A stretch of DNA of 64,000 nt from Algibacter miyuki (GTDB lineage Bacteria > Bacteroidota > Bacteroidia > Flavobacteriales > Flavobacteriaceae): NCBI RefSeq assembly GCF_030409805.1, contig NZ_JAUFQP010000013.1:124001-188000 (forward strand). The letters run 5' to 3'. The notes beneath the pieces were generated by a model. That model did no database searches, was not told the DNA's origin, and worked only from the letters and a program-made list of their open reading frames with translations. Below, in pieces: positions 1 through 64,000 of the stretch (the first letter of the stretch is position 1; each line of letters opens with the position of its first letter). The position numbers were made by a program, and so were the translations under genes.

Positions 1-1259
1 CTGAATTCGGCCAAAGCACGACGAATTTTTCTACTAGCACCATCCAACGTTCTACTATTTGCTGTAACTTTTACAAGCATGGAATCGAAAAAAGGCGAAA
101 TAGTAGCACCTTGATAGATACTTCCTGCATCTAAGCGAATACCAAAACCAGAAGCACTTCGGTAAGCCGATACGGTGCCGTAATCGGGCTTAAAATCGTT
201 TTGTGGGTCTTCCGTAGTAATTCTACATTGCAAGGCGTAACCGTTGATTTGTACCGATTCCTGGTTCGGAATTTTTATTTGTTCGTCGGCTAGCTTGTAA
301 CCGCCAGCGATAAATATTTGTGTTTTAATTAAATCGATATTAGTAACAACCTCGGTAACGGTGTGTTCTACCTGTACACGCGGGTTTACTTCAATAAAGT
401 AAATAGAATCGTCATCGTCCACCAAAAACTCAACCGTACCAATATTATTATAGTCTACGGCTTTGCAAATTTTAATGGCATAGTCATAAAGTGCTTGTTT
501 CGTTTCATCTTTTAAACCGTAAGACGGTGCAAATTCAATTACTTTTTGGTATCGGCGTTGTACCGAGCAATCTCTTTCAAATAAATGAACCGTATTACCA
601 AAGCTATCGGCTACAATTTGAATTTCGATATGTTTTGGGTTTTCTACAAATTTTTCTAAAAAAACGGTATCGTCTCCAAAAGCATTTAAAGCTTCACGTT
701 TACTTTCGTTAAAAGCACCTTTTAGTTCATCTTCTTTTCTAATTACACGCATACCACGGCCACCACCACCAGAAGCAGCTTTAAGCATAATAGGGTACCC
801 TATTATTTTAGCTTCGGAAATGGCTACGTCAATATCAGTAAGCGGTTTTGTATTACTTTGAATAATAGGAATGTTATTTTCTACAGCCACCGTTTTTGCT
901 GTAATTTTATCCCCAAGGGCTTTTAAAACAGATACTTTGGGGCCAATAAAAATAATGCCGTTGTCTTCACAGGCTTGTGCAAAATCAGCATTTTCTGATA
1001 AAAAACCATAACCGGGATGTATGGCATCAGCCCCGTTTTTAATTGCCACTTTTATAATGGCATCAATATTTAAATAAGGTTTTAAAGGTTCGTTATCTTC
1101 TCCAATTTGGTATGATTCATCGGCCTTGTATCGGTGCAAGGAATAGCGGTCTTCAAAAGTGTAAATACCTACTGTTTTTATGCTGATTTCTGTACAGGCT
1201 CTGAAAATTCTAATCGCAATTTCTCCTCTGTTGGCTACAAGTATTTTTTTAATTTTCAA
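1..1259 (-). CDS. pyc: Pyruvate carboxylase, N-terminal part (runs off the left edge)
   Basis: Biotin carboxylase portion of a pyruvate carboxylase, which carboxylates pyruvate to oxaloacetate using ATP, bicarbonate and biotin. Reverse translation begins MKIKKILVANRGEIAIRIF, followed by the RYKADESYQIG segment, the HPGYGFLSEN motif, the glycine-rich ATP-grasp loop (KAASGGGGRGM), the FIEVNPRVQVEH metal/ATP motif and the PDYGTVSAYRSASGFGIRLD stretch that I associate with pyruvate carboxylase rather than acetyl- or propionyl-CoA carboxylase subunits. About 419 codons are present, against about 1150 in a complete enzyme; the carboxyltransferase and biotin domains lie beyond the edge. No ATG fits the family N-terminus, so the TTG at 1259 is taken as the start. 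Function is clear; subfamily assignment rests on remembered motifs. Confidence 0.93.
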   Translation of the reverse strand, partial: MKIKKILVANRGEIAIRIFRACTEISIKTVGIYTFEDRYSLHRYKADESYQIGEDNEPLKPYLNIDAIIKVAIKNGADAIHPGYGFLSENADFAQACEDNGIIFIGPKVSVLKALGDKITAKTVAVENNIPIIQSNTKPLTDIDVAISEAKIIGYPIMLKAASGGGGRGMRVIRKEDELKGAFNESKREALNAFGDDTVFLEKFVENPKHIEIQIVADSFGNTVHLFERDCSVQRRYQKVIEFAPSYGLKDETKQALYDYAIKICKAVDYNNIGTVEFLVDDDDSIYFIEVNPRVQVEHTVTEVVTNIDLIKTQIFIAGGYKLADEQIKIPNQESVQINGYALQCRITTEDPQNDFKPDYGTVSAYRSASGFGIRLDAGSIYQGATISPFFDSMLVKVTANSRTLDGASRKIRRALAEF

Positions 1260-1434
1260 TGTAATATGGTGTTTAGTTTGTATAGTGAAAAAGTTAATTG
1301 GTTTTAAATATATGAAAAAATTATGTATTAAAAATCTTTATTATTAAGCTTATTTAAAACATATTAAAATGCCTTGTTTTTAATGTTTTAATATAAATTT
1401 AATGAGCTAATTTTTAAAACGATTTAGAATAAAT

Positions 1435-1442
1435 TAGATTTG
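1435..1442 (+). promoter_or_regulatory. Candidate Bacteroidota -7 box for the phosphatase gene
   Basis: TAGATTTG matches the TAnnTTTG -7 consensus exactly and ends 14 bases before the ATG at 1457, leaving a very short leader. I see no good -33 TTTG upstream. The rest of 1260-1456 is AT-rich and shows no gene. Confidence 0.45.
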
Positions 1443-1456
1443 TAAAAAAATAAAAT

Positions 1457-2188
1457 ATGCGCACCATTGCAATCGGAGATATTCATGGCGGATTAAAGGC
1501 TTTAATTCAGTTATTAAATAAATTAGAAGTAAAAGATGAAGATCATCTTATTTTTATGGGCGATTATGTCGATGGTTGGAGCGAGTCGGCTCAAGTTATT
1601 GCATTTTTATTGGATTTATCTGAAAAAATAAATTGTGTTTTCATTAGAGGAAATCATGATGTTTGGTGTGAAGAGTGGTTGAAAACGGGAGAAGTAAACA
1701 AGACTTGGTATCAGCATGGTGGTAAAGAAACCATGGCGAGTTATCACAATATTTCTGATGAAGAAAAACAACAACATATCACCTTTTTTGAAAACTTAAA
1801 AATGTATCATATCGATGCTGAAAACCGCTTGTTTTTACACGCCGGCTTCACATCTATGCATGGCGTTGAAAAGGAAGTGCATTTGCCAACGTTATACTAT
1901 GATAGAACGTTATGGGAAATGGCTTTAGCGATGGATAATAATTTAGATACTGAATCTTATTTTTATCCAAATCGATTAAAGCATTACCACGAAGTTTATA
2001 TAGGGCACACACCAACAACTAACTTTGATTGTGACATACCGATGAACGCTGTTAATATTTGGAATGTAGATACAGGCGCTGCTTTTCGTGGTAAAATCTC
2101 AGGTATGGATATCAATACCAAAACCTTTTTGCAAAGTGATGCTGTGTATACCCTGTACCCGAATGAAAAGGGACGCAACAAAGATTAA
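1457..2188 (+). CDS. Metallophosphoesterase, PPP (serine/threonine phosphatase-like) family
   Basis: A 243-residue calcineurin-like phosphoesterase. The three metal-ligand blocks are intact: GDIHG (residues 7-11), GDYVDG (35-40) and RGNHD (64-68), followed by a later histidine block HAGF and a GHTP block near residue 183. This arrangement is typical of PPP-type protein phosphatases and of symmetrical dinucleoside-tetraphosphate hydrolases; the substrate cannot be decided from the sequence. There is no signal peptide, so it should act in the cytoplasm. It converges on the envelope-protein gene at 2200 with 11 bases between stop codons, and is divergent from pyruvate carboxylase. Confidence 0.88.
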   Translation: MRTIAIGDIHGGLKALIQLLNKLEVKDEDHLIFMGDYVDGWSESAQVIAFLLDLSEKINCVFIRGNHDVWCEEWLKTGEVNKTWYQHGGKETMASYHNISDEEKQQHITFFENLKMYHIDAENRLFLHAGFTSMHGVEKEVHLPTLYYDRTLWEMALAMDNNLDTESYFYPNRLKHYHEVYIGHTPTTNFDCDIPMNAVNIWNVDTGAAFRGKISGMDINTKTFLQSDAVYTLYPNEKGRNKD

Positions 2189-2199
2189 AGCTTAGGAGG

Positions 2200-3723
2200 T
2201 TACTCTATAGTTTTAAACGCTTTTATGGCCGCATTGGGTTCAATGACATTGTAACCTTTCCAGAATTCCGGATCGTATTTTGGTAAATACACGGGCTCTA
2301 CGTTTGGTTTTTCTTCAAAGTTGTTAAAGTCTGTTTCTGATATTTGTTCATTTTCAAAAATCACTAGCTCACTTTTTTGTCTTATCGACATTATAAAATG
2401 TATGTCAGAATCTAGTTCGTTTTGTTTGCGTCGGCCTTTAACATGTTTATTCTTTTCAATAATGGTTAAAGGGCGATCAATGCCAAATTTGCTGCCTTCT
2501 TCTAATTCGGCATATTTTAAAGTGTATTTTTCGGTGTCGTTTTTAGAATAGATAAGTGTTCCTTTTTTTAAGTTTCTTGTGTGCGATAATCCTAATAATT
2601 TAAAACTTTTAAGGATTTTTACGTTTTCATAATCTATTCTAATAATAGCGAAATCATCAGTGTTTACGTAAAGGATGCCTTTAAAATCTTCATTTCGTTT
2701 TGGGGTAAAACTTATTTTATAAACAAATTCATCGTTTAAAAATGTATAATCTTCGACTATAAAATCAAATCGATTTTCTTTTTCTAAAAAGTTTAAATCG
2801 CTGTCTTCGAAAATAAAACTGTCGTGTTCAAGTTTTGATATGGCCGATTTGCGGTAATTTGCAAAATCTTTTTTACGCTCGGCTTCTTTTTTCTGTTCTT
2901 CTTCGAGCATAGCTTCTGTTTTTTTAACGTCCTTTTTTTCTGAATCGGAAATAAAAGCCGTGGAGTCTATTTCTGTTTTTGTACCAAAGAAACCTGATTT
3001 TATTTTAAAATAAGAATCGCGTTTTACGTGCTTTTTCAGAATGGTATTTAATTTTTCTTCATACCCTTCAAAACTGAGTTCTTTACTTTTGTCGTATAGG
3101 TGAGAGGCTTTAATAATATCTATTTTTTGCTTATCATCTTCATCTGGGGTAGTATATAAATTGGCTAAAATCTCGGTGTAATCATCGGCATGCTTCGGAA
3201 TAGCAGCAATTAAACTATCTGTAAATTGTTGGTTAAATTCCGGAATAGTGGATTTATTGATTTTAACATCGTGTTTTAATAAATTTTGAAAAGATGACGC
3301 GCGGTAAAATAATTTGCTTTTAGCAAAACTATGATCGTAATTATTATCTAAGTTTTCTTTTACTTTTTCAATAATTTCCTCGGGCGTATAATTTTTATTT
3401 GAAACTAAAATCTCGTCTAATTCTATAGATTCGGTATGCATCAAAACCAAACTATCTTTAAAGTTTTGAGCTAGAAATTGTTTGGTTTGATAACCAAGAC
3501 ATCTAATTTTTAAAGAATCTGTTTTAGAGAACTTTCCGCGTAAATTAATTTGAAAATCACCGTTAGAGTTACTAATTACCCCAGAGTTATCATTTATAGA
3601 AATGGTAGCAAACGGAATCGGTTTTTGTGTTACCGAATCTAATATTTTAGCATGTATAGATTCTTGCGAAAACCCGAAAAAAGAAAGAAAGGTAAAAAGA
3701 AAAGCGGTGTAAATATGTTTCAT
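2200..3723 (-). CDS. Envelope protein with carboxypeptidase-like regulatory domain
   Basis: A 507-residue exported protein. A signal peptide (MKHIYTAFLFTFLSFFGFSQ) is followed by a beta-sandwich domain of the CarboxypepD_reg-like type (KILDSVTQKPIPFATISI, about residues 26-100), as found at the N-terminus of many Bacteroidota outer-membrane proteins. The rest is a long lysine/glutamate-rich region with a charged helical stretch (EAMLEEEQKKEAERKKDFA) and a C-terminal half resembling DUF5686-type or outer-membrane-associated proteins of this phylum. No catalytic motif is visible. It probably resides in the periplasm or at the outer membrane. About 200 bases (3724-3923) upstream hold no gene. 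Confidence 0.75.
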   Translation of the reverse strand: MKHIYTAFLFTFLSFFGFSQESIHAKILDSVTQKPIPFATISINDNSGVISNSNGDFQINLRGKFSKTDSLKIRCLGYQTKQFLAQNFKDSLVLMHTESIELDEILVSNKNYTPEEIIEKVKENLDNNYDHSFAKSKLFYRASSFQNLLKHDVKINKSTIPEFNQQFTDSLIAAIPKHADDYTEILANLYTTPDEDDKQKIDIIKASHLYDKSKELSFEGYEEKLNTILKKHVKRDSYFKIKSGFFGTKTEIDSTAFISDSEKKDVKKTEAMLEEEQKKEAERKKDFANYRKSAISKLEHDSFIFEDSDLNFLEKENRFDFIVEDYTFLNDEFVYKISFTPKRNEDFKGILYVNTDDFAIIRIDYENVKILKSFKLLGLSHTRNLKKGTLIYSKNDTEKYTLKYAELEEGSKFGIDRPLTIIEKNKHVKGRRKQNELDSDIHFIMSIRQKSELVIFENEQISETDFNNFEEKPNVEPVYLPKYDPEFWKGYNVIEPNAAIKAFKTIE

Positions 3724-3923
3724 AAAATCTATTGTTTCGTTTAAAAGTAGACGAACCAGCGAACTATTTGTAACATTTAGTTTTTCTTTAAGTCAATTTT
3801 ATTAGTTTTTAACAAAATAGGAGTGTGCTTTATCATTTCTTTAAGATTGAAGTGAACGCATTCTAATGTAGTGGTTTAAGTTTTACTTTATTATGAAGAA
3901 ATACGAAGAAAACACAACTATAA

Positions 3924-4628
3924 TCAACCGTTTTGAAGCACGTGTTTTACGTAATATTGATTGAGTTGCTTTGGTGAAGCTCCCAATCTTTTTTTAGTAT
4001 GAATTACCCAATAATGATATTGTAATGTGCCAACACCTTTGTTGTTGTAGTGACGTGCCGAGGTGGTTAGCCATTCTTGAATAACTACAAATTGATTTAT
4101 GGCGTATAGTTTTTCGGTAAAATCGTTGTCTTCATAAATTATGAAGTTTTCATCATAACCGCCAATAGTTTCAAATAAAGAAGCTGTAACAAATAAACTT
4201 TGATCGCCGCCTCTGCATACTTTCCAATTAAATTTTGTAAACCAACCTGCAAGAGTTAACCACCAATGTTTGGAGTCGAATTTCATCTTAAAACAACCAG
4301 CGTTATTACCTTGATTTACTTCGTTTAAAATTAAAGAATCATATTGGTTTGGCGGAAAAGAATCGGCATGTAAAAAATAAAACACATCACCTTTTGCAGC
4401 TTTAGCACCGGCGTTCATTTGTTTGGCGCGTCCCTTTTCCGAAGTAATTATTTTTATGCTTAATCCTAAGTTTTTTATAATGCTAATACTATTGTCTGTA
4501 CTGCCACCATCAACCACAATAATTTCCGAAATGTTGCTTAAATCCGCATGATCTATCAGATGATATAAGAAATCTGCAATAGTTTCAGCTTCATTTAAAA
4601 CAGGAATTATTATCGAAATTTTACTCAT
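3924..4628 (-). CDS. Family 2 glycosyltransferase, TIGR04283 type (rSAM/selenodomain-associated)
   Basis: A 234-residue GT-A glycosyltransferase. The N-terminus (ISIIIPVLNEAETIADFL) and VVDGGSTDNS form the nucleotide-sugar binding half; FLHADSFPP carries the DxD-like metal motif; RGGDQSLFV and YEDNDFTEKL are the acceptor-side motifs of family 2. TIGR04283 is defined by its association with ArsS-type radical-SAM clusters, which fits its place as the last gene of this minus-strand cluster. Its start overlaps the end of the DUF547 gene by 8 bases, so translational coupling is likely. The sugar donor and acceptor are unknown; attaching a glycerol or other aglycone to an arsenoribose is an inference from context. 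Confidence 0.86.
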   Translation of the reverse strand: MSKISIIIPVLNEAETIADFLYHLIDHADLSNISEIIVVDGGSTDNSISIIKNLGLSIKIITSEKGRAKQMNAGAKAAKGDVFYFLHADSFPPNQYDSLILNEVNQGNNAGCFKMKFDSKHWWLTLAGWFTKFNWKVCRGGDQSLFVTASLFETIGGYDENFIIYEDNDFTEKLYAINQFVVIQEWLTTSARHYNNKGVGTLQYHYWVIHTKKRLGASPKQLNQYYVKHVLQNG

Positions 4629-5532
4629 TCAAGTCCCAGTTATAATCTTTAAAGCTTTTTTTCGCTTTCGCGGAAATGTCTACGCTTGTGTATTGGTTTA
4701 GAAAATCGATTAAACTGCCGTCTTTCTTAAAATCTTTTGCAAACCATTGAAATATTTTTGAAATTTCAATGTGGTTTTCGCTTATGTTATTTCTATTCGT
4801 GTCGCTTAAAAACTCTTTGGTAGCTTCTGTAAGTTGCGTTTCTAAACTTTCGGAAGTAAAGGCTTTGTTTTGCAGTTTCGGACAAGAAAAAGAGGCGCAG
4901 ACAATAGCAAAATGAATACGCGGTTCGTCCATTTTTCGTAATATTTCATGTTCAATCTCACTTAAATTGAACCATTTTTTGTCAAGTTTCCAAAGACGTT
5001 GTTCCCAAGGTTTATCGATGTCTTTAATGCTTTTTAGGGGGTAATTCCGAAGAATTAAATCTACCGTCATGGCATTGTATGCGTTTATCCAAAAGGCTAA
5101 GGTTTCAGTTTTTGACAGGTTTTTGAAACCTTCATTAGTGTATGTTACATTTAAAACTTCAATATAACTAAGCAACTTTTTATGATCTAATTTAAAGGTT
5201 TTGTAGTTTACTTGGCCAGCATCTGAAACGTGTTTTTGAAGCAATTCGTCCCACAATTGGTGCGTGGTTAAAAAGCGTTTACTAAGTGTTTGGTTCAATT
5301 CTGAAACAGCCGTTGTATCGTTTGTACCTGTTGTAGATTTTGCCGTTTCTAAGGTTTCCGTGTTTAAATATTTTGTTTCTGTTTGAATAGCTTCAGCTTG
5401 AACGGTTTCCGAAGAAATTGAAGCCACTTCTTTTATTTCAGTAAATTGTGGTGTATCTGTAGTGTGAAATGTTTTTTTTGTCACACAAGACGTCATGAAA
5501 ACAATGCATACTAAATAGGTTAATACTTTCAT
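4621..5532 (-). CDS. DUF547 lipoprotein
   Basis: A 303-residue predicted lipoprotein: short hydrophobic N-terminus with a lipobox ending in Cys16 (VFMTSC), a Ser/Thr/Glu-rich linker of about 75 residues, then a DUF547 domain. The domain shows FWINAYNAMTVDLIL, the DEPRIHFAIVCASFSCPKL block with paired cysteines, and a C-terminal IFQWFAKDF segment. DUF547 has no agreed enzymatic role; papain-like folds have been proposed for relatives. It overlaps the preceding hydroxylase-family gene by 4 bases and the following glycosyltransferase by 8, so it belongs to the same transcription unit. A periplasmic or outer-membrane location next to cytoplasmic sugar-transfer enzymes is notable but unexplained. 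Confidence 0.82.
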   Translation of the reverse strand: MKVLTYLVCIVFMTSCVTKKTFHTTDTPQFTEIKEVASISSETVQAEAIQTETKYLNTETLETAKSTTGTNDTTAVSELNQTLSKRFLTTHQLWDELLQKHVSDAGQVNYKTFKLDHKKLLSYIEVLNVTYTNEGFKNLSKTETLAFWINAYNAMTVDLILRNYPLKSIKDIDKPWEQRLWKLDKKWFNLSEIEHEILRKMDEPRIHFAIVCASFSCPKLQNKAFTSESLETQLTEATKEFLSDTNRNNISENHIEISKIFQWFAKDFKKDGSLIDFLNQYTSVDISAKAKKSFKDYNWDLNE

Positions 5533-6410
5533 TTTTTTAATGGGTAAAGTTCTTGACTTATAAAATCTTTTGGGAATTTATCATCATCTTCAAAACCTAA
5601 TTCAATATCTCTACCGTTGTGCGGCACATAATCGGTTTTAAAAATGTAATCCCAAATACTTAATGTTAGTCCGTAATTTACGCCGTGCCTTACATGTTTT
5701 GGTAATGTTTTTACATGGTGCCAAATGTGCATTTTCGGGTTATTGAAAACGTATTTTAAAATGCCGTAATCCCAACCTAAGTTCGCGTGGTTTAAGTGCC
5801 CGATCGCAATGCTGAAGAAGTAAACAATAGCCACATCTTGCGCACTGTAATTGGCAATAAGCGCAAGCGGAATATATAGAATCGATTTGTATACTACCGG
5901 CTCCATCCAGTGGTAACGCAGGTGTGCGGCAAAGCCCATTTCTTTTACTGAATGATGTACTTTATGAAAATTCCAAAGAAAAGGGACGTGATGTAATAAA
6001 CGATGGGTATTCCATTGTACAAAATCGGAAACTAGAAAGAAAATAATTAAACCCAACCATTTTGGTAAATCGTCGGCATTAAATACTTGTAAATCTTGTA
6101 ATGATATGCCAATGGTGTTTAGTGCATCATTTAAAAATTCGGCTGCAGTATTAGAAAGCGCAATTAAAATAATGAGGTTTAAAAGAAAGAAGTTGAAAAA
6201 CATGTAAAACGTATCTAACCAAAAATCTTTACGGAAAATAGATTGATTTTTTCGCCAAGGAAAAGCCACTTCTAAACCCCAAACAATTAGAGAAATAGCT
6301 ATAAGTCCATAAAAATAATTATCCCAGTTATTCTGAAAAAGGATCTCATTTTTAAGATAATTCCAGTAACCCGAATAAGCGTTTTTTATGATGTTTAGGT
6401 ATTTTTCCAT
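5529..6410 (-). CDS. Sterol desaturase / fatty acid hydroxylase family membrane protein
   Basis: An integral-membrane di-iron protein with several hydrophobic segments and the histidine clusters of the fatty acid hydroxylase superfamily: HRLLHH, HKVHHS, HLNHAN and HIWHH. The family inserts oxygen into or desaturates lipid-like substrates. The open frame extends to an ATG at 6443 (adding MLPSCITQIFN), but the ATG at 6410 (MEKYLNIIKNAYSGYW) looks like the natural N-terminus; the choice is not certain. It is in the ArsS cluster, 95 bases after the phosphorylase gene and 4 bases overlapping DUF547. A lipid-linked arsenosugar would be a possible substrate, but this is only inferred from neighbours. 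A second family member is at 54519-55358. Confidence 0.82.
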   Translation of the reverse strand: MEKYLNIIKNAYSGYWNYLKNEILFQNNWDNYFYGLIAISLIVWGLEVAFPWRKNQSIFRKDFWLDTFYMFFNFFLLNLIILIALSNTAAEFLNDALNTIGISLQDLQVFNADDLPKWLGLIIFFLVSDFVQWNTHRLLHHVPFLWNFHKVHHSVKEMGFAAHLRYHWMEPVVYKSILYIPLALIANYSAQDVAIVYFFSIAIGHLNHANLGWDYGILKYVFNNPKMHIWHHVKTLPKHVRHGVNYGLTLSIWDYIFKTDYVPHNGRDIELGFEDDDKFPKDFISQELYPLKK

Positions 6411-6505
6411 GTTGAAAATTTGAGTAATACATGAAGGTAACAACGCGTTATCTAAAAGAATAGCTAACGGGTTGTTGCTGTTTTATAGGTGTGTTGAATT
6501 CTGAA

Positions 6506-7318
6506 TTAAAGCGTTTTAATAAGTGCTTTAAATAGAATGATCATTTCTGGTTCGGCTTTTTCTGCCATGGCGATTATTTCGCTAATATCAACTGGTTTCA
6601 AGTTTTCTGGATCGCATTCATCGGTTAAAACAGAAACTGCCGCAACGTTTAAATTGAGATGATTGGCAACAATAATTTCAGGAACGGTGCTCATGCCAAC
6701 AGCATCTGCTCCAAGGGTTTTTAACATACGGTATTCGGCACGTGTTTCTAACTGTGGCCCAACCACACTCGCATAAACACCCTCGTGAAGTGTAATGTTG
6801 TTTGCTTTAGCAATACTTTTAAATTTTGTGTTTATTTCAGCATTGTAAGGTGCGCTCATATCTGTAAAGCGTTCGCCTAAAAGTTCAACGCCTTTAAAAG
6901 CTAGAGGAGAACCTCCTTGGAGGTTAATATGGTCGTCGATAAGCATAAGCTCACCTTTTTTGAAATCAAGATTTATGGCCCCCGACGCGTTAGAAACTAA
7001 TAGGGTAGTAATGCCTAACTTTTCCATAATACGCACAGGATATGTTACGTCCTGCAAGGTGTAACCTTCATATAAATGGAAGCGTCCTTGCATTACAATG
7101 ACCTTTTTACCTTCCAATTCTCCATAAATAAGTTTTCCTTTATGGAATTCAACGGTAGCCGTTGGAAAGTTTGGTATGTGGTTGTAGCTTACTTCTTTTA
7201 AAATAGTTACTTCGTTTAAAAGTTGCCCTAAACCTGTTCCTAAAATAATTCCTACTTCAGGTTTGTCAAATCCTTTTTCAACTAAATATTCTACGGTTTC
7301 TTCTATAAATTTTATCAT
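6506..7318 (-). CDS. punA: Purine nucleoside phosphorylase, trimeric PNP/MTAP family
   Basis: A 270-residue PNP of the trimeric class, which splits purine nucleosides with phosphate into base and ribose-1-phosphate. Visible landmarks are the phosphate loop GTGLG (27-31), MQGRFHLYEGY with His81, the VSNASGAIN block (108-115), VGPQLET with Glu191, and ADAVGMSTVPE (204-214). Glu191 aligns without gaps with human Glu201, and Asp233 (SVLTDE) with human Asn243; human PNP changed to Asp at that position is reported to accept adenosine, and MTAP also has Asp there. The enzyme may therefore use 6-aminopurine nucleosides. Its start overlaps the upstream glycosyltransferase by 4 bases (ATGA), so it is part of the ArsS cluster. 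Class assignment is firm; substrate is inferred. Confidence 0.92.
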   Translation of the reverse strand: MIKFIEETVEYLVEKGFDKPEVGIILGTGLGQLLNEVTILKEVSYNHIPNFPTATVEFHKGKLIYGELEGKKVIVMQGRFHLYEGYTLQDVTYPVRIMEKLGITTLLVSNASGAINLDFKKGELMLIDDHINLQGGSPLAFKGVELLGERFTDMSAPYNAEINTKFKSIAKANNITLHEGVYASVVGPQLETRAEYRMLKTLGADAVGMSTVPEIIVANHLNLNVAAVSVLTDECDPENLKPVDISEIIAMAEKAEPEMIILFKALIKTL

Positions 7319-7941
7319 TGTAATTGCTGAATTCGTTGTTGTAAATTGGTGTTGTTTTTGTAAAATGCAGAGGCTTTTAAATCTTCAAAAGTATCAATGT
7401 CATTTAACGGTTCTAACAAGGTGTAAGATACATTGTTTTCGTCTAATTCTTGGAGTGTCGTATCTAATAAATTAGGTTGGCTCCATGGTTTATTATCGAA
7501 AATGGCAGTGTTCAGTTTTGATAATCCTACGAGGTAATAACCGCCATCTAGTGCAGGGCCAAAAACCACATTGTTAGTTTGTAAAGCTTTTAGTCCGCTT
7601 TCTAAATGAATAGCATCGATATCTGGCAAATCGGAGCCAATAAGTACAATACGCTCGTAACCTTTGTTGAATCCATCGATAAAAGCGTTTTTCATGCGTT
7701 GGCCTAAATCTTCACCATTTTGAGTGGTTTTAAAATAGCTTTCCCAAGTATTACTTTCTACTGTTTCAGAAAAGTAAATATGTTTATCTGTTTTGGTATT
7801 TTGAACGGCTGTTTGAGTCACTTTTACCAATTCGCTATACACATCAAAAGCTCCTTGATTACCAATAGTTTTGGCTAATCGAGTTTTAACTTTACCTAAT
7901 GCGATGTTTTTTACAAAAACGATTATTAAATTTTTATTCAT
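7315..7941 (-). CDS. TIGR04282-type glycosyltransferase / nucleotidyltransferase-like protein (DUF2064)
   Basis: A 208-residue protein of the TIGR04282 family (transferase 1, rSAM/selenodomain-associated; CofC-like fold), annotated in related clusters as an arsenosugar biosynthesis glycosyltransferase. It shows the N-terminal strand with GKVKTRLA (nucleotide binding), GEDLGQRM, the metal-binding GSDLPDI, and GPALDGGYYLVGL. It overlaps the phosphorylase by 4 bases downstream and the rhodanese frame by 8 bases upstream. A cytoplasmic role in transferring a sugar or nucleotide to the arsenoribose product is plausible, but not shown by the sequence. A second, divergent copy lies at 15371-16054. 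Confidence 0.86.
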   Translation of the reverse strand: MNKNLIIVFVKNIALGKVKTRLAKTIGNQGAFDVYSELVKVTQTAVQNTKTDKHIYFSETVESNTWESYFKTTQNGEDLGQRMKNAFIDGFNKGYERIVLIGSDLPDIDAIHLESGLKALQTNNVVFGPALDGGYYLVGLSKLNTAIFDNKPWSQPNLLDTTLQELDENNVSYTLLEPLNDIDTFEDLKASAFYKNNTNLQQRIQQLQ

Positions 7942-8428
7942 AAATTTTTATGCCTTTTTTAAGCCATTTACTCCATGCTTTATTGAAGGTGTGAATGCTA
8001 TCTGTTTCTTTTTCTTCGGAATTGTAAACCGGAAAATTATTGTTTTTCCATTCAAAAATACCACCATACAAGTTTTCGACATGTGTGTATCCGGCTTGTT
8101 TTAAACTGTCTGCGATAGATTCTGATCGGATACCGAGTGAACAGTACACAACAATTTGGGTGTCTTTATTCGGTATTTTTTTTTAAACACTATCAATTTT
8201 AAAATGGTTGTAACCAATATGAATAGCTTGTTTTAAGTGGCTTGTTTCGTATTCGTTAAGCTCTCTTGAGTCTAAAATAATAGCGTTTGTTTTCGGCATG
8301 GCTAATTCCTGTACCGAAATATACGGAACGCTATTATCGTTGTATTGCTTCAAAAGTTTATCGATAGATTTTTGAGCAAACAAAGAAGATCCGTAAAGTA
8401 ATAAGCATAAAATAAAAGCCTTTTTCAT
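7934..8428 (-). pseudogene. Exported rhodanese-like protein interrupted by an in-frame TAA
   Basis: Read straight through, this frame gives a 164-residue periplasmic rhodanese: signal peptide (MKKAFILCLLLYGSSLFAQ), N-terminal strand with ILDSRELNEYETSHLKQAIH, then the active-site loop YCSLGIRSE with its catalytic Cys, and LYGGIFEWKNNNFPVY. After KIDSV (codon 81, stop at 8183-8185) there is TAA followed by a run of A, and the same frame continues with KKIPNKDTQIVVYCSLG; no frameshift is needed. Everything except the one stop looks intact, so the lesion is recent, or is a sequencing/assembly error. An internal GTG at 8149 could restart translation, but would lack the signal peptide and half the domain. 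It is in the ArsS cluster between the metallophosphoesterase and TIGR04282 genes. Confidence 0.8.
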
Positions 8429-8490
8429 AAGAAATTAGTCTCCTTAAATATCGAAAAATTACAATTTTTAATCAAAAATAGTTTTACTAA

Positions 8491-9324
8491 TTAAGGGGTC
8501 AAATTTACACCAAATCCTTGTAAACCACTTTCTATGTTTGGTAAAATTTCGGTGTTATCCCAAATGCCAGTGATAATAGTTCGGGCGTATTCTTCGGGAA
8601 GCACTCCGTTTAACATCAGTTTATTAGTTAATTTATGGTTGTAATGTAACGTGTGGTGTTCTACGTTTAACGTACCGTTGGTGTCATCTAAAATAGCATA
8701 CCAAACACTTGGAGTGCCATCGTTGGCTGGCATGCCGATAACACCTGGATTTATCCATAATTTATCATCTTGTTTATCCTGAAAAGGAAGTCCGCAATGG
8801 CCGCCAATAACAACATCGAATGCATTGTCTAAAAAACTAGGCGCTTTAGATTCCCAAGGTGTTGATTTAAATATGAATTCTGAAATGTTTTGATAAGAAC
8901 CATGCACCACCATAACCTGTTTGCCTGCATAATGAAACGTAATATGATCAGGTAATGTTTTTATGAAATCTAACGAATTTTTTGAAAGTTTACTCTGGAC
9001 AAAAGGATACCATTGCTGGGAAAAATCATCGCAACGAGAACCTGCTCTAAAATCACAACCACAGTTTTCGGCACCATCATTTAGTTGTTTTTCAACATTA
9101 CCCGCAATACTTTTCGCTTTCCATATTTTAAATAATTGTGCCGTTTCTTCGGGTTGTGCACAATAACCAAATAGATCGCCTGTAGAAATACAGTTTTCGG
9201 GTAGAATATTTTCTTTTTCGGCCACTTGTTTAAGGGCTTCTAAAGCTTGAAGATTGCTATAAATACCTCCGAAAAGTAATACTTTACCTGTAATTTGACC
9301 TAAATAGTCTGTTTTTTTATCCAT
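8491..9324 (-). CDS. Metallophosphoesterase-family protein with altered first metal motif
   Basis: About 277 residues from the ATG at 9324 (MDKKTDYLG); the open frame extends to 9378, but that would overlap the symporter gene further. Calcineurin-like fold motifs are recognisable: STGDLFGYCAQP (motif II), IAGNVE (motif III, GNHE-like), VVHGSY and GGHCGLPF (GHTH-like). The first motif, normally GDxHGN, reads GGIYSN, losing the metal-ligand Asp and His. A paired-cysteine block (NCGCDFRAGSRCD) follows motif III. I recall GGPYSN at this place in homologues from other phyla, so the change may define the family. It lies in the ArsS cluster, overlapping the symporter end by 25 bases. Substrate unknown; a phosphosugar in this pathway is an inference. 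Confidence 0.8.
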   Translation of the reverse strand: MDKKTDYLGQITGKVLLFGGIYSNLQALEALKQVAEKENILPENCISTGDLFGYCAQPEETAQLFKIWKAKSIAGNVEKQLNDGAENCGCDFRAGSRCDDFSQQWYPFVQSKLSKNSLDFIKTLPDHITFHYAGKQVMVVHGSYQNISEFIFKSTPWESKAPSFLDNAFDVVIGGHCGLPFQDKQDDKLWINPGVIGMPANDGTPSVWYAILDDTNGTLNVEHHTLHYNHKLTNKLMLNGVLPEEYARTIITGIWDNTEILPNIESGLQGFGVNLTP

Positions 9325-10643
9325 TTTGGAATAATATATAAAATGATACAACTTAAAACGCCCCAGAAATTCACCCAAAGTAAATCGGCATATTTTCCAG
9401 AGGTAAAAATAAGCGACTTCGGAAAGGCATCAAAAACTAAAACGATGCCAAAAATGAGTCCGCATATAACACTTAAGTAGAAACTTATCTTCGGAACTTT
9501 CATATTCCAAAAAATAAATACGGGCGTTAAGCCAATAACCATGGTGCCAGAAATGGTTGTGGCCGATAAAATTTCAGCATTTAAAAACACGGGAAGCGTA
9601 CCTAAAATAGCTACTATAACCATAGAGATACGACCGAAAGTAACATTTTTTCCTAAGTTCAAATCTACCGATAATAGTTTTGAAAAAGATGAAAAAGTTG
9701 AGTCTAACGTCGATGCCGCCGAGGTAATCATAATAAAGTTTATAATCAATAAAATAAAGACTCCAAAGGCTTTTCCAACTTCAACAGCGGCTTGGCCTTG
9801 CATGTTTTGAGTTTGTGCATAAACACCAATAATACTGAAAAATATAATACAACAAGCACCTAAAACACTAGCAATTAAAAAACTGCGACGGGTTACTTTT
9901 GGCGAACTAATAAAAGCTCTATCGGTAAGTACGGGGTCGTGAAACGGGTAGCTAAACGATTGAATTACCGCTGCGAAAAGTAGATTTAATCCGAGCTCGA
10001 AACTCCAAGTTCCAGAGGTTGCAATGTCTTCGGATGTGAAGTTGTCAATAGAAAAAATATGATATAAAATAATAATGAGTAAAATTGAAAAGAGTCCCAT
10101 TTGAACCACATCTGTGAAAATAGAACTGCTTAAACCTCCTTTTAAGGTATAAGCTAAGGTGAGTAACGTAAATAAAATAATAGACCAATAATAGGGTGCG
10201 CTGCCTTGTGCACCAAAATAACTACCAATAACCATGGTGTTACTCCAAACTTCATTAAAGAGCCTAAATGCAATTAAAATTGAAAAGATGGCCATAGCAC
10301 CTTTTCCAAATTTAGAGGTTAAAAAATGATGTACACTTTCAAAACCGCCTTTAACTCGCATTTGGTAAAGAATAATACCTGCAACGGCAAAAGAAACGTA
10401 ATAACCAGCATAAGCCACGCCACCAACAATGCCATAGCTAAGTCCGAGGTTAGCGGCATTGGTGATACTTTTAGCAAATATCCATGAAATTATTAAACTT
10501 CCAGTTAAAACTAAAGTGTTGGGTTTTTTAGAACTTTTGGTAGCTTTGAAAAATTGATCTGTAGTTTTTGAGTAGGGTGATAGAAAAAAGAGAATTGTAC
10601 TCGATGCTATAATTAATAGCCATTGCATTGTAATTGTATCCAT
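9300..10643 (-). CDS. Sodium:solute symporter (SSS family)
   Basis: A 447-residue polytopic membrane protein of the sodium:solute symporter family, with about 12-13 hydrophobic segments. The SSS core is seen in SLIISWIFAKSITNAANLG, GGVAYAGYY, the AYTLKGGLSSSIFTDVVQMG signature and the DPVLTDRAF loop. It imports a small solute with sodium. It follows SusD by 6 bases and its end overlaps the metallophosphoesterase start, so it is co-transcribed in the ArsS cluster. With SusC/SusD it gives an outer- plus inner-membrane route for one substrate. The solute cannot be told from sequence. Confidence 0.88.
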   Translation of the reverse strand: MDTITMQWLLIIASSTILFFLSPYSKTTDQFFKATKSSKKPNTLVLTGSLIISWIFAKSITNAANLGLSYGIVGGVAYAGYYVSFAVAGIILYQMRVKGGFESVHHFLTSKFGKGAMAIFSILIAFRLFNEVWSNTMVIGSYFGAQGSAPYYWSIILFTLLTLAYTLKGGLSSSIFTDVVQMGLFSILLIIILYHIFSIDNFTSEDIATSGTWSFELGLNLLFAAVIQSFSYPFHDPVLTDRAFISSPKVTRRSFLIASVLGACCIIFFSIIGVYAQTQNMQGQAAVEVGKAFGVFILLIINFIMITSAASTLDSTFSSFSKLLSVDLNLGKNVTFGRISMVIVAILGTLPVFLNAEILSATTISGTMVIGLTPVFIFWNMKVPKISFYLSVICGLIFGIVLVFDAFPKSLIFTSGKYADLLWVNFWGVLSCIILYIIPKWIKKQTI

Positions 10644-10649
10644 ATTATA

Positions 10650-12092
10650 TTATTGATGCCACCAAACGGGCGTATTTATACTGTTATTATTCGTTTTTTC
10701 GGCTGCTTTTAAATAGTTTTCGGCATTTAAAGTTCCTTCTTCTGCTGGGTAGGGCAAGCGTACAGGAATTAAATTATCGTTTAAACTTGCTGAAATTGTT
10801 CTTAGTTTAGGGAACCCTGTTCGGTTGTATTCAATCCAACCTTCATAACCATTAATTGTATTGGCAATCCATTTTTGAGTAATTATTTGCTCTAATGGTG
10901 TTTTATCGCTGGCATTAAAAGCGGCTTTTCCGGTTAAGTAATTTGGAGGTAACTCGGTTTTCCAATATTCAAAAGCTAAAGCCACGCCTGTTTCATAAAG
11001 CGTTTGCGCATCAGCAGTTATTAACTTTTTTTCAGCAGCTTCAGCTAAAGCCAATTGCACTTCCCATGCTGTTATAAAGTTCGCATCTAGGGTTGAGGTG
11101 TCTTCTCTAAATGCCGTTCCTGCTAGAGAATAATCAGCCAATGTTACCGATGTTGAACTGGCATCAATACCATTCAATAGTCCATTAAAATCGTTGGTTG
11201 TACTGTTGGAAAAAGGCTTGAATAACGTGCTTATTCGTGGATCGTTTAAGTCGGTTAAAATATCTTCCATCGTTTCAGAAAGCACAAAATTATTAAAATC
11301 GCCAACTCTTAACTGGGCAAGTCTAAAACTGTTAGGGTCAGAGTTTGTGAAATTGAAAACGGCATTTTCAGAATTTGTTTTAATATAATCGCCAGAATTA
11401 AATATGGTTTGTAATGCTTCAGAAACGTCTATTTTATCAGAAATTCTTAACAGGTGTTTAATTTTTAAAGCATTGGCAAACTTGATCCAACTTTGTAAAT
11501 TACCGTTGAATAAAATATCACCTTCCAAGACAATCACATCGTTATAATTGTTGATGGCTGCAATGCCTTTGTCAAGGTTGTCTAAAATGCCATTCGTATT
11601 TAAGTAAATAGCTTCTTGGTCGTCATAGCTTGGTGTTACGGTATTATTTATGCCGTTGAAGGCTTCAAAGTAAGGAACATCTCCAAATAAATCGGTGAGG
11701 CCAGCCGCCATATATGCTTTTAAAATAAGCGCAGGGCCTTCGTAAACTTTGTAAGCTTCAATGGTTTGCGATTGATTTAAAATAATATCGTTATCCCGTA
11801 AATTGGTGTAGAATATTGGCCATGGGTTACCGCCTAATTGGGGCGATTTCAAAGCGTGTCTATCAAATAAATTGAAATCTAAAGCAGTTCTGTGTTGTGC
11901 TAGTAAATCGCCAGCAACAAAACCTTCGTAACTCATTTCTTCGCCAAAATTGTAAATCACTTGACGAAGTAATAGGCTAGGTTGCACGGCAACCGGTGCG
12001 TTGGGGTTTGTATTGATGTTTTGAAAATCTTTCGTGCAACTCATCGTTATAGAAAGACTCAAAATAGTTAATAAGTATATTGTTTTTTTCAT
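10650..12092 (-). CDS. SusD/RagB-like nutrient-binding outer-membrane lipoprotein
   Basis: A 480-residue lipoprotein with lipobox ending in Cys19 (SLSITMSC), then TKDFQNINTNPNAP, the usual opening of the SusD-like_2 group. It is rich in TPR-type helices, has LTDLFGDVPYFEAF and ends with the PVRLPYPAEEGTLNAENY block typical of this group. SusD proteins form the lid over a SusC porin at the cell surface and bind the cargo. It sits 29 bases after SusC and 6 before the symporter. In this cluster the cargo could be an arsenosugar, a nucleoside or an oligosaccharide; the sequence does not say. Confidence 0.9.
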   Translation of the reverse strand: MKKTIYLLTILSLSITMSCTKDFQNINTNPNAPVAVQPSLLLRQVIYNFGEEMSYEGFVAGDLLAQHRTALDFNLFDRHALKSPQLGGNPWPIFYTNLRDNDIILNQSQTIEAYKVYEGPALILKAYMAAGLTDLFGDVPYFEAFNGINNTVTPSYDDQEAIYLNTNGILDNLDKGIAAINNYNDVIVLEGDILFNGNLQSWIKFANALKIKHLLRISDKIDVSEALQTIFNSGDYIKTNSENAVFNFTNSDPNSFRLAQLRVGDFNNFVLSETMEDILTDLNDPRISTLFKPFSNSTTNDFNGLLNGIDASSTSVTLADYSLAGTAFREDTSTLDANFITAWEVQLALAEAAEKKLITADAQTLYETGVALAFEYWKTELPPNYLTGKAAFNASDKTPLEQIITQKWIANTINGYEGWIEYNRTGFPKLRTISASLNDNLIPVRLPYPAEEGTLNAENYLKAAEKTNNNSINTPVWWHQ

Positions 12093-12121
12093 GTTGTTAT
12101 AGTTCTAGAAACGTTTCAGAA

Positions 12122-15100
12122 TTAAAAATTGATGCCGGCTTTAAAACCGAAACTTCTTGTGGTTGCATAACTTAAATCTTCTACACCACTTACAAATCCG
12201 TTCCCTTGTACAGCAACTTGTTCCGGATCGAAGTGTGGGTTTTCGGTAATGGCGAAAATATTATTTCCTGTAAAAGCTAAGTTGATGTCAGCGCCATTTT
12301 TTAAGCCTAAAACACCTTCTTTAATTTTGAAATTATAACCAATAGCAAATTGACGAAGCTTTAAAAATGAAGCATCGTACACGTTATTTTCTTCGTGATT
12401 TCTGTCGTAATATTGACGGTAGTAACTCTCGGCAGTAACGGCAACGGTATTAGGTAAACCTGTAGTTTGGTTTACGCCTTGCGCGATAATACCAGCATCT
12501 GGTCTATAAGCTGTTTCGGCTAATTGACCGCCAACATTACCTAAAGCGCTAGTTCTAGAAACCACTTCACCGCCTTGTCTCCAGTCGAAAAGAAAGCTTA
12601 AAGTATAATTTTTTAGGCTGAAGTTATTATTCCATCCTAAAGTGAAATCCGGATTATAATTTCCTAATTTTTTTAAAGTGTTATCGGCAATATAGCGCCC
12701 GTTATCATCAATGATAAATTCGCCATTTTCATTTTTAGAATATCCGGTTCCGTATAAATCACCGAGGCGTCCGCCTTCTTCAACTTGAAACCAAACGGTT
12801 TGATTTGCGCTATCGTAAATACGGCTAAAAGCGAGTGTTAACCGTCCATCATTTTGCGGTAAATCTTTAATAGTAGCACGATTTGCTGCAAAATTGAATG
12901 TGGTGTTCCATTTAAAGTTTTCAGTTTTAATAGGTTTAATGCCAAGTACCATTTCAATACCTTTTGAGTTTACTGTACCACCATTAATAACCTGTTGGTT
13001 GTATCCTGATGAAATGGCAATAGGAAGCGAAATAATTTGATCAGAAGTGTTTGAATTATAATAAGTGATATCAAAATTTAAGCGGTCTTTAAAGAATCTT
13101 AAATCGGCCCCAACCTCAAAACTGGTCGTTTGTTCGGGTTTTAAATTAGCATTCGGAATAAAATCCTGATTGCTAAAAGTTGGTTCTCCATTAAATGTGG
13201 TTTGAGAAACAAAAGCACCTGATGTTTGGTATGGGCTAGTGTCGTTTCCTACTTGGGCAATGCTCATACGTAATTTTGCAAAAGAGATGGCTTTGTTGAA
13301 ATGAACAACATTAGACAACACAAAACTCGCAGAGGCTGATGGGTAAAAAAACGATGCGCCATCTACAGAAAAAGGTGTTGCAAGTGCGCTAGACCAATCG
13401 TTTCTGGCGGTAAGGTCTAAATATAAATAATTTTTATACCCCAGTTTAGTAATACCGTATAGGGAGTTAATACGTTTATTGCTTTCAAACTGAAACACTT
13501 CTATTGGAGATGCCGCATTGTTTAAACTGAAAATACCAGGTTGCGCCAAACTAACCGTTTGCGATTGTTTGGTTGAAGCCGTTTGGTTTAATCGGTTTCC
13601 TCCAGCAGAAACATCAATAGTCAAGTTTTTTATAGCGGTATTGTAGTTCAGTAAAAAGTCGGTATTTACTTCTCGATAGCTCACGTCGTGTTCGGCATAA
13701 CCACCGTTTTGAAAACGATTACTGCTGAAATTTCTCAGTAACTGGCGCGTCTCGCTACTGTAATCCATACCTGTTCTTAAGGATACGCTAAAATGTTCCG
13801 TTAATTTTTGATGTATGGCGATGTTTCCGAAAATACGATCGCGATCAAACCCATTTCTGTTTTCTAATAAAATAAAATTCGGGTTATCAAAAAAGGTATA
13901 GTTGAAGGCGTATTGCTGAACACCTTCCAAACCAGGTTGCCAATAATTTTTCAAACTATTTGTGTTTAAAGACCGTGGCCCCCAAGCCACTAAAGAATAA
14001 TTTACGTTTTCGCTACCATAACCGTTTGATGGTCTGTTGTCACTACTCGAATTAACATAACTTATCGAACTGCTTATTTCGGTGCGTTCCGATGGACTGA
14101 AATTCAATTTCGTAGCCACGGTTTGACGGTTTAAGTTAACCCCAGGAATTATTGATTCGCTTTTTAAGTCGGTAAATGATAACCTGTAATTCCCAGAGTC
14201 AAAACCGTTAGAAATAGAAATGTTATTTGTTGTGGTTACGCCGGTATTATAAAAATCTTTTAAATTGTCAGGATTGGAGTTAAAAGGCGTGGCCGTAATA
14301 GGTAGGTTGTTGTATAAAGCGGTATCTCCACCACGAACAAAAGTACCATTAGGGAGTTGCACAGGACTATCAAATTGCGGAATTAAATTCCCTACATCCA
14401 AACGCGGGCCCCAAGAATAGGTGATGTTATCACTAATACCACCACCAAGGCCGTCTTTATATTCAAACACACCCGATTGGCCTTGGCCATATTCATTTTG
14501 AAATTCGGGAAGTTTAAATGCCGAGTCTATAGTAATGGAGGAATTAATACTGACGCTAAATCCTTTTTTAGCATCGCCATCCTTGGTCTTTATAATAATA
14601 ACGCCGTTTGCAGCTCGTGTTCCGTAAAGTGCAGCAGCATTAGCGCCTTTTAATACGGTAACCGATTCTATATCGTCCGGATTTACTGCCATAGCGCCAT
14701 TTCCAAAATCTATTTCTTGAAAACCGGCAGCAGCTTCGTTGGTGAAATTAAAAACGGTTTCGTTATTAATAGGAATACCATCAACCACAAAAAGCGGATT
14801 GTTATTTGAAAAAGACGATTCGCCGCGTATGGTGATTTTTGATGAAGAGCCTACGCCTGTAGCGCCTTGTGTAACCGTAACACCGGCCAGCTTTCCTTGT
14901 AGGTTGTCTAAAAAGTTTACCGTTTTTACTTCGGTTAAATTTTTAGATGTAATGGCTTGCACGGCATAACCAAGTGCTTTTGTTTCTCGTTTTACACCCA
15001 AAGCGGTAATTACAACTTCGTTAAGTGCAGCGGCGTCTTCAATTAAGCTGGGGTTTATTGTGGTTTTTTCACCAACAACAATGGTTTGTGTTTTGTAACC

Positions 15101-15313
15101 AAGATAAGAGAATTTTAATGTGCTGGAAGATGATAGTACGTCAATGGAGTAATATCCATTTTCGTCACTAATGGTGCCGGTGTTATTGGTTGTAATATTG
15201 ACAAAGGGTAAAGGTTGTTTGGTGGCGTTATCGCTAACTTGACCGGAAATAGTAGTTTGAGCATGACTAATACCAAAGAAGGTACATAGCATGCAGAGTA
15301 AAATATGCTTCAT
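12122..15313 (-). CDS. SusC/RagA family TonB-linked outer-membrane transporter
   Basis: A 1063-residue TonB-dependent beta-barrel. Order of parts: signal peptide (to about residue 19), a carboxypeptidase-like regulatory domain (TISGQVSDNATKQPLPFVNI, about 20-95), a plug domain with NEVVITALGVKRETKALGYA and the SusC hallmark LKGANAAALYGTRAANGVII, then the barrel ending in aromatic-rich strands and the terminal FKAGINF. Length is usual for SusC. It pairs with the SusD gene 29 bases downstream and follows the DUF2064 gene by 57 bases on the same strand. Energy would come from a TonB-ExbBD system such as the one encoded at 23048-25009. Confidence 0.93.
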   Translation of the reverse strand: MKHILLCMLCTFFGISHAQTTISGQVSDNATKQPLPFVNITTNNTGTISDENGYYSIDVLSSSSTLKFSYLGYKTQTIVVGEKTTINPSLIEDAAALNEVVITALGVKRETKALGYAVQAITSKNLTEVKTVNFLDNLQGKLAGVTVTQGATGVGSSSKITIRGESSFSNNNPLFVVDGIPINNETVFNFTNEAAAGFQEIDFGNGAMAVNPDDIESVTVLKGANAAALYGTRAANGVIIIKTKDGDAKKGFSVSINSSITIDSAFKLPEFQNEYGQGQSGVFEYKDGLGGGISDNITYSWGPRLDVGNLIPQFDSPVQLPNGTFVRGGDTALYNNLPITATPFNSNPDNLKDFYNTGVTTTNNISISNGFDSGNYRLSFTDLKSESIIPGVNLNRQTVATKLNFSPSERTEISSSISYVNSSSDNRPSNGYGSENVNYSLVAWGPRSLNTNSLKNYWQPGLEGVQQYAFNYTFFDNPNFILLENRNGFDRDRIFGNIAIHQKLTEHFSVSLRTGMDYSSETRQLLRNFSSNRFQNGGYAEHDVSYREVNTDFLLNYNTAIKNLTIDVSAGGNRLNQTASTKQSQTVSLAQPGIFSLNNAASPIEVFQFESNKRINSLYGITKLGYKNYLYLDLTARNDWSSALATPFSVDGASFFYPSASASFVLSNVVHFNKAISFAKLRMSIAQVGNDTSPYQTSGAFVSQTTFNGEPTFSNQDFIPNANLKPEQTTSFEVGADLRFFKDRLNFDITYYNSNTSDQIISLPIAISSGYNQQVINGGTVNSKGIEMVLGIKPIKTENFKWNTTFNFAANRATIKDLPQNDGRLTLAFSRIYDSANQTVWFQVEEGGRLGDLYGTGYSKNENGEFIIDDNGRYIADNTLKKLGNYNPDFTLGWNNNFSLKNYTLSFLFDWRQGGEVVSRTSALGNVGGQLAETAYRPDAGIIAQGVNQTTGLPNTVAVTAESYYRQYYDRNHEENNVYDASFLKLRQFAIGYNFKIKEGVLGLKNGADINLAFTGNNIFAITENPHFDPEQVAVQGNGFVSGVEDLSYATTRSFGFKAGINF

Positions 15314-15370
15314 GTATTGGAATAAAAAGTGAATAAACCTTACTTCAGAAAGGTCTAGGGTAGGGAATTT

Positions 15371-16054
15371 TTAAAAATGAAGTGGTATGGGAGAGCCTTT
15401 GTTGTGGGGGCTTTGAAAATAAAGAATTCTGAAAATAATAGCAGAGTGGAATATAGCCTTTGAAACTAAGGCAAGATATTGTAATAAAATAAACTTGAGA
15501 GATGTGGAAAGACTTTTGAAGCTGTCTAGAATATGTTTTATATCCGATGAATTGTCTATATCGGTTAGAGCTTCTAGGTATAAAACTTCTGTTTTATTTG
15601 AAATTATTAATTTTGATATGCAGTTGTTGAGGTTGGCTCTTTGCCAAGGTAAACTTAAAAAAAGCGCTTTGTTGAAATGGCTTTTTTTCAAGCCCATTAA
15701 ATAAAAACCACCATCTCGTGATGGACCTAAAACCAATGGGCATGTTTTTAATTTATCAACCGTTTTTAAAATATGGGCGCTTTTTAAATGTGGTGTATCG
15801 TTCCCGATAGTTATAACAGTGTCAAACCCTTTGGTATAAATAATTTGTATGGCATTTGTAAAACGTTCGCCAAAACTATCACCCGTTTGTTGTTTTTCGC
15901 TAACATGAAAATAAGGTAAGCCCGTTTGTTTTGCGATTTTTAAAGTTCGCTCATTTAGAGCGTCGAATAAATTACTAGAAGAAAAGGATTTTGAAAGCAC
16001 CTCTTGCTGTCCAGAATTTGCAAAAATTAATAAGGCTATTTTATTATATATCAT
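15371..16054 (-). CDS. Divergent DUF2064 (TIGR04282-like) protein
   Basis: About 227 residues from the ATG at 16054 (MIYNKIALLIFANSG); a longer frame to 16078 would overlap arsS. It shares GDSFGERF, TIGNDTPHL and GPSRDGGFYLMGLKK with the TIGR04282 protein at 7315-7941, but the N-terminal GKVKTRLA nucleotide-binding motif is absent (GQQEVLSKSF instead), and there is an extra tail of about 40 residues containing a hydrophobic stretch. It may have lost catalysis or changed substrate. Its start is 2 bases after the arsS stop, so it is translated from the same transcript. Family membership is good; function is unknown. Confidence 0.78.
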   Translation of the reverse strand: MIYNKIALLIFANSGQQEVLSKSFSSSNLFDALNERTLKIAKQTGLPYFHVSEKQQTGDSFGERFTNAIQIIYTKGFDTVITIGNDTPHLKSAHILKTVDKLKTCPLVLGPSRDGGFYLMGLKKSHFNKALFLSLPWQRANLNNCISKLIISNKTEVLYLEALTDIDNSSDIKHILDSFKSLSTSLKFILLQYLALVSKAIFHSAIIFRILYFQSPHNKGSPIPLHF

Positions 16055-16056
16055 AT

Positions 16057-17112
16057 TTATGCTACAACACCTTGGCAACTACTACCAGCACCTGCGGTAC
16101 AGCCATAACAATGTTGAGAGATGACTATGTTTCGTCCTTCGAGAAGACTTTCATTATATTTAGAAATGTGTTTGGCTTTACTATTTACAGGTAAATTAAG
16201 CATTTGGTTAAAATCGCAATCAAACAAATAACCATCCCAACTAATGGATAGCGTATTGGTACACATCACGTTTTTTACCGCTGCAGGATTATAAACTTCA
16301 ACTAAAGAATACATATAATCTTCGTAATTTTCTGAAGCGATAAGGTAGTCTAAAAATCTTGCAATTGGTAGGTTTGTAATCGCAAATAAATTATGAAAGT
16401 TGATGTCGAAGTCCTCTTTTAATCCTTTTTTGAAATCCTTTTCCATAGATGCTTGATCGCTAGGCAAAAAGGCGCCTGACGGATTGTAAACTAAATCTAA
16501 ACGTAAGTCGCTGCCTGGCATACCGTATCCAATAGCGTTTAAATCTTGTAAAGCTCTAATGGATTTATCGAAAACACCATCGCCACGTTGCTTATCTGTT
16601 TTTCCGCGCGTCCAGTGTGGCATGGAGCTAATAACATGTACGTTGTGTTTTTTGAAAAACTCAGGTAAATCGTAATATTTTTTATTGGCTCTAATTATGG
16701 TAAGGTTAGAGCGTACAATAAAATCTTTAATTCCTGCTTTGGCAGCTTCTTCTACAAACCATCGGAAATCGGGGTTCATTTCAGGAGCACCACCTGTTAA
16801 ATCTAAGGTGTGGGCACCGGTGTTTTTAATAACTTCTAGACATTCACGCATGGTGTCGCGCGTCATGATTTCCTTACGGTCTGGACCAGCATCAACATGG
16901 CAATGGTCGCATACTTGGTTACACATGTAGCCAACGTTGATTTGCAAAATTTCTAGTTTTTTTGCTTTTAAAGGGAATTGATTGGTTTCGGAAATTTTAC
17001 TTTTAAAGGTTGGTAATTCTCCGTTTTGGAAAATTCCATTGGATAAAAGTTCGAGTTGCCTGTTGCTATTTGCTAGGTCGCTTTCGCGTTTTTGTAAAGA
17101 CTTTGTTGCCAT
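16057..17112 (-). CDS. arsS: ArsS, arsenosugar biosynthesis radical SAM protein (TIGR04167)
   Basis: A 351-residue radical S-adenosylmethionine enzyme. The 4Fe-4S cluster motif CxxxCxxC is Cys64, Cys68, Cys71 (CNQVCDHC), followed by DLTGGAPEMNPDF, SSMPHWTRGKTDKQRG, and the C-terminal Cys-rich segment (MCTNTL, DCDFNQML, QHCYGCTAGAGSSCQG). This matches TIGR04167, the radical SAM/Cys-rich family. ArsS is reported to join the 5'-deoxyadenosyl group of SAM to dimethylarsenite, giving the precursor of arsenosugars. The start ATG at 17112 is clear. It leads the downstream cluster; between it and the peroxidase-like gene is a 185-base gap holding repeat copy A. ArsM, the methyltransferase normally needed first, is not encoded nearby. 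Confidence 0.9.
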   Translation of the reverse strand: MATKSLQKRESDLANSNRQLELLSNGIFQNGELPTFKSKISETNQFPLKAKKLEILQINVGYMCNQVCDHCHVDAGPDRKEIMTRDTMRECLEVIKNTGAHTLDLTGGAPEMNPDFRWFVEEAAKAGIKDFIVRSNLTIIRANKKYYDLPEFFKKHNVHVISSMPHWTRGKTDKQRGDGVFDKSIRALQDLNAIGYGMPGSDLRLDLVYNPSGAFLPSDQASMEKDFKKGLKEDFDINFHNLFAITNLPIARFLDYLIASENYEDYMYSLVEVYNPAAVKNVMCTNTLSISWDGYLFDCDFNQMLNLPVNSKAKHISKYNESLLEGRNIVISQHCYGCTAGAGSSCQGVVA

Positions 17113-17177
17113 TAATTTTTAGGGTCTACGGTAAATTTTATTTAGATGAACATTTTTTTTTGATTTAAAAACTGCTC

Positions 17178-17294
17178 TTGGCGGATGAGTGCGTTAGGGA
17201 TTGAGGCTTTGTTGGAGCTCTTTTTGTGTTGTTGCACCTATGCAACACAAAAAAGCGACTGTCGAAAGCCCGACCCTTTTCGGGTAACGCTCAA
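17178..17294 (-). repeat. 3'-end hairpin repeat, copy A
   Basis: Intergenic repeat starting 3 bases after the stop codon of the peroxidase-like gene and in the same orientation. Read on the minus strand it opens GAGCGTTACCC, then GGGTCGGGCTTTCG, has an apical stem CTTTTTTGTGTTG / CAACACAAAAAG, and closes with CTCAATCCCTAACGC. The outer GCGTTA and TAACGC pair. It fills most of the gap between this gene and arsS. Other copies: 52918-53070, 58747-58898, 58978-59090. Confidence 0.8.
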
Positions 17295-17297
17295 ATT

Positions 17298-17633
17298 TTA
17301 ACCGTCTAATTTATTTACTTTATTCATCATTTGTACGCCATGTGCTAGGGTTGCTCCACTTTTTATGGCGGCGCCTACGTGTATGGCTTCCATCATTTCT
17401 TCTTTAGTTACGCCGCGTTGCAGTCCGTCTTTGGTGTAAGCGTCGATGCAATATGGGCATTGTTCGGTGTGGGCTACGGCGAGTGCGATAAGTGATTTTT
17501 CGCGTGCTGTGAGTGCGCCTTCTTCGAAAACTTTGCCGTAATACTCAAAAAAACTTTCGCCTAGTTCTTTACTCCATTCTGTTATTTTTCCGAATTTTCT
17601 TAAATCGGCTGGGTCGTAATATGTTTTCTGCAT
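17298..17633 (-). CDS. Arsenosugar biosynthesis-associated peroxidase-like protein (CMD/AhpD family)
   Basis: A 111-residue carboxymuconolactone decarboxylase/AhpD-like protein from the ATG at 17633 (MQKTYYDPADLRKFG). The open frame runs further upstream to 17843, but that part is non-coding and overlaps the terminator at 17698-17743, so the short form is chosen. The active-site motif EQCPYCIDAY has the CxxC pair, and HVGAAIKSGATLAHG follows. It matches TIGR04169, defined by occurrence with ArsS. A role in arsenical or thiol redox handling is likely from family, but not known. It is the first gene of the ArsS cluster; I found no convincing promoter in 17634-17697. Confidence 0.87.
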   Translation of the reverse strand: MQKTYYDPADLRKFGKITEWSKELGESFFEYYGKVFEEGALTAREKSLIALAVAHTEQCPYCIDAYTKDGLQRGVTKEEMMEAIHVGAAIKSGATLAHGVQMMNKVNKLDG

Positions 17634-17697
17634 AGCGTTTGGTGTTCTATAGATAGAAATCTGGTTAATTTTGTCGTTTACTTTAATGTAACTTAAC

Positions 17698-17743
17698 AAA
17701 AATCGCCAAATAATATGGTTTTCCATATTATTTGGCGATTTTT
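17698..17743 (-). terminator. Long perfect hairpin terminator after acyl-CoA dehydrogenase
   Basis: A perfect 21-bp stem with a four-base TTTT loop (as read on the plus strand), flanked by A and T runs, 20 bases downstream of the acyl-CoA dehydrogenase stop at 17764. It separates that gene from the ArsS cluster. Symmetry means it could stop transcription on both strands. Confidence 0.88.
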
Positions 17744-17763
17744 TATAATTAAAGTGTGGTGTT

Positions 17764-18906
17764 TTATGCTTTGATAAGGCTTCGGGAAATAACGATTTTC
17801 TGTATTTCGGAGGTGCCTTCGTAGATTTGTGTGATTTTTGCATCGCGCATAAGACGTTCTACATGGTATTCTTTTACAAAACCGTTTCCGCCGTGTATTT
17901 GCACGGCTTCGACGCTGTGTTCCATGGCTACTTTGCTGGCGTAGAGTTTGGCCATGGCACTAGATCGGTCGTAATTATGGCCTTGGTCTTTATCCCAAGC
18001 GGCCTTCATCACGAGCATTCGTGCAGCTTCAATATCGGTGTACATATCGGCCAGTTTAAAAGCGATGGCTTGATGGTTGCAAATTTCGGTGCCAAAAGCT
18101 TTGCGTTGTTTGGAGTATTTTAATGCCAATTCGTATGCGCCAGATGCAATGCCAAGCGCTTGTGCTGCAATACCAATACGGCCGCCAGAAAGTGTTTTCA
18201 TCGCAAAGCGAAATCCAGAGCCGTTGGCGCCAATACGATTTTCTTTAGGTACTTTTACATCGTTAAATTGTAAGGTGTGCGTGTCGCTTCCGCGGATGCC
18301 CAGCTTATCTTCTTTAGGACCAATATGGAACCCTGGCATGTCTTTTTCTACAATAAAAACGTTTATGCCATGCGAGCCTTTGTCGCGATCGGTTTGCGCA
18401 ATGACTAAGTAAACACCTGCGCGACCACCGTTTGTAATCCAGTTTTTTGTGCCGTTTAAAAGGTAATGGTCTCCCATATCTATGGCAGTGGTTTGCTGCG
18501 ATGTGGCATCGCTACCTGCTTCGGGTTCGCTTAAGCAGAACGCGCCTACAATTTCTCCTGTAGCTAATTTGGTTAAATATTTTTCTTTTTGAGCTTCAGA
18601 GCCATAGGTTTCTAAACCATAACAAACCAAGGAGTTGTTTACGGAAACTATAACAGATGCCGAAGCGTCTATTTTAGATAATTCTTCCATAATTAATACG
18701 TATGATAGTGCATCCATGCCGCTACCCCCGTATTTTGGGTCGACCATAATACCAAGAAAGCCAAGATCTCCCATTTTTTTTACAAGTTCTTCGGGAAATT
18801 CTTGTTTATTATCACGTTCAATAACGCCAGGAAGCAATTCTGTTTGAGCAAAATCGCGGGCGGCGTCGCGTATCATTATATGTTCTTCTGAGAGCTTAAA
18901 ATCCAT
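17764..18906 (-). CDS. Acyl-CoA dehydrogenase
   Basis: A 380-residue FAD-dependent acyl-CoA dehydrogenase that introduces the alpha-beta double bond in an acyl-CoA. Family signatures present: GAFCLSEPEAGSDA (FAD/substrate loop), KNWITNGG, GRIGIAAQALGIA, QAIAFKLADM, and QIYEGTSEIQ near residue 360, where the EGTS block carries the catalytic glutamate of short/medium-chain enzymes. Length is normal for the short-chain/isovaleryl group; exact chain preference is undetermined. It is transcribed alone, with its own terminator downstream, and is divergent from anmK (94 bases between start codons). Confidence 0.93.
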   Translation of the reverse strand: MDFKLSEEHIMIRDAARDFAQTELLPGVIERDNKQEFPEELVKKMGDLGFLGIMVDPKYGGSGMDALSYVLIMEELSKIDASASVIVSVNNSLVCYGLETYGSEAQKEKYLTKLATGEIVGAFCLSEPEAGSDATSQQTTAIDMGDHYLLNGTKNWITNGGRAGVYLVIAQTDRDKGSHGINVFIVEKDMPGFHIGPKEDKLGIRGSDTHTLQFNDVKVPKENRIGANGSGFRFAMKTLSGGRIGIAAQALGIASGAYELALKYSKQRKAFGTEICNHQAIAFKLADMYTDIEAARMLVMKAAWDKDQGHNYDRSSAMAKLYASKVAMEHSVEAVQIHGGNGFVKEYHVERLMRDAKITQIYEGTSEIQKIVISRSLIKA

Positions 18907-19000
18907 AATTCGTAAATAAATGAGTTAATTTAATAGAGAATGTTTTCAAATATAGCTTTTTAGTGTGAATATTTCAATGGGTATTGTTATTTTTACATCC

Positions 19001-20053
19001 ATGAAAAAAAATAATTACCATGTTATAGGCGTTATGTCTGGAACATCGTTGGATGGTATAGACTTAGTGGAGGCTATATTTACCTATACTGATACTTGGC
19101 GTTTTGAGATTATAAAAGCTGAAACCGTGAGTTATACAGCTGGTTGGTTTGATACGCTGAAAAATTTGGTGTCAAATTCTTTAGAGGAATTGCAAGTTAT
19201 AGATGATGATTACTCGGTGTTTTTAGCCGAAACGATTAAGAAATTTATTTCTAAAAATAACATTACAGATATCGATGCTGTGTGCTCGCATGGGCATACC
19301 GCCTTGCATAGACCGGAAGAAAAACTAACTTATCAAATAGGAAATAAACCCATTTTAGCTGAAATTTTAAAAGAAACGGTGGTTTGCGATTTTAGAGTTG
19401 AAGATGTGGAACTTGGAGGGCAAGGTGCGCCTTTAGTACCTATTGGAGATAAACTATTGTTTTCTGAATACGATTTTTGTCTGAATTTAGGTGGTTTTGC
19501 AAATATTTCAACCGAAATTGAAGGTGAACGTATTGCTTATGATATTTGTCCAGTGAATATTGTACTGAATAAATATGCCAATCAGTTAGGTTTTAATTAT
19601 GACGATGGTGGAAAAATAGCAGCATCGGGCAATTATTTGTCTGGCTTAGGAGAACAATTGAATCTTTTGAATTTTTATACGGAAACACCACCAAAATCTT
19701 TAGGGTTAGAGTGGGTGAATACCAATATATTTCCTTTAATTGAATCTTTTAAAACGGAAGAAAAAACTGTTTTACGAACTTTTTCCGATCATATCGCTAA
19801 GCAAATGGCTTTGGTTTTAAAACCTGAAGCTAAAGTTTTGGTGACTGGAGGGGGTGCGTATAACACTTATATTATAGACGAAATAAAGAAACATGTTAAT
19901 GCTGAAATAATAATCCCGAATGCAGATTTGGTAGAGTTTAAAGAAGCCTTGATTTTTGCCTTTTTAGGGATTTTAAAACTTCGTGATGAAGTCAATTGCT
20001 TACAAACCGTAACAGGTGCATCAAAAAATCATAGTTCGGGTAAGATTTATTGA
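19001..20053 (+). CDS. anmK: Anhydro-N-acetylmuramic acid kinase
   Basis: A 350-residue sugar kinase that phosphorylates and opens 1,6-anhydroMurNAc to MurNAc-6-phosphate during cell-wall recycling. The ATG at 19001 (MKKNNYHVIGVMSGTSLDG) is preferred over the upstream ATG at 18965, because the conserved N-terminal GVMSGTSLDGIDL begins at residue 10. Further motifs are CSHGHTALHRP, CDFRVEDVELGGQGAPLVP, NLGGFANIS and the ATP-binding LVTGGGAYN. It is monocistronic and is followed by a promoter for the next gene. NamZ at 56231-57493 would release MurNAc, which feeds related steps. Confidence 0.93.
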   Translation: MKKNNYHVIGVMSGTSLDGIDLVEAIFTYTDTWRFEIIKAETVSYTAGWFDTLKNLVSNSLEELQVIDDDYSVFLAETIKKFISKNNITDIDAVCSHGHTALHRPEEKLTYQIGNKPILAEILKETVVCDFRVEDVELGGQGAPLVPIGDKLLFSEYDFCLNLGGFANISTEIEGERIAYDICPVNIVLNKYANQLGFNYDDGGKIAASGNYLSGLGEQLNLLNFYTETPPKSLGLEWVNTNIFPLIESFKTEEKTVLRTFSDHIAKQMALVLKPEAKVLVTGGGAYNTYIIDEIKKHVNAEIIIPNADLVEFKEALIFAFLGILKLRDEVNCLQTVTGASKNHSSGKIY

Positions 20054-20074
20054 TAAAATAACAACAATTTAATC

Positions 20075-20103
20075 TTGCCAGATTTTAAGTTTTTTTATAT
20101 TTG
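20075..20103 (+). promoter_or_regulatory. Promoter for the Glu/Leu-type dehydrogenase gene
   Basis: TTG at 20075-20077, an 18-base spacer, then TATATTTG at 20096-20103, an exact -7 consensus. Transcription would start near 20107, giving a leader of about 100 bases before the ATG at 20210. Confidence 0.6.
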
Positions 20104-20209
20104 TTTCTTCACATTAATAATTTAAATTTTTATAAAATGAATCAGCTTTAGCTACACAATACTCGGATTCAGATAGTAGTGCATTAGTTAAAGCGAACAT
20201 TTATAAAAT

Positions 20210-21442
20210 ATGGAAATGAAAGAATTATTAAAAAAGTACGAAGATAAAGCCCCTGAAATAGTATTTAACTGGAGAGATTCCGAAACGGAAGCCGAAGGTT
20301 GGGTGGTTATAAATTCCTTGCGAGGTGGTGCTGCTGGTGGTGGTACTAGAATGCGAAAGGGATTAGATATGAACGAGGTATTGTCTTTGGCAAAAACCAT
20401 GGAAATTAAGTTTACAGTTTCTGGTCCTGCGATTGGAGGAGCCAAATCGGGTATTAATTTCGATCCGAAAGACCCGAGAAAAAAAGGTGTTTTAGAACGT
20501 TGGTATGCTGCCGTTTCTCCGTTATTAAAAAGTTATTACGGTACGGGAGGCGATTTAAATGTAGATGAAATTCATGAAGTGATTCCAATTACGGAAGAAA
20601 GTGGTGTTTGGCATCCACAAGAAGGTGTTTTTAATGGGCATTTTAAACCCACGGAAGCCGATAAAATAAATAGAATTGGGCAGTTAAGACAAGGGGTAAT
20701 TAAAGTGATTGAAAACCCGAGTTTTTCGCCAAGTGTTGCCCGAAAATATACCGTTGCCGATATGATTACCGGTTTTGGAGTGGCTGAAGCTGTAAAACAA
20801 TATTACCATATTTATGGCGGTTCGGTTAAAGGGAAACGTGCTGTAATCCAGGGGTTTGGTAATGTTGGCGCCGCCGCAGCATTTTATTTGTCGCAAATGG
20901 GGGCAAAAGTGGTAGGAATTATAGATATTGCAGGTGGTTTAATTAACGAAGATGGTTTTACTTTTGAAGAGATCACAGAATTGTTTTTAGCTAAAACAGG
21001 TAACACCCTGGAAGCCGAGCGTTTAATACCGTTTGAAACGATTAATGAAACCATTTGGAAATTAAAAACTGAAATATTTGCACCTTGTGCAGCATCACGT
21101 CTGATAACAAAAAATCAGATTGATGAAATGATAAATAGTGGATTAGAAGTTATATCTTGTGGCGCAAATGTGCCATTTGCAGATAAAGAAATATTTTTTG
21201 GACCTATCATGGAACACACCGATAGTTTGGTGAGCTTAATTCCAGATTTTATTTCAAACTGCGGTATGGCTAGGGTTTTTGCTTATTTTATGGAACGTCG
21301 CGTGCAAATGACAGACGAAGCCATTTTTAACGATACTTCAAATAAAATTAGAGAAGCAATAGAAAAAGTACATCATAAAAATAAAACTAAAACTGAACTC
21401 AGTGCAACAGCTTTCGAGCTCGCACTAAAACAACTTGTATAA
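20210..21442 (+). CDS. Glu/Leu/Phe/Val dehydrogenase family protein
   Basis: A 410-residue amino acid dehydrogenase that reversibly deaminates an L-amino acid with NAD(P). The substrate domain has SLRGGAAGGGTRMRKGLD and GPAIGGAKSGINFDP, the latter containing the catalytic lysine; the NAD-binding half has VIQGFGNVGAAAAFYL (GxGxxG) and IDIAGGLI. The protein is closer in look to the leucine/glutamate dehydrogenases of Bacteroidota than to the hexameric NADP glutamate dehydrogenase. The exact amino acid is not decidable. It has its own promoter, and nhaD starts 21 bases downstream on the same strand. Confidence 0.88.
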   Translation: MEMKELLKKYEDKAPEIVFNWRDSETEAEGWVVINSLRGGAAGGGTRMRKGLDMNEVLSLAKTMEIKFTVSGPAIGGAKSGINFDPKDPRKKGVLERWYAAVSPLLKSYYGTGGDLNVDEIHEVIPITEESGVWHPQEGVFNGHFKPTEADKINRIGQLRQGVIKVIENPSFSPSVARKYTVADMITGFGVAEAVKQYYHIYGGSVKGKRAVIQGFGNVGAAAAFYLSQMGAKVVGIIDIAGGLINEDGFTFEEITELFLAKTGNTLEAERLIPFETINETIWKLKTEIFAPCAASRLITKNQIDEMINSGLEVISCGANVPFADKEIFFGPIMEHTDSLVSLIPDFISNCGMARVFAYFMERRVQMTDEAIFNDTSNKIREAIEKVHHKNKTKTELSATAFELALKQLV

Positions 21443-21463
21443 AACTAATTTTTTTAACTTAAT

Positions 21464-22864
21464 ATGGAAGCAGCAATTATTTTAGTATTCGTTTTTGGCT
21501 ATTTGGCCATAACTATGGAACACAGTATAAAAATCGATAAGTTGATACCGGCTTTAGTCATGATGGCTATTTGTTGGGCATTAATAGCCTTGGGCATCGA
21601 TGGCTTTACGCAGTGGTTCGATTCTTCTAACCATACCTTAATGGAAAACTTTGGCAGTTTGGGCTCCGAAGAAAAAATGCATTTAATGGAAGAAACCTTA
21701 TTGCATCACTTAGGTAAAACTTGTGAAATTTTAGTGTTTCTTTTAGGGGCGATGACTATTGTTGAAATTATTGATTATTTCGATGGTTTTTCAACCATAA
21801 AAGATTTTATTAAAACTAAAAAGAAAAGTAAAATACTTTGGATTTTTGCTATTCTAGCCTTTATCCTATCGGCTATCATCGATAACTTAACAGCTACAAT
21901 TGTATTAATTTCAATACTTCAAAAAATTGTTAAAGATAGAAGCGTACGTATCTGGTATGCCGGTTTAATTATTATAGCTGCTAATGCTGGTGGTGCTTGG
22001 TCTCCAATTGGAGATGTTACAACCACAATGCTTTGGATTGGTAAAAAAGTATCAACAGGTCATTTAGTTGGTTATTTATTATTGCCTTCATTCCTATGTA
22101 TGGCGGTTCCAACATTTATCGCATCATTTTTACCTGCGTTTCAAGGAGATTTAGATATTGAAGAAGCGGTTGAGGAAAAGAAATCTAAGTTTAGCGCAAG
22201 AATGCTTTATTTAGGGTTAGGTGCTATTGTTTTTGTACCTATTTTTAAAATGATTACACATTTACCACCTTATGTTGGTATGATGTTATCTTTAGCGGTT
22301 GTTGCTATTTTTGCTGAAATGTATAGTAGTACTAAGTTTAGTATGACAGATCATGATTCTGAAGAAAGTGATGCTGCTGCTCACCATAGCCCAGTACATC
22401 ATTCATTATCTAAAATTGAGTTGCCAAGTATCTTATTTTTCTTAGGAATTTTAATGGCAGTAGCGGCGTTAGAATCTTTAGGTATCTTATTTGATTTTGC
22501 AGGATCTTTACAAGCATCTACACCAATGTTAGGAACAGAAATTCACCCAGGAGGGCATGAAGGTGTTTCAGATTTAGTTGTTTTATTATTAGGTGTTGGT
22601 TCAGCGGTAATCGATAATGTACCTTTAGTAGCAGCAAGTTTAGGAATGTTTCACGAACCTATGGATAACGAACTATGGCACTTTATAGCTTATTCAGCAG
22701 GAACAGGTGGGTCAATGTTAATAATTGGTTCTGCAGCAGGAGTTGTTGCTATGGGAATGGAGAAAATTGATTTTTTCTGGTACTTAAAAAAGATTGGATG
22801 GTTAGCATTAGTTGGGTTCTTAGTAGGCGCTGTAGCCTTTATGTTTACTAGAACTTTATTTTAG
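21464..22864 (+). CDS. nhaD: Sodium/proton antiporter NhaD
   Basis: A 466-residue polytopic inner-membrane antiporter of the NhaD/ArsB-like ion transporter superfamily. Landmarks are FLLGAMTIVEIIDYFDGF, DNLTATIVLISIL, NAGGAWSPIGDVTTTMLWI and AVIDNVPLVAASLG, with charged residues inside membrane segments that are typical of this class. A His-rich hydrophilic loop (DAAAHHSPVHH, about residue 305) joins the two halves. It would export sodium, which fits a marine-type flavobacterium that also encodes an SSS symporter. Probably co-transcribed with the dehydrogenase upstream. Downstream, 22865-23047 holds no gene. Confidence 0.9.
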   Translation: MEAAIILVFVFGYLAITMEHSIKIDKLIPALVMMAICWALIALGIDGFTQWFDSSNHTLMENFGSLGSEEKMHLMEETLLHHLGKTCEILVFLLGAMTIVEIIDYFDGFSTIKDFIKTKKKSKILWIFAILAFILSAIIDNLTATIVLISILQKIVKDRSVRIWYAGLIIIAANAGGAWSPIGDVTTTMLWIGKKVSTGHLVGYLLLPSFLCMAVPTFIASFLPAFQGDLDIEEAVEEKKSKFSARMLYLGLGAIVFVPIFKMITHLPPYVGMMLSLAVVAIFAEMYSSTKFSMTDHDSEESDAAAHHSPVHHSLSKIELPSILFFLGILMAVAALESLGILFDFAGSLQASTPMLGTEIHPGGHEGVSDLVVLLLGVGSAVIDNVPLVAASLGMFHEPMDNELWHFIAYSAGTGGSMLIIGSAAGVVAMGMEKIDFFWYLKKIGWLALVGFLVGAVAFMFTRTLF

Positions 22865-23047
22865 AATAATACATAAAACCTTTTTTCGTTTTTACGGAAA
22901 AGTGGCATGCATGTTGATTATTTTGTCTGTTTGATGCGAACACCCTAACGAGTAAAGTTCATTTTTAACTTTAATTGAAAAAAGTAAGACGATTACTATA
23001 ATTTAATAAGAATATAAGCGTTATAAGTTGCAATACATTAATATTTT

Positions 23048-23749
23048 ATGCTAAACATATTATTACAAAATGCACAAGAAGGTGCAGAGGCAGTAGCCGA
23101 AGGAGAACCAGTTGAAAAAACACTTTCAATTATTGAATTAATTAGTAGTGGTGGCTTTGCAGGGCAGGTTATCATTGCAATCTTATTCTTACTATTGGTC
23201 GTGGCTGTTTATATTTATTTCGAACGTTTATTCGCTATTAAAGCGGCGTCGAAAATAGATGCCAACTTTATGAATCAAATTAAAGACCATGTAAGTAATG
23301 GTAAAATTGATTCGGCACAAATGTTATGTGCTCAAGTAAATTCTCCAGTATCTCGATTAATTGGAAAAGGAATTTCTAGAATAGGAAAACCACTAGCCGA
23401 TATTAATACGGCTATTGAAAACGCGGGGCGTTTAGAAATTTACGGACTAGAGAAAAACGTAAGTGTTTTAGCAACCATTTCTGGTGCAGCACCTATGATT
23501 GGATTCTTAGGAACCGTAGTCGGGATGATTTTAGCTATTTTCGAACTGGCAAACGCCGGAGGAAGCATTCAAATGGATGTTTTAGCAAGCGGATTATATA
23601 CCGCCATGACTACAACGGTTGCCGGATTAATTGTTGGTATTGTTGCGTATGTAACTTATAACCACTTGGTGGTTAGAACCGATAAAGTCGTGTATCAGAT
23701 GGAAGCGAATTCCCTAGAGTTTTTAGACCATTTAAACGAGCCTTCTTAA
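23048..23749 (+). CDS. exbB: ExbB/TolQ-type proton channel
   Basis: A 233-residue MotA/TolQ/ExbB family inner-membrane protein with three hydrophobic segments: about residues 35-60, 145-170 and 190-215. Signature stretches are LATISGAAPMIGFLGTVVGM and SGLYTAMTTTVAGLIVGIVA. It forms the proton channel that energises TonB-dependent outer-membrane transport together with ExbD and the TonB-like protein encoded next. exbD begins 2 bases after its stop, so the genes are one operon. The 183 bases upstream should hold the operon promoter, but I could not identify an exact consensus there. Confidence 0.92.
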   Translation: MLNILLQNAQEGAEAVAEGEPVEKTLSIIELISSGGFAGQVIIAILFLLLVVAVYIYFERLFAIKAASKIDANFMNQIKDHVSNGKIDSAQMLCAQVNSPVSRLIGKGISRIGKPLADINTAIENAGRLEIYGLEKNVSVLATISGAAPMIGFLGTVVGMILAIFELANAGGSIQMDVLASGLYTAMTTTVAGLIVGIVAYVTYNHLVVRTDKVVYQMEANSLEFLDHLNEPS

Positions 23750-23750
23750 T

Positions 23751-24143
23751 ATGAATTTTAGAGGACGAAATAAAGTTACACCAGAGTTTAATATGTCGTC
23801 TATGACGGATATTGTATTTCTGTTACTTATATTTTTTATGATTGCTTCTACTTTGGTAACCACTAATGCTATTGATATTTTACTACCAAAAGCAAGTGGA
23901 AAAACCGAGAATAAAAAGTCTATAGCAGTTAGTATCAAAAAAGATTTAACCTATTATATCGATCAAAAACGAGTTGGAGAAAGTGTATTAGAAAACGAGC
24001 TGTTAGCAGCTTTATCTAGTAAAGAAGAACCAACCATTGTTTTAAGAGCCGAAAAATCGGTGCCTGTCGAGCATGTGGTTAAAGTGATGGATATAGCAAA
24101 TAGAAATAAGTTCAAAGTTATTTTAGCGGTAAAACCTAATTAA
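23751..24143 (+). CDS. exbD: Biopolymer transporter ExbD
   Basis: A 130-residue ExbD/TolR protein: a short cytoplasmic N-terminus, one membrane helix (DIVFLLLIFFMIASTLV) bearing the conserved proton-carrying Asp at its start, and a periplasmic domain with VSIKKDLTYYIDQKRV and VVKVMDIANRNKF. It partners ExbB. The stop overlaps the start of the TonB-like gene by one base. Confidence 0.93.
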   Translation: MNFRGRNKVTPEFNMSSMTDIVFLLLIFFMIASTLVTTNAIDILLPKASGKTENKKSIAVSIKKDLTYYIDQKRVGESVLENELLAALSSKEEPTIVLRAEKSVPVEHVVKVMDIANRNKFKVILAVKPN

Positions 24144-25009
24144 TGAAATACTTCCAAACGAAACACGAAAAAGATTCAGCGAAAATAACCAGTTTAATTA
24201 TGGTTATTATTTTGCTGTTGCTCTTTGTTGTTGGTCCGCCATATATGGATCCTCCCGAGGAGTATGGTGTGGCTGTAAATTTTGGAACTACAGATTTTGG
24301 TTCAGGAAATATTCAACCCAAAGCACCGGTGAAATCAGAGCCAAGGGAAGTGGAAGAAGTTCCAGAAGTGGAACCGGAGCCAGCAGTAGCAGAGCCAACA
24401 AAATCGGCAGAAGCTAAAGAAGAAGTTTTAACTGCCGAAAACGCAGAAGCTATTGCAATAAAGAAGCAAAAAGAAGCCGAGGCGAAAGCAAAAGCTGATG
24501 CTAAGGCAAAAGCCGACGCTAAAATTAAGGCCGAAGCTGAAAGAGTTGCGAAAGAAAAACGCGAACAAGAAGAAAAGAAGAAAAAATTAGATGCTTTAAT
24601 TGGCGGTGTTAGCAAATCTGAAGGAACAGCTTCCGGAAGTGAAGGCAACGATAACAAAGCAGGAGATAAAGGTCAATTAGATGGCGATCCGTACGCCCCA
24701 AGTTATTTTGGAGGAAAAGGATCGGGTAGTGGTGGTGTAGGCTACGGACTTAACGGTCGTGGGCGTGCATCGTTTAAAACGATAGAGCAAGATTGTAATG
24801 AATCGGGAATGGTGATTGTAAAAATCATTGTTAATCAGAGCGGAAACGTGGTTTCTGCCGAACCGGGTCAAAGAGGCACAACCAATACGGCAGACTGTTT
24901 ATTGGAACCAGCCAAAAAAATAGCATTATCTCATAAATGGCCTGCAGATTCTAAAGCACCAGCAAAACAAATTGGTTTTGTAAAAGTAAACTTCAAATTG
25001 GGGCAATAG
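24143..25009 (+). CDS. tonB: TonB-family energy transducer
   Basis: A 288-residue protein with one N-terminal membrane helix (SLIMVIILLLLFVVGPPYM), a Pro/Glu-rich stretch, an Ala/Lys/Glu-rich helical region with KAKADAKAKADAKIKAEAE (TolA-like), a glycine-rich linker, and a C-terminal TonB-like domain containing two cysteines (EQDCNESGMVIVKIIVNQ and NTADCLLEPA). It would connect the ExbB-ExbD channel to outer-membrane receptors such as the SusC protein in this window. The long helical linker and position beside ExbBD also allow a TolA-like role. Confidence 0.85.
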   Translation: MKYFQTKHEKDSAKITSLIMVIILLLLFVVGPPYMDPPEEYGVAVNFGTTDFGSGNIQPKAPVKSEPREVEEVPEVEPEPAVAEPTKSAEAKEEVLTAENAEAIAIKKQKEAEAKAKADAKAKADAKIKAEAERVAKEKREQEEKKKKLDALIGGVSKSEGTASGSEGNDNKAGDKGQLDGDPYAPSYFGGKGSGSGGVGYGLNGRGRASFKTIEQDCNESGMVIVKIIVNQSGNVVSAEPGQRGTTNTADCLLEPAKKIALSHKWPADSKAPAKQIGFVKVNFKLGQ

Positions 25010-25012
25010 CAG

Positions 25013-26230
25013 ATGACATATAACGATACTCTCGATTGGATGTTTTCTCAACTGCCCATGTATCAAAGACAAGGACAATCGGCATATAAAGTGGATTTAA
25101 GTAACACGTTGGCACTTATTAGCCATCTTAATAATCCGCATCATCATTTTAAAAGCATTCACGTAGCGGGCACTAATGGTAAAGGGTCTACAAGCCACAT
25201 GTTAGCGTCTGTTTTACAAGAGGCAGGCTATAAAGTTGGACTATACACTTCACCACATTTAAAAGATTTTAGAGAGCGCATTAAAATTAACGGAAAGGAA
25301 ATCAGTGAAACTTTTGTAATTAATTTTATAAAAGATAATAAACCCTTTTTTGAAGCTAGTCAGCTGTCTTTTTTTGAAATGACTGTAGGTATGGCTTTTG
25401 AGTATTTCGCTCAGGAAAAGGTAGATATTGCTGTTATTGAAGTTGGTTTAGGAGGACGGTTGGATTCAACGAATATCATTACGCCAGAAGTTTCGGTAAT
25501 TACCAATATCGGATTAGATCATACGCAATTTTTAGGAAATACTTTAGAATTGGTAGCTGGAGAAAAAGGTGGTATTATTAAACCTGAAGTACCGGTTGTT
25601 ATCGGAGAAACCCAAGCCGAAACTACAGCTGTTTTTGAAAGTTTAGCATCTAAAAATAAGGCTCCCATTATTTTTGCAGATCAACAAGTTAAGGTTGATT
25701 ATGAATCGGATTTAAAAGGAGATTATCAATCGAAAAATAAACAAACAGTAGTTGAAAGTATAAAGGTGCTTCAGCAAAAAGGTTTTATAATTTCCGAAGA
25801 AAATATAAAGAAAGGGCTACTGTACACTATAAAAAATACGGGACTGTTAGGGCGTTGGCAAGTTCTGAATGAAAAACCTAAGGTAGTGTGTGATACGGGA
25901 CACAACCGAGAGGGATTAATTTATGTCATGAAGCAGCTTTCGAAAGAAACTTTTGATAAGTTGCATATTGTTTTTGGAGTGGTAAATGATAAGGATATAT
26001 CATCGATAATCGATTTATTGCCTAAAAATGCACAGTATTATTTTTGTAAACCAGATATTTCTCGTGGGTTAGATGCCGAAGTTTTAAAGCAAGTGTTTGT
26101 TGAGAATAATTTGCTAGGTGAAGCTTATGGTTCTGTAAATGAAGCCTATAAAATGGCTTCAGAAAATGCAAAACCTAACGATTTTATATTTATAGGCGGA
26201 AGTACCTTTGTAGTAGCAGAAATAATTTAA
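25013..26230 (+). CDS. folC: Bifunctional folylpolyglutamate / dihydrofolate synthase
   Basis: A 405-residue Mur-ligase-type enzyme that adds glutamate to dihydropteroate and folates. The P-loop is VAGTNGKGST (51-60); other landmarks are YTSPHLKDFRERI, VIEVGLGGRLDSTNI, NIGLDHTQFLG and CDTGHNREG. It begins 3 bases after the tonB stop and is the last gene of the exbB-exbD-tonB-folC operon. A promoter for the downstream tRNAs begins just after its stop. Confidence 0.93.
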   Translation: MTYNDTLDWMFSQLPMYQRQGQSAYKVDLSNTLALISHLNNPHHHFKSIHVAGTNGKGSTSHMLASVLQEAGYKVGLYTSPHLKDFRERIKINGKEISETFVINFIKDNKPFFEASQLSFFEMTVGMAFEYFAQEKVDIAVIEVGLGGRLDSTNIITPEVSVITNIGLDHTQFLGNTLELVAGEKGGIIKPEVPVVIGETQAETTAVFESLASKNKAPIIFADQQVKVDYESDLKGDYQSKNKQTVVESIKVLQQKGFIISEENIKKGLLYTIKNTGLLGRWQVLNEKPKVVCDTGHNREGLIYVMKQLSKETFDKLHIVFGVVNDKDISSIIDLLPKNAQYYFCKPDISRGLDAEVLKQVFVENNLLGEAYGSVNEAYKMASENAKPNDFIFIGGSTFVVAEII

Positions 26231-26248
26231 AATTTTTTCAAAAAAGGT

Positions 26249-26278
26249 TTTGCAAAGTCAAAAAGTAGTGTATCTTTG
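26249..26278 (+). promoter_or_regulatory. Promoter for tRNA-Val
   Basis: TTTG at 26249-26252, an 18-base spacer and TATCTTTG at 26271-26278, matching the Bacteroidota -33/-7 consensus. The tRNA begins 17 bases further on. Confidence 0.75.
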
Positions 26279-26294
26279 CACCTCCTAATAATTA

Positions 26295-26369
26295 GGGCGC
26301 GTAGCTCAGTTGGTTCAGAGCACTTGGTTTACACCCAAGGGGTCAGGGGTTCGAATCCCTTCGCGCCCA
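26295..26369 (+). tRNA. tRNA-Val (anticodon TAC), copy 1
   Basis: A 75-base cloverleaf: acceptor GGGCGCG/CGCGCCC, D-arm GCTC/GAGC, anticodon stem CTTGG/CCAAG with loop TTTACAC (anticodon TAC), T-arm with TTCGAAT. The terminal CCA is not encoded. Identical to the copy at 26443. Confidence 0.97.
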
Positions 26370-26373
26370 CAAA

Positions 26374-26403
26374 AAGTTTAAGATTTAGTCTTAAGCTTTT
26401 TTT
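26374..26403 (+). terminator. Hairpin terminator after tRNA-Val copy 1
   Basis: Ten-pair stem AAGTTTAAGA / TCTTAAGCTT with loop TTTAG, followed by a T run. It lies between the two tRNA copies, so either readthrough or a second promoter is needed for copy 2. Confidence 0.75.
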
Positions 26404-26442
26404 ATGTAAAAAAGTAGTTTTTTACATCTAGCAAAATTATTA

Positions 26443-26517
26443 GGGCGCGTAGCTCAGTTGGTTCAGAGCACTTGGTTTACACCCAAGGGGTCAGGGGTTC
26501 GAATCCCTTCGCGCCCA
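26443..26517 (+). tRNA. tRNA-Val (anticodon TAC), copy 2
   Basis: Identical in all 75 bases to the copy at 26295, starting 148 bases later. The few bases before the acceptor (TTATTAGGG) are also similar to copy 1, which fits a tandem duplication. I found no exact -7 box in the 39 bases between the first terminator and this gene. Confidence 0.97.
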
Positions 26518-26522
26518 CAGAA

Positions 26523-26554
26523 AAGTCTAAGATTAACTTCTTAGGCTTTTTTTT
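26523..26554 (+). terminator. Hairpin terminator after tRNA-Val copy 2
   Basis: Ten-pair stem AAGTCTAAGA / TCTTAGGCTT with a six-base loop and a run of eight T. It is homologous to the hairpin after copy 1, with one T-A pair changed to C-G on both arms. Confidence 0.8.
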
Positions 26555-26628
26555 ATGCATAAAAAGTTGTTCTGATTTTTTTTAAATGTCTTATTTTTAC
26601 TTCATTATAGTACCAACCAACCTAGCTT

Positions 26629-27399
26629 ATGAATAAAAAAATAATTAAAGATACCTATAAGGAGATCTTTAAATCTAGAGATACACCTTCGCTTAAAAGT
26701 CATATCGAGAAGTTTATTGAGTTGGATAAGTATTTGCCTTATAGCTCTACGTTTTATTGTATTACTAATACGCAACAGTTAACTTTTGAATTTATTAGTA
26801 AAAACATGACAGCCTGTTTGGGGTTGGATCGAGAGGAGTTAAAGCGTAAGGGAATGCGTGATTTTTGGGGTAGAATGCATCCGGAAGATCAAGATCCATG
26901 GCTAAAGGCGCTTAATGATTTAATGGAGTTTACATTAAGTAAAATTTCGCTACAAAATAGGGAAAGGATAAGTTATGCTTGGAATTATAGATTAAAAAAT
27001 GGACAAGGGGAGTACGTGAATGTACTTCAGAACACGACGCCTTTAGAGTTTGATAGTGATAATAAGCCCATAATTGGTTTGGCACATTATACTATTTTAC
27101 CTGGAGAAATGCAATTAGGGGTATGCGCTTCGGCTAAAATGTTAAATGATAGAGATCAGTATGAAACAATATACTTTAGTAATTTTTCTCAAAAATTATT
27201 GAAAGATGGAATTACGAATAGAGAACGCGATGTAATTAGGCTTTTGGCTCTTGATAAATCGAGTAAACAAATAGGGGAAAACTTAAATATTAGTTCAAAT
27301 ACAGTAGATACACATCGTAGAAATATTCTTAAGAAGCTTAATATGTCTTCTACTGGTGAGTTGGTTGGTATGCTAAAAATGAATAGAAATTACCTTTAG
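26629..27399 (+). CDS. LuxR-type transcriptional regulator with PAS-like sensor region
   Basis: A 256-residue protein. Residues about 45-150 resemble a PAS fold (TFEFISKNMTACLGLDREEL, WGRMHPEDQDPW), a sensor arrangement common in flavobacterial regulators. Residues about 190-250 are a LuxR/GerE helix-turn-helix: GITNRERDVIRLLALDKSSK, IGENLNISSNTVDTHRRNI, LKKLNMSSTGELV. No membrane segment is present, so it is cytoplasmic. Target genes are not evident; it stands alone between the tRNA pair and murF, convergent with murF. Confidence 0.85.
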   Translation: MNKKIIKDTYKEIFKSRDTPSLKSHIEKFIELDKYLPYSSTFYCITNTQQLTFEFISKNMTACLGLDREELKRKGMRDFWGRMHPEDQDPWLKALNDLMEFTLSKISLQNRERISYAWNYRLKNGQGEYVNVLQNTTPLEFDSDNKPIIGLAHYTILPGEMQLGVCASAKMLNDRDQYETIYFSNFSQKLLKDGITNRERDVIRLLALDKSSKQIGENLNISSNTVDTHRRNILKKLNMSSTGELVGMLKMNRNYL

Positions 27400-27626
27400 A
27401 TGGGGTATTTAGTTTGTGAAAAGGATTTTTCAGAAAATCTTTTTTTAATAAAATAAATAGGAATAACCCTGATTTATAGCAAGGTGTTATGGTAATTACA
27501 GTGTAAATTGTTGAAATAAAGTTGTTTTTCTTTTAAAATACTCAATTTGAGTATTGTGAGAAAACTATTAATTGCGGATATTTGCTTTGCTATTAATTAA
27601 TTCTTAGGGAGAATTACTTATAACCT

Positions 27627-27662
27627 GGTGCTTAACTTCTGAAGTTAAGCACCTTTTTTTTT
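27627..27662 (+). terminator. Strong plus-strand terminator, convergent gap
   Basis: Perfect 12-pair stem GGTGCTTAACTT / AAGTTAAGCACC with a three-base loop and nine T residues. It is 228 bases beyond the LuxR-type regulator's stop and just before the murF stop on the other strand. Read on the minus strand there is no T run after the stem, so it serves plus-strand transcripts only. Confidence 0.85.
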
Positions 27663-27664
27663 GG

Positions 27665-28942
27665 TTAATTTAAAATACGTTCCAAGGCCATACCTCTGGA
27701 TCCTTTAATTAGCAATGTTTGATTTTCAATTTCAGAAATATCGAAGCTTTTTTCTAAATCGGAGTAGGTCTTATATTTTGTAATGTGTTCGGCATTGATT
27801 TCGACATTATAAAAGTTTTCTCCAACTAAAATAACGCGATCTATTTTTGAGTTAAGCGCTAAATCTGCAATGTTTTGATGTTCTGCTTTTGCTGATGTGC
27901 CCAACTCAAACATATCTCCTAAAATAGCTGTTTTCTGTCCAATTTGTTTTTCAAAGTTTAAAAGTGCGGCACGCATACTCGTTGGATTTGCGTTGTAGGC
28001 ATCGAGAATAATGTTGTTTGAACCTTTTTTTATTATTTGCGACCTGTTGTTTGTTGGTGTGTACTGCTCAATAGCGGTTTTAATTGCTGTGTTTTCCACT
28101 TTAAAGTAGTTTCCTATAGCTATTGCTGCTGCAATATTATTGAAGTTGTAATCGCCTATAAGTTGGCTTGTTACTTCAATGGTTTCAATTTTGCAGGACA
28201 CAAAGGGTTGTGCATTAAGAAAATCGATACCAACATCAGATTTGGACTTGGAATTTCCAAAAGTAAAACGTTTCGCGTCTTTTGTTTTTTCCGTTTGAAT
28301 ACTGTCATTGGCGTTCACAAAAATGGTGTTGTCATGGGCTATCAAAAAATTATACATTTCACTTTTAGCTTCAATAACGCCTTCAATACTTCCAAAACCT
28401 TCTAAATGTGCTTTACCAAAATTTGTAATATATCCAAAATCGGGTTTCGCTATGTGACATAAAAATTCAATTTCCTTTTTATGGTTAGCCCCCATTTCAA
28501 CAATGCCGATTTCCGTAGCTTCGTTCATGGATAGAAGGGTTAACGGTACACCGATATGGTTGTTAAGGTTGCCAATAGTTGCTGAGGTGTTATATTTTTG
28601 TCGTAACACCGCGTTAATAAGTTCCTTGGTTGTTGTTTTGCCATTGCTGCCTGTTAATGCTATAATAGGAAGTTTTAAATACGAACGATGAAAGCTGGCT
28701 AGTGTTTGTAGTGTTTCAAGAACATCAGCAACTAGTATGGTTTTATCTGAAATGTTAAATTCAGCCTCATCAACAATGGCGTAACTTGCTCCAGACTCTA
28801 AAGCTTGTTTGGCGTATGTGTTCCCATTAAAATTATCACCTTTTAAGGCGAAGAACATGCTGTTGTGTGTTATTTTTCGAGTATCGGTTGATACGGATTT
28901 ACAGGCTAAGAATAGGGCGTGTATTTGTGCTATTTCCAAAAC
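27665..28942 (-). CDS. murF: UDP-N-acetylmuramoyl-tripeptide--D-Ala-D-Ala ligase
   Basis: A Mur ligase of about 425 residues that adds D-Ala-D-Ala to the UDP-MurNAc-tripeptide in the cytoplasm. It has CKSVSTDTRKI, FFALKGDNFNGN, the ATP loop TGSNGKTTTKEL, GNLNNHIGVPLTLL, EMGANHKKEI, NFGKAHLEGFG and LDAYNANPTSM. No ATG fits: the frame is open to a TTG at 28981, but that lies in the gldJ terminator hairpin, so the TTG at 28942 giving MEIAQIHALF is the better start. It is 82 bases downstream of gldJ on the same strand. Confidence 0.9.
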   Translation of the reverse strand, partial: VLEIAQIHALFLACKSVSTDTRKITHNSMFFALKGDNFNGNTYAKQALESGASYAIVDEAEFNISDKTILVADVLETLQTLASFHRSYLKLPIIALTGSNGKTTTKELINAVLRQKYNTSATIGNLNNHIGVPLTLLSMNEATEIGIVEMGANHKKEIEFLCHIAKPDFGYITNFGKAHLEGFGSIEGVIEAKSEMYNFLIAHDNTIFVNANDSIQTEKTKDAKRFTFGNSKSKSDVGIDFLNAQPFVSCKIETIEVTSQLIGDYNFNNIAAAIAIGNYFKVENTAIKTAIEQYTPTNNRSQIIKKGSNNIILDAYNANPTSMRAALLNFEKQIGQKTAILGDMFELGTSAKAEHQNIADLALNSKIDRVILVGENFYNVEINAEHITKYKTYSDLEKSFDISEIENQTLLIKGSRGMALERILN

Positions 28943-28965
28943 GTATATTTTTAAAATAAATGTAT

Positions 28966-28999
28966 AAAAAAGTCCTAACAAATTGCTAGGACTTTTTTT
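28966..28999 (-). terminator. Terminator between gldJ and murF
   Basis: Stem AGTCCTA / TAGGACT extended by A and T runs, nine-base loop. Lies 26 bases past the gldJ stop and 24 bases before the chosen murF start; the T run on the minus strand marks the end of gldJ transcripts. Confidence 0.75.
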
Positions 29000-29024
29000 A
29001 TTTTATGAACGATTAAACTTGGTA

Positions 29025-30695
29025 TTAGTTTTTCGTTTTGTTTGTTCCTTTGCTTTTAGAGCCTACACGCGACATTGCGCATCTAAATCCGATATAGTCT
29101 GTAGCCATATCTTGTGGGAAATAACGACGTTGCGCTGGATCTAACCAGTATTCTCTATCTTTCCAAGAACCACCTTTATAAACACGAACTTGATCGTTAA
29201 TTAAAGATGTTCTATTGTTTGATTTATCGTACTCTCTAACAATGTTTCCTTCAGCATCTCTTGAGATACTATGTTTTGGTGAGTTGTACATTAATTTTGT
29301 ATCCGATGTGCCAGAATCATCATCTTCATCTCCAAAACTTTCAAATTGACGAGATGAACGTCTGTCACCATCTCTAAAGTTAATTTCATCACTTTTATCA
29401 AAGTTCGTTCTTTGGAAGGTTTCATTTTCATCAACCGGAACTTGTAAAATTTCTCCTGGTAAATTTCTAGCAATAATTTTACCGTTAGATAGCGTATCGT
29501 AAACAATTTCATCTGTAGTAATTATTTTTACAGAACCATCTTCATTGATAGCGTTTTTTGTATAAACATTTCCACGATAGTAGTTAAAATCATTAAATTC
29601 ATCATCAATAATAGGTCTGTAAACATCGGCAACCCATTCAGCAACATTACCAGCCATATCGTATAAACCAAAATCGTTAGGTGCGTAAGATTTAACAGCA
29701 TTTGTAATATCTGCTCCATCATCAGACCATCCAGCAATTCCACCATAATCACCTTTACCTTGTTTAAAGTTGGCCATTTGGTCACCTCTAATTTTTCTTT
29801 TTCCAGAGCGTGTATATTGTCCGTCCCATGGGTATTTTTTACGTCCACGGTATAAGTTGTAGCTTCTAATTTCGCTTAAACCTAAAGCAGCATATTCCCA
29901 TTCTGTTTCTGTTGGTAGTCTGTATTTTGGTACTAAAACCCCTGTTTCTCTACTTGCGTAAATACCAGATTCGTTACCTTCAGCATCAACAGTAATGTTT
30001 CTATTACGTCTTGAATTTACAGGTTCTCCTGTATCCATAGAACTTGGATCGATAGTATATCGGTTTGTGTTGAATACGTTCTCTGGGTCCGTATCGGTAT
30101 AATCTATTTCTAAATATCCGTTTTTCTGTAAGTTTAATTCGTTTACGCGGTCGGTTCTCCAGTTAGAGAATTCAACAGCTTGAATCCAGCTTACTCCAAC
30201 CACAGGGTATTCTCCGTATGCTGGGTGACGTAGGTAGTTTTCCGTCATTACTTCATTGTAACCTAAACGGTTTCTCCATACTAAAGTATCAGGTAAAGCA
30301 CCATTATAAATAGCTTTAAAGTTTTCTTCTGATGGTGGATATTTACGTTTAAGGTAATCTAAATACTCCAAATACATGGCATTAGTTACTTCCGTTTCAT
30401 CCATATAAAAAGACATAACGTGTTGTTGGTTAGGGCTGTTGTTCCAGTCGTGCATTACATCATCTTGAACACGTCCTTTTGTGAATGTTCCACCTTCAAT
30501 AAATACAAGTCCAGGAGATGTTTCCTGTTCTTTAAAATCTGTATTGTATTGAAAGCCACCATCTCTAGAATTAATATCCCAACCGGTAGCTCTAGAGCTG
30601 TTTTTTGAACTTGAAGATTTTTTACAACTTGTGGACACTATAGCTAGTGCGACAATTAGTAAAACCTTAGACGCCAATACTTTTTTCATATTCAT
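29025..30695 (-). CDS. gldJ: Gliding motility lipoprotein GldJ
   Basis: A 556-residue lipoprotein (lipobox ending Cys24, AIVSTSC) with a sulfatase-modifying-factor (FGE-sulfatase) fold. Landmarks are GLVFIEGGTFTKG, DETEVTNAMYLEYLDYL, YPVVGVSWIQAVEFSNWRT, YRLPTETEWEYAALG, NDFGLYDMAGNVAEWVADVY and a C-terminal VYKGGSWKDREYWLDPAQRR. GldJ is needed for gliding and for a stable type IX secretion motor. FGE-fold Gld proteins are structural rather than catalytic. The gene is divergent from porU with 273 bases between starts, the order also found in Flavobacterium johnsoniae. Either ATG of MNMKK could be the start. Confidence 0.95.
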   Translation of the reverse strand: MNMKKVLASKVLLIVALAIVSTSCKKSSSSKNSSRATGWDINSRDGGFQYNTDFKEQETSPGLVFIEGGTFTKGRVQDDVMHDWNNSPNQQHVMSFYMDETEVTNAMYLEYLDYLKRKYPPSEENFKAIYNGALPDTLVWRNRLGYNEVMTENYLRHPAYGEYPVVGVSWIQAVEFSNWRTDRVNELNLQKNGYLEIDYTDTDPENVFNTNRYTIDPSSMDTGEPVNSRRNRNITVDAEGNESGIYASRETGVLVPKYRLPTETEWEYAALGLSEIRSYNLYRGRKKYPWDGQYTRSGKRKIRGDQMANFKQGKGDYGGIAGWSDDGADITNAVKSYAPNDFGLYDMAGNVAEWVADVYRPIIDDEFNDFNYYRGNVYTKNAINEDGSVKIITTDEIVYDTLSNGKIIARNLPGEILQVPVDENETFQRTNFDKSDEINFRDGDRRSSRQFESFGDEDDDSGTSDTKLMYNSPKHSISRDAEGNIVREYDKSNNRTSLINDQVRVYKGGSWKDREYWLDPAQRRYFPQDMATDYIGFRCAMSRVGSKSKGTNKTKN

Positions 30696-30897
30696 ACTTT
30701 TAAGTAAGCTAATAATATTTTTGGTGCTGCAATATAAGAATTAAAGCTTACACAACAAGCAATTTTTTACATTTTAACCAAAAAAACATGTATTTTATCT
30801 TGTTTTTATGCATTACATCGATGTTTTAGATCGAATTTCTGCCTTTTATTTTGGTAGATTGTGTTCTATAAACGGATGTTTTAGTAATTTATTATTG

Positions 30898-30905
30898 TAT
30901 TTTTG
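30898..30905 (+). promoter_or_regulatory. Candidate -7 box for porU-porV
   Basis: TATTTTTG matches TAnnTTTG exactly; transcription would start about 60 bases before the porU ATG. The -33 region is only T-rich. The remaining gldJ-porU gap (30696-30968) shows no gene. Confidence 0.45.
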
Positions 30906-30968
30906 AAGTTGTGTAAAAAAATGTGTAATTTTTGATACTAACTCTACGTTTACGACGTTAATTTAACG

Positions 30969-33900
30969 ATGAAAAAAATAATATTCTTACTTTTATTTAT
31001 TTATTCTTTTATAGGTGTTGCTCAGCAGAAGGTATTTACCCTCGATTGGGAAGATTCTCAAAAAATATCGGCAGGTAATTATACTCTTGAAATTCCGGGT
31101 TTTAATGAAGCTTGGAGCCATTTCGATTTCGACACCGGATTACAATTCATTTCACAGTGGGAAATTTCAACTTCAATAAACGAAACTTCAGTTACTATCA
31201 CCCAAGTAAGGTATAGTAATATCAGTTTAAAGGAATTAAAAGATTTAGAACTTAATAAAATTCCGAAGCAATTAACGTATACATTAAAAAATACCAATGC
31301 ACGAGGTAAGCAGTTTGCCATGTTGCAAATGTCTCCTATTATAAATGATAATGGGGTGTTTAAAAAAGTAACGCAGTTTCAGGTAAACTATACCAATGGG
31401 TTTGCACGCCGTGGCACATCATTAAATAAAGCTTTAGGAACTAAGGAAATTTCGAATTCAGTATTAGACAAAGGAGAGTGGTTTCGGTTTTATGTTGATA
31501 CTACTGGTGTGTTTAAGCTAGATAAATCATTTTTGAGTCGCTTAGGCGTTAACGTGAATAACATTGATCCGAGAACTATTCGGCTTTATGGAAACGGCGG
31601 ACGCATGATTCCTTTTAAAAATAGTGAAAGCTATCCTTTTGATGTTCAAGAGAACGCGATAAAATTTATAGGTGAAGAAGATGGCGTTTTTAACGATTCC
31701 GATTATATCTTATTTTATGCACAAGGCCCTAATGGCTATAATGCGGAAAGTGATACCAATATTAATTGCTACACCGATAAAACTTATTATTACATTAATA
31801 CCGGTTTGGGCACGGGAAAAAGAATTTCTGCATTTACACAACCTTCAGGCGCTATCGATTTAAACATCAATACATTTCAAGCTTATACGTATCACGAATT
31901 AGACGAAGAAAATATCGTATTACTCGGAAGGCGTTGGTTTGGTAATCGTTTTGATGTTGAAAATATTCAAAATTTCGAATTCGATTTCCCAGATTTAATA
32001 ACCACAATTCCTGTAAATTTAAAAGTGTATGTGGCGGCTGTATCTTCTGGTTCTACTAGCATGTCTATTAGTGTTAATAGCACGCAATTGGGCACTTTAG
32101 GTCTTAATGGAATTAATGATCCTGCTTTGGCGGACGATGCTACTTATGTGAATAATATAATGGTATCAGATTCGAAAATTAACGTGGAATTAAATTATAA
32201 TAATCAAGGCGATCCGAGTGCTTTGGGGTATCTAGATTATATTTCTGTTGAAGGAACTCGGGCTTTAAAATTTCAAAATACACAATTAACGTTTAAAAAT
32301 AGAGTTGTAGAATCGGCTTCTGGTATCGGGCAATACACCATTGAGAATGCTTCTAAAGTTTCTGAAGTTTGGGATGTTTCTGATATTTATAATGTGACTA
32401 ATTTTGAAAACGCTTCCGCGGAAGAAAACTTGATATTTAATGCGACATTGGGGACTTTAAAAACCTATGTAGCGCTAACGCCTTCGGATTATTACGAGCC
32501 AAAGTTTGATAATAAAACAACGCTTAGTAATCAGAATATTAAAGGAACTATTTTCTTGAATGATCAAAATGAATTTCAAGATGTAGATTATATTATAGTG
32601 ACACCCGATAATATGCGGACTCAAGCTGAGCGTTTAGCTCAAATTAATAAAACGCAGTATAATTTGAATGTGAAAGTCTTAGGTTTAACCGAGATTTATA
32701 ATGAATTCAGTACCGGAAATCCAGATATTGGAGCTATTAGAAATGCGGTTAAATATGTTTATGACAATGCTAGCTCTGATGAAAATAGACTAAAATATTT
32801 ATGTTTGTTTGGCGATGGTTCTTTCGATTATAAAGATAGAATTCCCAATAACACCAATGTTATGCCGTCTTGGCATTCATACAATAGTTTTAATCTTACC
32901 AATTCCTTTGTGTCTGATGATTTTTATGGCATGATGGACGAGGATGAAGGTACCATGATTACCAGTGATAAATTAGATATTGCCGTGGGACGGATATTGG
33001 CTGATACGCCTGAGCGCGCAAAGCAAATGGTAGATAAAATAGCATCGTATTATGTTAAGGAAGCCGTTGGAAGTTGGAGAAACAATGTAGTGGTTATTTC
33101 TGATGATGTTGATGAAGATTGGGAAGGGATTTTAGAAAACACAACCGATAGTATAGGTAATGTTATAAGTAGAGAAAAACCATTTTTAAATGTTGTAAAA
33201 ATCCATACTGATGCCTATCAACAAGAATCATCAGCCGGAGGAAATAGATATCCACAAGTGACCACAGAAATTGTAGATGCCATTGATAATGGCGCGTTAG
33301 TAGTAAATTATTTTGGTCACGGAGGTGAAGATGGGTTAGCACAAGAACGTATTTTAACGCATACTGAAATTGAAGCCTTACGTAATTATGGAAAGCTAAA
33401 CTGTTTTGTAACAGTAACCTGCGAGTATACCAAATTCGATAACCCATATAAAGAAACTGCTGGTGAAGCAACCTATTGGAACGAACAGGCTGGAGCCATT
33501 GGTTTAATTTCTACCACGAGGCAGATTTTTGTGAATTTTGCGATTAATTTTAATAATAATTTAGGGCAGTATTTATTTTCATTTGCTGACGATGATGCTT
33601 TTGAAGACTATGAATATCCTTCTATGGCAGAGGCGTTAAGGCTGACCAAAAATAATCCGCTAATTTCTAACTCTAGTCAAAGACGTTTAATATTTTTTAT
33701 TGGAGATCCAGCCATGAAATTGGCTTTTGCTAAACCAAATGTAGCGCTAACTAAAATTAACGATGTGCCGCTAGCAACTGTTACCGATACGCTCAAAGCA
33801 TTAAGCTACGTAAAGCTTGCTGGGCAAGTAACCGATGTTTCCGGAAATCTTTTAAGTGATTATAATGGCACGCTTTCTACTACTATTTACGATAAAAATA

Positions 33901-34847
33901 TAGATCGTGAAACCTTGGCAAATGATGGTGTTAGATTGAACGGAAGCCTCGTTAAATTAGAATTTTCTACACTTGGAGAAATTATTTTTAGAGGACAAGC
34001 TTCAGTAAAAAATGGCGAATTCGAATTCGATTTTATTGTACCTAAAGACATTGGTATTCCCGTGGGCTTTGGTAAAATTAGTTTTTATTCAAAAGATGAA
34101 GCTTTAGAAAGTAACCAAGCGGGTTCAAGTGTTGGTACGGTTAAAATTGGAGGTTTAAACGAAGATGCGCCTGCCGATAATATCGGGCCTGTTATTTCGT
34201 TGTATATGAACGACGAAAACTTTGTTACAGGTGGTATAACTAATGAATCTCCCACGTTGTTAGCAAAAATGGAAGATGAAAACGGGGTAAATACAGCTAG
34301 TGGTATTGGACATGATATTGTGGCTATTATTGATGGTGATGAAACCAATCCGGTGGTGCTAAACGATTATTACCAAACGGAAGTCGATGATTATAAAAAA
34401 GGTGTTTTAAGTTATCCATTTAGAGATTTAGAGCCTGGTTTGCATACCTTAACACTTAAGGTTTGGGATGTTTATAATAATTCGTCAATTGCTGAAATAC
34501 AGTTTATTGTTCACGATAAAGATGAGGCTTTGGTTGTTAATAATGTTTTAAATTACCCAAATCCGTTTGTTAATTACACAGAATTTTGGTTCAATCACAA
34601 TAGTTCCGAGGCTTTAGACGTTTCTATACAGATATTCACCGTATCTGGGAAGCTAGTACGTACCTTAAATGGACAAACAGCTTCGGGGTTTAGCGTGACC
34701 AGTTCATTATCTAGAGATATTATTTGGGATGGTCGTGACGATTTTGGTGATAAAATCGGGAAAGGAACCTATATTTACAAACTGAAAGTACATTCTAACT
34801 TGCTGAACAAAACAGTAGAAAAAATTGAAAAACTAGTAATTCTCTAA
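30969..34847 (+). CDS. porU: Type IX secretion system sortase PorU
   Basis: A 1292-residue exported cysteine peptidase of the gingipain (C25) family that removes C-terminal signals from T9SS cargo and links them to the surface. Signal peptide at 1-18, an N-terminal prodomain/beta region, then the peptidase domain with CLFGDGSFDYKDR, KLDIAVGRILADTPE, catalytic His784 in NYFGHGGEDGL and Cys818 in VTVTCEYTKFDNP. The C-terminus (NNVLNYPNPFVNYTEFWFNH, then SGKLVRTL and GTYIYKLKV) is its own T9SS-type terminal domain. porV follows after 35 bases. Confidence 0.95.
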   Translation: MKKIIFLLLFIYSFIGVAQQKVFTLDWEDSQKISAGNYTLEIPGFNEAWSHFDFDTGLQFISQWEISTSINETSVTITQVRYSNISLKELKDLELNKIPKQLTYTLKNTNARGKQFAMLQMSPIINDNGVFKKVTQFQVNYTNGFARRGTSLNKALGTKEISNSVLDKGEWFRFYVDTTGVFKLDKSFLSRLGVNVNNIDPRTIRLYGNGGRMIPFKNSESYPFDVQENAIKFIGEEDGVFNDSDYILFYAQGPNGYNAESDTNINCYTDKTYYYINTGLGTGKRISAFTQPSGAIDLNINTFQAYTYHELDEENIVLLGRRWFGNRFDVENIQNFEFDFPDLITTIPVNLKVYVAAVSSGSTSMSISVNSTQLGTLGLNGINDPALADDATYVNNIMVSDSKINVELNYNNQGDPSALGYLDYISVEGTRALKFQNTQLTFKNRVVESASGIGQYTIENASKVSEVWDVSDIYNVTNFENASAEENLIFNATLGTLKTYVALTPSDYYEPKFDNKTTLSNQNIKGTIFLNDQNEFQDVDYIIVTPDNMRTQAERLAQINKTQYNLNVKVLGLTEIYNEFSTGNPDIGAIRNAVKYVYDNASSDENRLKYLCLFGDGSFDYKDRIPNNTNVMPSWHSYNSFNLTNSFVSDDFYGMMDEDEGTMITSDKLDIAVGRILADTPERAKQMVDKIASYYVKEAVGSWRNNVVVISDDVDEDWEGILENTTDSIGNVISREKPFLNVVKIHTDAYQQESSAGGNRYPQVTTEIVDAIDNGALVVNYFGHGGEDGLAQERILTHTEIEALRNYGKLNCFVTVTCEYTKFDNPYKETAGEATYWNEQAGAIGLISTTRQIFVNFAINFNNNLGQYLFSFADDDAFEDYEYPSMAEALRLTKNNPLISNSSQRRLIFFIGDPAMKLAFAKPNVALTKINDVPLATVTDTLKALSYVKLAGQVTDVSGNLLSDYNGTLSTTIYDKNIDRETLANDGVRLNGSLVKLEFSTLGEIIFRGQASVKNGEFEFDFIVPKDIGIPVGFGKISFYSKDEALESNQAGSSVGTVKIGGLNEDAPADNIGPVISLYMNDENFVTGGITNESPTLLAKMEDENGVNTASGIGHDIVAIIDGDETNPVVLNDYYQTEVDDYKKGVLSYPFRDLEPGLHTLTLKVWDVYNNSSIAEIQFIVHDKDEALVVNNVLNYPNPFVNYTEFWFNHNSSEALDVSIQIFTVSGKLVRTLNGQTASGFSVTSSLSRDIIWDGRDDFGDKIGKGTYIYKLKVHSNLLNKTVEKIEKLVIL

Positions 34848-34882
34848 AAAAAAATATATTTTGCAATCAAATTTTTTAATTC

Positions 34883-36130
34883 ATGAAAACTAAACTATTG
34901 TTATTATTAACACTTGTCCTTGTTGTAAAAACAAATGCTCAAGAAACGACTGTAATCATACCAAATGAAACAGATTCTCGGGCGATTACCACAGGAATCC
35001 CCTTTTTAATGATTGCTGCAGATGCTAGAGCAGCAGGTATGGGGGATATGGGAGTAGCGACTTCGGTAGATGCGTTTTCTCAACAATGGAATTCTTCAAA
35101 ATATGCTTTTTCTGAAAGTAAAATGGGAATAGGTGTAAGTTATACACCATATTTAAGTAAGCTAGTAAACGATATTTTTTTAGGAAATGTAAGTTATTTT
35201 AACCGTATTGATGAGCGTAGTGCTTTTGCTTTCAGTTTACGATATTTTTCATTGGGAGATATTGAGTTTCGCGATAATGCAACCGACGATCCTAGAATAC
35301 AAAGACCAAGTGAGCTATCTTTAGATGGATCTTACGCCTTGCGTTTGTCTGACGAGTTTTCCATGTCTGTAGCCATGCGTTATTTACGTTCGGATTTACG
35401 AATTGAAGGTGTTGATGGAGATGCTACCGCGGCAAATACCTTTGGGGTAGATATTTCAGGATACTATCAAGGTGAAGAAGAAGCTTATGCTGATTTTAAT
35501 GGCCGATGGAGAATGGGGTTTGCTATCCAGAATATTGGACCTAAGTTTTCTTATGATGATGGTGCTACAAACGATAGTTTTCAGCCCACTAATTTACGCT
35601 TAGGAGCTGGTTTCGACTTTATATTTGATGATTATAATAAAATTGCAGTAACTGCGGAAGTTGCTAAATTATTAGTGCCAACGCCTCCAAGATTGGGAAC
35701 AGAGATAGTTTTTGAAGATAATAATGATGACGGTGTTTATAATGAAGATGATGGCGATGTTTTAATTAGTGAAACTGATAATGTAATTTATGAAGGGCAA
35801 TCTAATGATGTTGGATTTATGGCTGGCATGTTTCAATCTTTTGGAGATGCTCCAGGTGGATTTAGCGAAGAGATAAAAGAGTTTACTTACTCGTTAGGCG
35901 CAGAATATGTGTATCAAGATTCATTTGCTTTTAGAGCAGGTTACTTTAACGAAAGTGAAGAAAAAGGCGCTAGAAAATTCTTTTCTTTAGGAGCTGGTTT
36001 TAGTGCTAATGTAGTCGATATTGATTTATCGTATTTGTTTTCAGCATCTAAAGTGCAAAGTCCATTAGAAAATACTCTACGTTTCTCTTTAACTTTCAAT
36101 ATAGATAAAGGCGCTTATCGCGAGTATTAA
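34883..36130 (+). CDS. porV: Type IX secretion outer-membrane protein PorV (LptO)
   Basis: A 415-residue FadL-like beta-barrel: signal peptide (to about residue 19), ITTGIPFLMIAADARAAGMG, DMGVATSVDAFSQQWNSSKY, alternating barrel strands, and a terminal LRFSLTFNIDKGAYREY. PorV shuttles cargo from the translocon to the PorU sortase in the outer membrane. It is co-transcribed with porU, and a terminator follows its stop. Confidence 0.95.
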   Translation: MKTKLLLLLTLVLVVKTNAQETTVIIPNETDSRAITTGIPFLMIAADARAAGMGDMGVATSVDAFSQQWNSSKYAFSESKMGIGVSYTPYLSKLVNDIFLGNVSYFNRIDERSAFAFSLRYFSLGDIEFRDNATDDPRIQRPSELSLDGSYALRLSDEFSMSVAMRYLRSDLRIEGVDGDATAANTFGVDISGYYQGEEEAYADFNGRWRMGFAIQNIGPKFSYDDGATNDSFQPTNLRLGAGFDFIFDDYNKIAVTAEVAKLLVPTPPRLGTEIVFEDNNDDGVYNEDDGDVLISETDNVIYEGQSNDVGFMAGMFQSFGDAPGGFSEEIKEFTYSLGAEYVYQDSFAFRAGYFNESEEKGARKFFSLGAGFSANVVDIDLSYLFSASKVQSPLENTLRFSLTFNIDKGAYREY

Positions 36131-36152
36131 AACATAAATAAATTTATAAAAC

Positions 36153-36185
36153 AAAAAGACTACTCGAACAGGGTAGTCTTTTTTT
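36153..36185. terminator. Bidirectional terminator between porV and M48 peptidase
   Basis: Stem AAAAAGACTAC / GTAGTCTTTTT with a nine-base loop; T runs are present on both strands, suiting the two convergent genes. Confidence 0.88.
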
Positions 36186-36203
36186 GTTTTGTACTAAATA
36201 GGT

Positions 36204-36971
36204 CTATAAACCTTTATATTTTTCAATGGCTTCTCTAATTTTTTCAATACGATTGTCTGGGTCAGGATGTGTACTTTGAAACTCAGGAACGCGATTTGGA
36301 CCAGCTGCGGCTTTTAATATTTCCATTACTCCAATCATTTCTTCTGGGTTGTAGCCCGCTTTAAGCATAAAACGTACGCCCAATTCGTCGCTTTCAAGCT
36401 CATCGTCACGTCCATTAGTTAATAAGGTGTTTTGCCCAATACCGCTTACTACGCTTCCCATATCGGCACCTACCGATCCGGCTGTGGTTAAGCCTTGCCA
36501 ATATTCACTCTCAGCAATACGTTCGGCACTATGACGGCCAAGAACGTGTCCCACTTCATGACCTAAAACGCCTGCTAACTGATCTTCATTTTTCAATTGA
36601 GAAAATAAAGCATAAGTAATAAAAATTTGCCCACCTGGTAATGCAAAAGCATTAATTGTATTAGGGTCTGCCAATAAATGAAACTCGTATTTATAAGGTG
36701 TTTCTTGAGCAATACTGTTATTTACTAATTTTTGTCCTACATTATCTACCAAGGCTTGGTACTGTGTGTTTTCGTGTAGTCCGCCATGTTGTTGTGCCAT
36801 TTGCGGAGCGCTTTGCAAGCCTATAGCAATCTCTTCGTTAGCATTCATAGATATAGTTTGCATTCTACCAGTATATGGGTTTTCTTCCCGTTGACTACAA
36901 CGTTTAAAAACAAAAAATAAGGCAATGGCTGCGCCGATTAATAATCTGACTTTTAGGTTTTTTCCTCTCAT
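36204..36971 (-). CDS. M48 family metallopeptidase
   Basis: A 255-residue zinc peptidase, with an N-terminal hydrophobic anchor (LLIGAAIALFFVF, about residues 10-22), followed by NPYTGRMQTISMNANEEIAIG, NAFALPGGQIFI, the HEXXH motif His138-Glu-Val-Gly-His142 and the third-ligand block ELESDELGVRFM. Members related to BepA/LoiP-type proteases work in envelope quality control in the periplasm. A Cys at residue 25 might be a lipid anchor, but the lipobox is poor. Single gene, convergent with porV. Confidence 0.9.
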   Translation of the reverse strand: MRGKNLKVRLLIGAAIALFFVFKRCSQREENPYTGRMQTISMNANEEIAIGLQSAPQMAQQHGGLHENTQYQALVDNVGQKLVNNSIAQETPYKYEFHLLADPNTINAFALPGGQIFITYALFSQLKNEDQLAGVLGHEVGHVLGRHSAERIAESEYWQGLTTAGSVGADMGSVVSGIGQNTLLTNGRDDELESDELGVRFMLKAGYNPEEMIGVMEILKAAAGPNRVPEFQSTHPDPDNRIEKIREAIEKYKGL

Positions 36972-37068
36972 AATCCGTCGGGTTTATTGGTAATAAAATT
37001 ACAAAATAATAGCTATATAAATATAGACACGTATTTTAAGTATCAGTCACTTGCTGTAAGTTTTTTAA

Positions 37069-37518
37069 TTAAACGCGCTTATACATTACAAAATGTGGTC
37101 CGATATCTGAAATATTAAATGGTTTTCCAATAGTTTTGTAGCCATTTTTATTGTAGAATTTTACAGCTACTTCGCGAGCATTACACCATATTAGTTGTGT
37201 GCCTTTTTTTATTAAAATGCTTTCGCTGGCTTGTAGTAATTTATGACCAATACCTAAACCTTGATGTGTGTTTAAAACTGCCATACCGCGCAATTGGTAT
37301 TGAATAACTTCAGAGTGTTTAGTATTATTTTTTTTCAGAAAAGAACAAACGCCTATGATGTCATCATTTGAAAAGATGCCAAAATGTAAGGTAGTTTCAA
37401 GATTGTCGCCGTCAAAAACGCAAGTTTCAATTGGTTTTCCAGGGCGTAACACAGGGTGACGCACAGCGTGCGTTTCTTCAGCAGGAATCTGTTTAACGGT
37501 ATAATTTGTGTGTTTCAT
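37069..37518 (-). CDS. GNAT family N-acetyltransferase
   Basis: A 149-residue acetyl-CoA-dependent acyltransferase. The acetyl-CoA motif region is QLRGMAVLNTHQGLGIGHKLLQAS (about residues 88-111; Q/RxxGxG/A form LGIGH), followed by LIWCNAREVAVKFYNKNGY. The substrate is unknown. It is divergent from another GNAT gene, 47 bases apart; the two are not close copies. Confidence 0.85.
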   Translation of the reverse strand: MKHTNYTVKQIPAEETHAVRHPVLRPGKPIETCVFDGDNLETTLHFGIFSNDDIIGVCSFLKKNNTKHSEVIQYQLRGMAVLNTHQGLGIGHKLLQASESILIKKGTQLIWCNAREVAVKFYNKNGYKTIGKPFNISDIGPHFVMYKRV

Positions 37519-37565
37519 AAAATCAAACTTAGCTAAAATATTTATCTTTACTAAAAAAAAGAATA

Positions 37566-37991
37566 ATGTCTTTCACATATAAAATCATTGAAAAGGAAAA
37601 CATCGATTTGGTGATTCCTTTAGTTCAGAAATTAAATAATAATCAAGTTTCTGATGCTGTTTTAAAAATACGTTTTTCTGAAATGGTAACGCAAAATTAC
37701 GAATGTGTAGGTCTTTTTAAGGATGAAAAACTGATTGGAATATGTGGTTTATGGTTTTGTACACGTCATTATTCGGGGCGAAGTGTTGAGGTAGACCATG
37801 TTTTTATAGACGAAAAATTTCGAGGACATGGTATTGGTAAGCAATTTTTCGAATGGATTTATAATTATGTAAAAAATAAAGGTTTTGAAGCTATAGAGCT
37901 AAATACCTATGTATCAAATCATGGCTCTCATAAATTTTATTTTAATGAAGGTTTTAAAATTTTAGGATATCATTTTTTGAAAAAAATATAA
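37566..37991 (+). CDS. GNAT family N-acetyltransferase
   Basis: A 141-residue GNAT protein: VDHVFIDEKFRGHGIGKQFF contains the acetyl-CoA binding RGHGIG, and ELNTYVSNHGSHKFYFNEGF is the C-terminal motif. Substrate unknown. It reads toward the tRNA-Gly gene, whose promoter begins 7 bases after the stop. Confidence 0.85.
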   Translation: MSFTYKIIEKENIDLVIPLVQKLNNNQVSDAVLKIRFSEMVTQNYECVGLFKDEKLIGICGLWFCTRHYSGRSVEVDHVFIDEKFRGHGIGKQFFEWIYNYVKNKGFEAIELNTYVSNHGSHKFYFNEGFKILGYHFLKKI

Positions 37992-37997
37992 GATTTA

Positions 37998-38030
37998 TTT
38001 GGAAAAAGAAAGATATAGTTCGTATGTTTG
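37998..38030 (+). promoter_or_regulatory. Promoter for tRNA-Gly
   Basis: TTTG at 37998-38001, 21-base spacer, TATGTTTG at 38023-38030; the tRNA begins 12 bases later. Confidence 0.7.
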
Positions 38031-38041
38031 CACCCGGAAAT

Positions 38042-38114
38042 GCGAGAGTAGCTCAGTTGGTAGAGCGTCAGCCTTCCAAGCTGAATGTCGCCGGTTCGAA
38101 CCCGGTCTCTCGCT
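38042..38114 (+). tRNA. tRNA-Gly (anticodon TCC)
   Basis: A 73-base cloverleaf: acceptor GCGAGAG/CTCTCGC, D-arm GCTC/GAGC, anticodon stem TCAGC/GCTGA with loop CTTCCAA, T-loop TTCGAAC. CCA not encoded. A terminator follows directly. Confidence 0.97.
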
Positions 38115-38115
38115 C

Positions 38116-38147
38116 AAAAAGCTTCATAGAAATATGAAGCTTTTTTT
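38116..38147 (+). terminator. Terminator after tRNA-Gly
   Basis: Stem AAAAAGCTTCATA / TATGAAGCTTTTT with a GAAA loop and T run. Confidence 0.88.
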
Positions 38148-38242
38148 ATGTCTTAATTTTTCAATTTGTCTTTTTTCCGAAGAAATACTGAAAAGTTTTA
38201 AATCTGTCTGAAAAGATGTGCTTCACTCATTTATAGTTCAAG

Positions 38243-38950
38243 CTATTTTAAATTATTAAGCGATGTTTCGCTGTCAACTTCATAAGGTGTTTTATTGTAT
38301 TCAAATACACGAGCTGGTAATGTGCCTTTTAGTATAATTTCGTCTCCCGATACTTCCAGCCAACTACCTTCGCGCAAGCCAACAACCGGATTGGTATTAA
38401 AGTTATGAAACTCTTTAATGCGTGTTTCACGCGTTTCCCCCATGTGTGTGCTTCCTGTTATAGGGTCTAAATAATGCGGATTTATATTAAAAGGCACCAA
38501 ACCTAAAGCATTAAAACTTGGCGGATAAATAATAGGCATATCGTTAGTGTTTTTTATAGTTAAACCACAAATATTACTTCCTGCACTGGTGCCTAAATAA
38601 GGTGTGCCGCTGTTAATTGCAGCTTTTAAAACACCTATAAGGTTGTTTTTGTAAAGTTGATTGATAAGGACAAAAGTGTTACCGCCACCAACAAAAATCG
38701 CTTCGGCTTGTTTTATGGCTTCTGTTGGGTTTTCAAAAGTGTGCAGTCCGGTAACGGTTTTGTTTATTTTAGCAAAAGCGGTTTCTACGGTTCTGGTGTA
38801 TGCGTTGTGGCTTATACCACCTGGTCTGGCGTAAGGAATAAACAGGATGTTTTTGGCATCTTTAAAATACGTTTCTAGATGGTCTAATAAATATTCTAAA
38901 TACCCCGATCCGTGTATGGTAGATGTGCTAGCAATTATTATGTTTCTCAT
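38243..38950 (-). CDS. pepE: Dipeptidase E (peptidase S51)
   Basis: A 235-residue cytoplasmic serine peptidase that cleaves Asp-Xaa dipeptides. Family landmarks: IFVGGGNTFVLINQLY, the nucleophile elbow LGTSAGSNI with its Ser, NINPHYLDP and GETRETRIKEF. Length is normal for PepE. It stands alone between the tRNA-Gly terminator and the paralogous envelope genes. Confidence 0.92.
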   Translation of the reverse strand: MRNIIIASTSTIHGSGYLEYLLDHLETYFKDAKNILFIPYARPGGISHNAYTRTVETAFAKINKTVTGLHTFENPTEAIKQAEAIFVGGGNTFVLINQLYKNNLIGVLKAAINSGTPYLGTSAGSNICGLTIKNTNDMPIIYPPSFNALGLVPFNINPHYLDPITGSTHMGETRETRIKEFHNFNTNPVVGLREGSWLEVSGDEIILKGTLPARVFEYNKTPYEVDSETSLNNLK

Positions 38951-39061
38951 GGATGTCTCGTTTTGTGGTAAAACTAAATAAATTTATGTTTTTTGAAGGA
39001 ATTTTTTCCTGTTTTACTTGAAAAGTAATCGGTTAAACCGTATTTTTAATAAAAATCAATT

Positions 39062-39853
39062 ATGAAAAACACATTAATATTACTTGTTTGTTTTATAGGT
39101 AGCTTGGCATTTTCTCAAGATTATCAACGCTTTAATGTTGAAGGAAAAATAATCGTTGAAAGCAATGATATTTCTGGTATTACCGTGCTTAATGCATCAT
39201 CTGGAGCAGGAACAATTACCGATGATAATGGTGGTTTTACACTTGCGGTAAGACTTAACGATGTTATTGAGGTGAGTGCTTTACAGTTTCAAAACATTAA
39301 ATTTAATGTGAATGAGTCCATTATGGGGTCACGGAAAATGAAAGTGTTTTTAATCGTGGAAATTAATAAGTTAGATGAAATTGTACTGAATCCGCAAAAA
39401 CTATCGGGTAATTTGGTGAAAGATATGGAAGTAGCCAAGCCTTTTGAGCCTAAGTTAGATGCCCTTTATTTCGGGATTAAGCATAAAGAAGAATTTGAGT
39501 TTGCTAAAGATTACAGTACTAAAACTGTTACTGAAACGGGACATAGGCAACATTTAGCCATGATTAATGGATTGAATATTATCAATGTTGTAGACCAATT
39601 ATTACTGCCGTTATTTAGGTCGAAAGTAAAAAATAAAAAAGAGATAGGAATCCCAGAAGTACCTATCGAGACTATTAAGTATTATTTCGGATCGGGGTTT
39701 TTGGTTGATAATTTCGATATCCCAGAACACCGTGTGGAAGAGTTTATCCATTATGTGCAACGCGACGATTTCGATTATTCTTTGCTTAATCCGGGGAAAG
39801 AAATGGTGTTTTTAGAACTGCTTCATAAAAAAAGTATCGCCTTTTTAAAGTAG
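39062..39853 (+). CDS. Envelope protein with carboxypeptidase-like regulatory domain (1 of 2)
   Basis: A 263-residue exported protein: signal peptide (to about residue 18), then a CarboxypepD_reg-like beta domain (NVEGKIIVESNDISGITVLN, GTITDDNGGFTLAV), a link with EIVLNPQKLSGNLVKDM, and a helical C-terminal part. The function is unknown; the domain is usually found on surface-exposed or periplasmic proteins of this phylum. The next gene encodes a similar protein. Confidence 0.72.
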   Translation: MKNTLILLVCFIGSLAFSQDYQRFNVEGKIIVESNDISGITVLNASSGAGTITDDNGGFTLAVRLNDVIEVSALQFQNIKFNVNESIMGSRKMKVFLIVEINKLDEIVLNPQKLSGNLVKDMEVAKPFEPKLDALYFGIKHKEEFEFAKDYSTKTVTETGHRQHLAMINGLNIINVVDQLLLPLFRSKVKNKKEIGIPEVPIETIKYYFGSGFLVDNFDIPEHRVEEFIHYVQRDDFDYSLLNPGKEMVFLELLHKKSIAFLK

Positions 39854-39940
39854 AGGATGGTTTCCGTTTCTTACATTTTTTAACAAAACATTAAATTGAC
39901 TTTTTAATTTCTTTAAGAAGTTTAGACCGTTATTAGTGCT

Positions 39941-40741
39941 TTGAAAACTCAAAGTGTGAAACTAAAACTACTTTTCTTATTGATTTTAACGTCCAAATGT
40001 ATCTATAGCCAAACTATAGAAATTATTGGTAAAGTAACTAGCATTAGCGATGTTGAAAACATTCATGTTATCAATAATACGGCACAAGCGTTTACTATTA
40101 CCGATAAAAATGGCGAATTTAAAATTCCCGTAAAATTTAACGATACACTAATTTTTTCTTCCATTCAGTATAAACTGAAGGAGGTGGTTGTTACGCATCA
40201 AATGCTTTTAAATCAGGCTGTTTTGGTAAAACTTGACGAGCAAATTAACGAACTAAAAGAGGTGGTTATTGGGCGCATATTAACGGGTAATTTGTTGAAA
40301 GATATAAATAATTTACAAGGAGAACGACCTGTGAATTTTTTCGATGTTGGCATTCCTGGGTACACAGGTAAAATAGCCACGCAAAGCGAAAGGCGGCTAA
40401 GTGAAGCTGGCGGTTTTAATCCCAGTTTAGGGAGTTCAGGCTACGGTTTAGGTGGCTCGATTGGTTTTACACCTATTATTAATGCCATTACTGGGCGTAC
40501 AAAAATGCTTAAAAATAGGGTGAAACTTGAAGAAAGGGAAGTGCTCATGCAAAAGATAAAACGCAACATAGCTAAAGATTTTTTTGCTTCAAACCCTATG
40601 GAAGAGGAGTTGAAAATGGATTTTTTATACTTTTGTGCCGACGATGTTAACTTTATAAAATATTGTAAAAATCAAACCGATTTTAAAGTGCTCATTTTCT
40701 TAAGAGTGAAATATAAACAGTACATGGAAAATAGAGATTAA
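39941..40741 (+). CDS. Envelope protein with carboxypeptidase-like regulatory domain (2 of 2)
   Basis: A 266-residue relative of the preceding product, with matching order: signal peptide, beta domain (IEIIGKVTSISDVENIHVIN, AFTITDKNGEFKIPV), then EVVIGRILTGNLLKDINNL aligning with the neighbour's LSGNLVKDME. A glycine-rich stretch (NPSLGSSGYGLGGSIGF) is special to this copy. The start is not ATG: TTG at 39941 or GTG at 39956 are both possible, and the latter leaves a cleaner signal peptide. Function unknown. Confidence 0.68.
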   Translation: MKTQSVKLKLLFLLILTSKCIYSQTIEIIGKVTSISDVENIHVINNTAQAFTITDKNGEFKIPVKFNDTLIFSSIQYKLKEVVVTHQMLLNQAVLVKLDEQINELKEVVIGRILTGNLLKDINNLQGERPVNFFDVGIPGYTGKIATQSERRLSEAGGFNPSLGSSGYGLGGSIGFTPIINAITGRTKMLKNRVKLEEREVLMQKIKRNIAKDFFASNPMEEELKMDFLYFCADDVNFIKYCKNQTDFKVLIFLRVKYKQYMENRD

Positions 40742-40834
40742 ATATTGTTTTTTCAAACTGATAAAATAAAATGATGACTTCGGAATGCTTTTTGAATTCC
40801 AATAAACCATTACTTTAGCAAAAAATCAAACTGA

Positions 40835-41338
40835 ATGAATCGTTTAAAAATATTTTTTTTACTTACTGCAATCACCTTTTTTTCGTTTACTACCGTTCAT
40901 AAATATTACATCAGTGTTACCCAAGTTGAATTTGTAAAAGAGAAGCAATCGGTTCAAATAATTTCAAGACTTTTTATTGATGATTTTGAAACTGTACTAC
41001 GAAATTCTTACGGAGAAAATATTACGTTAGCCGGAAAAAATGAGCCAGATTCTGTAAATGAATACATGTTTAAGTATTTGAAAGATAATGTTTTGGTTTC
41101 TATAAATAAGAAAAAGGTTTACTTCAAATTTATAGGAAAAGAATACGATGGCGATATTGTGCGTTGTTATCTTGAAATTGAAAATATTTCTGACATAAAA
41201 GCGTTTGAAATTTCCAACAAACTACTGTTTGATGTGTTTAATGAACAACAAAATATTGTAAAAACGAAGATAAACAGCAAACAAAAAAGTGTTATTCTTA
41301 CAGAGGAAAATAATACCGCATTGTTATATTTTGACTAA
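40835..41338 (+). CDS. DUF6702-like exported protein
   Basis: A 167-residue protein with a hydrophobic signal (FFLLTAITFFSFTTVH) and HKYYISVTQVEFVKEKQSVQ, LFIDDFETVLRN, the features I associate with DUF6702. In other flavobacteria such genes sit before an M1 family peptidase, as here (110 bases upstream). No enzymatic motif is visible; probably periplasmic. Confidence 0.7.
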   Translation: MNRLKIFFLLTAITFFSFTTVHKYYISVTQVEFVKEKQSVQIISRLFIDDFETVLRNSYGENITLAGKNEPDSVNEYMFKYLKDNVLVSINKKKVYFKFIGKEYDGDIVRCYLEIENISDIKAFEISNKLLFDVFNEQQNIVKTKINSKQKSVILTEENNTALLYFD

Positions 41339-41447
41339 TTAAAGGTTAAATGACTGTAAAATTTATTATTTTCGAGCGTTTTAGTTTTAATAAATTATTT
41401 TTTTAGAGCTAAAACGTGAAAATTGTTAAACCTTATTTATCGCTAGA

Positions 41448-43703
41448 ATGAGAATCTTAAAGTATTGTTTCCTATCCGTAATTTTTATTTCCACAAGTAT
41501 TTTTGCCCAAGAATCGGCCGAACCTAAAGAACAAGGTCATACCGATCAAAACAAATTTAGACAAATGAAGGATTTGTTGGCTACACCCAACGAAACCAGA
41601 ACAGCATCTGGAGCTCCAGGCTATCAATACACCCAACAAAAGGTGGATTATGTTATGGATATTCGTTTAGATGAAAATAAAAGTCAAATTTTTGGTGACG
41701 AAAAAATTACGTATCACAACAATTCTAAAGATCATTTGCAATATTTATGGGTGCAACTCGATCAAAACATGCGCGCTAGAGATTCTAAAACACCAGATAC
41801 AAAAAGTGAAAGCTTTAGAGCACCATTTGCAGGTGTAGAGAATTTTACCAAAACAAATTTAAAAAAGAAATTTGATGGTGGTTTTAATATTGAATCTGTG
41901 AAACATGATAATGGATCGGATGTCTCTTATACCATAAACCAAACCATGATGCGTATTAATTTAGATAAACCCTTAGCGCCTGGCGACGAGTTTAAATTCG
42001 AAATTAAATGGTGGTATAATGTAAACGACCACGTTAAAGATGGTGGACGTTCTGGTTACGAAGCATTCCCTGATGGCAATAATACATATGTTATTGCTCA
42101 ATTTTTCCCAAGATTATGTGTTTATGATAATGTAGAAGGTTGGCAAAATATGCAATTCTGGGGCAGAAGTGAGTTTGCTTTAGAGTTTGGAGATTACGAT
42201 GTAAAATTAACAGTACCTGCCGATCATAAAGTGGAAGCTACGGGAGATTTACAAAACCCTAAAGATGTTTTAACTAAAGAACAAATTAAACGTTTTGAAG
42301 CGGCAAAAAAATCATTTAAAGATCCTGTTTTTATTGTAACACAAGAAGAAGCAGAACAAGCAGAAAAGCAACGTAGTACAGAGTTTAAAACTTGGCACTT
42401 TAAAGCAGAGCAAGTTAGAGATTTCGCTTTTGCTTCGTCAAGAAAATTTCTTTGGGATGCTATGGCTGTAGATATTAATGGTCGTTCAGTAATGGCAATT
42501 TCATTATATTCTAAAGAAGGAAACCCGCTATGGGAAGAGCATTCAACACGTGTTGTAGCAAATACTTTAGAAGAGTATTCTAAATTAACTTTCGATTATC
42601 CTTATAATAAAGCGGTTTCTGTACATGCAGAAATGGGAATGGAATACCCAATGATTTGTTTTAATTACGGGCGTCCAAAACCAGATGGAACATATTCTGA
42701 AAGATTAAAAAGAGGTATGATTGGTGTAATTACTCACGAAGTTGGGCATAACTTTTTTCCAATGATTGTAAATAGTGATGAGCGTCAATGGACTTGGATG
42801 GACGAAGGTTTAAACTCTTTTGTTGAAACTTTGGCTGAGCTGGATTACGATCCAAACTTTATCACAGGAAACTTACCAAAAGATATTGTGCCTTATATGG
42901 GCGGCGATCAAAGTAATATTTCACCAATTATGTCGCAAGGTGATTATGTACATCAATTTGGACCAAATGCCTACACAAAACCGGCTGCAGCATTATATAT
43001 GTTGAGAAAAACCATTATGGGGCCAGAATTGTTCGACTATGCGTTTAGAACGTATTCGCAACGTTGGATGTTTAAACACCCTACACCAGCCGATTTTTTC
43101 AGGTCTATGGAAGATGCTTCGGCAATGGATTTAGATTGGTTTTGGAGAGGTTGGTTCTATACTACAGACTTCACTGATATTGGTGTTAAAAATGTAAAAG
43201 AATATTATTTAACTGATAAGCCAACAGAGAACGCCAAAAAAACAGCGGCTCGTTATAAAATGAATTTAGAAGATTATCAAGGGAGACTAATTTATTATGC
43301 TGAAGCTGAAAATGGTGTAATTCCTGAAGATGCTAAAAGTGCCTCAGACTTTTCAGTGCTAAATGATTATTTAGAAAGTTTATCATCTGAAGAAAAAGCC
43401 GAATTATCGGCAGCTCCAAAACACTTTTACGAAGTTGTTTTTGAAAAACCAGGAGGATTAGTAATGCCGATTATTTTAGAAATTACTTATGAAGATGGTA
43501 CGAAAGAGAGAAAACAATATCCAGCAGAAATATGGAGATACAATGAGCATGAAGTGTCTAAAGTATTTAAAACGGATAAAGCAATAACAAGTTTTTCTAT
43601 CGATCCAGATTTAGAAACTGCTGATGTAGATACATCTAATAATGTATGGCCAAGAAAGGAAAATAACACCGCTTTTGACCAGTTTAAAGAAAAAATAAAG
43701 TAA
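41448..43703 (+). CDS. M1 family zinc aminopeptidase
   Basis: A 751-residue exported peptidase (signal peptide to about residue 21). It has an N-terminal beta domain (YVMDIRLDENKSQIFGDEKI), the exopeptidase recognition motif replaced by AEMGMEYPM, the zinc motif His430-Glu431-x-x-His434 with Glu453 (WMDEGLNSF), and a catalytic-domain Tyr in NAYTKPAAALYMLRK. It should release N-terminal residues from peptides in the periplasm. A hairpin terminator follows its stop. Confidence 0.92.
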   Translation: MRILKYCFLSVIFISTSIFAQESAEPKEQGHTDQNKFRQMKDLLATPNETRTASGAPGYQYTQQKVDYVMDIRLDENKSQIFGDEKITYHNNSKDHLQYLWVQLDQNMRARDSKTPDTKSESFRAPFAGVENFTKTNLKKKFDGGFNIESVKHDNGSDVSYTINQTMMRINLDKPLAPGDEFKFEIKWWYNVNDHVKDGGRSGYEAFPDGNNTYVIAQFFPRLCVYDNVEGWQNMQFWGRSEFALEFGDYDVKLTVPADHKVEATGDLQNPKDVLTKEQIKRFEAAKKSFKDPVFIVTQEEAEQAEKQRSTEFKTWHFKAEQVRDFAFASSRKFLWDAMAVDINGRSVMAISLYSKEGNPLWEEHSTRVVANTLEEYSKLTFDYPYNKAVSVHAEMGMEYPMICFNYGRPKPDGTYSERLKRGMIGVITHEVGHNFFPMIVNSDERQWTWMDEGLNSFVETLAELDYDPNFITGNLPKDIVPYMGGDQSNISPIMSQGDYVHQFGPNAYTKPAAALYMLRKTIMGPELFDYAFRTYSQRWMFKHPTPADFFRSMEDASAMDLDWFWRGWFYTTDFTDIGVKNVKEYYLTDKPTENAKKTAARYKMNLEDYQGRLIYYAEAENGVIPEDAKSASDFSVLNDYLESLSSEEKAELSAAPKHFYEVVFEKPGGLVMPIILEITYEDGTKERKQYPAEIWRYNEHEVSKVFKTDKAITSFSIDPDLETADVDTSNNVWPRKENNTAFDQFKEKIK

Positions 43704-43730
43704 GTGATTAATAGCAAATCCAAACTTACT

Positions 43731-43761
43731 AAAGCCGGCTTATCTAAGTCGGCTTTTTTTT
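43731..43761 (+). terminator. Terminator after the M1 peptidase gene
   Basis: Twelve-pair stem AAAGCCGGCTTA / TAAGTCGGCTTT (one G-T), two-base loop, T run; 28 bases after the stop. Confidence 0.88.
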
Positions 43762-43919
43762 GTGCTTATTCTAAATTGAAATATTACGTTGTGTCCTACT
43801 GTTTATATGTAGTAGCTTAAAATGTTGATCTTATTTTAGGTTGAAGCTGTTATTTTGAAAGAATTAATAATTTAGCGTTAAACAAATTAAAAAATGTTTA
43901 ATCTAATAAAACAAGTTAC

Positions 43920-43927
43920 TATATTTG
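43920..43927 (+). promoter_or_regulatory. -7 box directly before tatA
   Basis: TATATTTG, exact consensus, ends 4 bases before the GTG start of tatA; transcription would begin at or next to the start codon (leaderless mRNA). No clear -33 TTTG is seen at 18-21 bases upstream. Confidence 0.5.
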
Positions 43928-43931
43928 TAGC

Positions 43932-44219
43932 GTGATACACTTAGCAACATTTTTATTTATCAGCGGCGCAGAAATTGCGTTTATCCTATTTATTGTGGTA
44001 ATGGTTTTTGGTGCCGATAAAATACCAGAAATTGCTCGCGGTTTAGGAAAAGGTATGCGTACTCTAAAAGACGCGACTAATGATATTAAACATGAAATCA
44101 CTAAAACGGCCGAAAAAAGCGGTATTGATACCAGTATTTCAGGCGATGTTAAAAGAGAACTGGATAAAGTAAAAGACGATATCGAAGATTTTGCTGGTTC
44201 TGTTAAACGTAAAATGTAA
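43932..44219 (+). CDS. tatA: Sec-independent translocase subunit TatA/TatE
   Basis: A 95-residue TatA: one N-terminal membrane helix (EIAFILFIVVMVFGADKIPE), the FGxxKxPE hinge, an amphipathic helix (IARGLGKGMRTLKDATNDI) and a charged tail. TatA oligomers form the pore for folded proteins carrying twin-arginine signals. No ATG precedes the helix; the frame is closed by TAA at 43899, and GTG at 43932 is the only reasonable start, immediately behind a promoter box. No tatB or tatC is adjacent. Confidence 0.9.
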   Translation: MIHLATFLFISGAEIAFILFIVVMVFGADKIPEIARGLGKGMRTLKDATNDIKHEITKTAEKSGIDTSISGDVKRELDKVKDDIEDFAGSVKRKM

Positions 44220-44221
44220 CG

Positions 44222-44896
44222 TTACACCTTCTTCTTTCTTAAATCTGTTTTAAAAAACAATCCAACTTGTAAGCGGTTTAAATTCAAGTGATTTATTTCA
44301 TGATTTAAATAGCCCAATTGCACATGACTTGATTTTGATACATTAAATCCAAAGGCAGCATAAAACCTGTTTTCGGTAAATACTTCATCTTTAAAATTCA
44401 TAAATATTTCATTATTGATATTGAAAAACACGGCTTTAGAAAGCTTGATTTTTGTGCCTAAACGGTAACGAACACGATGTAAAACCGTATGGTCGTGCTG
44501 GTAGTTTAAAAAACGTTGTTCAAAGCGTAACCTATGATATATGGGAAGTGTTTTTGTGTGTTGTGTGTAACTCAGTTGTTCGTATGGGCGGTTTTCGTAA
44601 AGATGGCTTTCGCCGGAAATTGTAAAACTTCGGTCTATATCTAAATAAGAATACATTAACGTTAAGGTGAGGTTTTTGTTGATATGGTAATTTGCACCGA
44701 TGTAATAGAATAGTAAATTAATATTATCTAAAACTTCAAAAGACCGTAGTTGGAAGCCTGTTTTAATGCTCCAAGCATCGGCTATTTTGTGTGTGCCATC
44801 AAGCATATACCAGGCGCCAAATTTATCTTCCGCAGATTGTGCATGCGAATGATATATAGAAAATAGACTTAGAATTATGGGTAGTAAATATTTCAT
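44222..44896 (-). CDS. DUF2490 family outer-membrane protein
   Basis: A 224-residue exported protein (signal peptide to about residue 20, IYHSHAQS) with alternating aromatic strands: WSIKTGFQLRSFE, RPYEQLSYTQ, LRFEQRFLN, VQLGYLNHEINHLNLNRLQV. The pattern and terminal region fit DUF2490, a beta-barrel family of Bacteroidota. Its function is unknown. Convergent with tatA, with 2 bases between stops. Confidence 0.78.
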   Translation of the reverse strand: MKYLLPIILSLFSIYHSHAQSAEDKFGAWYMLDGTHKIADAWSIKTGFQLRSFEVLDNINLLFYYIGANYHINKNLTLTLMYSYLDIDRSFTISGESHLYENRPYEQLSYTQHTKTLPIYHRLRFEQRFLNYQHDHTVLHRVRYRLGTKIKLSKAVFFNINNEIFMNFKDEVFTENRFYAAFGFNVSKSSHVQLGYLNHEINHLNLNRLQVGLFFKTDLRKKKV

Positions 44897-44954
44897 AATA
44901 AAAGGGTGGGTTAATAGTTTAAAACGAATAACCTAATCGTCTTCAGTATAAAAA

Positions 44955-45034
44955 AAGCTGTATAAAAAGTGGGCTATTCAACGTGGTATAATCATTAAGA
45001 AGACTATGCGTTATGTTTACTTTTTATACAGCTT
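44955..45034 (-). terminator. Long-loop inverted repeat after pckA
   Basis: A perfect 16-base inverted repeat AAGCTGTATAAAAAGT / ACTTTTTATACAGCTT separated by 48 bases, starting 21 bases past the pckA stop. On the minus strand it is followed by seven T, so it probably ends pckA transcripts, but the large loop is unusual. Confidence 0.6.
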
Positions 45035-45055
45035 AAAATAGGACTCAGCAGCTTA

Positions 45056-46687
45056 TTAGATGCTTTCGTTTAAATGGTGGTGCTCGTCAATTAGCGGTCC
45101 GCCTTCAATAATTTGATCTGAAGCTTGAGCTGCAAATTTTTCAAAATTTAAATGGAAGGAGTGTGCTAATTGAATAGCTTTTCCAACGTATTCTCCTTTT
45201 TTCAACCACGTATTCATTGGGTCTAAAATTTCGGTTGGGACACCTGGGCAATATTTTGGCATGTGTAAACCGAAAATAAAGTTTTGATCGTAATCCACAT
45301 CTTCTAAGTCTCCATTTAAAATAGCGGTAATCATGGCTCTAGTATATTTTAATTTTATACGAGACCCTACACCGTAAGGACCAGCGCTCCATCCTGTGTT
45401 TATTAACCAAACATTTACACCAGCATCGGTCATTTTTTTACTTAGCATTTCACCATAAGCTGTTGGGTGTAATGGCATAAAAGGTTCGCCAAAACAAGCT
45501 GAGAATGATGGTACTGGTTCTGTAATGCCAGCTTCTGTTCCTGCAACTTTAGCAGTGTAACCAGATATAAAGTGGTAAGCTGCTTGGCCAGGTGTTAACT
45601 TAGATACTGGAGGTAATACACCAAAAGCATCACAGGTTAAAAAGAAAATGTTTTTAGGATTGTTTGCATAAAGTGTTTCCTGAATATTATCAATATGATA
45701 AATTGGGTAGCTTACACGAGTATTTTGCGTAATGCTGCTGTCCATATAATCGGGTTCACCGTTTTCTTTTATCACTATGTTTTCTAGTAAAGCACCAGGT
45801 TTAACAGCTCTAAAAATGTCTGGTTCTTTTTCTTCAGATAAATCGATAACCTTTGCATAGCAACCGCCTTCAAAATTGAAAATGGTATTATCTGCGGTCC
45901 AACCATGTTCATCATCACCAATTAATTTTCTATCTGGATCTGCTGAAAGTGTTGTTTTTCCAGTTCCTGATAAACCAAAGAAAATAGCGGTATCTCCTTT
46001 TTTTCCTACGTTAGCAGAGCAGTGCATTGGTAATACATTTTTTTCTAATGGTAAAATCATGTTTAATGCAGAGAAAATACCTTTTTTCATTTCTCCTGTA
46101 TAAGCAGAGCCTCCAATTAATGCGATTTTTTTTGTGAAGTTGATTATAGAGAAATTACCTTGACGAATACCGTATGCTTTTGGGTCTGGACATTCGTAAC
46201 CTGGTGCATCTAAAATAAGCCAATCTTCGTTGAAGTTTTCTAACTCACTAGCGCTTGGGCGTAAAAACATATTGTAAACAAACATGTTAGACCATGGGAA
46301 TTCCGTGATGGTTCTAATATTTGTTTTGTATTCTGGTTCTGCACATACATAACCATCTCTAGCATAAATTTCTTTCCCTGAAAGGTATTTGGTTACTTCA
46401 ATTTCTAATTTATCAAAATTTTCAGGAGAAATCGCTTTATTTGTTTTTCCCCACCAAACGTTATCAGCAGTATAATCATCTTTTACAATAAAACGATCTT
46501 GTGGAGAACGCCCTGTAAATTTTCCTGTATTTATAGTAAGGGTGCCGTTAGCTGTTTCTTTACCCATACCTTTATCAATTGTTATTTTCTGAAGTGTTTC
46601 TGGTGATAAATTCCAGTTTACTTTCACGTCTGTAATCCCGTATTGTGCTACGTTTGGATGTTTTGTCATGGTTTCTGTTGTTTTCAT
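45056..46687 (-). CDS. pckA: Phosphoenolpyruvate carboxykinase (ATP)
   Basis: A 543-residue ATP-dependent PEPCK, converting oxaloacetate to phosphoenolpyruvate in gluconeogenesis. It has TGRSPQDRFIV, the ATP P-loop GLSGTGKTT (238-246), the metal site LIGDDEHGW, and GSRIKLKYTRAMI. With pyruvate carboxylase at the left edge and acetyl-CoA synthetase at the right, the window carries three entry steps around oxaloacetate. It starts 33 bases after the SLC13 permease gene on the same strand, so an operon with a possible dicarboxylate carrier is likely. Confidence 0.96.
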   Translation of the reverse strand: MKTTETMTKHPNVAQYGITDVKVNWNLSPETLQKITIDKGMGKETANGTLTINTGKFTGRSPQDRFIVKDDYTADNVWWGKTNKAISPENFDKLEIEVTKYLSGKEIYARDGYVCAEPEYKTNIRTITEFPWSNMFVYNMFLRPSASELENFNEDWLILDAPGYECPDPKAYGIRQGNFSIINFTKKIALIGGSAYTGEMKKGIFSALNMILPLEKNVLPMHCSANVGKKGDTAIFFGLSGTGKTTLSADPDRKLIGDDEHGWTADNTIFNFEGGCYAKVIDLSEEKEPDIFRAVKPGALLENIVIKENGEPDYMDSSITQNTRVSYPIYHIDNIQETLYANNPKNIFFLTCDAFGVLPPVSKLTPGQAAYHFISGYTAKVAGTEAGITEPVPSFSACFGEPFMPLHPTAYGEMLSKKMTDAGVNVWLINTGWSAGPYGVGSRIKLKYTRAMITAILNGDLEDVDYDQNFIFGLHMPKYCPGVPTEILDPMNTWLKKGEYVGKAIQLAHSFHLNFEKFAAQASDQIIEGGPLIDEHHHLNESI

Positions 46688-46720
46688 AATACTTGATTTT
46701 AAAGGTTTCTAATTGTGGTA

Positions 46721-48565
46721 TTAAAATGGCCAAATAATAGGCACGAGTATAAGTGTTATTATAAAGAAGAGGAGCAGTAATGGAGCGCCTACTTTTAGGT
46801 AATTCATGAATTTATAGCCACCAGCCGTCATAACCATTGCGTTGGTTGTGGTGCCAATAGGTGTTAAAAATGCTGTTGATGCACTTATGGCAACCACAAT
46901 CATAAATGGTGCTGGTGATAGGTTTAAAGTACTAGCTGCTAGAATGGCGATAGGTGCCATAAGGACGGCCGTTGCAGAATTGTTAATTACTTGGCTAAAG
47001 ATGGTGGTAAGTAAAAACACACCGCCTAACAGTAGAGTAGGGTGAATGGCACCTAAATACTCTACCAATCCATTCGCGATAAGCTGGGCTGTACCGGTTT
47101 TTTGCAATGCAATACCCATGGGTATCATAGCGGCAATCATAACTACGCTAGTCCAACTAATGCCTTTATAAGCTTTAGAGATAGGAACGCAACCGGTGAG
47201 TAAAACAATACCTGCAGAAATTAAAGCAGCCATAGAACCCGGCACAATTTTAAAAACCATGAATATAATCATCAATATTAATGCGCCTAAAGCGATGTAA
47301 GATTTTGAATTTAAACTGTCTACGTTTTTTGCCATGCCTTCTGGACTACCAATAATAACAAGGTTGTCGTTTTGTTCTTTTAAATCTTCAATATGTGCCC
47401 AAGTACCTCTTATTAAAAAGGCATCACCCACTTTTACAATTATTTCTTTTTCTAGTAAAGGCTTATTGTTTCTAGAGGCGGCTAAAAGCTGAATACCGTA
47501 TCTTTTAAAATAATCGCCTACTTTATATTTTCGTCCTACTAAAATTGAATTTGGGTTAACAATAACTTCTGCCATACCAACTTCTTGATTAATTAAATTG
47601 TGTTTTAATTCATCGGTTGTCACTGGTTCCAGAGGTAAAAGTCCTAATCTAAATGTGATCATTAATTTGTTAATCGCCTTAGCATCACCTTTTACTGTAA
47701 TAATATCATGGTATAAAAAACTGGTTGATGGTACTGGGAATTCTTCAAACTGAGGGATTCCTTTTAAAACATTTGGATGTCTTCTTTTAATTCTTATAAT
47801 AGATACATTAAATTCTTTTTCAAGAGACCAATCTTCTAGTTTTGTATTAATGAAAGGTGAAATAGAACGTACACGTAGTCTGTAATAACCATCGTGTATT
47901 TTATATGCTTCAATCCAATTATACAGTGTAGATTCTATGTTTACAGGCTTATTGTTCGTTTTGTTGTTGGGTAATAATTTATAACCAACATATCTAAAGT
48001 AAAGCAAAGTAACCAGTAGTAATGGGATGCCAATAAGTGAGAATTCAAAGAATGAAAATCCTTCAAAGCCAGCTTCAACTAAAGCATTACTCGCAATAAT
48101 ATTAGGCGGTGTGCCTGTTAAAGTCAGTAAACCACCTGTATTAGAGCCAAAAGCAACAGGCATAAGCATTTTTGAAGGTAACGTACCAATACTCCAAGCA
48201 GACGAAATAGTGAGAGGCATTAAGGTCGCTACAGTGCCTGTATTACTAACAAAGCCTGAAAGTATACCTGCGCCTAAAGTGATAATAACTAAAAGCTTTG
48301 GAACACTTTTTCCTGCCCATTCTACGAATTTTTTACCAGCCAAAGCCGTCCAACCTGTTTGTGCAATACCTTCTCCAATAATGAAGAGGGCTGCAATCAT
48401 TATTACCGTGGGGTTACTAAAACCACTTAAGGTTTCGGTACTGTCTAATATGCCGGTTAAAAACAAACTAAGCATAGAGATTAATGCAACAATATCTGGT
48501 GTAAACTTTCCCCAAACAAAGAGACCAATAGTTATAACTAAAATGATAAGCATTAAATAGATCAT
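46721..48565 (-). CDS. SLC13-family permease with two TrkA-C domains
   Basis: A 614-residue inner-membrane transporter of the CitM/DASS type with two sets of membrane helices. Landmarks are GFSNPTVIMIAALFIIGEGI, LSGFVSNTGTVATLMPL and INNSATAVLMAPIAI, two halves with the SNT/NNS helical hairpins. Between them lie two regulatory TrkA-C domains (about residues 205-300 and 310-400; INTKLEDWSLEKEFNVSIIR, NSILVGRKYKVGDYFKRYG). Substrates of relatives include sulfate, dicarboxylates and sodium-coupled anions; pckA downstream suggests C4-dicarboxylates, but this is inference. Confidence 0.85.
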   Translation of the reverse strand: MIYLMLIILVITIGLFVWGKFTPDIVALISMLSLFLTGILDSTETLSGFSNPTVIMIAALFIIGEGIAQTGWTALAGKKFVEWAGKSVPKLLVIITLGAGILSGFVSNTGTVATLMPLTISSAWSIGTLPSKMLMPVAFGSNTGGLLTLTGTPPNIIASNALVEAGFEGFSFFEFSLIGIPLLLVTLLYFRYVGYKLLPNNKTNNKPVNIESTLYNWIEAYKIHDGYYRLRVRSISPFINTKLEDWSLEKEFNVSIIRIKRRHPNVLKGIPQFEEFPVPSTSFLYHDIITVKGDAKAINKLMITFRLGLLPLEPVTTDELKHNLINQEVGMAEVIVNPNSILVGRKYKVGDYFKRYGIQLLAASRNNKPLLEKEIIVKVGDAFLIRGTWAHIEDLKEQNDNLVIIGSPEGMAKNVDSLNSKSYIALGALILMIIFMVFKIVPGSMAALISAGIVLLTGCVPISKAYKGISWTSVVMIAAMIPMGIALQKTGTAQLIANGLVEYLGAIHPTLLLGGVFLLTTIFSQVINNSATAVLMAPIAILAASTLNLSPAPFMIVVAISASTAFLTPIGTTTNAMVMTAGGYKFMNYLKVGAPLLLLFFIITLILVPIIWPF

Positions 48566-48838
48566 AATTTATAATAGTTTACTAGCTTAGCGTTATAAGT
48601 GCTAGTTTTTAATTCTATTGTAAATTTAGAGTACTTAAAGGGTAATAATTATGACGAATGTCATGCTTTGAAATGATAGCGTATTTTTGAATAATTGTTA
48701 TATTTAGTAGCTTGTAATTAAGGAATTGACTTACGAATACGTTTGCGTTATAGTGAGTATTGCGATATTCAAGATTTTTGGTGGATAATTAGAAATTTCA
48801 GCATTAAAAAAATAGATAAAAATTAAAATAAAATAGAG

Positions 48839-49558
48839 ATGAAGTTAGATATTCTTGCTTTAGGAGCACATCCCGATGATGTAGAATTGGGTTGCGGTGG
48901 TACCATAGCAAAAGAAATTTCAAAAGGAAAAGCAGTGGGTATCATAGATTTAACCCAAGGAGAATTAGGTACACGTGGCACTGCGGAAACGCGCTTTTCT
49001 GAAGCTACAGAGGCTGCCACTATATTAGGCGTATCAGTACGAGAGAATTTAGGCTTTGCCGATGGTTTTTTTGTGAATGATAAAACACATCAATTAGCGG
49101 TTATTAAAATGATTCGAAAATATCAACCCGAAATTATTTTATGTAATGCTTTTGATGATCGCCATATAGACCACGGAAAAGGAAGTAAATTGGTAAGCGA
49201 TGCTTGTTTTTTAAGTGGTTTAATTAAAATTGAAACTACAGATGATAACGGCGAAATCCAAAAACCTTGGCGACCAAAACAAGTGTACCATTATATACAG
49301 TGGAAAAATTTAGAACCCGATTTTGTTGTTGATATTTCCGATGCTATGGAAAAAAAGATGAAATCGGTGTTGGCATATAAGACTCAATTTTACGATCCAG
49401 ATAGTAAAGCGCCCGTAACTCCAATTTCGAGTAAGAACTTTACAGACAGTGTAGCCTACCGTGCACAAGATTTAGGGCGTTTAGTAGGTGTCGCTTACGC
49501 GGAAGGCTTCAATGTGGAACGATTACCAGTTGTAGATAGTTTGTTTGATTTGAAGTAG
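48839..49558 (+). CDS. bshB1: Bacillithiol biosynthesis deacetylase BshB1
   Basis: A 239-residue zinc deacetylase (LmbE/PIG-L fold) that removes acetate from GlcNAc-malate in bacillithiol synthesis. It begins with the zinc motif AHPDD (10-14), then DLTQGELGTRGTAETR, LCNAFDDRHIDHGKGSKLV with the second zinc site, and YHYIQWKNLEPDFVVD. Bacillithiol synthesis is common in flavobacteria. The 273 bases upstream (48566-48838) contain an exact TATTTTTG at 48682-48689, but it lies about 150 bases from the ATG. Confidence 0.93.
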   Translation: MKLDILALGAHPDDVELGCGGTIAKEISKGKAVGIIDLTQGELGTRGTAETRFSEATEAATILGVSVRENLGFADGFFVNDKTHQLAVIKMIRKYQPEIILCNAFDDRHIDHGKGSKLVSDACFLSGLIKIETTDDNGEIQKPWRPKQVYHYIQWKNLEPDFVVDISDAMEKKMKSVLAYKTQFYDPDSKAPVTPISSKNFTDSVAYRAQDLGRLVGVAYAEGFNVERLPVVDSLFDLK

Positions 49559-49613
49559 TTAGCGTTTTTTGAATATTTTTTTTCAATTTTTTGAAGAAAT
49601 TTTTTGAAAAGTC

Positions 49614-49645
49614 TTTGTAGATAACGTTGAAATCGTTTACATTTG
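49614..49645 (+). promoter_or_regulatory. Promoter for tRNA-His
   Basis: TTTG at 49614-49617, 20-base spacer, TACATTTG at 49638-49645; the tRNA starts 29 bases after the box. Confidence 0.72.
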
Positions 49646-49673
49646 CACACGCATTACAAAATGCAAGTTACAT

Positions 49674-49748
49674 GGTGGTTGTAGCTCAGTTGGTTAGAGC
49701 ATTGGTTTGTGGTACCAAGGGTCGCCGGTTCGAATCCGGTCTTCCACC
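49674..49748 (+). tRNA. tRNA-His (anticodon GTG)
   Basis: A 75-base cloverleaf including the extra G at position -1 facing C73, as expected for tRNA-His. Anticodon stem TTGGT/ACCAA, loop TTGTGGT. The acceptor stem GTGGTTG/CTTCCAC has two opposed T-T positions (5-68 and 6-67), which is odd. A terminator follows. Confidence 0.93.
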
Positions 49749-49756
49749 CAAAAAGT

Positions 49757-49789
49757 AAAAGCCTTTCAAGAAATTGAAAGGCTTTTTTT
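49757..49789 (+). terminator. Terminator after tRNA-His
   Basis: Stem AAAAGCCTTTCAA / TTGAAAGGCTTTT with GAAA loop and T run. Confidence 0.9.
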
Positions 49790-49812
49790 GTACGTGTTAT
49801 TTTCGGTAAAAC

Positions 49813-50817
49813 TTAATCTAACTTTAATCGGTTTTCACGGTTGGCTAGTTCCCAAGCAGTATAAAATACTAGGCGTGCACGTGTTTCCAATAAATCGTAT
49901 CTAATTTTATCTGGCGTATCGCTAGGCTTGTGGTAATCGGCATGTGTACCATTAAAATAGAATATCACCGGAATGTTGTTTTTTGCAAAGTTGTAATGGT
50001 CCGATCGGTAATAAAAACGGTTTGGGTCGTTTTCATCATTATAAGTATAATCAAAATCTATTTTTGTATGCTCCTTATTTACAGCTTCCGAAATATCGTG
50101 TAATTCTTTACTCAATTTATCAGCTCCAATAAGATATAGGTAGTTTTCATTACCTTCATGTTTTGGGTCTACACGGCCAATCATGTCTATGTTTAAATTA
50201 GCTACGGTGTTTGCTAAAGGAAAAACAGGATCAACATCTGCATAGTATTTAGAACCATAAAGTCCAATTTCTTCAGCGGTAACATGTAAAAATAGAATAG
50301 AGCGCTTTGGGCCAAAACCTTTATCTGCTGCTTTTTTAAAGGCTTCAGCAATTTCCATTATAGCTACAGTACCCGATCCATCATCATCAGCACCATTGTT
50401 AATGTCTCCATTTCCTGAAACACCAATGTGGTCTAAATGTGCAGAAATGACAATAATTTCATCTGGCTTTTCTGATCCTTTAATGTAAGCTAAAACATTT
50501 TCAGAAGCTTTTACGCCTTTTTTAAAGTACGATGCAGGAATGTCTTGAAAATAATCACCGTCAGCAATAGGAGATGGGATGCCGTTGGCAACATAATGGT
50601 CTTTAATAAACTCGATAGCTTTTTTTTGGCCAGGTTCGCCCGTTGCTCGACCTTCAAACTCATCTGATGCATACGTGTAAAGCATCTCTTTTAATTCCGA
50701 TTGAGTAATTGTTTTTGCGTAAACATCGGCGTTAGCACTTGTTTTAGATTTGTTTTGAGAGCTACTACAAGCAATTAAAGCAAATGACGCTAAGCATAGC
50801 GAAAGTATTTTTTTCAT
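49813..50817 (-). CDS. M28 family metallopeptidase (lipoprotein)
   Basis: A 334-residue zinc aminopeptidase with a lipobox ending in Cys17 (ASFALIAC). Zinc-site motifs: SAHLDHIG, NNGADDDGSGT, HVTAEEIGLYGS and NIDMIGR; the last His is in SDHYNFAKNNIPVIFYF. It would act in the periplasm or on the outer membrane on short peptides. Single gene on this strand; the tRNA-His terminator is beyond its stop. Confidence 0.92.
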   Translation of the reverse strand: MKKILSLCLASFALIACSSSQNKSKTSANADVYAKTITQSELKEMLYTYASDEFEGRATGEPGQKKAIEFIKDHYVANGIPSPIADGDYFQDIPASYFKKGVKASENVLAYIKGSEKPDEIIVISAHLDHIGVSGNGDINNGADDDGSGTVAIMEIAEAFKKAADKGFGPKRSILFLHVTAEEIGLYGSKYYADVDPVFPLANTVANLNIDMIGRVDPKHEGNENYLYLIGADKLSKELHDISEAVNKEHTKIDFDYTYNDENDPNRFYYRSDHYNFAKNNIPVIFYFNGTHADYHKPSDTPDKIRYDLLETRARLVFYTAWELANRENRLKLD

Positions 50818-50921
50818 AATAAATTAGTTTTTCGCTAAGATATTATAAATTGAAAACATCAATAGGACTGTTGATGAATATTTTTAATGTCGTGTTATAA
50901 ACTCATGGTAAATAACTAAAC

Positions 50922-50964
50922 AAGGGGTTTCGATTTTAATAAGTGCTTAAAACCGAAAGCCCTT
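50922..50964 (-). terminator. Possible terminator after the acidic membrane protein gene
   Basis: Stem AAGGGGTTTCG / CGAAAGCCCTT (one mismatch) 4 bases after the stop at 50969. The T run on the minus strand is weak. Confidence 0.4.
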
Positions 50965-50968
50965 TATT

Positions 50969-51511
50969 TTAAAAATCAATATCTTCTAAATCCGATTCGT
51001 CTATTTCAAGATCCTCTTCGTTTATTTCTAATTCTGTGGCATCAATTTCTAGTATTTCACCTTCAGTCTCTATTGATTCAGGAGAAACTTCTAATTCAGT
51101 GCCTTCAATTTCTAACGATTCACCTTCTAGTTCTAGCTCTAATTCCGAAGAATCAAAATCCAGCTCTGCTTCATCAATTTCTAATTCTTCAATATCCAAA
51201 CCTTCTAGTTCTTCCATGGCTTCCTCTTCCGATTCTAGCTCTTTGGCGTCAATTATTTCTGTGTCGGCCACTTCAGTAATTGTAAACACTGCTTTATAAG
51301 TAACAATCACTAATGCAGCAATGGTTAAAAAGAACGAAAACTGAATCATCTTATTAATTTTCCCTGTTTTTTTAGACAAGTAAAAAGCGATAAAGCCAAA
51401 AATTAGTGCGGCTATAGCAGGAAAAACAGCCAAGTTAGAGAGCGGTAATACCGAAAATATAATGGCAAGAGCTGAAGCTATAACGGCAAGTATGGTGAAT
51501 ATTTTTTTCAT
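50969..51511 (-). CDS. Membrane protein with a very acidic repetitive tail
   Basis: A 180-residue protein that I cannot assign to a family. Residues 1-75 contain three hydrophobic segments (ILAVIASALAIIFSVLPL, AVFPAIAALIFGFIAFYL, FFLTIAALVIVTYKAVF). The last 95 residues are almost only Glu, Asp, Leu and Ile, with a loose repeat of the type ELEI/LEID (SLEIEGTELEV, ILEIDATELEINEEDLEI). The opposite strand is open for 87 codons, but that is a shadow of the biased codons. The tail could bind cations or a basic partner. It is 52 bases downstream of the DUF3108 gene, on the same strand. Confidence 0.75.
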   Translation of the reverse strand: MKKIFTILAVIASALAIIFSVLPLSNLAVFPAIAALIFGFIAFYLSKKTGKINKMIQFSFFLTIAALVIVTYKAVFTITEVADTEIIDAKELESEEEAMEELEGLDIEELEIDEAELDFDSSELELELEGESLEIEGTELEVSPESIETEGEILEIDATELEINEEDLEIDESDLEDIDF

Positions 51512-51563
51512 AATGATGTAAATATATTATTTTGATAGGCGCCACACAAAAGCGCTAAAGCAT

Positions 51564-52340
51564 TTAATTTTTTAAACCCGAAGCCGATTTTATTTTAAGC
51601 TCACCGTTACCAACAGGAATTTTAAATTTTCCATAAACCGGAATTTTATTAGCATCGGCAGTTAACCATAAAAAGTTGCTCGATCCTTCTAATCCACTAG
51701 CACTACCAGCACCTACAGAAAGTTTGTAGCATTCTTTAGAACCAATGGCAGTCGATATGGTTTCCTTACCTAAATAAGTTACTTTTCCGTTAAATTCTTT
51801 GCGGTCAAAAATAATAGTAATGTTTTTACTGCTGCCTTTACTCATGCTTGCATAATCAAAAAGACGAATGTAATACAATGCAGAAACAATATCCTTAGTG
51901 CCCTTATTTATAGAAACTGTTTTATTTTCAACCTGGTTGTTTTTCTTGGTTTGTACAGATTTAACCGTGTTTGTTTTATGACTAAATGTGTATTTCATGG
52001 CTTTGTAGTAGCCACCTTCATTAATATCACGCTTGTATAAATAAGGTGTTAAGCTTTTAGGGCTTACATAACTCTCGTATAAATCTCTAATTTTAAAAAA
52101 ACTATCCCATTTACTATAAGTCATCGCGGTGAATTTTAAACGCAATAAAGTCGCTTTCGAAGTATTCACTTTAGCTGTTTCCATGGTAACCTGAGCAATA
52201 TCAGTTAAAATACCCGACATGTTGTACGAGGCTGTGTAAACTAATTTCTCATTTGTGCCAACAGCATTATTTTGAGCCTGAACGGCTAAACTAAAAAACA
52301 GAGTAATAAGTAAGGTAAAACGTAACATGCGTATTTTCAT
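51564..52340 (-). CDS. DUF3108 domain protein
   Basis: A 258-residue exported protein: signal peptide to about residue 22 (LFFSLAVQAQ), then the DUF3108 pattern GTNEKLVYTASYNMSGILTD, DLYESYVSPKSLTPYLYKRD, DIVSALYYIRLFDYASM and WLTADANKIPVY. It is likely periplasmic with an SRPBCC-like or beta fold; no catalytic role is known. Confidence 0.82.
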   Translation of the reverse strand: MKIRMLRFTLLITLFFSLAVQAQNNAVGTNEKLVYTASYNMSGILTDIAQVTMETAKVNTSKATLLRLKFTAMTYSKWDSFFKIRDLYESYVSPKSLTPYLYKRDINEGGYYKAMKYTFSHKTNTVKSVQTKKNNQVENKTVSINKGTKDIVSALYYIRLFDYASMSKGSSKNITIIFDRKEFNGKVTYLGKETISTAIGSKECYKLSVGAGSASGLEGSSNFLWLTADANKIPVYGKFKIPVGNGELKIKSASGLKN

Positions 52341-52508
52341 AATTATAGGTTATAAGGTGGCATTAATCATTTATTGTGCCAAAAATACAACATGAAAAAT
52401 ATTATCAAGCACTTAAAATATAAATATTTAACGGTAGTGCTGTAACAATCTGTAAGTATAAGCGTCATATAAGTATATCAATCAAAACAATCAAAAACAA
52501 TCACAATC

Positions 52509-52847
52509 ATGAGAGAAGATAATCAATTTATCGTTTTAGCCCATTTAAGTCAATTAATAATCTTAGTAACCGGCTTCGGAAGTCTGTTGCTTCCACTAAT
52601 ATTGTGGATAACACAAAAAGATAAAATTCACCAAATGGACACGCACGGTAAAAATATTGTCAACTTTCAATTAAGTCTCATTGTATGGTTTGTTGTTTGC
52701 GTGCCGCTTATTTTAGTTTTCGGTTTAGGCCTTTTAGGTTTTGCCGTTTTAGGAGTGCTTTCAATTATTTTACCCGTTGTAAATGCTATAAAAGCAAATC
52801 GTGGCGAAACAGCAACCTACCCATTCACATTCCAATTTATCTCTTAA
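52509..52847 (+). CDS. DUF4870 small membrane protein
   Basis: A 112-residue membrane protein with three or four hydrophobic segments (LAHLSQLIILVTGFGSLLLP, SLIVWFVVCVPLILVFGLG, VLGVLSIILPVVNAI) and the DUF4870 signature TQKDKIHQMDTHGKNIVNFQ. Function unknown. It is followed by a terminator and then by repeat copy B in the same orientation. Confidence 0.85.
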   Translation: MREDNQFIVLAHLSQLIILVTGFGSLLLPLILWITQKDKIHQMDTHGKNIVNFQLSLIVWFVVCVPLILVFGLGLLGFAVLGVLSIILPVVNAIKANRGETATYPFTFQFIS

Positions 52848-52878
52848 TTTTATTAGTTAGTTTAATGCGAGATATGTA

Positions 52879-52908
52879 AAACGTTCACTGTTTAGTGGGC
52901 GTTTTTTT
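52879..52908 (+). terminator. Terminator after the DUF4870 gene
   Basis: Stem AAACGTTCACT / AGTGGGCGTTT (two G-T pairs), GTTT loop and T run. Confidence 0.8.
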
Positions 52909-52917
52909 ATGCGCTAA

Positions 52918-53070
52918 TTTGGGCGTTACCACAAGGGTCGGGCTTTCCGCTATATCTTTTTTTGTAATATTAACATCACTCAGTCTATAATTAAAGTAAG
53001 TTTTCCTTTTTAAAAGCTCCCGTTATCACTAAGAAGCAAAAAAGGATGCCGCATCAATCCCTAACGCGGG
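52918..53070 (+). repeat. 3'-end hairpin repeat, copy B
   Basis: Opens GGGCGTTACC, GGGTCGGGCTTTCCGCTATAT, then CTTTTTTTG, closes CAAAAAAGGATGCCGCATCAATCCCTAACGCG; the arm pairs CTTTTTTTG/CAAAAAAGG and GCGTTA/TAACGC hold. About 90 bases between the arms differ from the other copies. It lies 70 bases past the DUF4870 stop, in the convergent gap before the methyltransferase gene. The gap 52848-53151 holds nothing else beyond the terminator. Confidence 0.8.
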
Positions 53071-53151
53071 CAAGTCCGTAGTCATTTTTATATGTAAGGA
53101 GAAATTACAGCCGAGGTTTTTCAATCAAAATAATTACAAGGTGCGGAAAAA

Positions 53152-53853
53152 TTAAACACAAGTCAATCGTGCCAAATAATCAAAATGTTCACCATCTTTA
53201 ATAAGTTCACAATTTAAACCAACCGTTTCACAAGCTAGTTTTAAGGTTTCAAAATCTAAATAAAGCCATTTCATTGGCGTTTCTTCTTCACCTTTATACG
53301 ATAGAAAATAGTCTAATTCGCCATAGTAATTCGCATTTGTATCCATCCAATAGCCACCATCTTCATCTTCGTACATGTATTTAATGTCCGACGAATCCAT
53401 CAAAATTTGACCAGCATCATTCAGTAGACCTTTCAAATGCGTTAAATATTTAGAAACTTGCGACAGTTCTTGAAAAATTCCAGTACCATTCATTAGTAAT
53501 AAAAGCGTGTCAAACCGTGTGCTTTCATCTAAAATATTTTTGACTTCAGCATGTAAAACACCGCGTAATTTAGCGACTTCAATAGCACCTTCCGAAATGT
53601 CAATCGCTTTTACCTTTAAACCTTTTTTCTGTAAATATAACGTGTGGCTTCCCGAGCCGCAGCCTACATCTAAAATATGGCCTTTGGCAAGTTTTAAAGC
53701 TTGTTGTTCCAGTTTAGGCATGTCTTTAAAATCACGAAATAAGTAAGGGATAGGCAAGGCATCTTCATCAGAAATATTGGTAGAGGTTATAATATCTTCT
53801 GTGTAATTTTCGTTTTGAAAATCGAGTAAAGCTTGTCCGAAAAGATCTTTCAT
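53152..53853 (-). CDS. Class I SAM-dependent methyltransferase
   Basis: A 233-residue methyltransferase. SAM-binding motif I is HILDVGCGSGSHTLYLQKKG (about residues 59-78), with KAIDISEGAIEVAK after it and a motif-II-like FDTLLLLMNGTGIF. Substrate unknown. It bears no resemblance to ArsM-type cysteine triads, so it is not the missing arsenite methyltransferase. Single gene, divergent from the cysteine-cluster gene (64 bases). Confidence 0.87.
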   Translation of the reverse strand: MKDLFGQALLDFQNENYTEDIITSTNISDEDALPIPYLFRDFKDMPKLEQQALKLAKGHILDVGCGSGSHTLYLQKKGLKVKAIDISEGAIEVAKLRGVLHAEVKNILDESTRFDTLLLLMNGTGIFQELSQVSKYLTHLKGLLNDAGQILMDSSDIKYMYEDEDGGYWMDTNANYYGELDYFLSYKGEEETPMKWLYLDFETLKLACETVGLNCELIKDGEHFDYLARLTCV

Positions 53854-53917
53854 TAAAAACTGTTTTTCATTTCCAATAAGACGGAAATGGCATAAATTAA
53901 AATGTTATTTTTGCAGC

Positions 53918-54412
53918 ATGCAAGACATTATAGATCATCTTCCAAAGCAGGCCAAAGATACACATAACGAGAATAAAAAATTCTTCGCGAAGCTAAAAAA
54001 GAAGCCACCGAAAAATTTAGATTATGTAATGCAGGATCTACATGAGGCCGAATTTAAGCGTACCGATTGTTTAGAGTGTGCCAATTGCTGTAAAACTACA
54101 GGTCCGCTGTTTACCGATAAAGATGTAGATCGTGTAGCCAAACATTTCAGAATGAAAACTCAAAAATTTATAGATCAATATTTACGAATTGATGAGGACA
54201 ATGATTATGTGCTTAAAAGTGTGCCTTGCACTTTTTTAGGGGCCGATAATTATTGTTCTATTTATGATGTGCGTCCTAAAGCGTGCCGAGAGTTTCCGCA
54301 CACGGATAGAAGTAAGTTTCAGCAAATATCACATTTAACACTTAAAAACGTGGCTATCTGCCCAGCAGCATTTAATATTGTTGAAGCCATGAAAAAACGT
54401 ATCAAGGTGTAA
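53918..54412 (+). CDS. YkgJ-type cysteine cluster protein
   Basis: A 164-residue protein with the CxxCxxCC cluster of the YkgJ/UPF0153 family (CLECANCCKTTGPLF, about residues 47-61), followed by PCTFLGADNYCSIYDVRPKA and CREFPH. The cysteines are predicted to bind zinc or iron. Cellular role unknown. Confidence 0.85.
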   Translation: MQDIIDHLPKQAKDTHNENKKFFAKLKKKPPKNLDYVMQDLHEAEFKRTDCLECANCCKTTGPLFTDKDVDRVAKHFRMKTQKFIDQYLRIDEDNDYVLKSVPCTFLGADNYCSIYDVRPKACREFPHTDRSKFQQISHLTLKNVAICPAAFNIVEAMKKRIKV

Positions 54413-54518
54413 GTGTAACTTTAGTTGTTTTTATATTTCTCAATTTACTAGGAGGAGCGCGCCTTATTAGTATGCTATGTTTTTTTACTATCTTTAAAAA
54501 CACTAATCTTTCAAAATT

Positions 54519-55358
54519 TTGGAAACGTTTTTAAATTATTTCGAAACCATACCATCATCACACCGTAGTTTAATTTTGGTCGGTGGTTTGGCTTTTTTCT
54601 GGATTTTGGAAAGTGCCGTGCCGTTGTTTAAGTTCGATTACAAAAAGTGGCAACATGCTTGGCCCAATATTTTTTTCACGTTAACTACCGTAATTATAAA
54701 TTTTGCATTGGCCTTTTTGCTTTTAAATTCATCCGACTGGGTGATGGCTAATAATTTCGGTATTTTAAATTGGTTACCCGAAATGCCTTTAGGTGTTTAC
54801 ATCCTTTTAGGTGTGTTTTTAATGGATTTTTTTGGAGCCTATTTAGCGCATTTTATAGAGCATAAAGTAAGTGTTTTATGGATGGTGCATTTGGTACATC
54901 ATTCCGATCATAAAGTAGATACAACCACAGCAAATAGGCATCACCCTTTAGAAAGTGTTATTCGCTTTATATTTACCCTGCTAGGTGTTTTTATTATTGG
55001 TGCGCCTATTGGTATCGTGATGTTATATCAATCTATGTCGTTAGTTGCAACGCAATTTACACATGCTAATATTAAATTGCCAAAACGCGTTGATAAAATA
55101 ATAAGTTATATTTTGGTGTCTCCAGATATGCATAAAGTACACCATCATTATATGTTGCCTTATACAGATTCTAACTACGGCAATATTTTCTCGGTTTGGG
55201 ATCGAATTTTAGGGACTTACATGGAGCTCGATCGCGATAAACTAACGTATGGCGTTGATGTTTTTCCTGATGAAAACGCAAACGGCAACATTAAAGCATT
55301 GCTAAAACAACCTTTTCAGAAATATGGACGCCCAACTATAATCCATGAGGAAGATTAG
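54519..55358 (+). CDS. Sterol desaturase / fatty acid hydroxylase family protein (second)
   Basis: A 279-residue membrane protein with about four hydrophobic segments and the His motifs HFIEH, HLVHHS, HH in NRHHPLE and HKVHHH. The start is TTG at 54519; no upstream ATG is in frame, and the next ATG (MANNFG) would remove the first membrane segments. Homologous in family, but not closely, to the protein at 5529-6410. It is 40 bases before a phosphodiesterase gene, suggesting a link with lipid handling. Confidence 0.83.
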   Translation: METFLNYFETIPSSHRSLILVGGLAFFWILESAVPLFKFDYKKWQHAWPNIFFTLTTVIINFALAFLLLNSSDWVMANNFGILNWLPEMPLGVYILLGVFLMDFFGAYLAHFIEHKVSVLWMVHLVHHSDHKVDTTTANRHHPLESVIRFIFTLLGVFIIGAPIGIVMLYQSMSLVATQFTHANIKLPKRVDKIISYILVSPDMHKVHHHYMLPYTDSNYGNIFSVWDRILGTYMELDRDKLTYGVDVFPDENANGNIKALLKQPFQKYGRPTIIHEED

Positions 55359-55398
55359 TTGTTTTTTTTTGTAGTTTAGTTTTGAAATTATACGCCAT

Positions 55399-56217
55399 AT
55401 GAAAACTCAGAAACCAGACATTCAAGGGCATCGGGGTTGCCGTGGATTACTACCCGAAAACACCATGCCAGCGTTTCTGAAAGCTGTAGAATTAGGTGTG
55501 GATACTTTAGAGTTAGATGTGGCTATATCTAAAGATAACGTCGTTGTTGTATCTCACGAACCTTATATGAATCCGTTAATTTGCTTAGATCCCGAAGGGC
55601 AAGAAATTCCAGATTCTGAAGGTGAAAAATATAATCTCTATCAAATGACTTTTGAAACCATAAAGCAATTTGATTGTGGTTTAAAACAGCATCCTAATTT
55701 TCCGGAACAACAAAAGATAGAAGCTCATAAACCCGCTTTGGATAACGTTTTTAAAGTTGTAAAAGATTTAAACCCAAATATAAAATTCAATATTGAAATA
55801 AAAGCTGAACCAAAATATGATAGGGTTTTTACACCTATCCCGAAAGAATTTGTCCGTTTGGTTTTAAAAGTAATTGAAGACAATAATATGGTCAACCAAA
55901 CCAATTTACAAAGTTTTGATGTGCGTATTTTAGAAGAAATAAAAAAGCAATCTCCCAATATGCCTTTGGCGCTTTTAGTGGAAGAAGATGAGGATATTCA
56001 AGAAAAAATTAACCAACTTCATTTTTTACCCGAAATTATAAGTCCGTATTACAAATTATTAGATCTAAAAGTAGTTAAAAATCTACAGGCTAAAAATTTC
56101 AAAGTTATTCCATGGACCGTAAATACGGTGTCGGAAATGCAAACCGTTTTGGATTATAAAGTTGATGGTATTATCACGGATTATCCGGATAAACTTATAA
56201 ACTTGTTGAGCAATTAA
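55399..56217 (+). CDS. Glycerophosphodiester phosphodiesterase
   Basis: A 272-residue GDPD-family TIM barrel that hydrolyses glycerophosphodiesters to glycerol-3-phosphate and an alcohol. GHRGCRGLLPENTMPAF carries the catalytic His-Arg, LELDVAISKDNVVVVSHEP the metal-ligand Glu/Asp and second His; NIEIKAE is the later metal Glu. Without a signal peptide it is probably cytoplasmic, but some exported forms exist. Stops 13 bases short of namZ (convergent). Confidence 0.92.
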   Translation: MKTQKPDIQGHRGCRGLLPENTMPAFLKAVELGVDTLELDVAISKDNVVVVSHEPYMNPLICLDPEGQEIPDSEGEKYNLYQMTFETIKQFDCGLKQHPNFPEQQKIEAHKPALDNVFKVVKDLNPNIKFNIEIKAEPKYDRVFTPIPKEFVRLVLKVIEDNNMVNQTNLQSFDVRILEEIKKQSPNMPLALLVEEDEDIQEKINQLHFLPEIISPYYKLLDLKVVKNLQAKNFKVIPWTVNTVSEMQTVLDYKVDGIITDYPDKLINLLSN

Positions 56218-56230
56218 GTTCTAAAATAAC

Positions 56231-57493
56231 CTATGGATACATTAAATACGATGCACGTGTTTTACTAAAAGCGTCTAATCCATTTTTCCAAGTTGCTCTT
56301 ATTTCAGCTTCGCTTAAACCCGATTCAATTTGTTTTTGAAGCGTAGTAGTTCCTGCAAGTTTTGTGAAAAATGATGTAAAAAAATCAGCTTTATTTTTAG
56401 TGTTTTTATAAGCACCAATCAGCCAAGATAAATTCAACGCGTTTAAGTTTTCGGCCTGAGTTAAATCTGTGCCATAACATAATTTACCATCGTGCTTTGG
56501 GTATTTCGCGCCATGGTTTGGTTTTGGTGTAAATCTAAAATGATAAGCATTTGCATTTAAAAACGGACTTCCAAATATCTGAAATTGTTTTTCTGTGCCA
56601 CGGCCGGCGCTTACATTTGTACCTTCAAAAAAGCATAAACTAGAGTAGAGGTTAATGGCTTTGTCGTTTGGTAAGTTCGGACTCGGTTTTATAGGTAAAC
56701 TATAAGGAAGCTTGTTATTATAATTTTTAATAGGAATCACTTTTAACGCACATTGTACACCATTTTTTAACCATTTCTCTCCATTAATCATTTCGGCATA
56801 TTCGCCGATAGTCATGCCATGAACCACAGGAATTGGGTGCATGCCAATAAAACTGGTATGCGCTTTTTCTAAAATCGGACCATCGATATAATGCCCGTTT
56901 GGGTTCGGTCTGTCTAAAATTAAAACCGGAATGTTTTGTTCGGCACAAGCCTCCATAACATAGTGCAAACTCGAAATGTAAGTGTAAAATCGAGCGCCCA
57001 CATCTTGAATATCAAAAATAACAATATCCAAACCTTTAAGTTGTTCGACTGATGGCTTTTTGTTTTTTCCGTAAAGTGATACAATGGGTAAGTTGGTTTT
57101 TACATCTACACCGTCTTTTATCACTTCGCCAGCATCTGCAGTGCCTCTAAAACCGTGTTCTGGCGCAAAAACAGATTTAATATTGATGTTTAAAGCCAAT
57201 AAAGAATCTACTAAATGTGTGTGTGTTTTACCTTTAAAAATAACACTCGTTTGGTTGGCAACAATACCTACACGCTTTCCTTGTAAAAGCGGCAAGTAAA
57301 TTTCGGTTTGGTTAGCGCCAACTAAAATAGGGGCGATTTCTGGTTGCTGCTTAATTTCGATGGCTGAATCAATGGTTTCTACAGTTTCTATTTCAGTAAG
57401 AGAGCTTCTATCTTTAGATTTCGATGTGTTTGCACAAGAAATCATGACCAAAACAAATAATAAAACTGTATTTTTGAAAATATTTAATCGCAT
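56231..57493 (-). CDS. namZ: DUF1343 exo-beta-N-acetylmuramidase (NamZ family), lipoprotein
   Basis: A 420-residue lipoprotein (lipobox ending Cys20, VLVMISC). Motifs of DUF1343: GKRVGIVANQTSV, VFAPEHGFRGTADAGE, DIQDVGARFYTYISSLHY, VLDRPNPNGHYIDGP, EGTNVSAGRGTEKQFQIFG. Members studied in Bacillus and Tannerella (NamZ) cut MurNAc from the non-reducing end of peptidoglycan chains. It would feed cell-wall recycling together with AnmK. Its start codon is 8 bases from the start of the divergent permease gene. Confidence 0.9.
   Translation of the reverse strand: MRLNIFKNTVLLFVLVMISCANTSKSKDRSSLTEIETVETIDSAIEIKQQPEIAPILVGANQTEIYLPLLQGKRVGIVANQTSVIFKGKTHTHLVDSLLALNINIKSVFAPEHGFRGTADAGEVIKDGVDVKTNLPIVSLYGKNKKPSVEQLKGLDIVIFDIQDVGARFYTYISSLHYVMEACAEQNIPVLILDRPNPNGHYIDGPILEKAHTSFIGMHPIPVVHGMTIGEYAEMINGEKWLKNGVQCALKVIPIKNYNNKLPYSLPIKPSPNLPNDKAINLYSSLCFFEGTNVSAGRGTEKQFQIFGSPFLNANAYHFRFTPKPNHGAKYPKHDGKLCYGTDLTQAENLNALNLSWLIGAYKNTKNKADFFTSFFTKLAGTTTLQKQIESGLSEAEIRATWKNGLDAFSKTRASYLMYP
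57468..57475 (+). promoter_or_regulatory. Candidate -7 box for the permease gene, inside namZ
   Basis: TATTTTTG (exact consensus) within the first codons of namZ, 26 bases before the TTG start at 57502. Confidence 0.5.
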
Positions 57494-57501
57494 AGTAAAT
57501 T

Positions 57502-58737
57502 TTGAATTACGAGTTTTTTTTAGCCAAACGTATTATAGGCAGTAAAGCGTATAAAAGTAGTATATCGGCACCAATAATAAAAATTGGTATTGCCGCTATT
57601 GCTATCGGTATTGTTGTTATGATGATTGCCATTGCCACCGGTATTGGTTTGCAACAAAAAATTAGAGACAAAGTAGTGGCTTTCAACGGGCATGTTACCA
57701 TAAGCAATTTCGATAGCAATAACTCACAAGAAAGTATCGTGCCAATTTCCACGAATCAAGATTTTTATCCAGAATTTAATAGTGTTTCAGGTATAAAACA
57801 CATTCAAGGTGTTGCTACAAAATTTGGTGTTATTAGAACCGAAACCGATTTCGAAGGTGCTGTTTTTAAAGGCGTAGGTCAAGATTTCGACTGGAGCTAT
57901 TTCAAAGAATTTCTTATAGAAGGCGAGTTACCAACCTTTACAAAAAAATGGAGCGAAGAAGTTTTAGTATCGCAATATTTATCCAATCGATTAGGCTTTA
58001 AAGTAGGCGACAAATTCCAAATGGTATTTGCTAAAAATGATATCGAAAAGCCGCCAAATATCATCACCTTTAACGTGGTTGGTATTTATAATTCTGGATT
58101 TCAAGACTTAGATAAGCAATATTTATTAGGAAATATTCGACACATTCAGCGTATCAATAATTGGGAAAACGACCAAATTGGTAACTTCGAGGTTTTCATT
58201 TCCGACTATAGCCAACTTGATGAAATTGGTGTGGAAATCTACCAAAACACACCATCAACCCTTAATACTGCTACTGTAACTACAAAATATTATTCCATTT
58301 TCGAATGGATTAAAATATTCGATAAAAACATTTATGGCATTATCGGCATCATGATTCTCGTGGCCGGCATTAACATGATTACGGCGCTACTCGTTTTAAT
58401 TCTCGAGCGCACCCAAATGATAGGGATTTTAAAAGCCCTAGGAAGTAATAATTGGAGTATTCGTAAACTCTTTATTTACAACGCCTCATACCTTATTTTA
58501 CTCGGTTTATTTTGGGGGAATCTCATTGGTTTAGGGCTGCTTTTTGCGCAAAAATACTTCAAACTTTTTCCACTCGACCCTAGTGTGTATTATGTGTCCG
58601 AAGCACCGGTTTATATCAGTTTAGGTTACATTGTCGCGCTTAATATTGGCACGCTAGTCCTATGTTTACTCATGCTTTTAGTGCCGTCGTACATCATCAC
58701 GAAAATATCGCCTGTAAAGGCCATTAGGTTTCAGTAA
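57502..58737 (+). CDS. LolC/LolE-type ABC transporter permease
   Basis: A 411-residue FtsX-fold permease: N-terminal MNYEFFLAKRIIGSKAY then a first membrane helix (IGIAAIAIGIVVMMIAIATG), a large periplasmic domain (about residues 45-265) and three C-terminal helices (IIGIMILVAGINMITALLVL, ASYLILLGLFWGNLIGLGLL, GTLVLCLLMLLVPSYI) with MIGILKALGSNNWSIRKLF before them. LolCE proteins extract lipoproteins from the inner membrane; the ATPase partner is not adjacent. Start codon TTG is chosen from the family N-terminus. Followed by repeat copy C. Confidence 0.9.
   Translation: MNYEFFLAKRIIGSKAYKSSISAPIIKIGIAAIAIGIVVMMIAIATGIGLQQKIRDKVVAFNGHVTISNFDSNNSQESIVPISTNQDFYPEFNSVSGIKHIQGVATKFGVIRTETDFEGAVFKGVGQDFDWSYFKEFLIEGELPTFTKKWSEEVLVSQYLSNRLGFKVGDKFQMVFAKNDIEKPPNIITFNVVGIYNSGFQDLDKQYLLGNIRHIQRINNWENDQIGNFEVFISDYSQLDEIGVEIYQNTPSTLNTATVTTKYYSIFEWIKIFDKNIYGIIGIMILVAGINMITALLVLILERTQMIGILKALGSNNWSIRKLFIYNASYLILLGLFWGNLIGLGLLFAQKYFKLFPLDPSVYYVSEAPVYISLGYIVALNIGTLVLCLLMLLVPSYIITKISPVKAIRFQ
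57525..57532 (-). promoter_or_regulatory. Candidate -7 box for namZ, inside the permease gene
   Basis: TACGTTTG on the minus strand (exact consensus), 31 bases before the namZ ATG, within codons 8-11 of the permease gene. Confidence 0.5.
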
Positions 58738-58746
58738 AATTTTGTG

Positions 58747-58898
58747 TTTTGGGCGTTCCCTAAAGGGCGGGCTTTCCGCTATATCTTTTTTTAAGGTGTA
58801 TTTTCGGTATGTTTATATGACGAAGGTTCGTGTTGCTTTTTAGTACTGTTTCTCAATCTTAAAGAAAAAAAGGATGCCGCATCAATCCCTAACGCGGG
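58747..58898 (+). repeat. 3'-end hairpin repeat, copy C
   Basis: Begins 10 bases past the permease stop. GGGCGTTCCC, GGGCGGGCTTTCCGCTATAT, then ATCTTTTTTTAAG, and closes CTTAAAGAAAAAAAGGATG, CCGCATCAATCCCTAACGCG. The arms pair as in the other copies. It faces copy D across about 80 bases; together they fill the gap 58738-59103. Confidence 0.82.
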
Positions 58899-58977
58899 TG
58901 TGTTTGCCGAGATTTGGTTTATATAATGTAAGTGCATAAAAGCAAACCTAATTTATTTTTTAAGATGGTCTTTACTT

Positions 58978-59090
58978 TGGCGGATGTGCTCGCGTTAGGG
59001 ATTGAGCGGCATGTTTGAAATCCTTTTTGTTTTCTTAAAAAAACAAAAAGATTGAGTAGCGAAAGCCCGACCTGCAAGGTAACGCCCAAA
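58978..59090 (-). repeat. 3'-end hairpin repeat, copy D
   Basis: Begins about 14 bases past the stop of the AraC regulator and has its orientation. On the minus strand: GGGCGTTACC, GTCGGGCTTTCGCTACTC, stem AATCTTTTTGTTTT / AAAACAAAAAGGATT with a short loop, then GCCGCTCAATCCCTAACGCG and an end CATCCGCCA shared with copy A. Confidence 0.82.
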
Positions 59091-59103
59091 AAATATTGAA
59101 GTT

Positions 59104-60021
59104 TTATTTACTAATAGAGGCTTGAAATTGCTGCGGCGTTATCATTTCCATTTTTTTAAATTGACGGTTAAAATAACTGGTATTGTTAAAGCCGGATTTA
59201 AATGCAATTTCGGACATGCGGAAGCCTTTGCGTTCTTTAATGAGTTTTTTAGAGAACTTTATTTTTTCGGAATTTATGTAATCTATAGGAGAAATGCCGA
59301 GTGTGTTTTTAAATTTTTTATGAAAATGTGAGGTGCTCATACACGCTTTTTTTGCGAGCAAATCGACACTAATATCTTTATTGGTGAGGTTGTTTTTTAT
59401 AAATTTTATTGCCATCCCGATGCGGGTGTCGTTTAAAAAAGAATCGGTGTCGTTAAGGATAAACGATTTGGCTTTGGTTTGCAATAACCGAACAATGAGC
59501 TCTTGTATCATTAAATCGAGTAGCACATCTTTCGAGGTGTTGTTATTGGTAAAGGTGTAAACTAGGCGTTTTACCAAATGGTTTACATCGGTGTTATTAA
59601 TAAGGTGCGAGGCGTTTTGATCGAGTTGCCATGTGTTGTTTTCATTTTCTATGGCGACTTGGTGATTAAATTTTTCGACCACCTCGTTAATTTTATGGTC
59701 GTCAATACCTAAGGCTAAACATTGGGTTGGATTATCCATTGTGGCTAAGGGGAAGTCGATGACCATTTCTTTTCCGGTAGGCATAACAACAGATTCTCCA
59801 GGGAAAAAATCGAAAGATTCTAGCCCATCAATATGCATTACTTTTTTTCCGGTAAGCATGCTCGCAATTATAGGGAAATCGAATTTGAGCGCTACTTGTT
59901 CTGCGTAAGCGTGTGTTTCGTATATATTTAATTCGGCATAATCGGCATTATAAGTGGTTCTGTTTTCAACCAAAGTGGTGAGTTTTCTAATGCTTCTGTG
60001 GTGGTTTAGTAGTTGGCTCAT
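59104..60021 (-). CDS. AraC family transcriptional regulator
   Basis: A 305-residue regulator. The N-terminal part (about 1-190) resembles the AraC_N ligand domain (YAELNIYETHAYAEQVALKF, DFFPGESVVMPTGKEMVID). The C-terminal domain has two helix-turn-helix motifs: DISVDLLAKKACMSTSHFHK and EIAFKSGFNNTSYFNRQFKK. It is divergent from the aldehyde dehydrogenase operon, which it likely controls; relatives next to alcohol/aldehyde genes are common. Confidence 0.9.
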   Translation of the reverse strand: MSQLLNHHRSIRKLTTLVENRTTYNADYAELNIYETHAYAEQVALKFDFPIIASMLTGKKVMHIDGLESFDFFPGESVVMPTGKEMVIDFPLATMDNPTQCLALGIDDHKINEVVEKFNHQVAIENENNTWQLDQNASHLINNTDVNHLVKRLVYTFTNNNTSKDVLLDLMIQELIVRLLQTKAKSFILNDTDSFLNDTRIGMAIKFIKNNLTNKDISVDLLAKKACMSTSHFHKKFKNTLGISPIDYINSEKIKFSKKLIKERKGFRMSEIAFKSGFNNTSYFNRQFKKMEMITPQQFQASISK

Positions 60022-60067
60022 AATTAATAGTACAAAAAAAACAGGTGTTGAAAGTTAAATAATAGAT

Positions 60068-60096
60068 ATGTTCATTATTATAATAAATACGTTCAA
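60068..60096. promoter_or_regulatory. Possible AraC-type operator
   Basis: Direct repeats ATGTTCA and ACGTTCA whose GTTCA cores start at 60070 and 60091, 21 bases apart (two helical turns), the usual spacing for AraC-family half-sites. A third GTTCA is at 60228. Confidence 0.35.
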
Positions 60097-60254
60097 GTGT
60101 TTTCGGATTTGATAGTTTAATTTTATGAAATGTAAATATTAAGCAATTTATTAATAATAATTATGAGAATATGTTAAAATGATGTGAAAATCAGGAAGAC
60201 TATTCGGTAAGGTTGCTTAACGTAAATGTTCAACTAAATTTAAATAAGACCATA

Positions 60255-61754
60255 ATGAGTTATTCTAAACCAAAATTTAAGGAATCGTATTCTAATTTTA
60301 TCAACGGAAAATTTGTTGCGCCAATTGGAGGGCAATATTTTGATAATACATCGCCTATTGATAATACTTTAATTTCTAAATATCCGCGATCGCAAAAGGA
60401 AGATGTAGACTTGGCGCTCGATGCTGCTAATGCTGCAAAAGAATCTTGGGGAAATACGCCAGCTGCAGAACGTGCCGCTTTATTGAATAAAGTAGCCGAT
60501 ATTATTGAAGAAAATCTTGAAGAATTCGCCCTAGTTGAAACCTGTGATAACGGGAAACCTATACGGGAAACTTTAAATGCCGATATACCATTAGCGATAG
60601 ACCATTGGCGTTATTTTGCGGCGTGTATTCGTGCAGAAGAAGGGAGTGCTACCGAGTTAGACTCCAAAACCTTATCGATGAATATTAAAGAGCCGTTAGG
60701 TGTGGTTGGGCAAATAATTCCGTGGAATTTTCCTTTATTAATGTTATCATGGAAAGTGCCACCAGCTTTGGCTACAGGGAATTGTGTGGTTTTAAAGCCT
60801 GCGGAACAAACACCATCTTCGGCCACATTATTAATGGAGAAAATTGCCGATGTATTTCCTCCGGGCGTTTTCAATATTGTACATGGTTTTGGTCCGGAAG
60901 CAGGGAAACCATTAGCATCTAGCCCAAAAGTGGATAAGGTGGCTTTTACAGGAGAAACCACAACGGGACAATTAATTATGCAATATGCCTCTAAAAACCT
61001 AAATCCGGTAACGATGGAATTGGGCGGAAAATCTCCAAATGTATTCTTTAACTCGGTTATGGATCATGACGATGAATTTTTAGATAAAGCCATTGAAGGT
61101 GCTGTTTTATTTGCCTTCAATCAAGGTGAAGTTTGTACCTGTCCTTCCCGTATTTTAGTACAAGAAGATATTTATGATGCTTTTATGGAGCGTGTTGTAG
61201 CAAGAACAAATGCCATTATTCAAGATAATCCTTACGATGTAAATACTATGGTTGGTGCGCAAGCATCAAACGATCAATACGAAAAAATTCAGTCTTATTT
61301 AAAAATAGGAAAAGAAGAAGGAGCTAAGGTGTTAACCGGTGGCGATGCTAAAAAACTAAGTGGCGATTTTGCAAACGGATTTTACATACAGCCAACTATT
61401 TTAGAAGGTCATAATAAAATGCGCGTTTTCCAAGAAGAGATTTTTGGTCCCGTAGCATGTGTTACAAAATTTAAAGATGAAGCCGAAGCGTTGGAAATTG
61501 CCAATGATACGCTTTATGGTTTAGGTGCTGGTGTTTGGACACGCGATGCACATCAATTATATCAAATTCCTAGAGCTATTAAAGCCGGTCGTGTTTGGGT
61601 AAACTGCTATCACGCTTACCCAGCACACGCGCCGTTTGGAGGTTATAAAAAATCGGGATTCGGACGTGAAAATCATGTGATGATGATGAATTATTATCGT
61701 CAAACAAAAAACATGCTGATTTCTTATGACAAGAATAAGTTAGGTTTCTTTTAG
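60255..61754 (+). CDS. Aldehyde dehydrogenase (acetaldehyde dehydrogenase type)
   Basis: A 499-residue NAD-dependent aldehyde dehydrogenase from the ATG at 60255 ([20 protein letters not shown]); a longer frame to 60213 is possible but less likely. Landmarks: [33 protein letters not shown], the catalytic Glu in [13 protein letters not shown] (VTMELGGK), and the catalytic Cys in [11 protein letters not shown]; the C-terminus has [17 protein letters not shown]. It resembles the ExaC/AcoD group, which oxidises acetaldehyde to acetate. With DUF779 and Acs downstream it makes acetate and then acetyl-CoA. Confidence 0.92.
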
Positions 61755-61778
61755 AATGAAATTAATAGATTAAGACTT

Positions 61779-61812
61779 AAAAGGTTGAACCGTGCAGTGT
61801 TCAGCCTTTTTT
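61779..61812 (+). terminator. Terminator after aldehyde dehydrogenase
   Basis: Stem AAAAGGTTGAAC / GTTCAGCCTTTT (one G-T) with an eight-base loop and T run, 24 bases after the stop. It lies just before the DUF779 start, so it may attenuate rather than end transcription. Confidence 0.72.
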
Positions 61813-61833
61813 GTAATATTAAATTTAAAAATT

Positions 61834-62190
61834 ATGAAAAGAGTAGAAATCACAAAAGAAGCAGCGGCTGTAGTAGAAGAATTGAAAGCAAAACATGGCG
61901 AACTTATTTTTCACCAAAGTGGAGGCTGTTGCGACGGGTCGGCACCTATGATTTTTGAAAAAGACGACATGTATCTCGATGAAAGCGATATTTTATTGGG
62001 CACGGTGGCAGGGGTTAATTTTTATATGAATCAAGATCAATTTGAATATTGGAAACACACCCATTTAACGGTAGATGTAACCAAAGGCAGAGGAGCCAGT
62101 TTCTCTTTAGAAATTCCTTTAGGGCTTCGATTTTTAATTCATTCTCGATTATTTACAGAAGCCGAACAAGCATTTTTTAAAACCGTTTAA
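61834..62190 (+). CDS. DUF779 domain protein
   Basis: A 118-residue cytoplasmic protein, from the ATG at 61834 (MKRVEITKEAAAVVEELKAK); the frame upstream to 61792 overlaps the terminator and is rejected. The motif HQSGGCCDGSAPMIF with Cys-Cys and EIPLGLRFLIHSRLFTEAEQ are the DUF779 hallmarks. DUF779 genes often accompany acetaldehyde/alcohol dehydrogenase genes; a metal-linked accessory role is suspected. Confidence 0.88.
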   Translation: MKRVEITKEAAAVVEELKAKHGELIFHQSGGCCDGSAPMIFEKDDMYLDESDILLGTVAGVNFYMNQDQFEYWKHTHLTVDVTKGRGASFSLEIPLGLRFLIHSRLFTEAEQAFFKTV

Positions 62191-62212
62191 AAATTAATTA
62201 TTTTAAATATTT

Positions 62213-62226
62213 TTTTGTTAACAAAA
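62213..62226. promoter_or_regulatory. Palindrome upstream of acs
   Basis: Perfect 14-base palindrome TTTTGTTAACAAAA, 127 bases before the acs ATG. Could be a regulator site; no T run follows. Confidence 0.35.
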
Positions 62227-62353
62227 CCAAAAATTAAAGTCAAATACATATTATTTTGCTATTTTAGAACACAGAACTAAATAACTTTTTTAAAAACAGA
62301 AATCAGCAGGAAATTCCCACTTTTTCTGCTAAAAATCAACTAAAAAACACATC

Positions 62354-64000
62354 ATGAGTAATTATCACATAAAACATTTAGAAGAATATTATCAAGTCTA
62401 TAGAAAATCGGTTAGAGAACCCGAAAATTTTTGGGAAGAAATTGCTGAAGAGCATTTTATGTGGCAAAAAAAATGGGATAAAGTTTTAAGTTGGGATTTT
62501 TCAAAGCCTGAAGTTAAATGGTTTGGAGGCGCACAATTAAATATTACAGAAAACTGTATCGATAGGCATTTGCCAACACGCGGCGATAAAACGGCTATTT
62601 TATTTGAGCCAAACAACCCGAACGATCCAGCAGAACATATTACGTACAATCAATTGCACGATCGTGTCAATCAGTTTGCCAATGTTTTAAAAAGTCAAGG
62701 TATTACTAAAGGCGATCGCGTTTGTATTTACTTACCAATGATTCCTGAATTAGCGATTGCAACTTTAGCCTGTGCTAGAATTGGAGCTATTCATTCGGTG
62801 GTATTTGCAGGGTTTTCTGCTACAGCATTATCTACTAGAATAAACGATTCCGATTGTAAAATAGTAATTACTAGCGACGGTTCTTACCGTGGCTCAAAAA
62901 CCATAGATTTAAAAGGTATTGTAGACGAAGCTTTAGAGAGTTGCCCAGGCATTAAAAATGTTTTGGTGGCCAAACGAATTAATACAGATATCCATATGGA
63001 AGCTGGGCGCGACCAATGGTTGCAACCCCTTTTAGAAGAAGCTTCAACTGTATGTAAAGCTGAGGTTATGAATGCCGAAGATCCGTTGTTTATTTTATAT
63101 ACGTCGGGTTCTACCGGAAAACCAAAAGGTATGGTGCATACCACCGCCGGATATATGGTTTACACGGCTTATACATTTAAAAATATTTTTCAATATAAAG
63201 AAAACGATGTGTATTGGTGTACTGCCGATATTGGTTGGATTACTGGTCACAGTTACATTCTTTATGGTCCGTTAACAAATGGCGCTACAACCGTTTTGTT
63301 TGAAGGTGTACCGAGTTATCCAGATTTTGGACGCTTTTGGGAAATTGTAGAAAAACACAAAGTGAATCAATTTTACACCGCACCAACCGCTATTAGAGCA
63401 TTGGCAAAACAAGGCGTAGAATTAGTAGAAAAATACGATTTATCATCATTAAAAGTGCTTGGTTCGGTAGGCGAGCCTATAAACGAAGAAGCTTGGCACT
63501 GGTATAATGATAATGTTGGGAAAAAGAAAAGTCCGATTGTTGATACATGGTGGCAAACAGAAACTGGCGGAATTATGATTAGCCCAATTCCGTTTGTAAC
63601 ACCAACAAAACCAACGTATGCCACGTTACCGTTTATTGGTATTCAACCGGCTTTAATGGATGAAGAAGGACAGGAGTTAAAAGGCAATCAAGTCGACGGG
63701 CGTTTGTGTATAAAATTCCCTTGGCCAAGTATGGCTAGAACCATTTGGGGAAATCATCAACGATATAAAGACACATACTTTTCGGCTTACGAAAACAAAT
63801 ATTTTACAGGCGATGGAGCCTTACGTGATGAGGTTGGCTATTACAGAATTACAGGTCGTGTAGACGATGTTATTATCGTTTCGGGGCATAATCTTGGAAC
63901 TGCACCTATAGAAGATGCGGTTAACGAGCATCCAGCAGTTGCAGAGTCGGCTATTGTTGGTTTTCCACACGATATTAAAGGAAACGCACTTTATGGTTAT
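62354..64000 (+). CDS. acs: Acetyl-CoA synthetase, N-terminal part (runs off the right edge)
   Basis: The first 549 codons of an AMP-forming acetate:CoA ligase, usually about 635-650 residues. It begins MSNYHIKHLEEYYQVYRKSV. Landmarks are WFGGAQLNITENCIDRHL, HSVVFAGFSATALSTRI, the ATP loop YTSGSTGKPKG (249-259), DIGWITGHSYILYGPL, TWWQTETGGIM and the hinge region YYRITGRVDDVIIVSGHNLG, whose usual Asp-Arg-Thr-Asp pattern is here Gly-Arg-Val-Asp. It makes acetyl-CoA from acetate, the last step of the module. Confidence 0.95.
   Translation, partial: MSNYHIKHLEEYYQVYRKSVREPENFWEEIAEEHFMWQKKWDKVLSWDFSKPEVKWFGGAQLNITENCIDRHLPTRGDKTAILFEPNNPNDPAEHITYNQLHDRVNQFANVLKSQGITKGDRVCIYLPMIPELAIATLACARIGAIHSVVFAGFSATALSTRINDSDCKIVITSDGSYRGSKTIDLKGIVDEALESCPGIKNVLVAKRINTDIHMEAGRDQWLQPLLEEASTVCKAEVMNAEDPLFILYTSGSTGKPKGMVHTTAGYMVYTAYTFKNIFQYKENDVYWCTADIGWITGHSYILYGPLTNGATTVLFEGVPSYPDFGRFWEIVEKHKVNQFYTAPTAIRALAKQGVELVEKYDLSSLKVLGSVGEPINEEAWHWYNDNVGKKKSPIVDTWWQTETGGIMISPIPFVTPTKPTYATLPFIGIQPALMDEEGQELKGNQVDGRLCIKFPWPSMARTIWGNHQRYKDTYFSAYENKYFTGDGALRDEVGYYRITGRVDDVIIVSGHNLGTAPIEDAVNEHPAVAESAIVGFPHDIKGNALYGY

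Follow-up and report, generated by a model that had tools for sequence, protein, structure and literature searches.

The Flavo-1 motif (RF01705) was published in 2010 (PMC2864571) and is also mentioned in PMC9029176; the portions of the literature searched, mostly freely accessible papers, give no function for it. Among described repeats it can be likened to ERIC, an enterobacterial MITE that is dispersed, structured, ~100-200 nt long and sensitive to orientation; in Yersinia, according to the accessible part of PMC2229807, ERIC is co-transcribed with its neighbours and in an orientation-dependent manner renders the upstream message less stable. The likeness is one of form and behaviour, and Flavo-1 differs in being tied to stop codons and to gene junctions that recur across genera. 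A second parallel lies in the atypical REPs of subclass 2.6 TnpAREP (RAYT) of Bacteroidetes, which are likewise dispersed structured repeats without the GT[AG]G foot (PMC6006769, accessible part). From these, Flavo-1 differs in that no copy was seen beside 32 RAYT-like genes and no Y1 gene was found in the genome studied here. Integron attC sites share with it an imperfect palindrome, inner symmetric unpaired spacers and a sense position behind a gene, and are defined by RYYYAAC at the left end and GTTRRRY at the right; Flavo-1 ends run the opposite way round, GTTA left and TAAC right, for which reason attC was rejected. In the REP/RAYT and Bacteroidetes/Flavobacteria repeat literature, including the accessible parts of PMC6006769 and PMC12306157, we found no description of where Flavo-1 lies relative to stop codons or of an exchange of its modules, subscription papers being mostly outside the scope of that search.

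The window analysed here is a 64-kb stretch of an Algibacter genome. A preliminary description had reported four structured copies of a repeat in it, and a repeat detector indeed recovers these four and no fifth; applied to the reversed window, it finds no copy. The exact sequence TCAATCCCTAACGC occurs at four places in the window, which are the four copies, with no other mismatch-free occurrence. The copies and the features around them are given below, with gene labels (peroxidase-like, DUF4870, permease, AraC) that were assigned in the preliminary description from sequence alone.

17191-17295, minus strand: copy A, subtype II, compact arm CTTTTTTGTGTTG/CAACACAAAAAG, sense, 2 nt after a stop codon; no match to Rfam RF01705 at E ≤ 1
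17693-17748: 26-nt inverted repeat, 92% complementary, 4-nt spacing
50969-51511, minus strand: ORF whose long tail is acidic and repeated, detected in addition as direct repeat family D1
52509-52847, plus strand: ORF 5' of copy B, labelled DUF4870
52878-52909, plus strand: terminator-like hairpin and T run between this ORF and copy B, conserved in genome G151
52918-53067, plus strand: copy B, subtype I with a long loop, 70 nt after the stop of ORF 52509-52847; RF01705 match at 52932-53076, minus strand, 45.6 bits
57502-58737, plus strand: ORF 5' of copy C, labelled permease
58748-58895, plus strand: copy C, subtype I, 10 nt after the permease ORF stop; RF01705 match at 58761-58903, minus strand, 40.6 bits (below the gathering score of 42)
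58896-58915, plus strand: fading right-hand tail of copy C (own-copy consensus RGGC.TATYYGCCAA)
58992-59090, minus strand: copy D, subtype IV, 13 nt after the AraC-type ORF stop; RF01705 match at 58987-59076, plus strand, 28.6 bits (below the gathering score of 42)
59104-60021, minus strand: ORF 5' of copy D, labelled AraC type

Copies C and D face each other between genes, with right ends ~100 nt apart (58748-59090), an arrangement also seen at C3:598491-598602 of the same genome. All four copies are sense relative to the upstream gene, and the distances listed run from its stop codon to the TTT with which the element begins; the earlier claim that the element stands just 3' of a stop, in the sense of that gene, was borne out.

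Read on the sense strand, the element comprises TTT, an outer stem GCGTTA/TAACGC, an ACC..GGT hairpin in this genus, and a long arm in which GGG/CCC, a 1x1 loop, TT/AA, a 3x3 loop and two pairs lead to an exchangeable tip. We sorted the tips into five subtypes, I-V (our labels), subtype I having a U/A arm, often with a long loop. The variable ACC..GGT hairpin between the element's ends is an additional part that the preliminary description did not name; it measures 10 to 73 nt and takes 51 distinct readable forms in 103 genus copies. Outer GCGTTA/TAACGC pairing, previously proposed for all four window copies, occurs in A, B and D but is imperfect in C, which reads GCGTTC/TAACGC and forms 5 of 6 pairs. 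The inner arms of the four copies have different sequences, each pairing, and the long apical loops of B and C (72 nt left out of the Rfam alignment) place their inner arms far apart. The left border is sharp, with T in 64, 63 and 56 of 65 own-genome copies at the three positions of TTT. On the right, TAACGC, itself part of the search pattern for these copies, is followed by a purine in 65/65 and then by the fading tail. The left TTT is fixed, and column counts made without a clean empty site aligned reveal no matching right-hand TTT of the kind a target duplicate would leave. Terminal inverted repeats GCGTTA/TAACGC are present in 72 of the 103 genus copies, with other forms in the rest; the loose detector behind this set gave 4 matches in a reversed control against 103 distinct copies. 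Elements of other genera have the outer stem AGC..CCCG/CGGGGCT, and the first hairpin is absent. An extra conserved insert of ~45-50 nt (..TTTTTAAATT..TCATGAATATAAATATTTC..) was observed in the arm after GGGCTTT at L051, G151:C1:2121647-2121787, L320, L330 and L331.

The window copies are members of the Flavo-1 family (Rfam RF01705). Rfam's gathering score of 42 bits is reached by copy B only, and the other three copies are linked to it through common ends and a common arm, the arm with symmetric loops being that of the published motif (PMC2864571, accessible part), although copy A and its subtype are unmatched by the Rfam model. The comparison with Rfam suggested earlier, Flavo-1 included, thus pointed to the right family. 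The 76-position Rfam model contains neither the outer GCGTTA/TAACGC stem nor the ACC..GGT hairpin, and it models the strand opposite to the element's sense strand (copies B, C and D). With this model at E ≤ 0.001, Flavo-1 is present in at least 96 of 149 Flavobacteriaceae genomes, each a different genus, and in at least 76 of 198 genomes of the class, both being lower bounds obtained with strict filters among the matches listed.

Within the Algibacter genome, the exact sequence CAATCCCTAACGC occurs 77 times, compared with 0 for a backward-read control. Contigs C10, C11, C21 and C22 are near-duplicates of other assembly stretches; after correction for them, 65 rows were left, two of them being additional rRNA-operon occurrences of a single element, in a set that is without copies having other ends, such as one adjoining HPPD at C3:418977. 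One 86-nt element recurs in three rRNA operons, close to the left border of the leader that they share (L012 4921-5007, L044 and L060), and an identical copy with different flanks occurs at L046. The 1.43-kb identity of L012, L044 and L060 was considered as a mobile unit bounded by Flavo-1 and rejected, as it reads as the rRNA-operon leader plus the start of 16S.

The copies do favour the sense position just behind stop codons. By a gene caller of our own making, which missed the ORF before copy B and so assigned a wrong left neighbour to that locus (L003), the left neighbour was sense for 40/65 own-genome copies and antisense for 25/65. Twenty-two of the 40 start at most 20 nt after the stop, and of the 31 copies whose right neighbour shows its stop, 1 is as close as 20 nt to it and 4 are no more than 50 nt away; 14 of the 65 copies stand between convergent genes. 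We found a similar asymmetry in 43 other Flavobacteriaceae genomes, represented by one match each, namely the first non-suf match per genome among those listed, a best-scoring and not a random set whose members are not independent, nine being at the hmgA|HPPD junction. Here the left neighbour presents its stop in 35, its start in 7 and is lacking in 1, while on the right a start, hence a co-directional gene, is found in 27, a stop in 8 and no neighbour in 8. Left ends lie within 30 nt of a stop in 25 cases and right ends in 5. Antisense cases exist, 6/43 lying antisense behind a stop and lacking one on the left, but the copies are not equally oriented relative to genes. As a side observation, 41/64 copies in G151 lie in the chromosome half opposite dnaA (p 0.03, weak).

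Certain gene junctions carry the element repeatedly. Of 147 genomes with sufS, the 30 loci closest to the query (30 genera) were inspected between sufD and sufS; the element is present in 24 by eye, three of them degenerate (G110, G014 and G059), and in 16 by a strict parser, with 6 loci lacking it; the elements seen by eye split evenly, 12 each for subtypes I and II, and the start codon follows a few to ~20 nt downstream. At one near-empty site, L211 (G034), AATTATTTGAACCT separates the sufD stop from the sufS start and no element is present. In our own genome no sufD adjoins sufS. After hmgA and upstream of HPPD, an element occurs in 7/30 loci by parser and ~11 by eye. The permease stop is occupied in 5/5 species of the genus, by three subtypes; among 80 wider relatives 12 parse (reversed control 0) and more are visible by eye, the parser overlooking evident elements such as L328 and L330. 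Of 8 own elements whose left flank lies in a 400-kb stretch of G151, 7 have an element there, one of them decayed. For the other, L055, the flank is found in G151 without an element, beside a gene that may be a paralogue. Sites are gained and lost, as seen from the low number of parsing relatives at the permease stop and from one mapped own site that is empty in G151.

Pairing is maintained through sequence change. Across 49 elements of other genera, to which sufD|sufS contributes 16, Watson-Crick pairing holds in 242/245 cells of the five pairs that could be read freely, compared with a mean of 196.6 and a maximum of 209 in 1000 shuffles, which ignore relatedness among elements; the parser needs a minimum pairing score, which one deviating pair does not break. 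The columns of the 3x3 loop, by comparison, pair in 15/147 cells (shuffle mean 10.4). Arm variants at sufD|sufS are CCG/CGG (13), CAG/CTG (2) and TCG/CGA (1), and the 12 parsed elements at the permease 3' end have outer stems GCGTTA/TAACGC (4), GCGCTA/TAGCGC (3), GTGTTA/TAACAC (2), GCATTA/TAATGC (1) and one-mismatch forms (2). The proposal that the inner arms change yet still pair was thus confirmed, and covariation is present, the Watson-Crick count standing above all shuffles.

Across 16 pairs in the 103 genus copies we counted 1542 Watson-Crick pairs, 90 mismatches and 16 wobble pairs (either strand), and in the family set 2/245 cells are wobble; by strand, these divide into 11 antisense versus 5 sense and 1 versus 1, respectively. 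Wobble pairs are expected as intermediates in an RNA, and their near absence is unusual for one. Raw minimum energies had suggested a strand, with 55/63 own copies folding lower on the Rfam strand. However, with composition controlled, the Rfam strand was favoured in 41/63 own copies and 23/49 of the family set, so the raw difference shrank in the former and vanished in the latter, and strand choice by minimum energy was abandoned, as was strand choice by wobble counts. In the F. psychrophilum transcriptome, as far as the accessible part of PMC9723704 goes, Flavo-1 matches are sense or antisense to transcribed regions alike, and many lie outside them. Selection on RNA structure, as initially proposed, therefore stands as far as pairing kept through change is concerned, but as a possibility at most for the RNA level, given the opposite Rfam strand, the split strand folds and the near absence of wobble.

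Taken together, Flavo-1 is best read as a dispersed, non-autonomous structured repeat of ~85-175 nt, similar to REP and ERIC elements, and we tentatively propose, at a little short of an even chance, that it is held behind stop codons as an intercistronic or 3'-end mRNA element. On this proposal, the element would be transcribed as an intercistronic or 3' part of an mRNA, and its fold would determine how the upstream gene's message is processed, or how stable it is, relative to the message of the downstream gene, as is reported of ERIC in Yersinia. Copies would persist behind stops owing to this effect, and module differences would arise through gene conversion or short-homology recombination among copies. 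An mRNA element ranks first for us on two grounds: copies lie close to stops, in sense and ahead of co-directional genes, and ERIC offers a precedent (PMC2229807, accessible part). The Rfam match, the recurrence at particular junctions and the covariation also speak for this reading. Our confidence is limited by copy B, which lies behind a conserved terminator-like hairpin, by the split strand-fold tests and by the inconsistent strand in the accessible part of PMC9723704; the 25/65 antisense left neighbours, the scarcity of wobble pairs and the gain and loss of sites also count against it.

Modules differ at the same site within the genus. Fourteen aligned pairs of own and relative orthologous elements, with the same gene upstream, have the same subtype in 8 cases and another subtype in 6, and the element ends are identical at orthologous sites while the flanks have diverged. 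Conversely, unrelated sites of our own genome carry near-identical elements between unrelated flanks (L012/L046, 100%; L040/L070, 99%). Copy B shares its left flank with the G151 element at 2299115 and its right flank with a decayed G151 element near 2147.7 kb; the left flank of that decayed element, in turn, belongs to our own element L056. These flank matches place a rearrangement breakpoint on the element in this single case, for which homologous recombination between repeats suffices. L050 was considered as a second hybrid, its flanks matching two G152 loci, and was rejected because the right match does not adjoin the element. We also considered that Flavo-1 copies may be genome-wide docking sites, whose fixed ends stay behind the stop while the folded core, of at least five subtypes, is swapped as a cassette by folded-ssDNA recombination through an unrecognised enzyme, for which 13 bases in common on one side would be enough; we regard this as a long shot.

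A different and unlikely, though serious, alternative is that folding matters at the DNA level, as a hairpin or cruciform that an HUH (Y1/RAYT-type) enzyme or some other recombinase would recognise when copying or exchanging the element, with stop placement reflecting target or survival bias. It is kept alive by the 2/245 wobble cells, which suit both strands or DNA, and the near-identical copies at unrelated sites, the sharp TTT border, the module exchange between fixed ends and the atypical Bacteroidetes REPs of subclass 2.6 (PMC6006769, accessible part) are in keeping with it. At the level of genomes, Flavo-1 co-occurs with Y1_Tnp (47/58 versus 49/91, p 0.0008, genome size uncontrolled), but 49/96 Flavo-1 genomes are without a Y1 transposase gene, and our own assembly has no match to Y1_Tnp (PF01797) at E ≤ 0.001. 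No copy was found in 30 IS200-type and 32 RAYT-like loci elsewhere with detectors that recover at most 29/36 known loci, and an Rfam scan of 31 of the 32 RAYT-like loci likewise gave no Flavo-1. On these grounds, and despite the co-occurrence, we rejected the element as a REP of RAYT; the REP or transposon end named earlier as a possible identity thus has no REP-transposase link in the 62 loci, although Y1 and Flavo-1 do co-occur by genome. Lagging-strand targeting of the IS200/IS605 type was also rejected, as G151 shows no replication-strand bias (33/64 copies co-directional, origin assumed at dnaA).

It is doubtful that Flavo-1 is a neutral, decaying miniature element in which hairpin-templated (quasipalindrome) correction would produce the compensation, and purifying selection against insertions at other places would explain the position. 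Degenerate copies, both at sufD|sufS and in G151 near 2147.7 kb, and the patchy occupancy of the permease stop in 80 relatives fit such decay. Quasipalindrome correction, however, would close the 3x3 internal loops, which stay unpaired, and the identical ends between diverged flanks and the occupation of one junction in 24/30 genera also speak against neutrality.

A transcription terminator or insulator at gene ends would account for the many copies at 3' ends and for those between convergent genes, but we consider it improbable: elements lie inside sufD-sufS with a start codon close behind, a co-directional gene comes next in 27/43, copy B is already preceded by a terminator-like hairpin, and by our reading of the own copies the subtypes lack a common stem plus T run. 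Least supported among the roles first suggested, and very improbable, is a small RNA acting in trans from the Rfam strand. The Rfam type (Gene; sRNA) and strand and the own-genome fold preference (55/63 uncorrected, 41/63 composition-controlled) can be cited in its favour; against it stand dozens of copies tied to the upstream gene's end, the family set without strand preference (23/49) and the lack of a consistent strand in F. psychrophilum (PMC9723704, accessible part).

Flavo-1 was already known as a family; placement, covariation, junction recurrence and within-genus module differences are added here. Its function is thereby made testable at concrete places, namely stop-proximal same-strand sites, sufD|sufS, hmgA|HPPD and fixed sites with differing modules. 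By our results, the strand modelled in Rfam would be the one opposite to that of the operon. The findings also extend the Flavo-1 model, so that searches can reach further subtypes. A fold acting as DNA would point to an unrecognised recombination system; if Flavo-1 is an mRNA element, as we tentatively favour, it would represent a widespread post-transcriptional element of Flavobacteriaceae.
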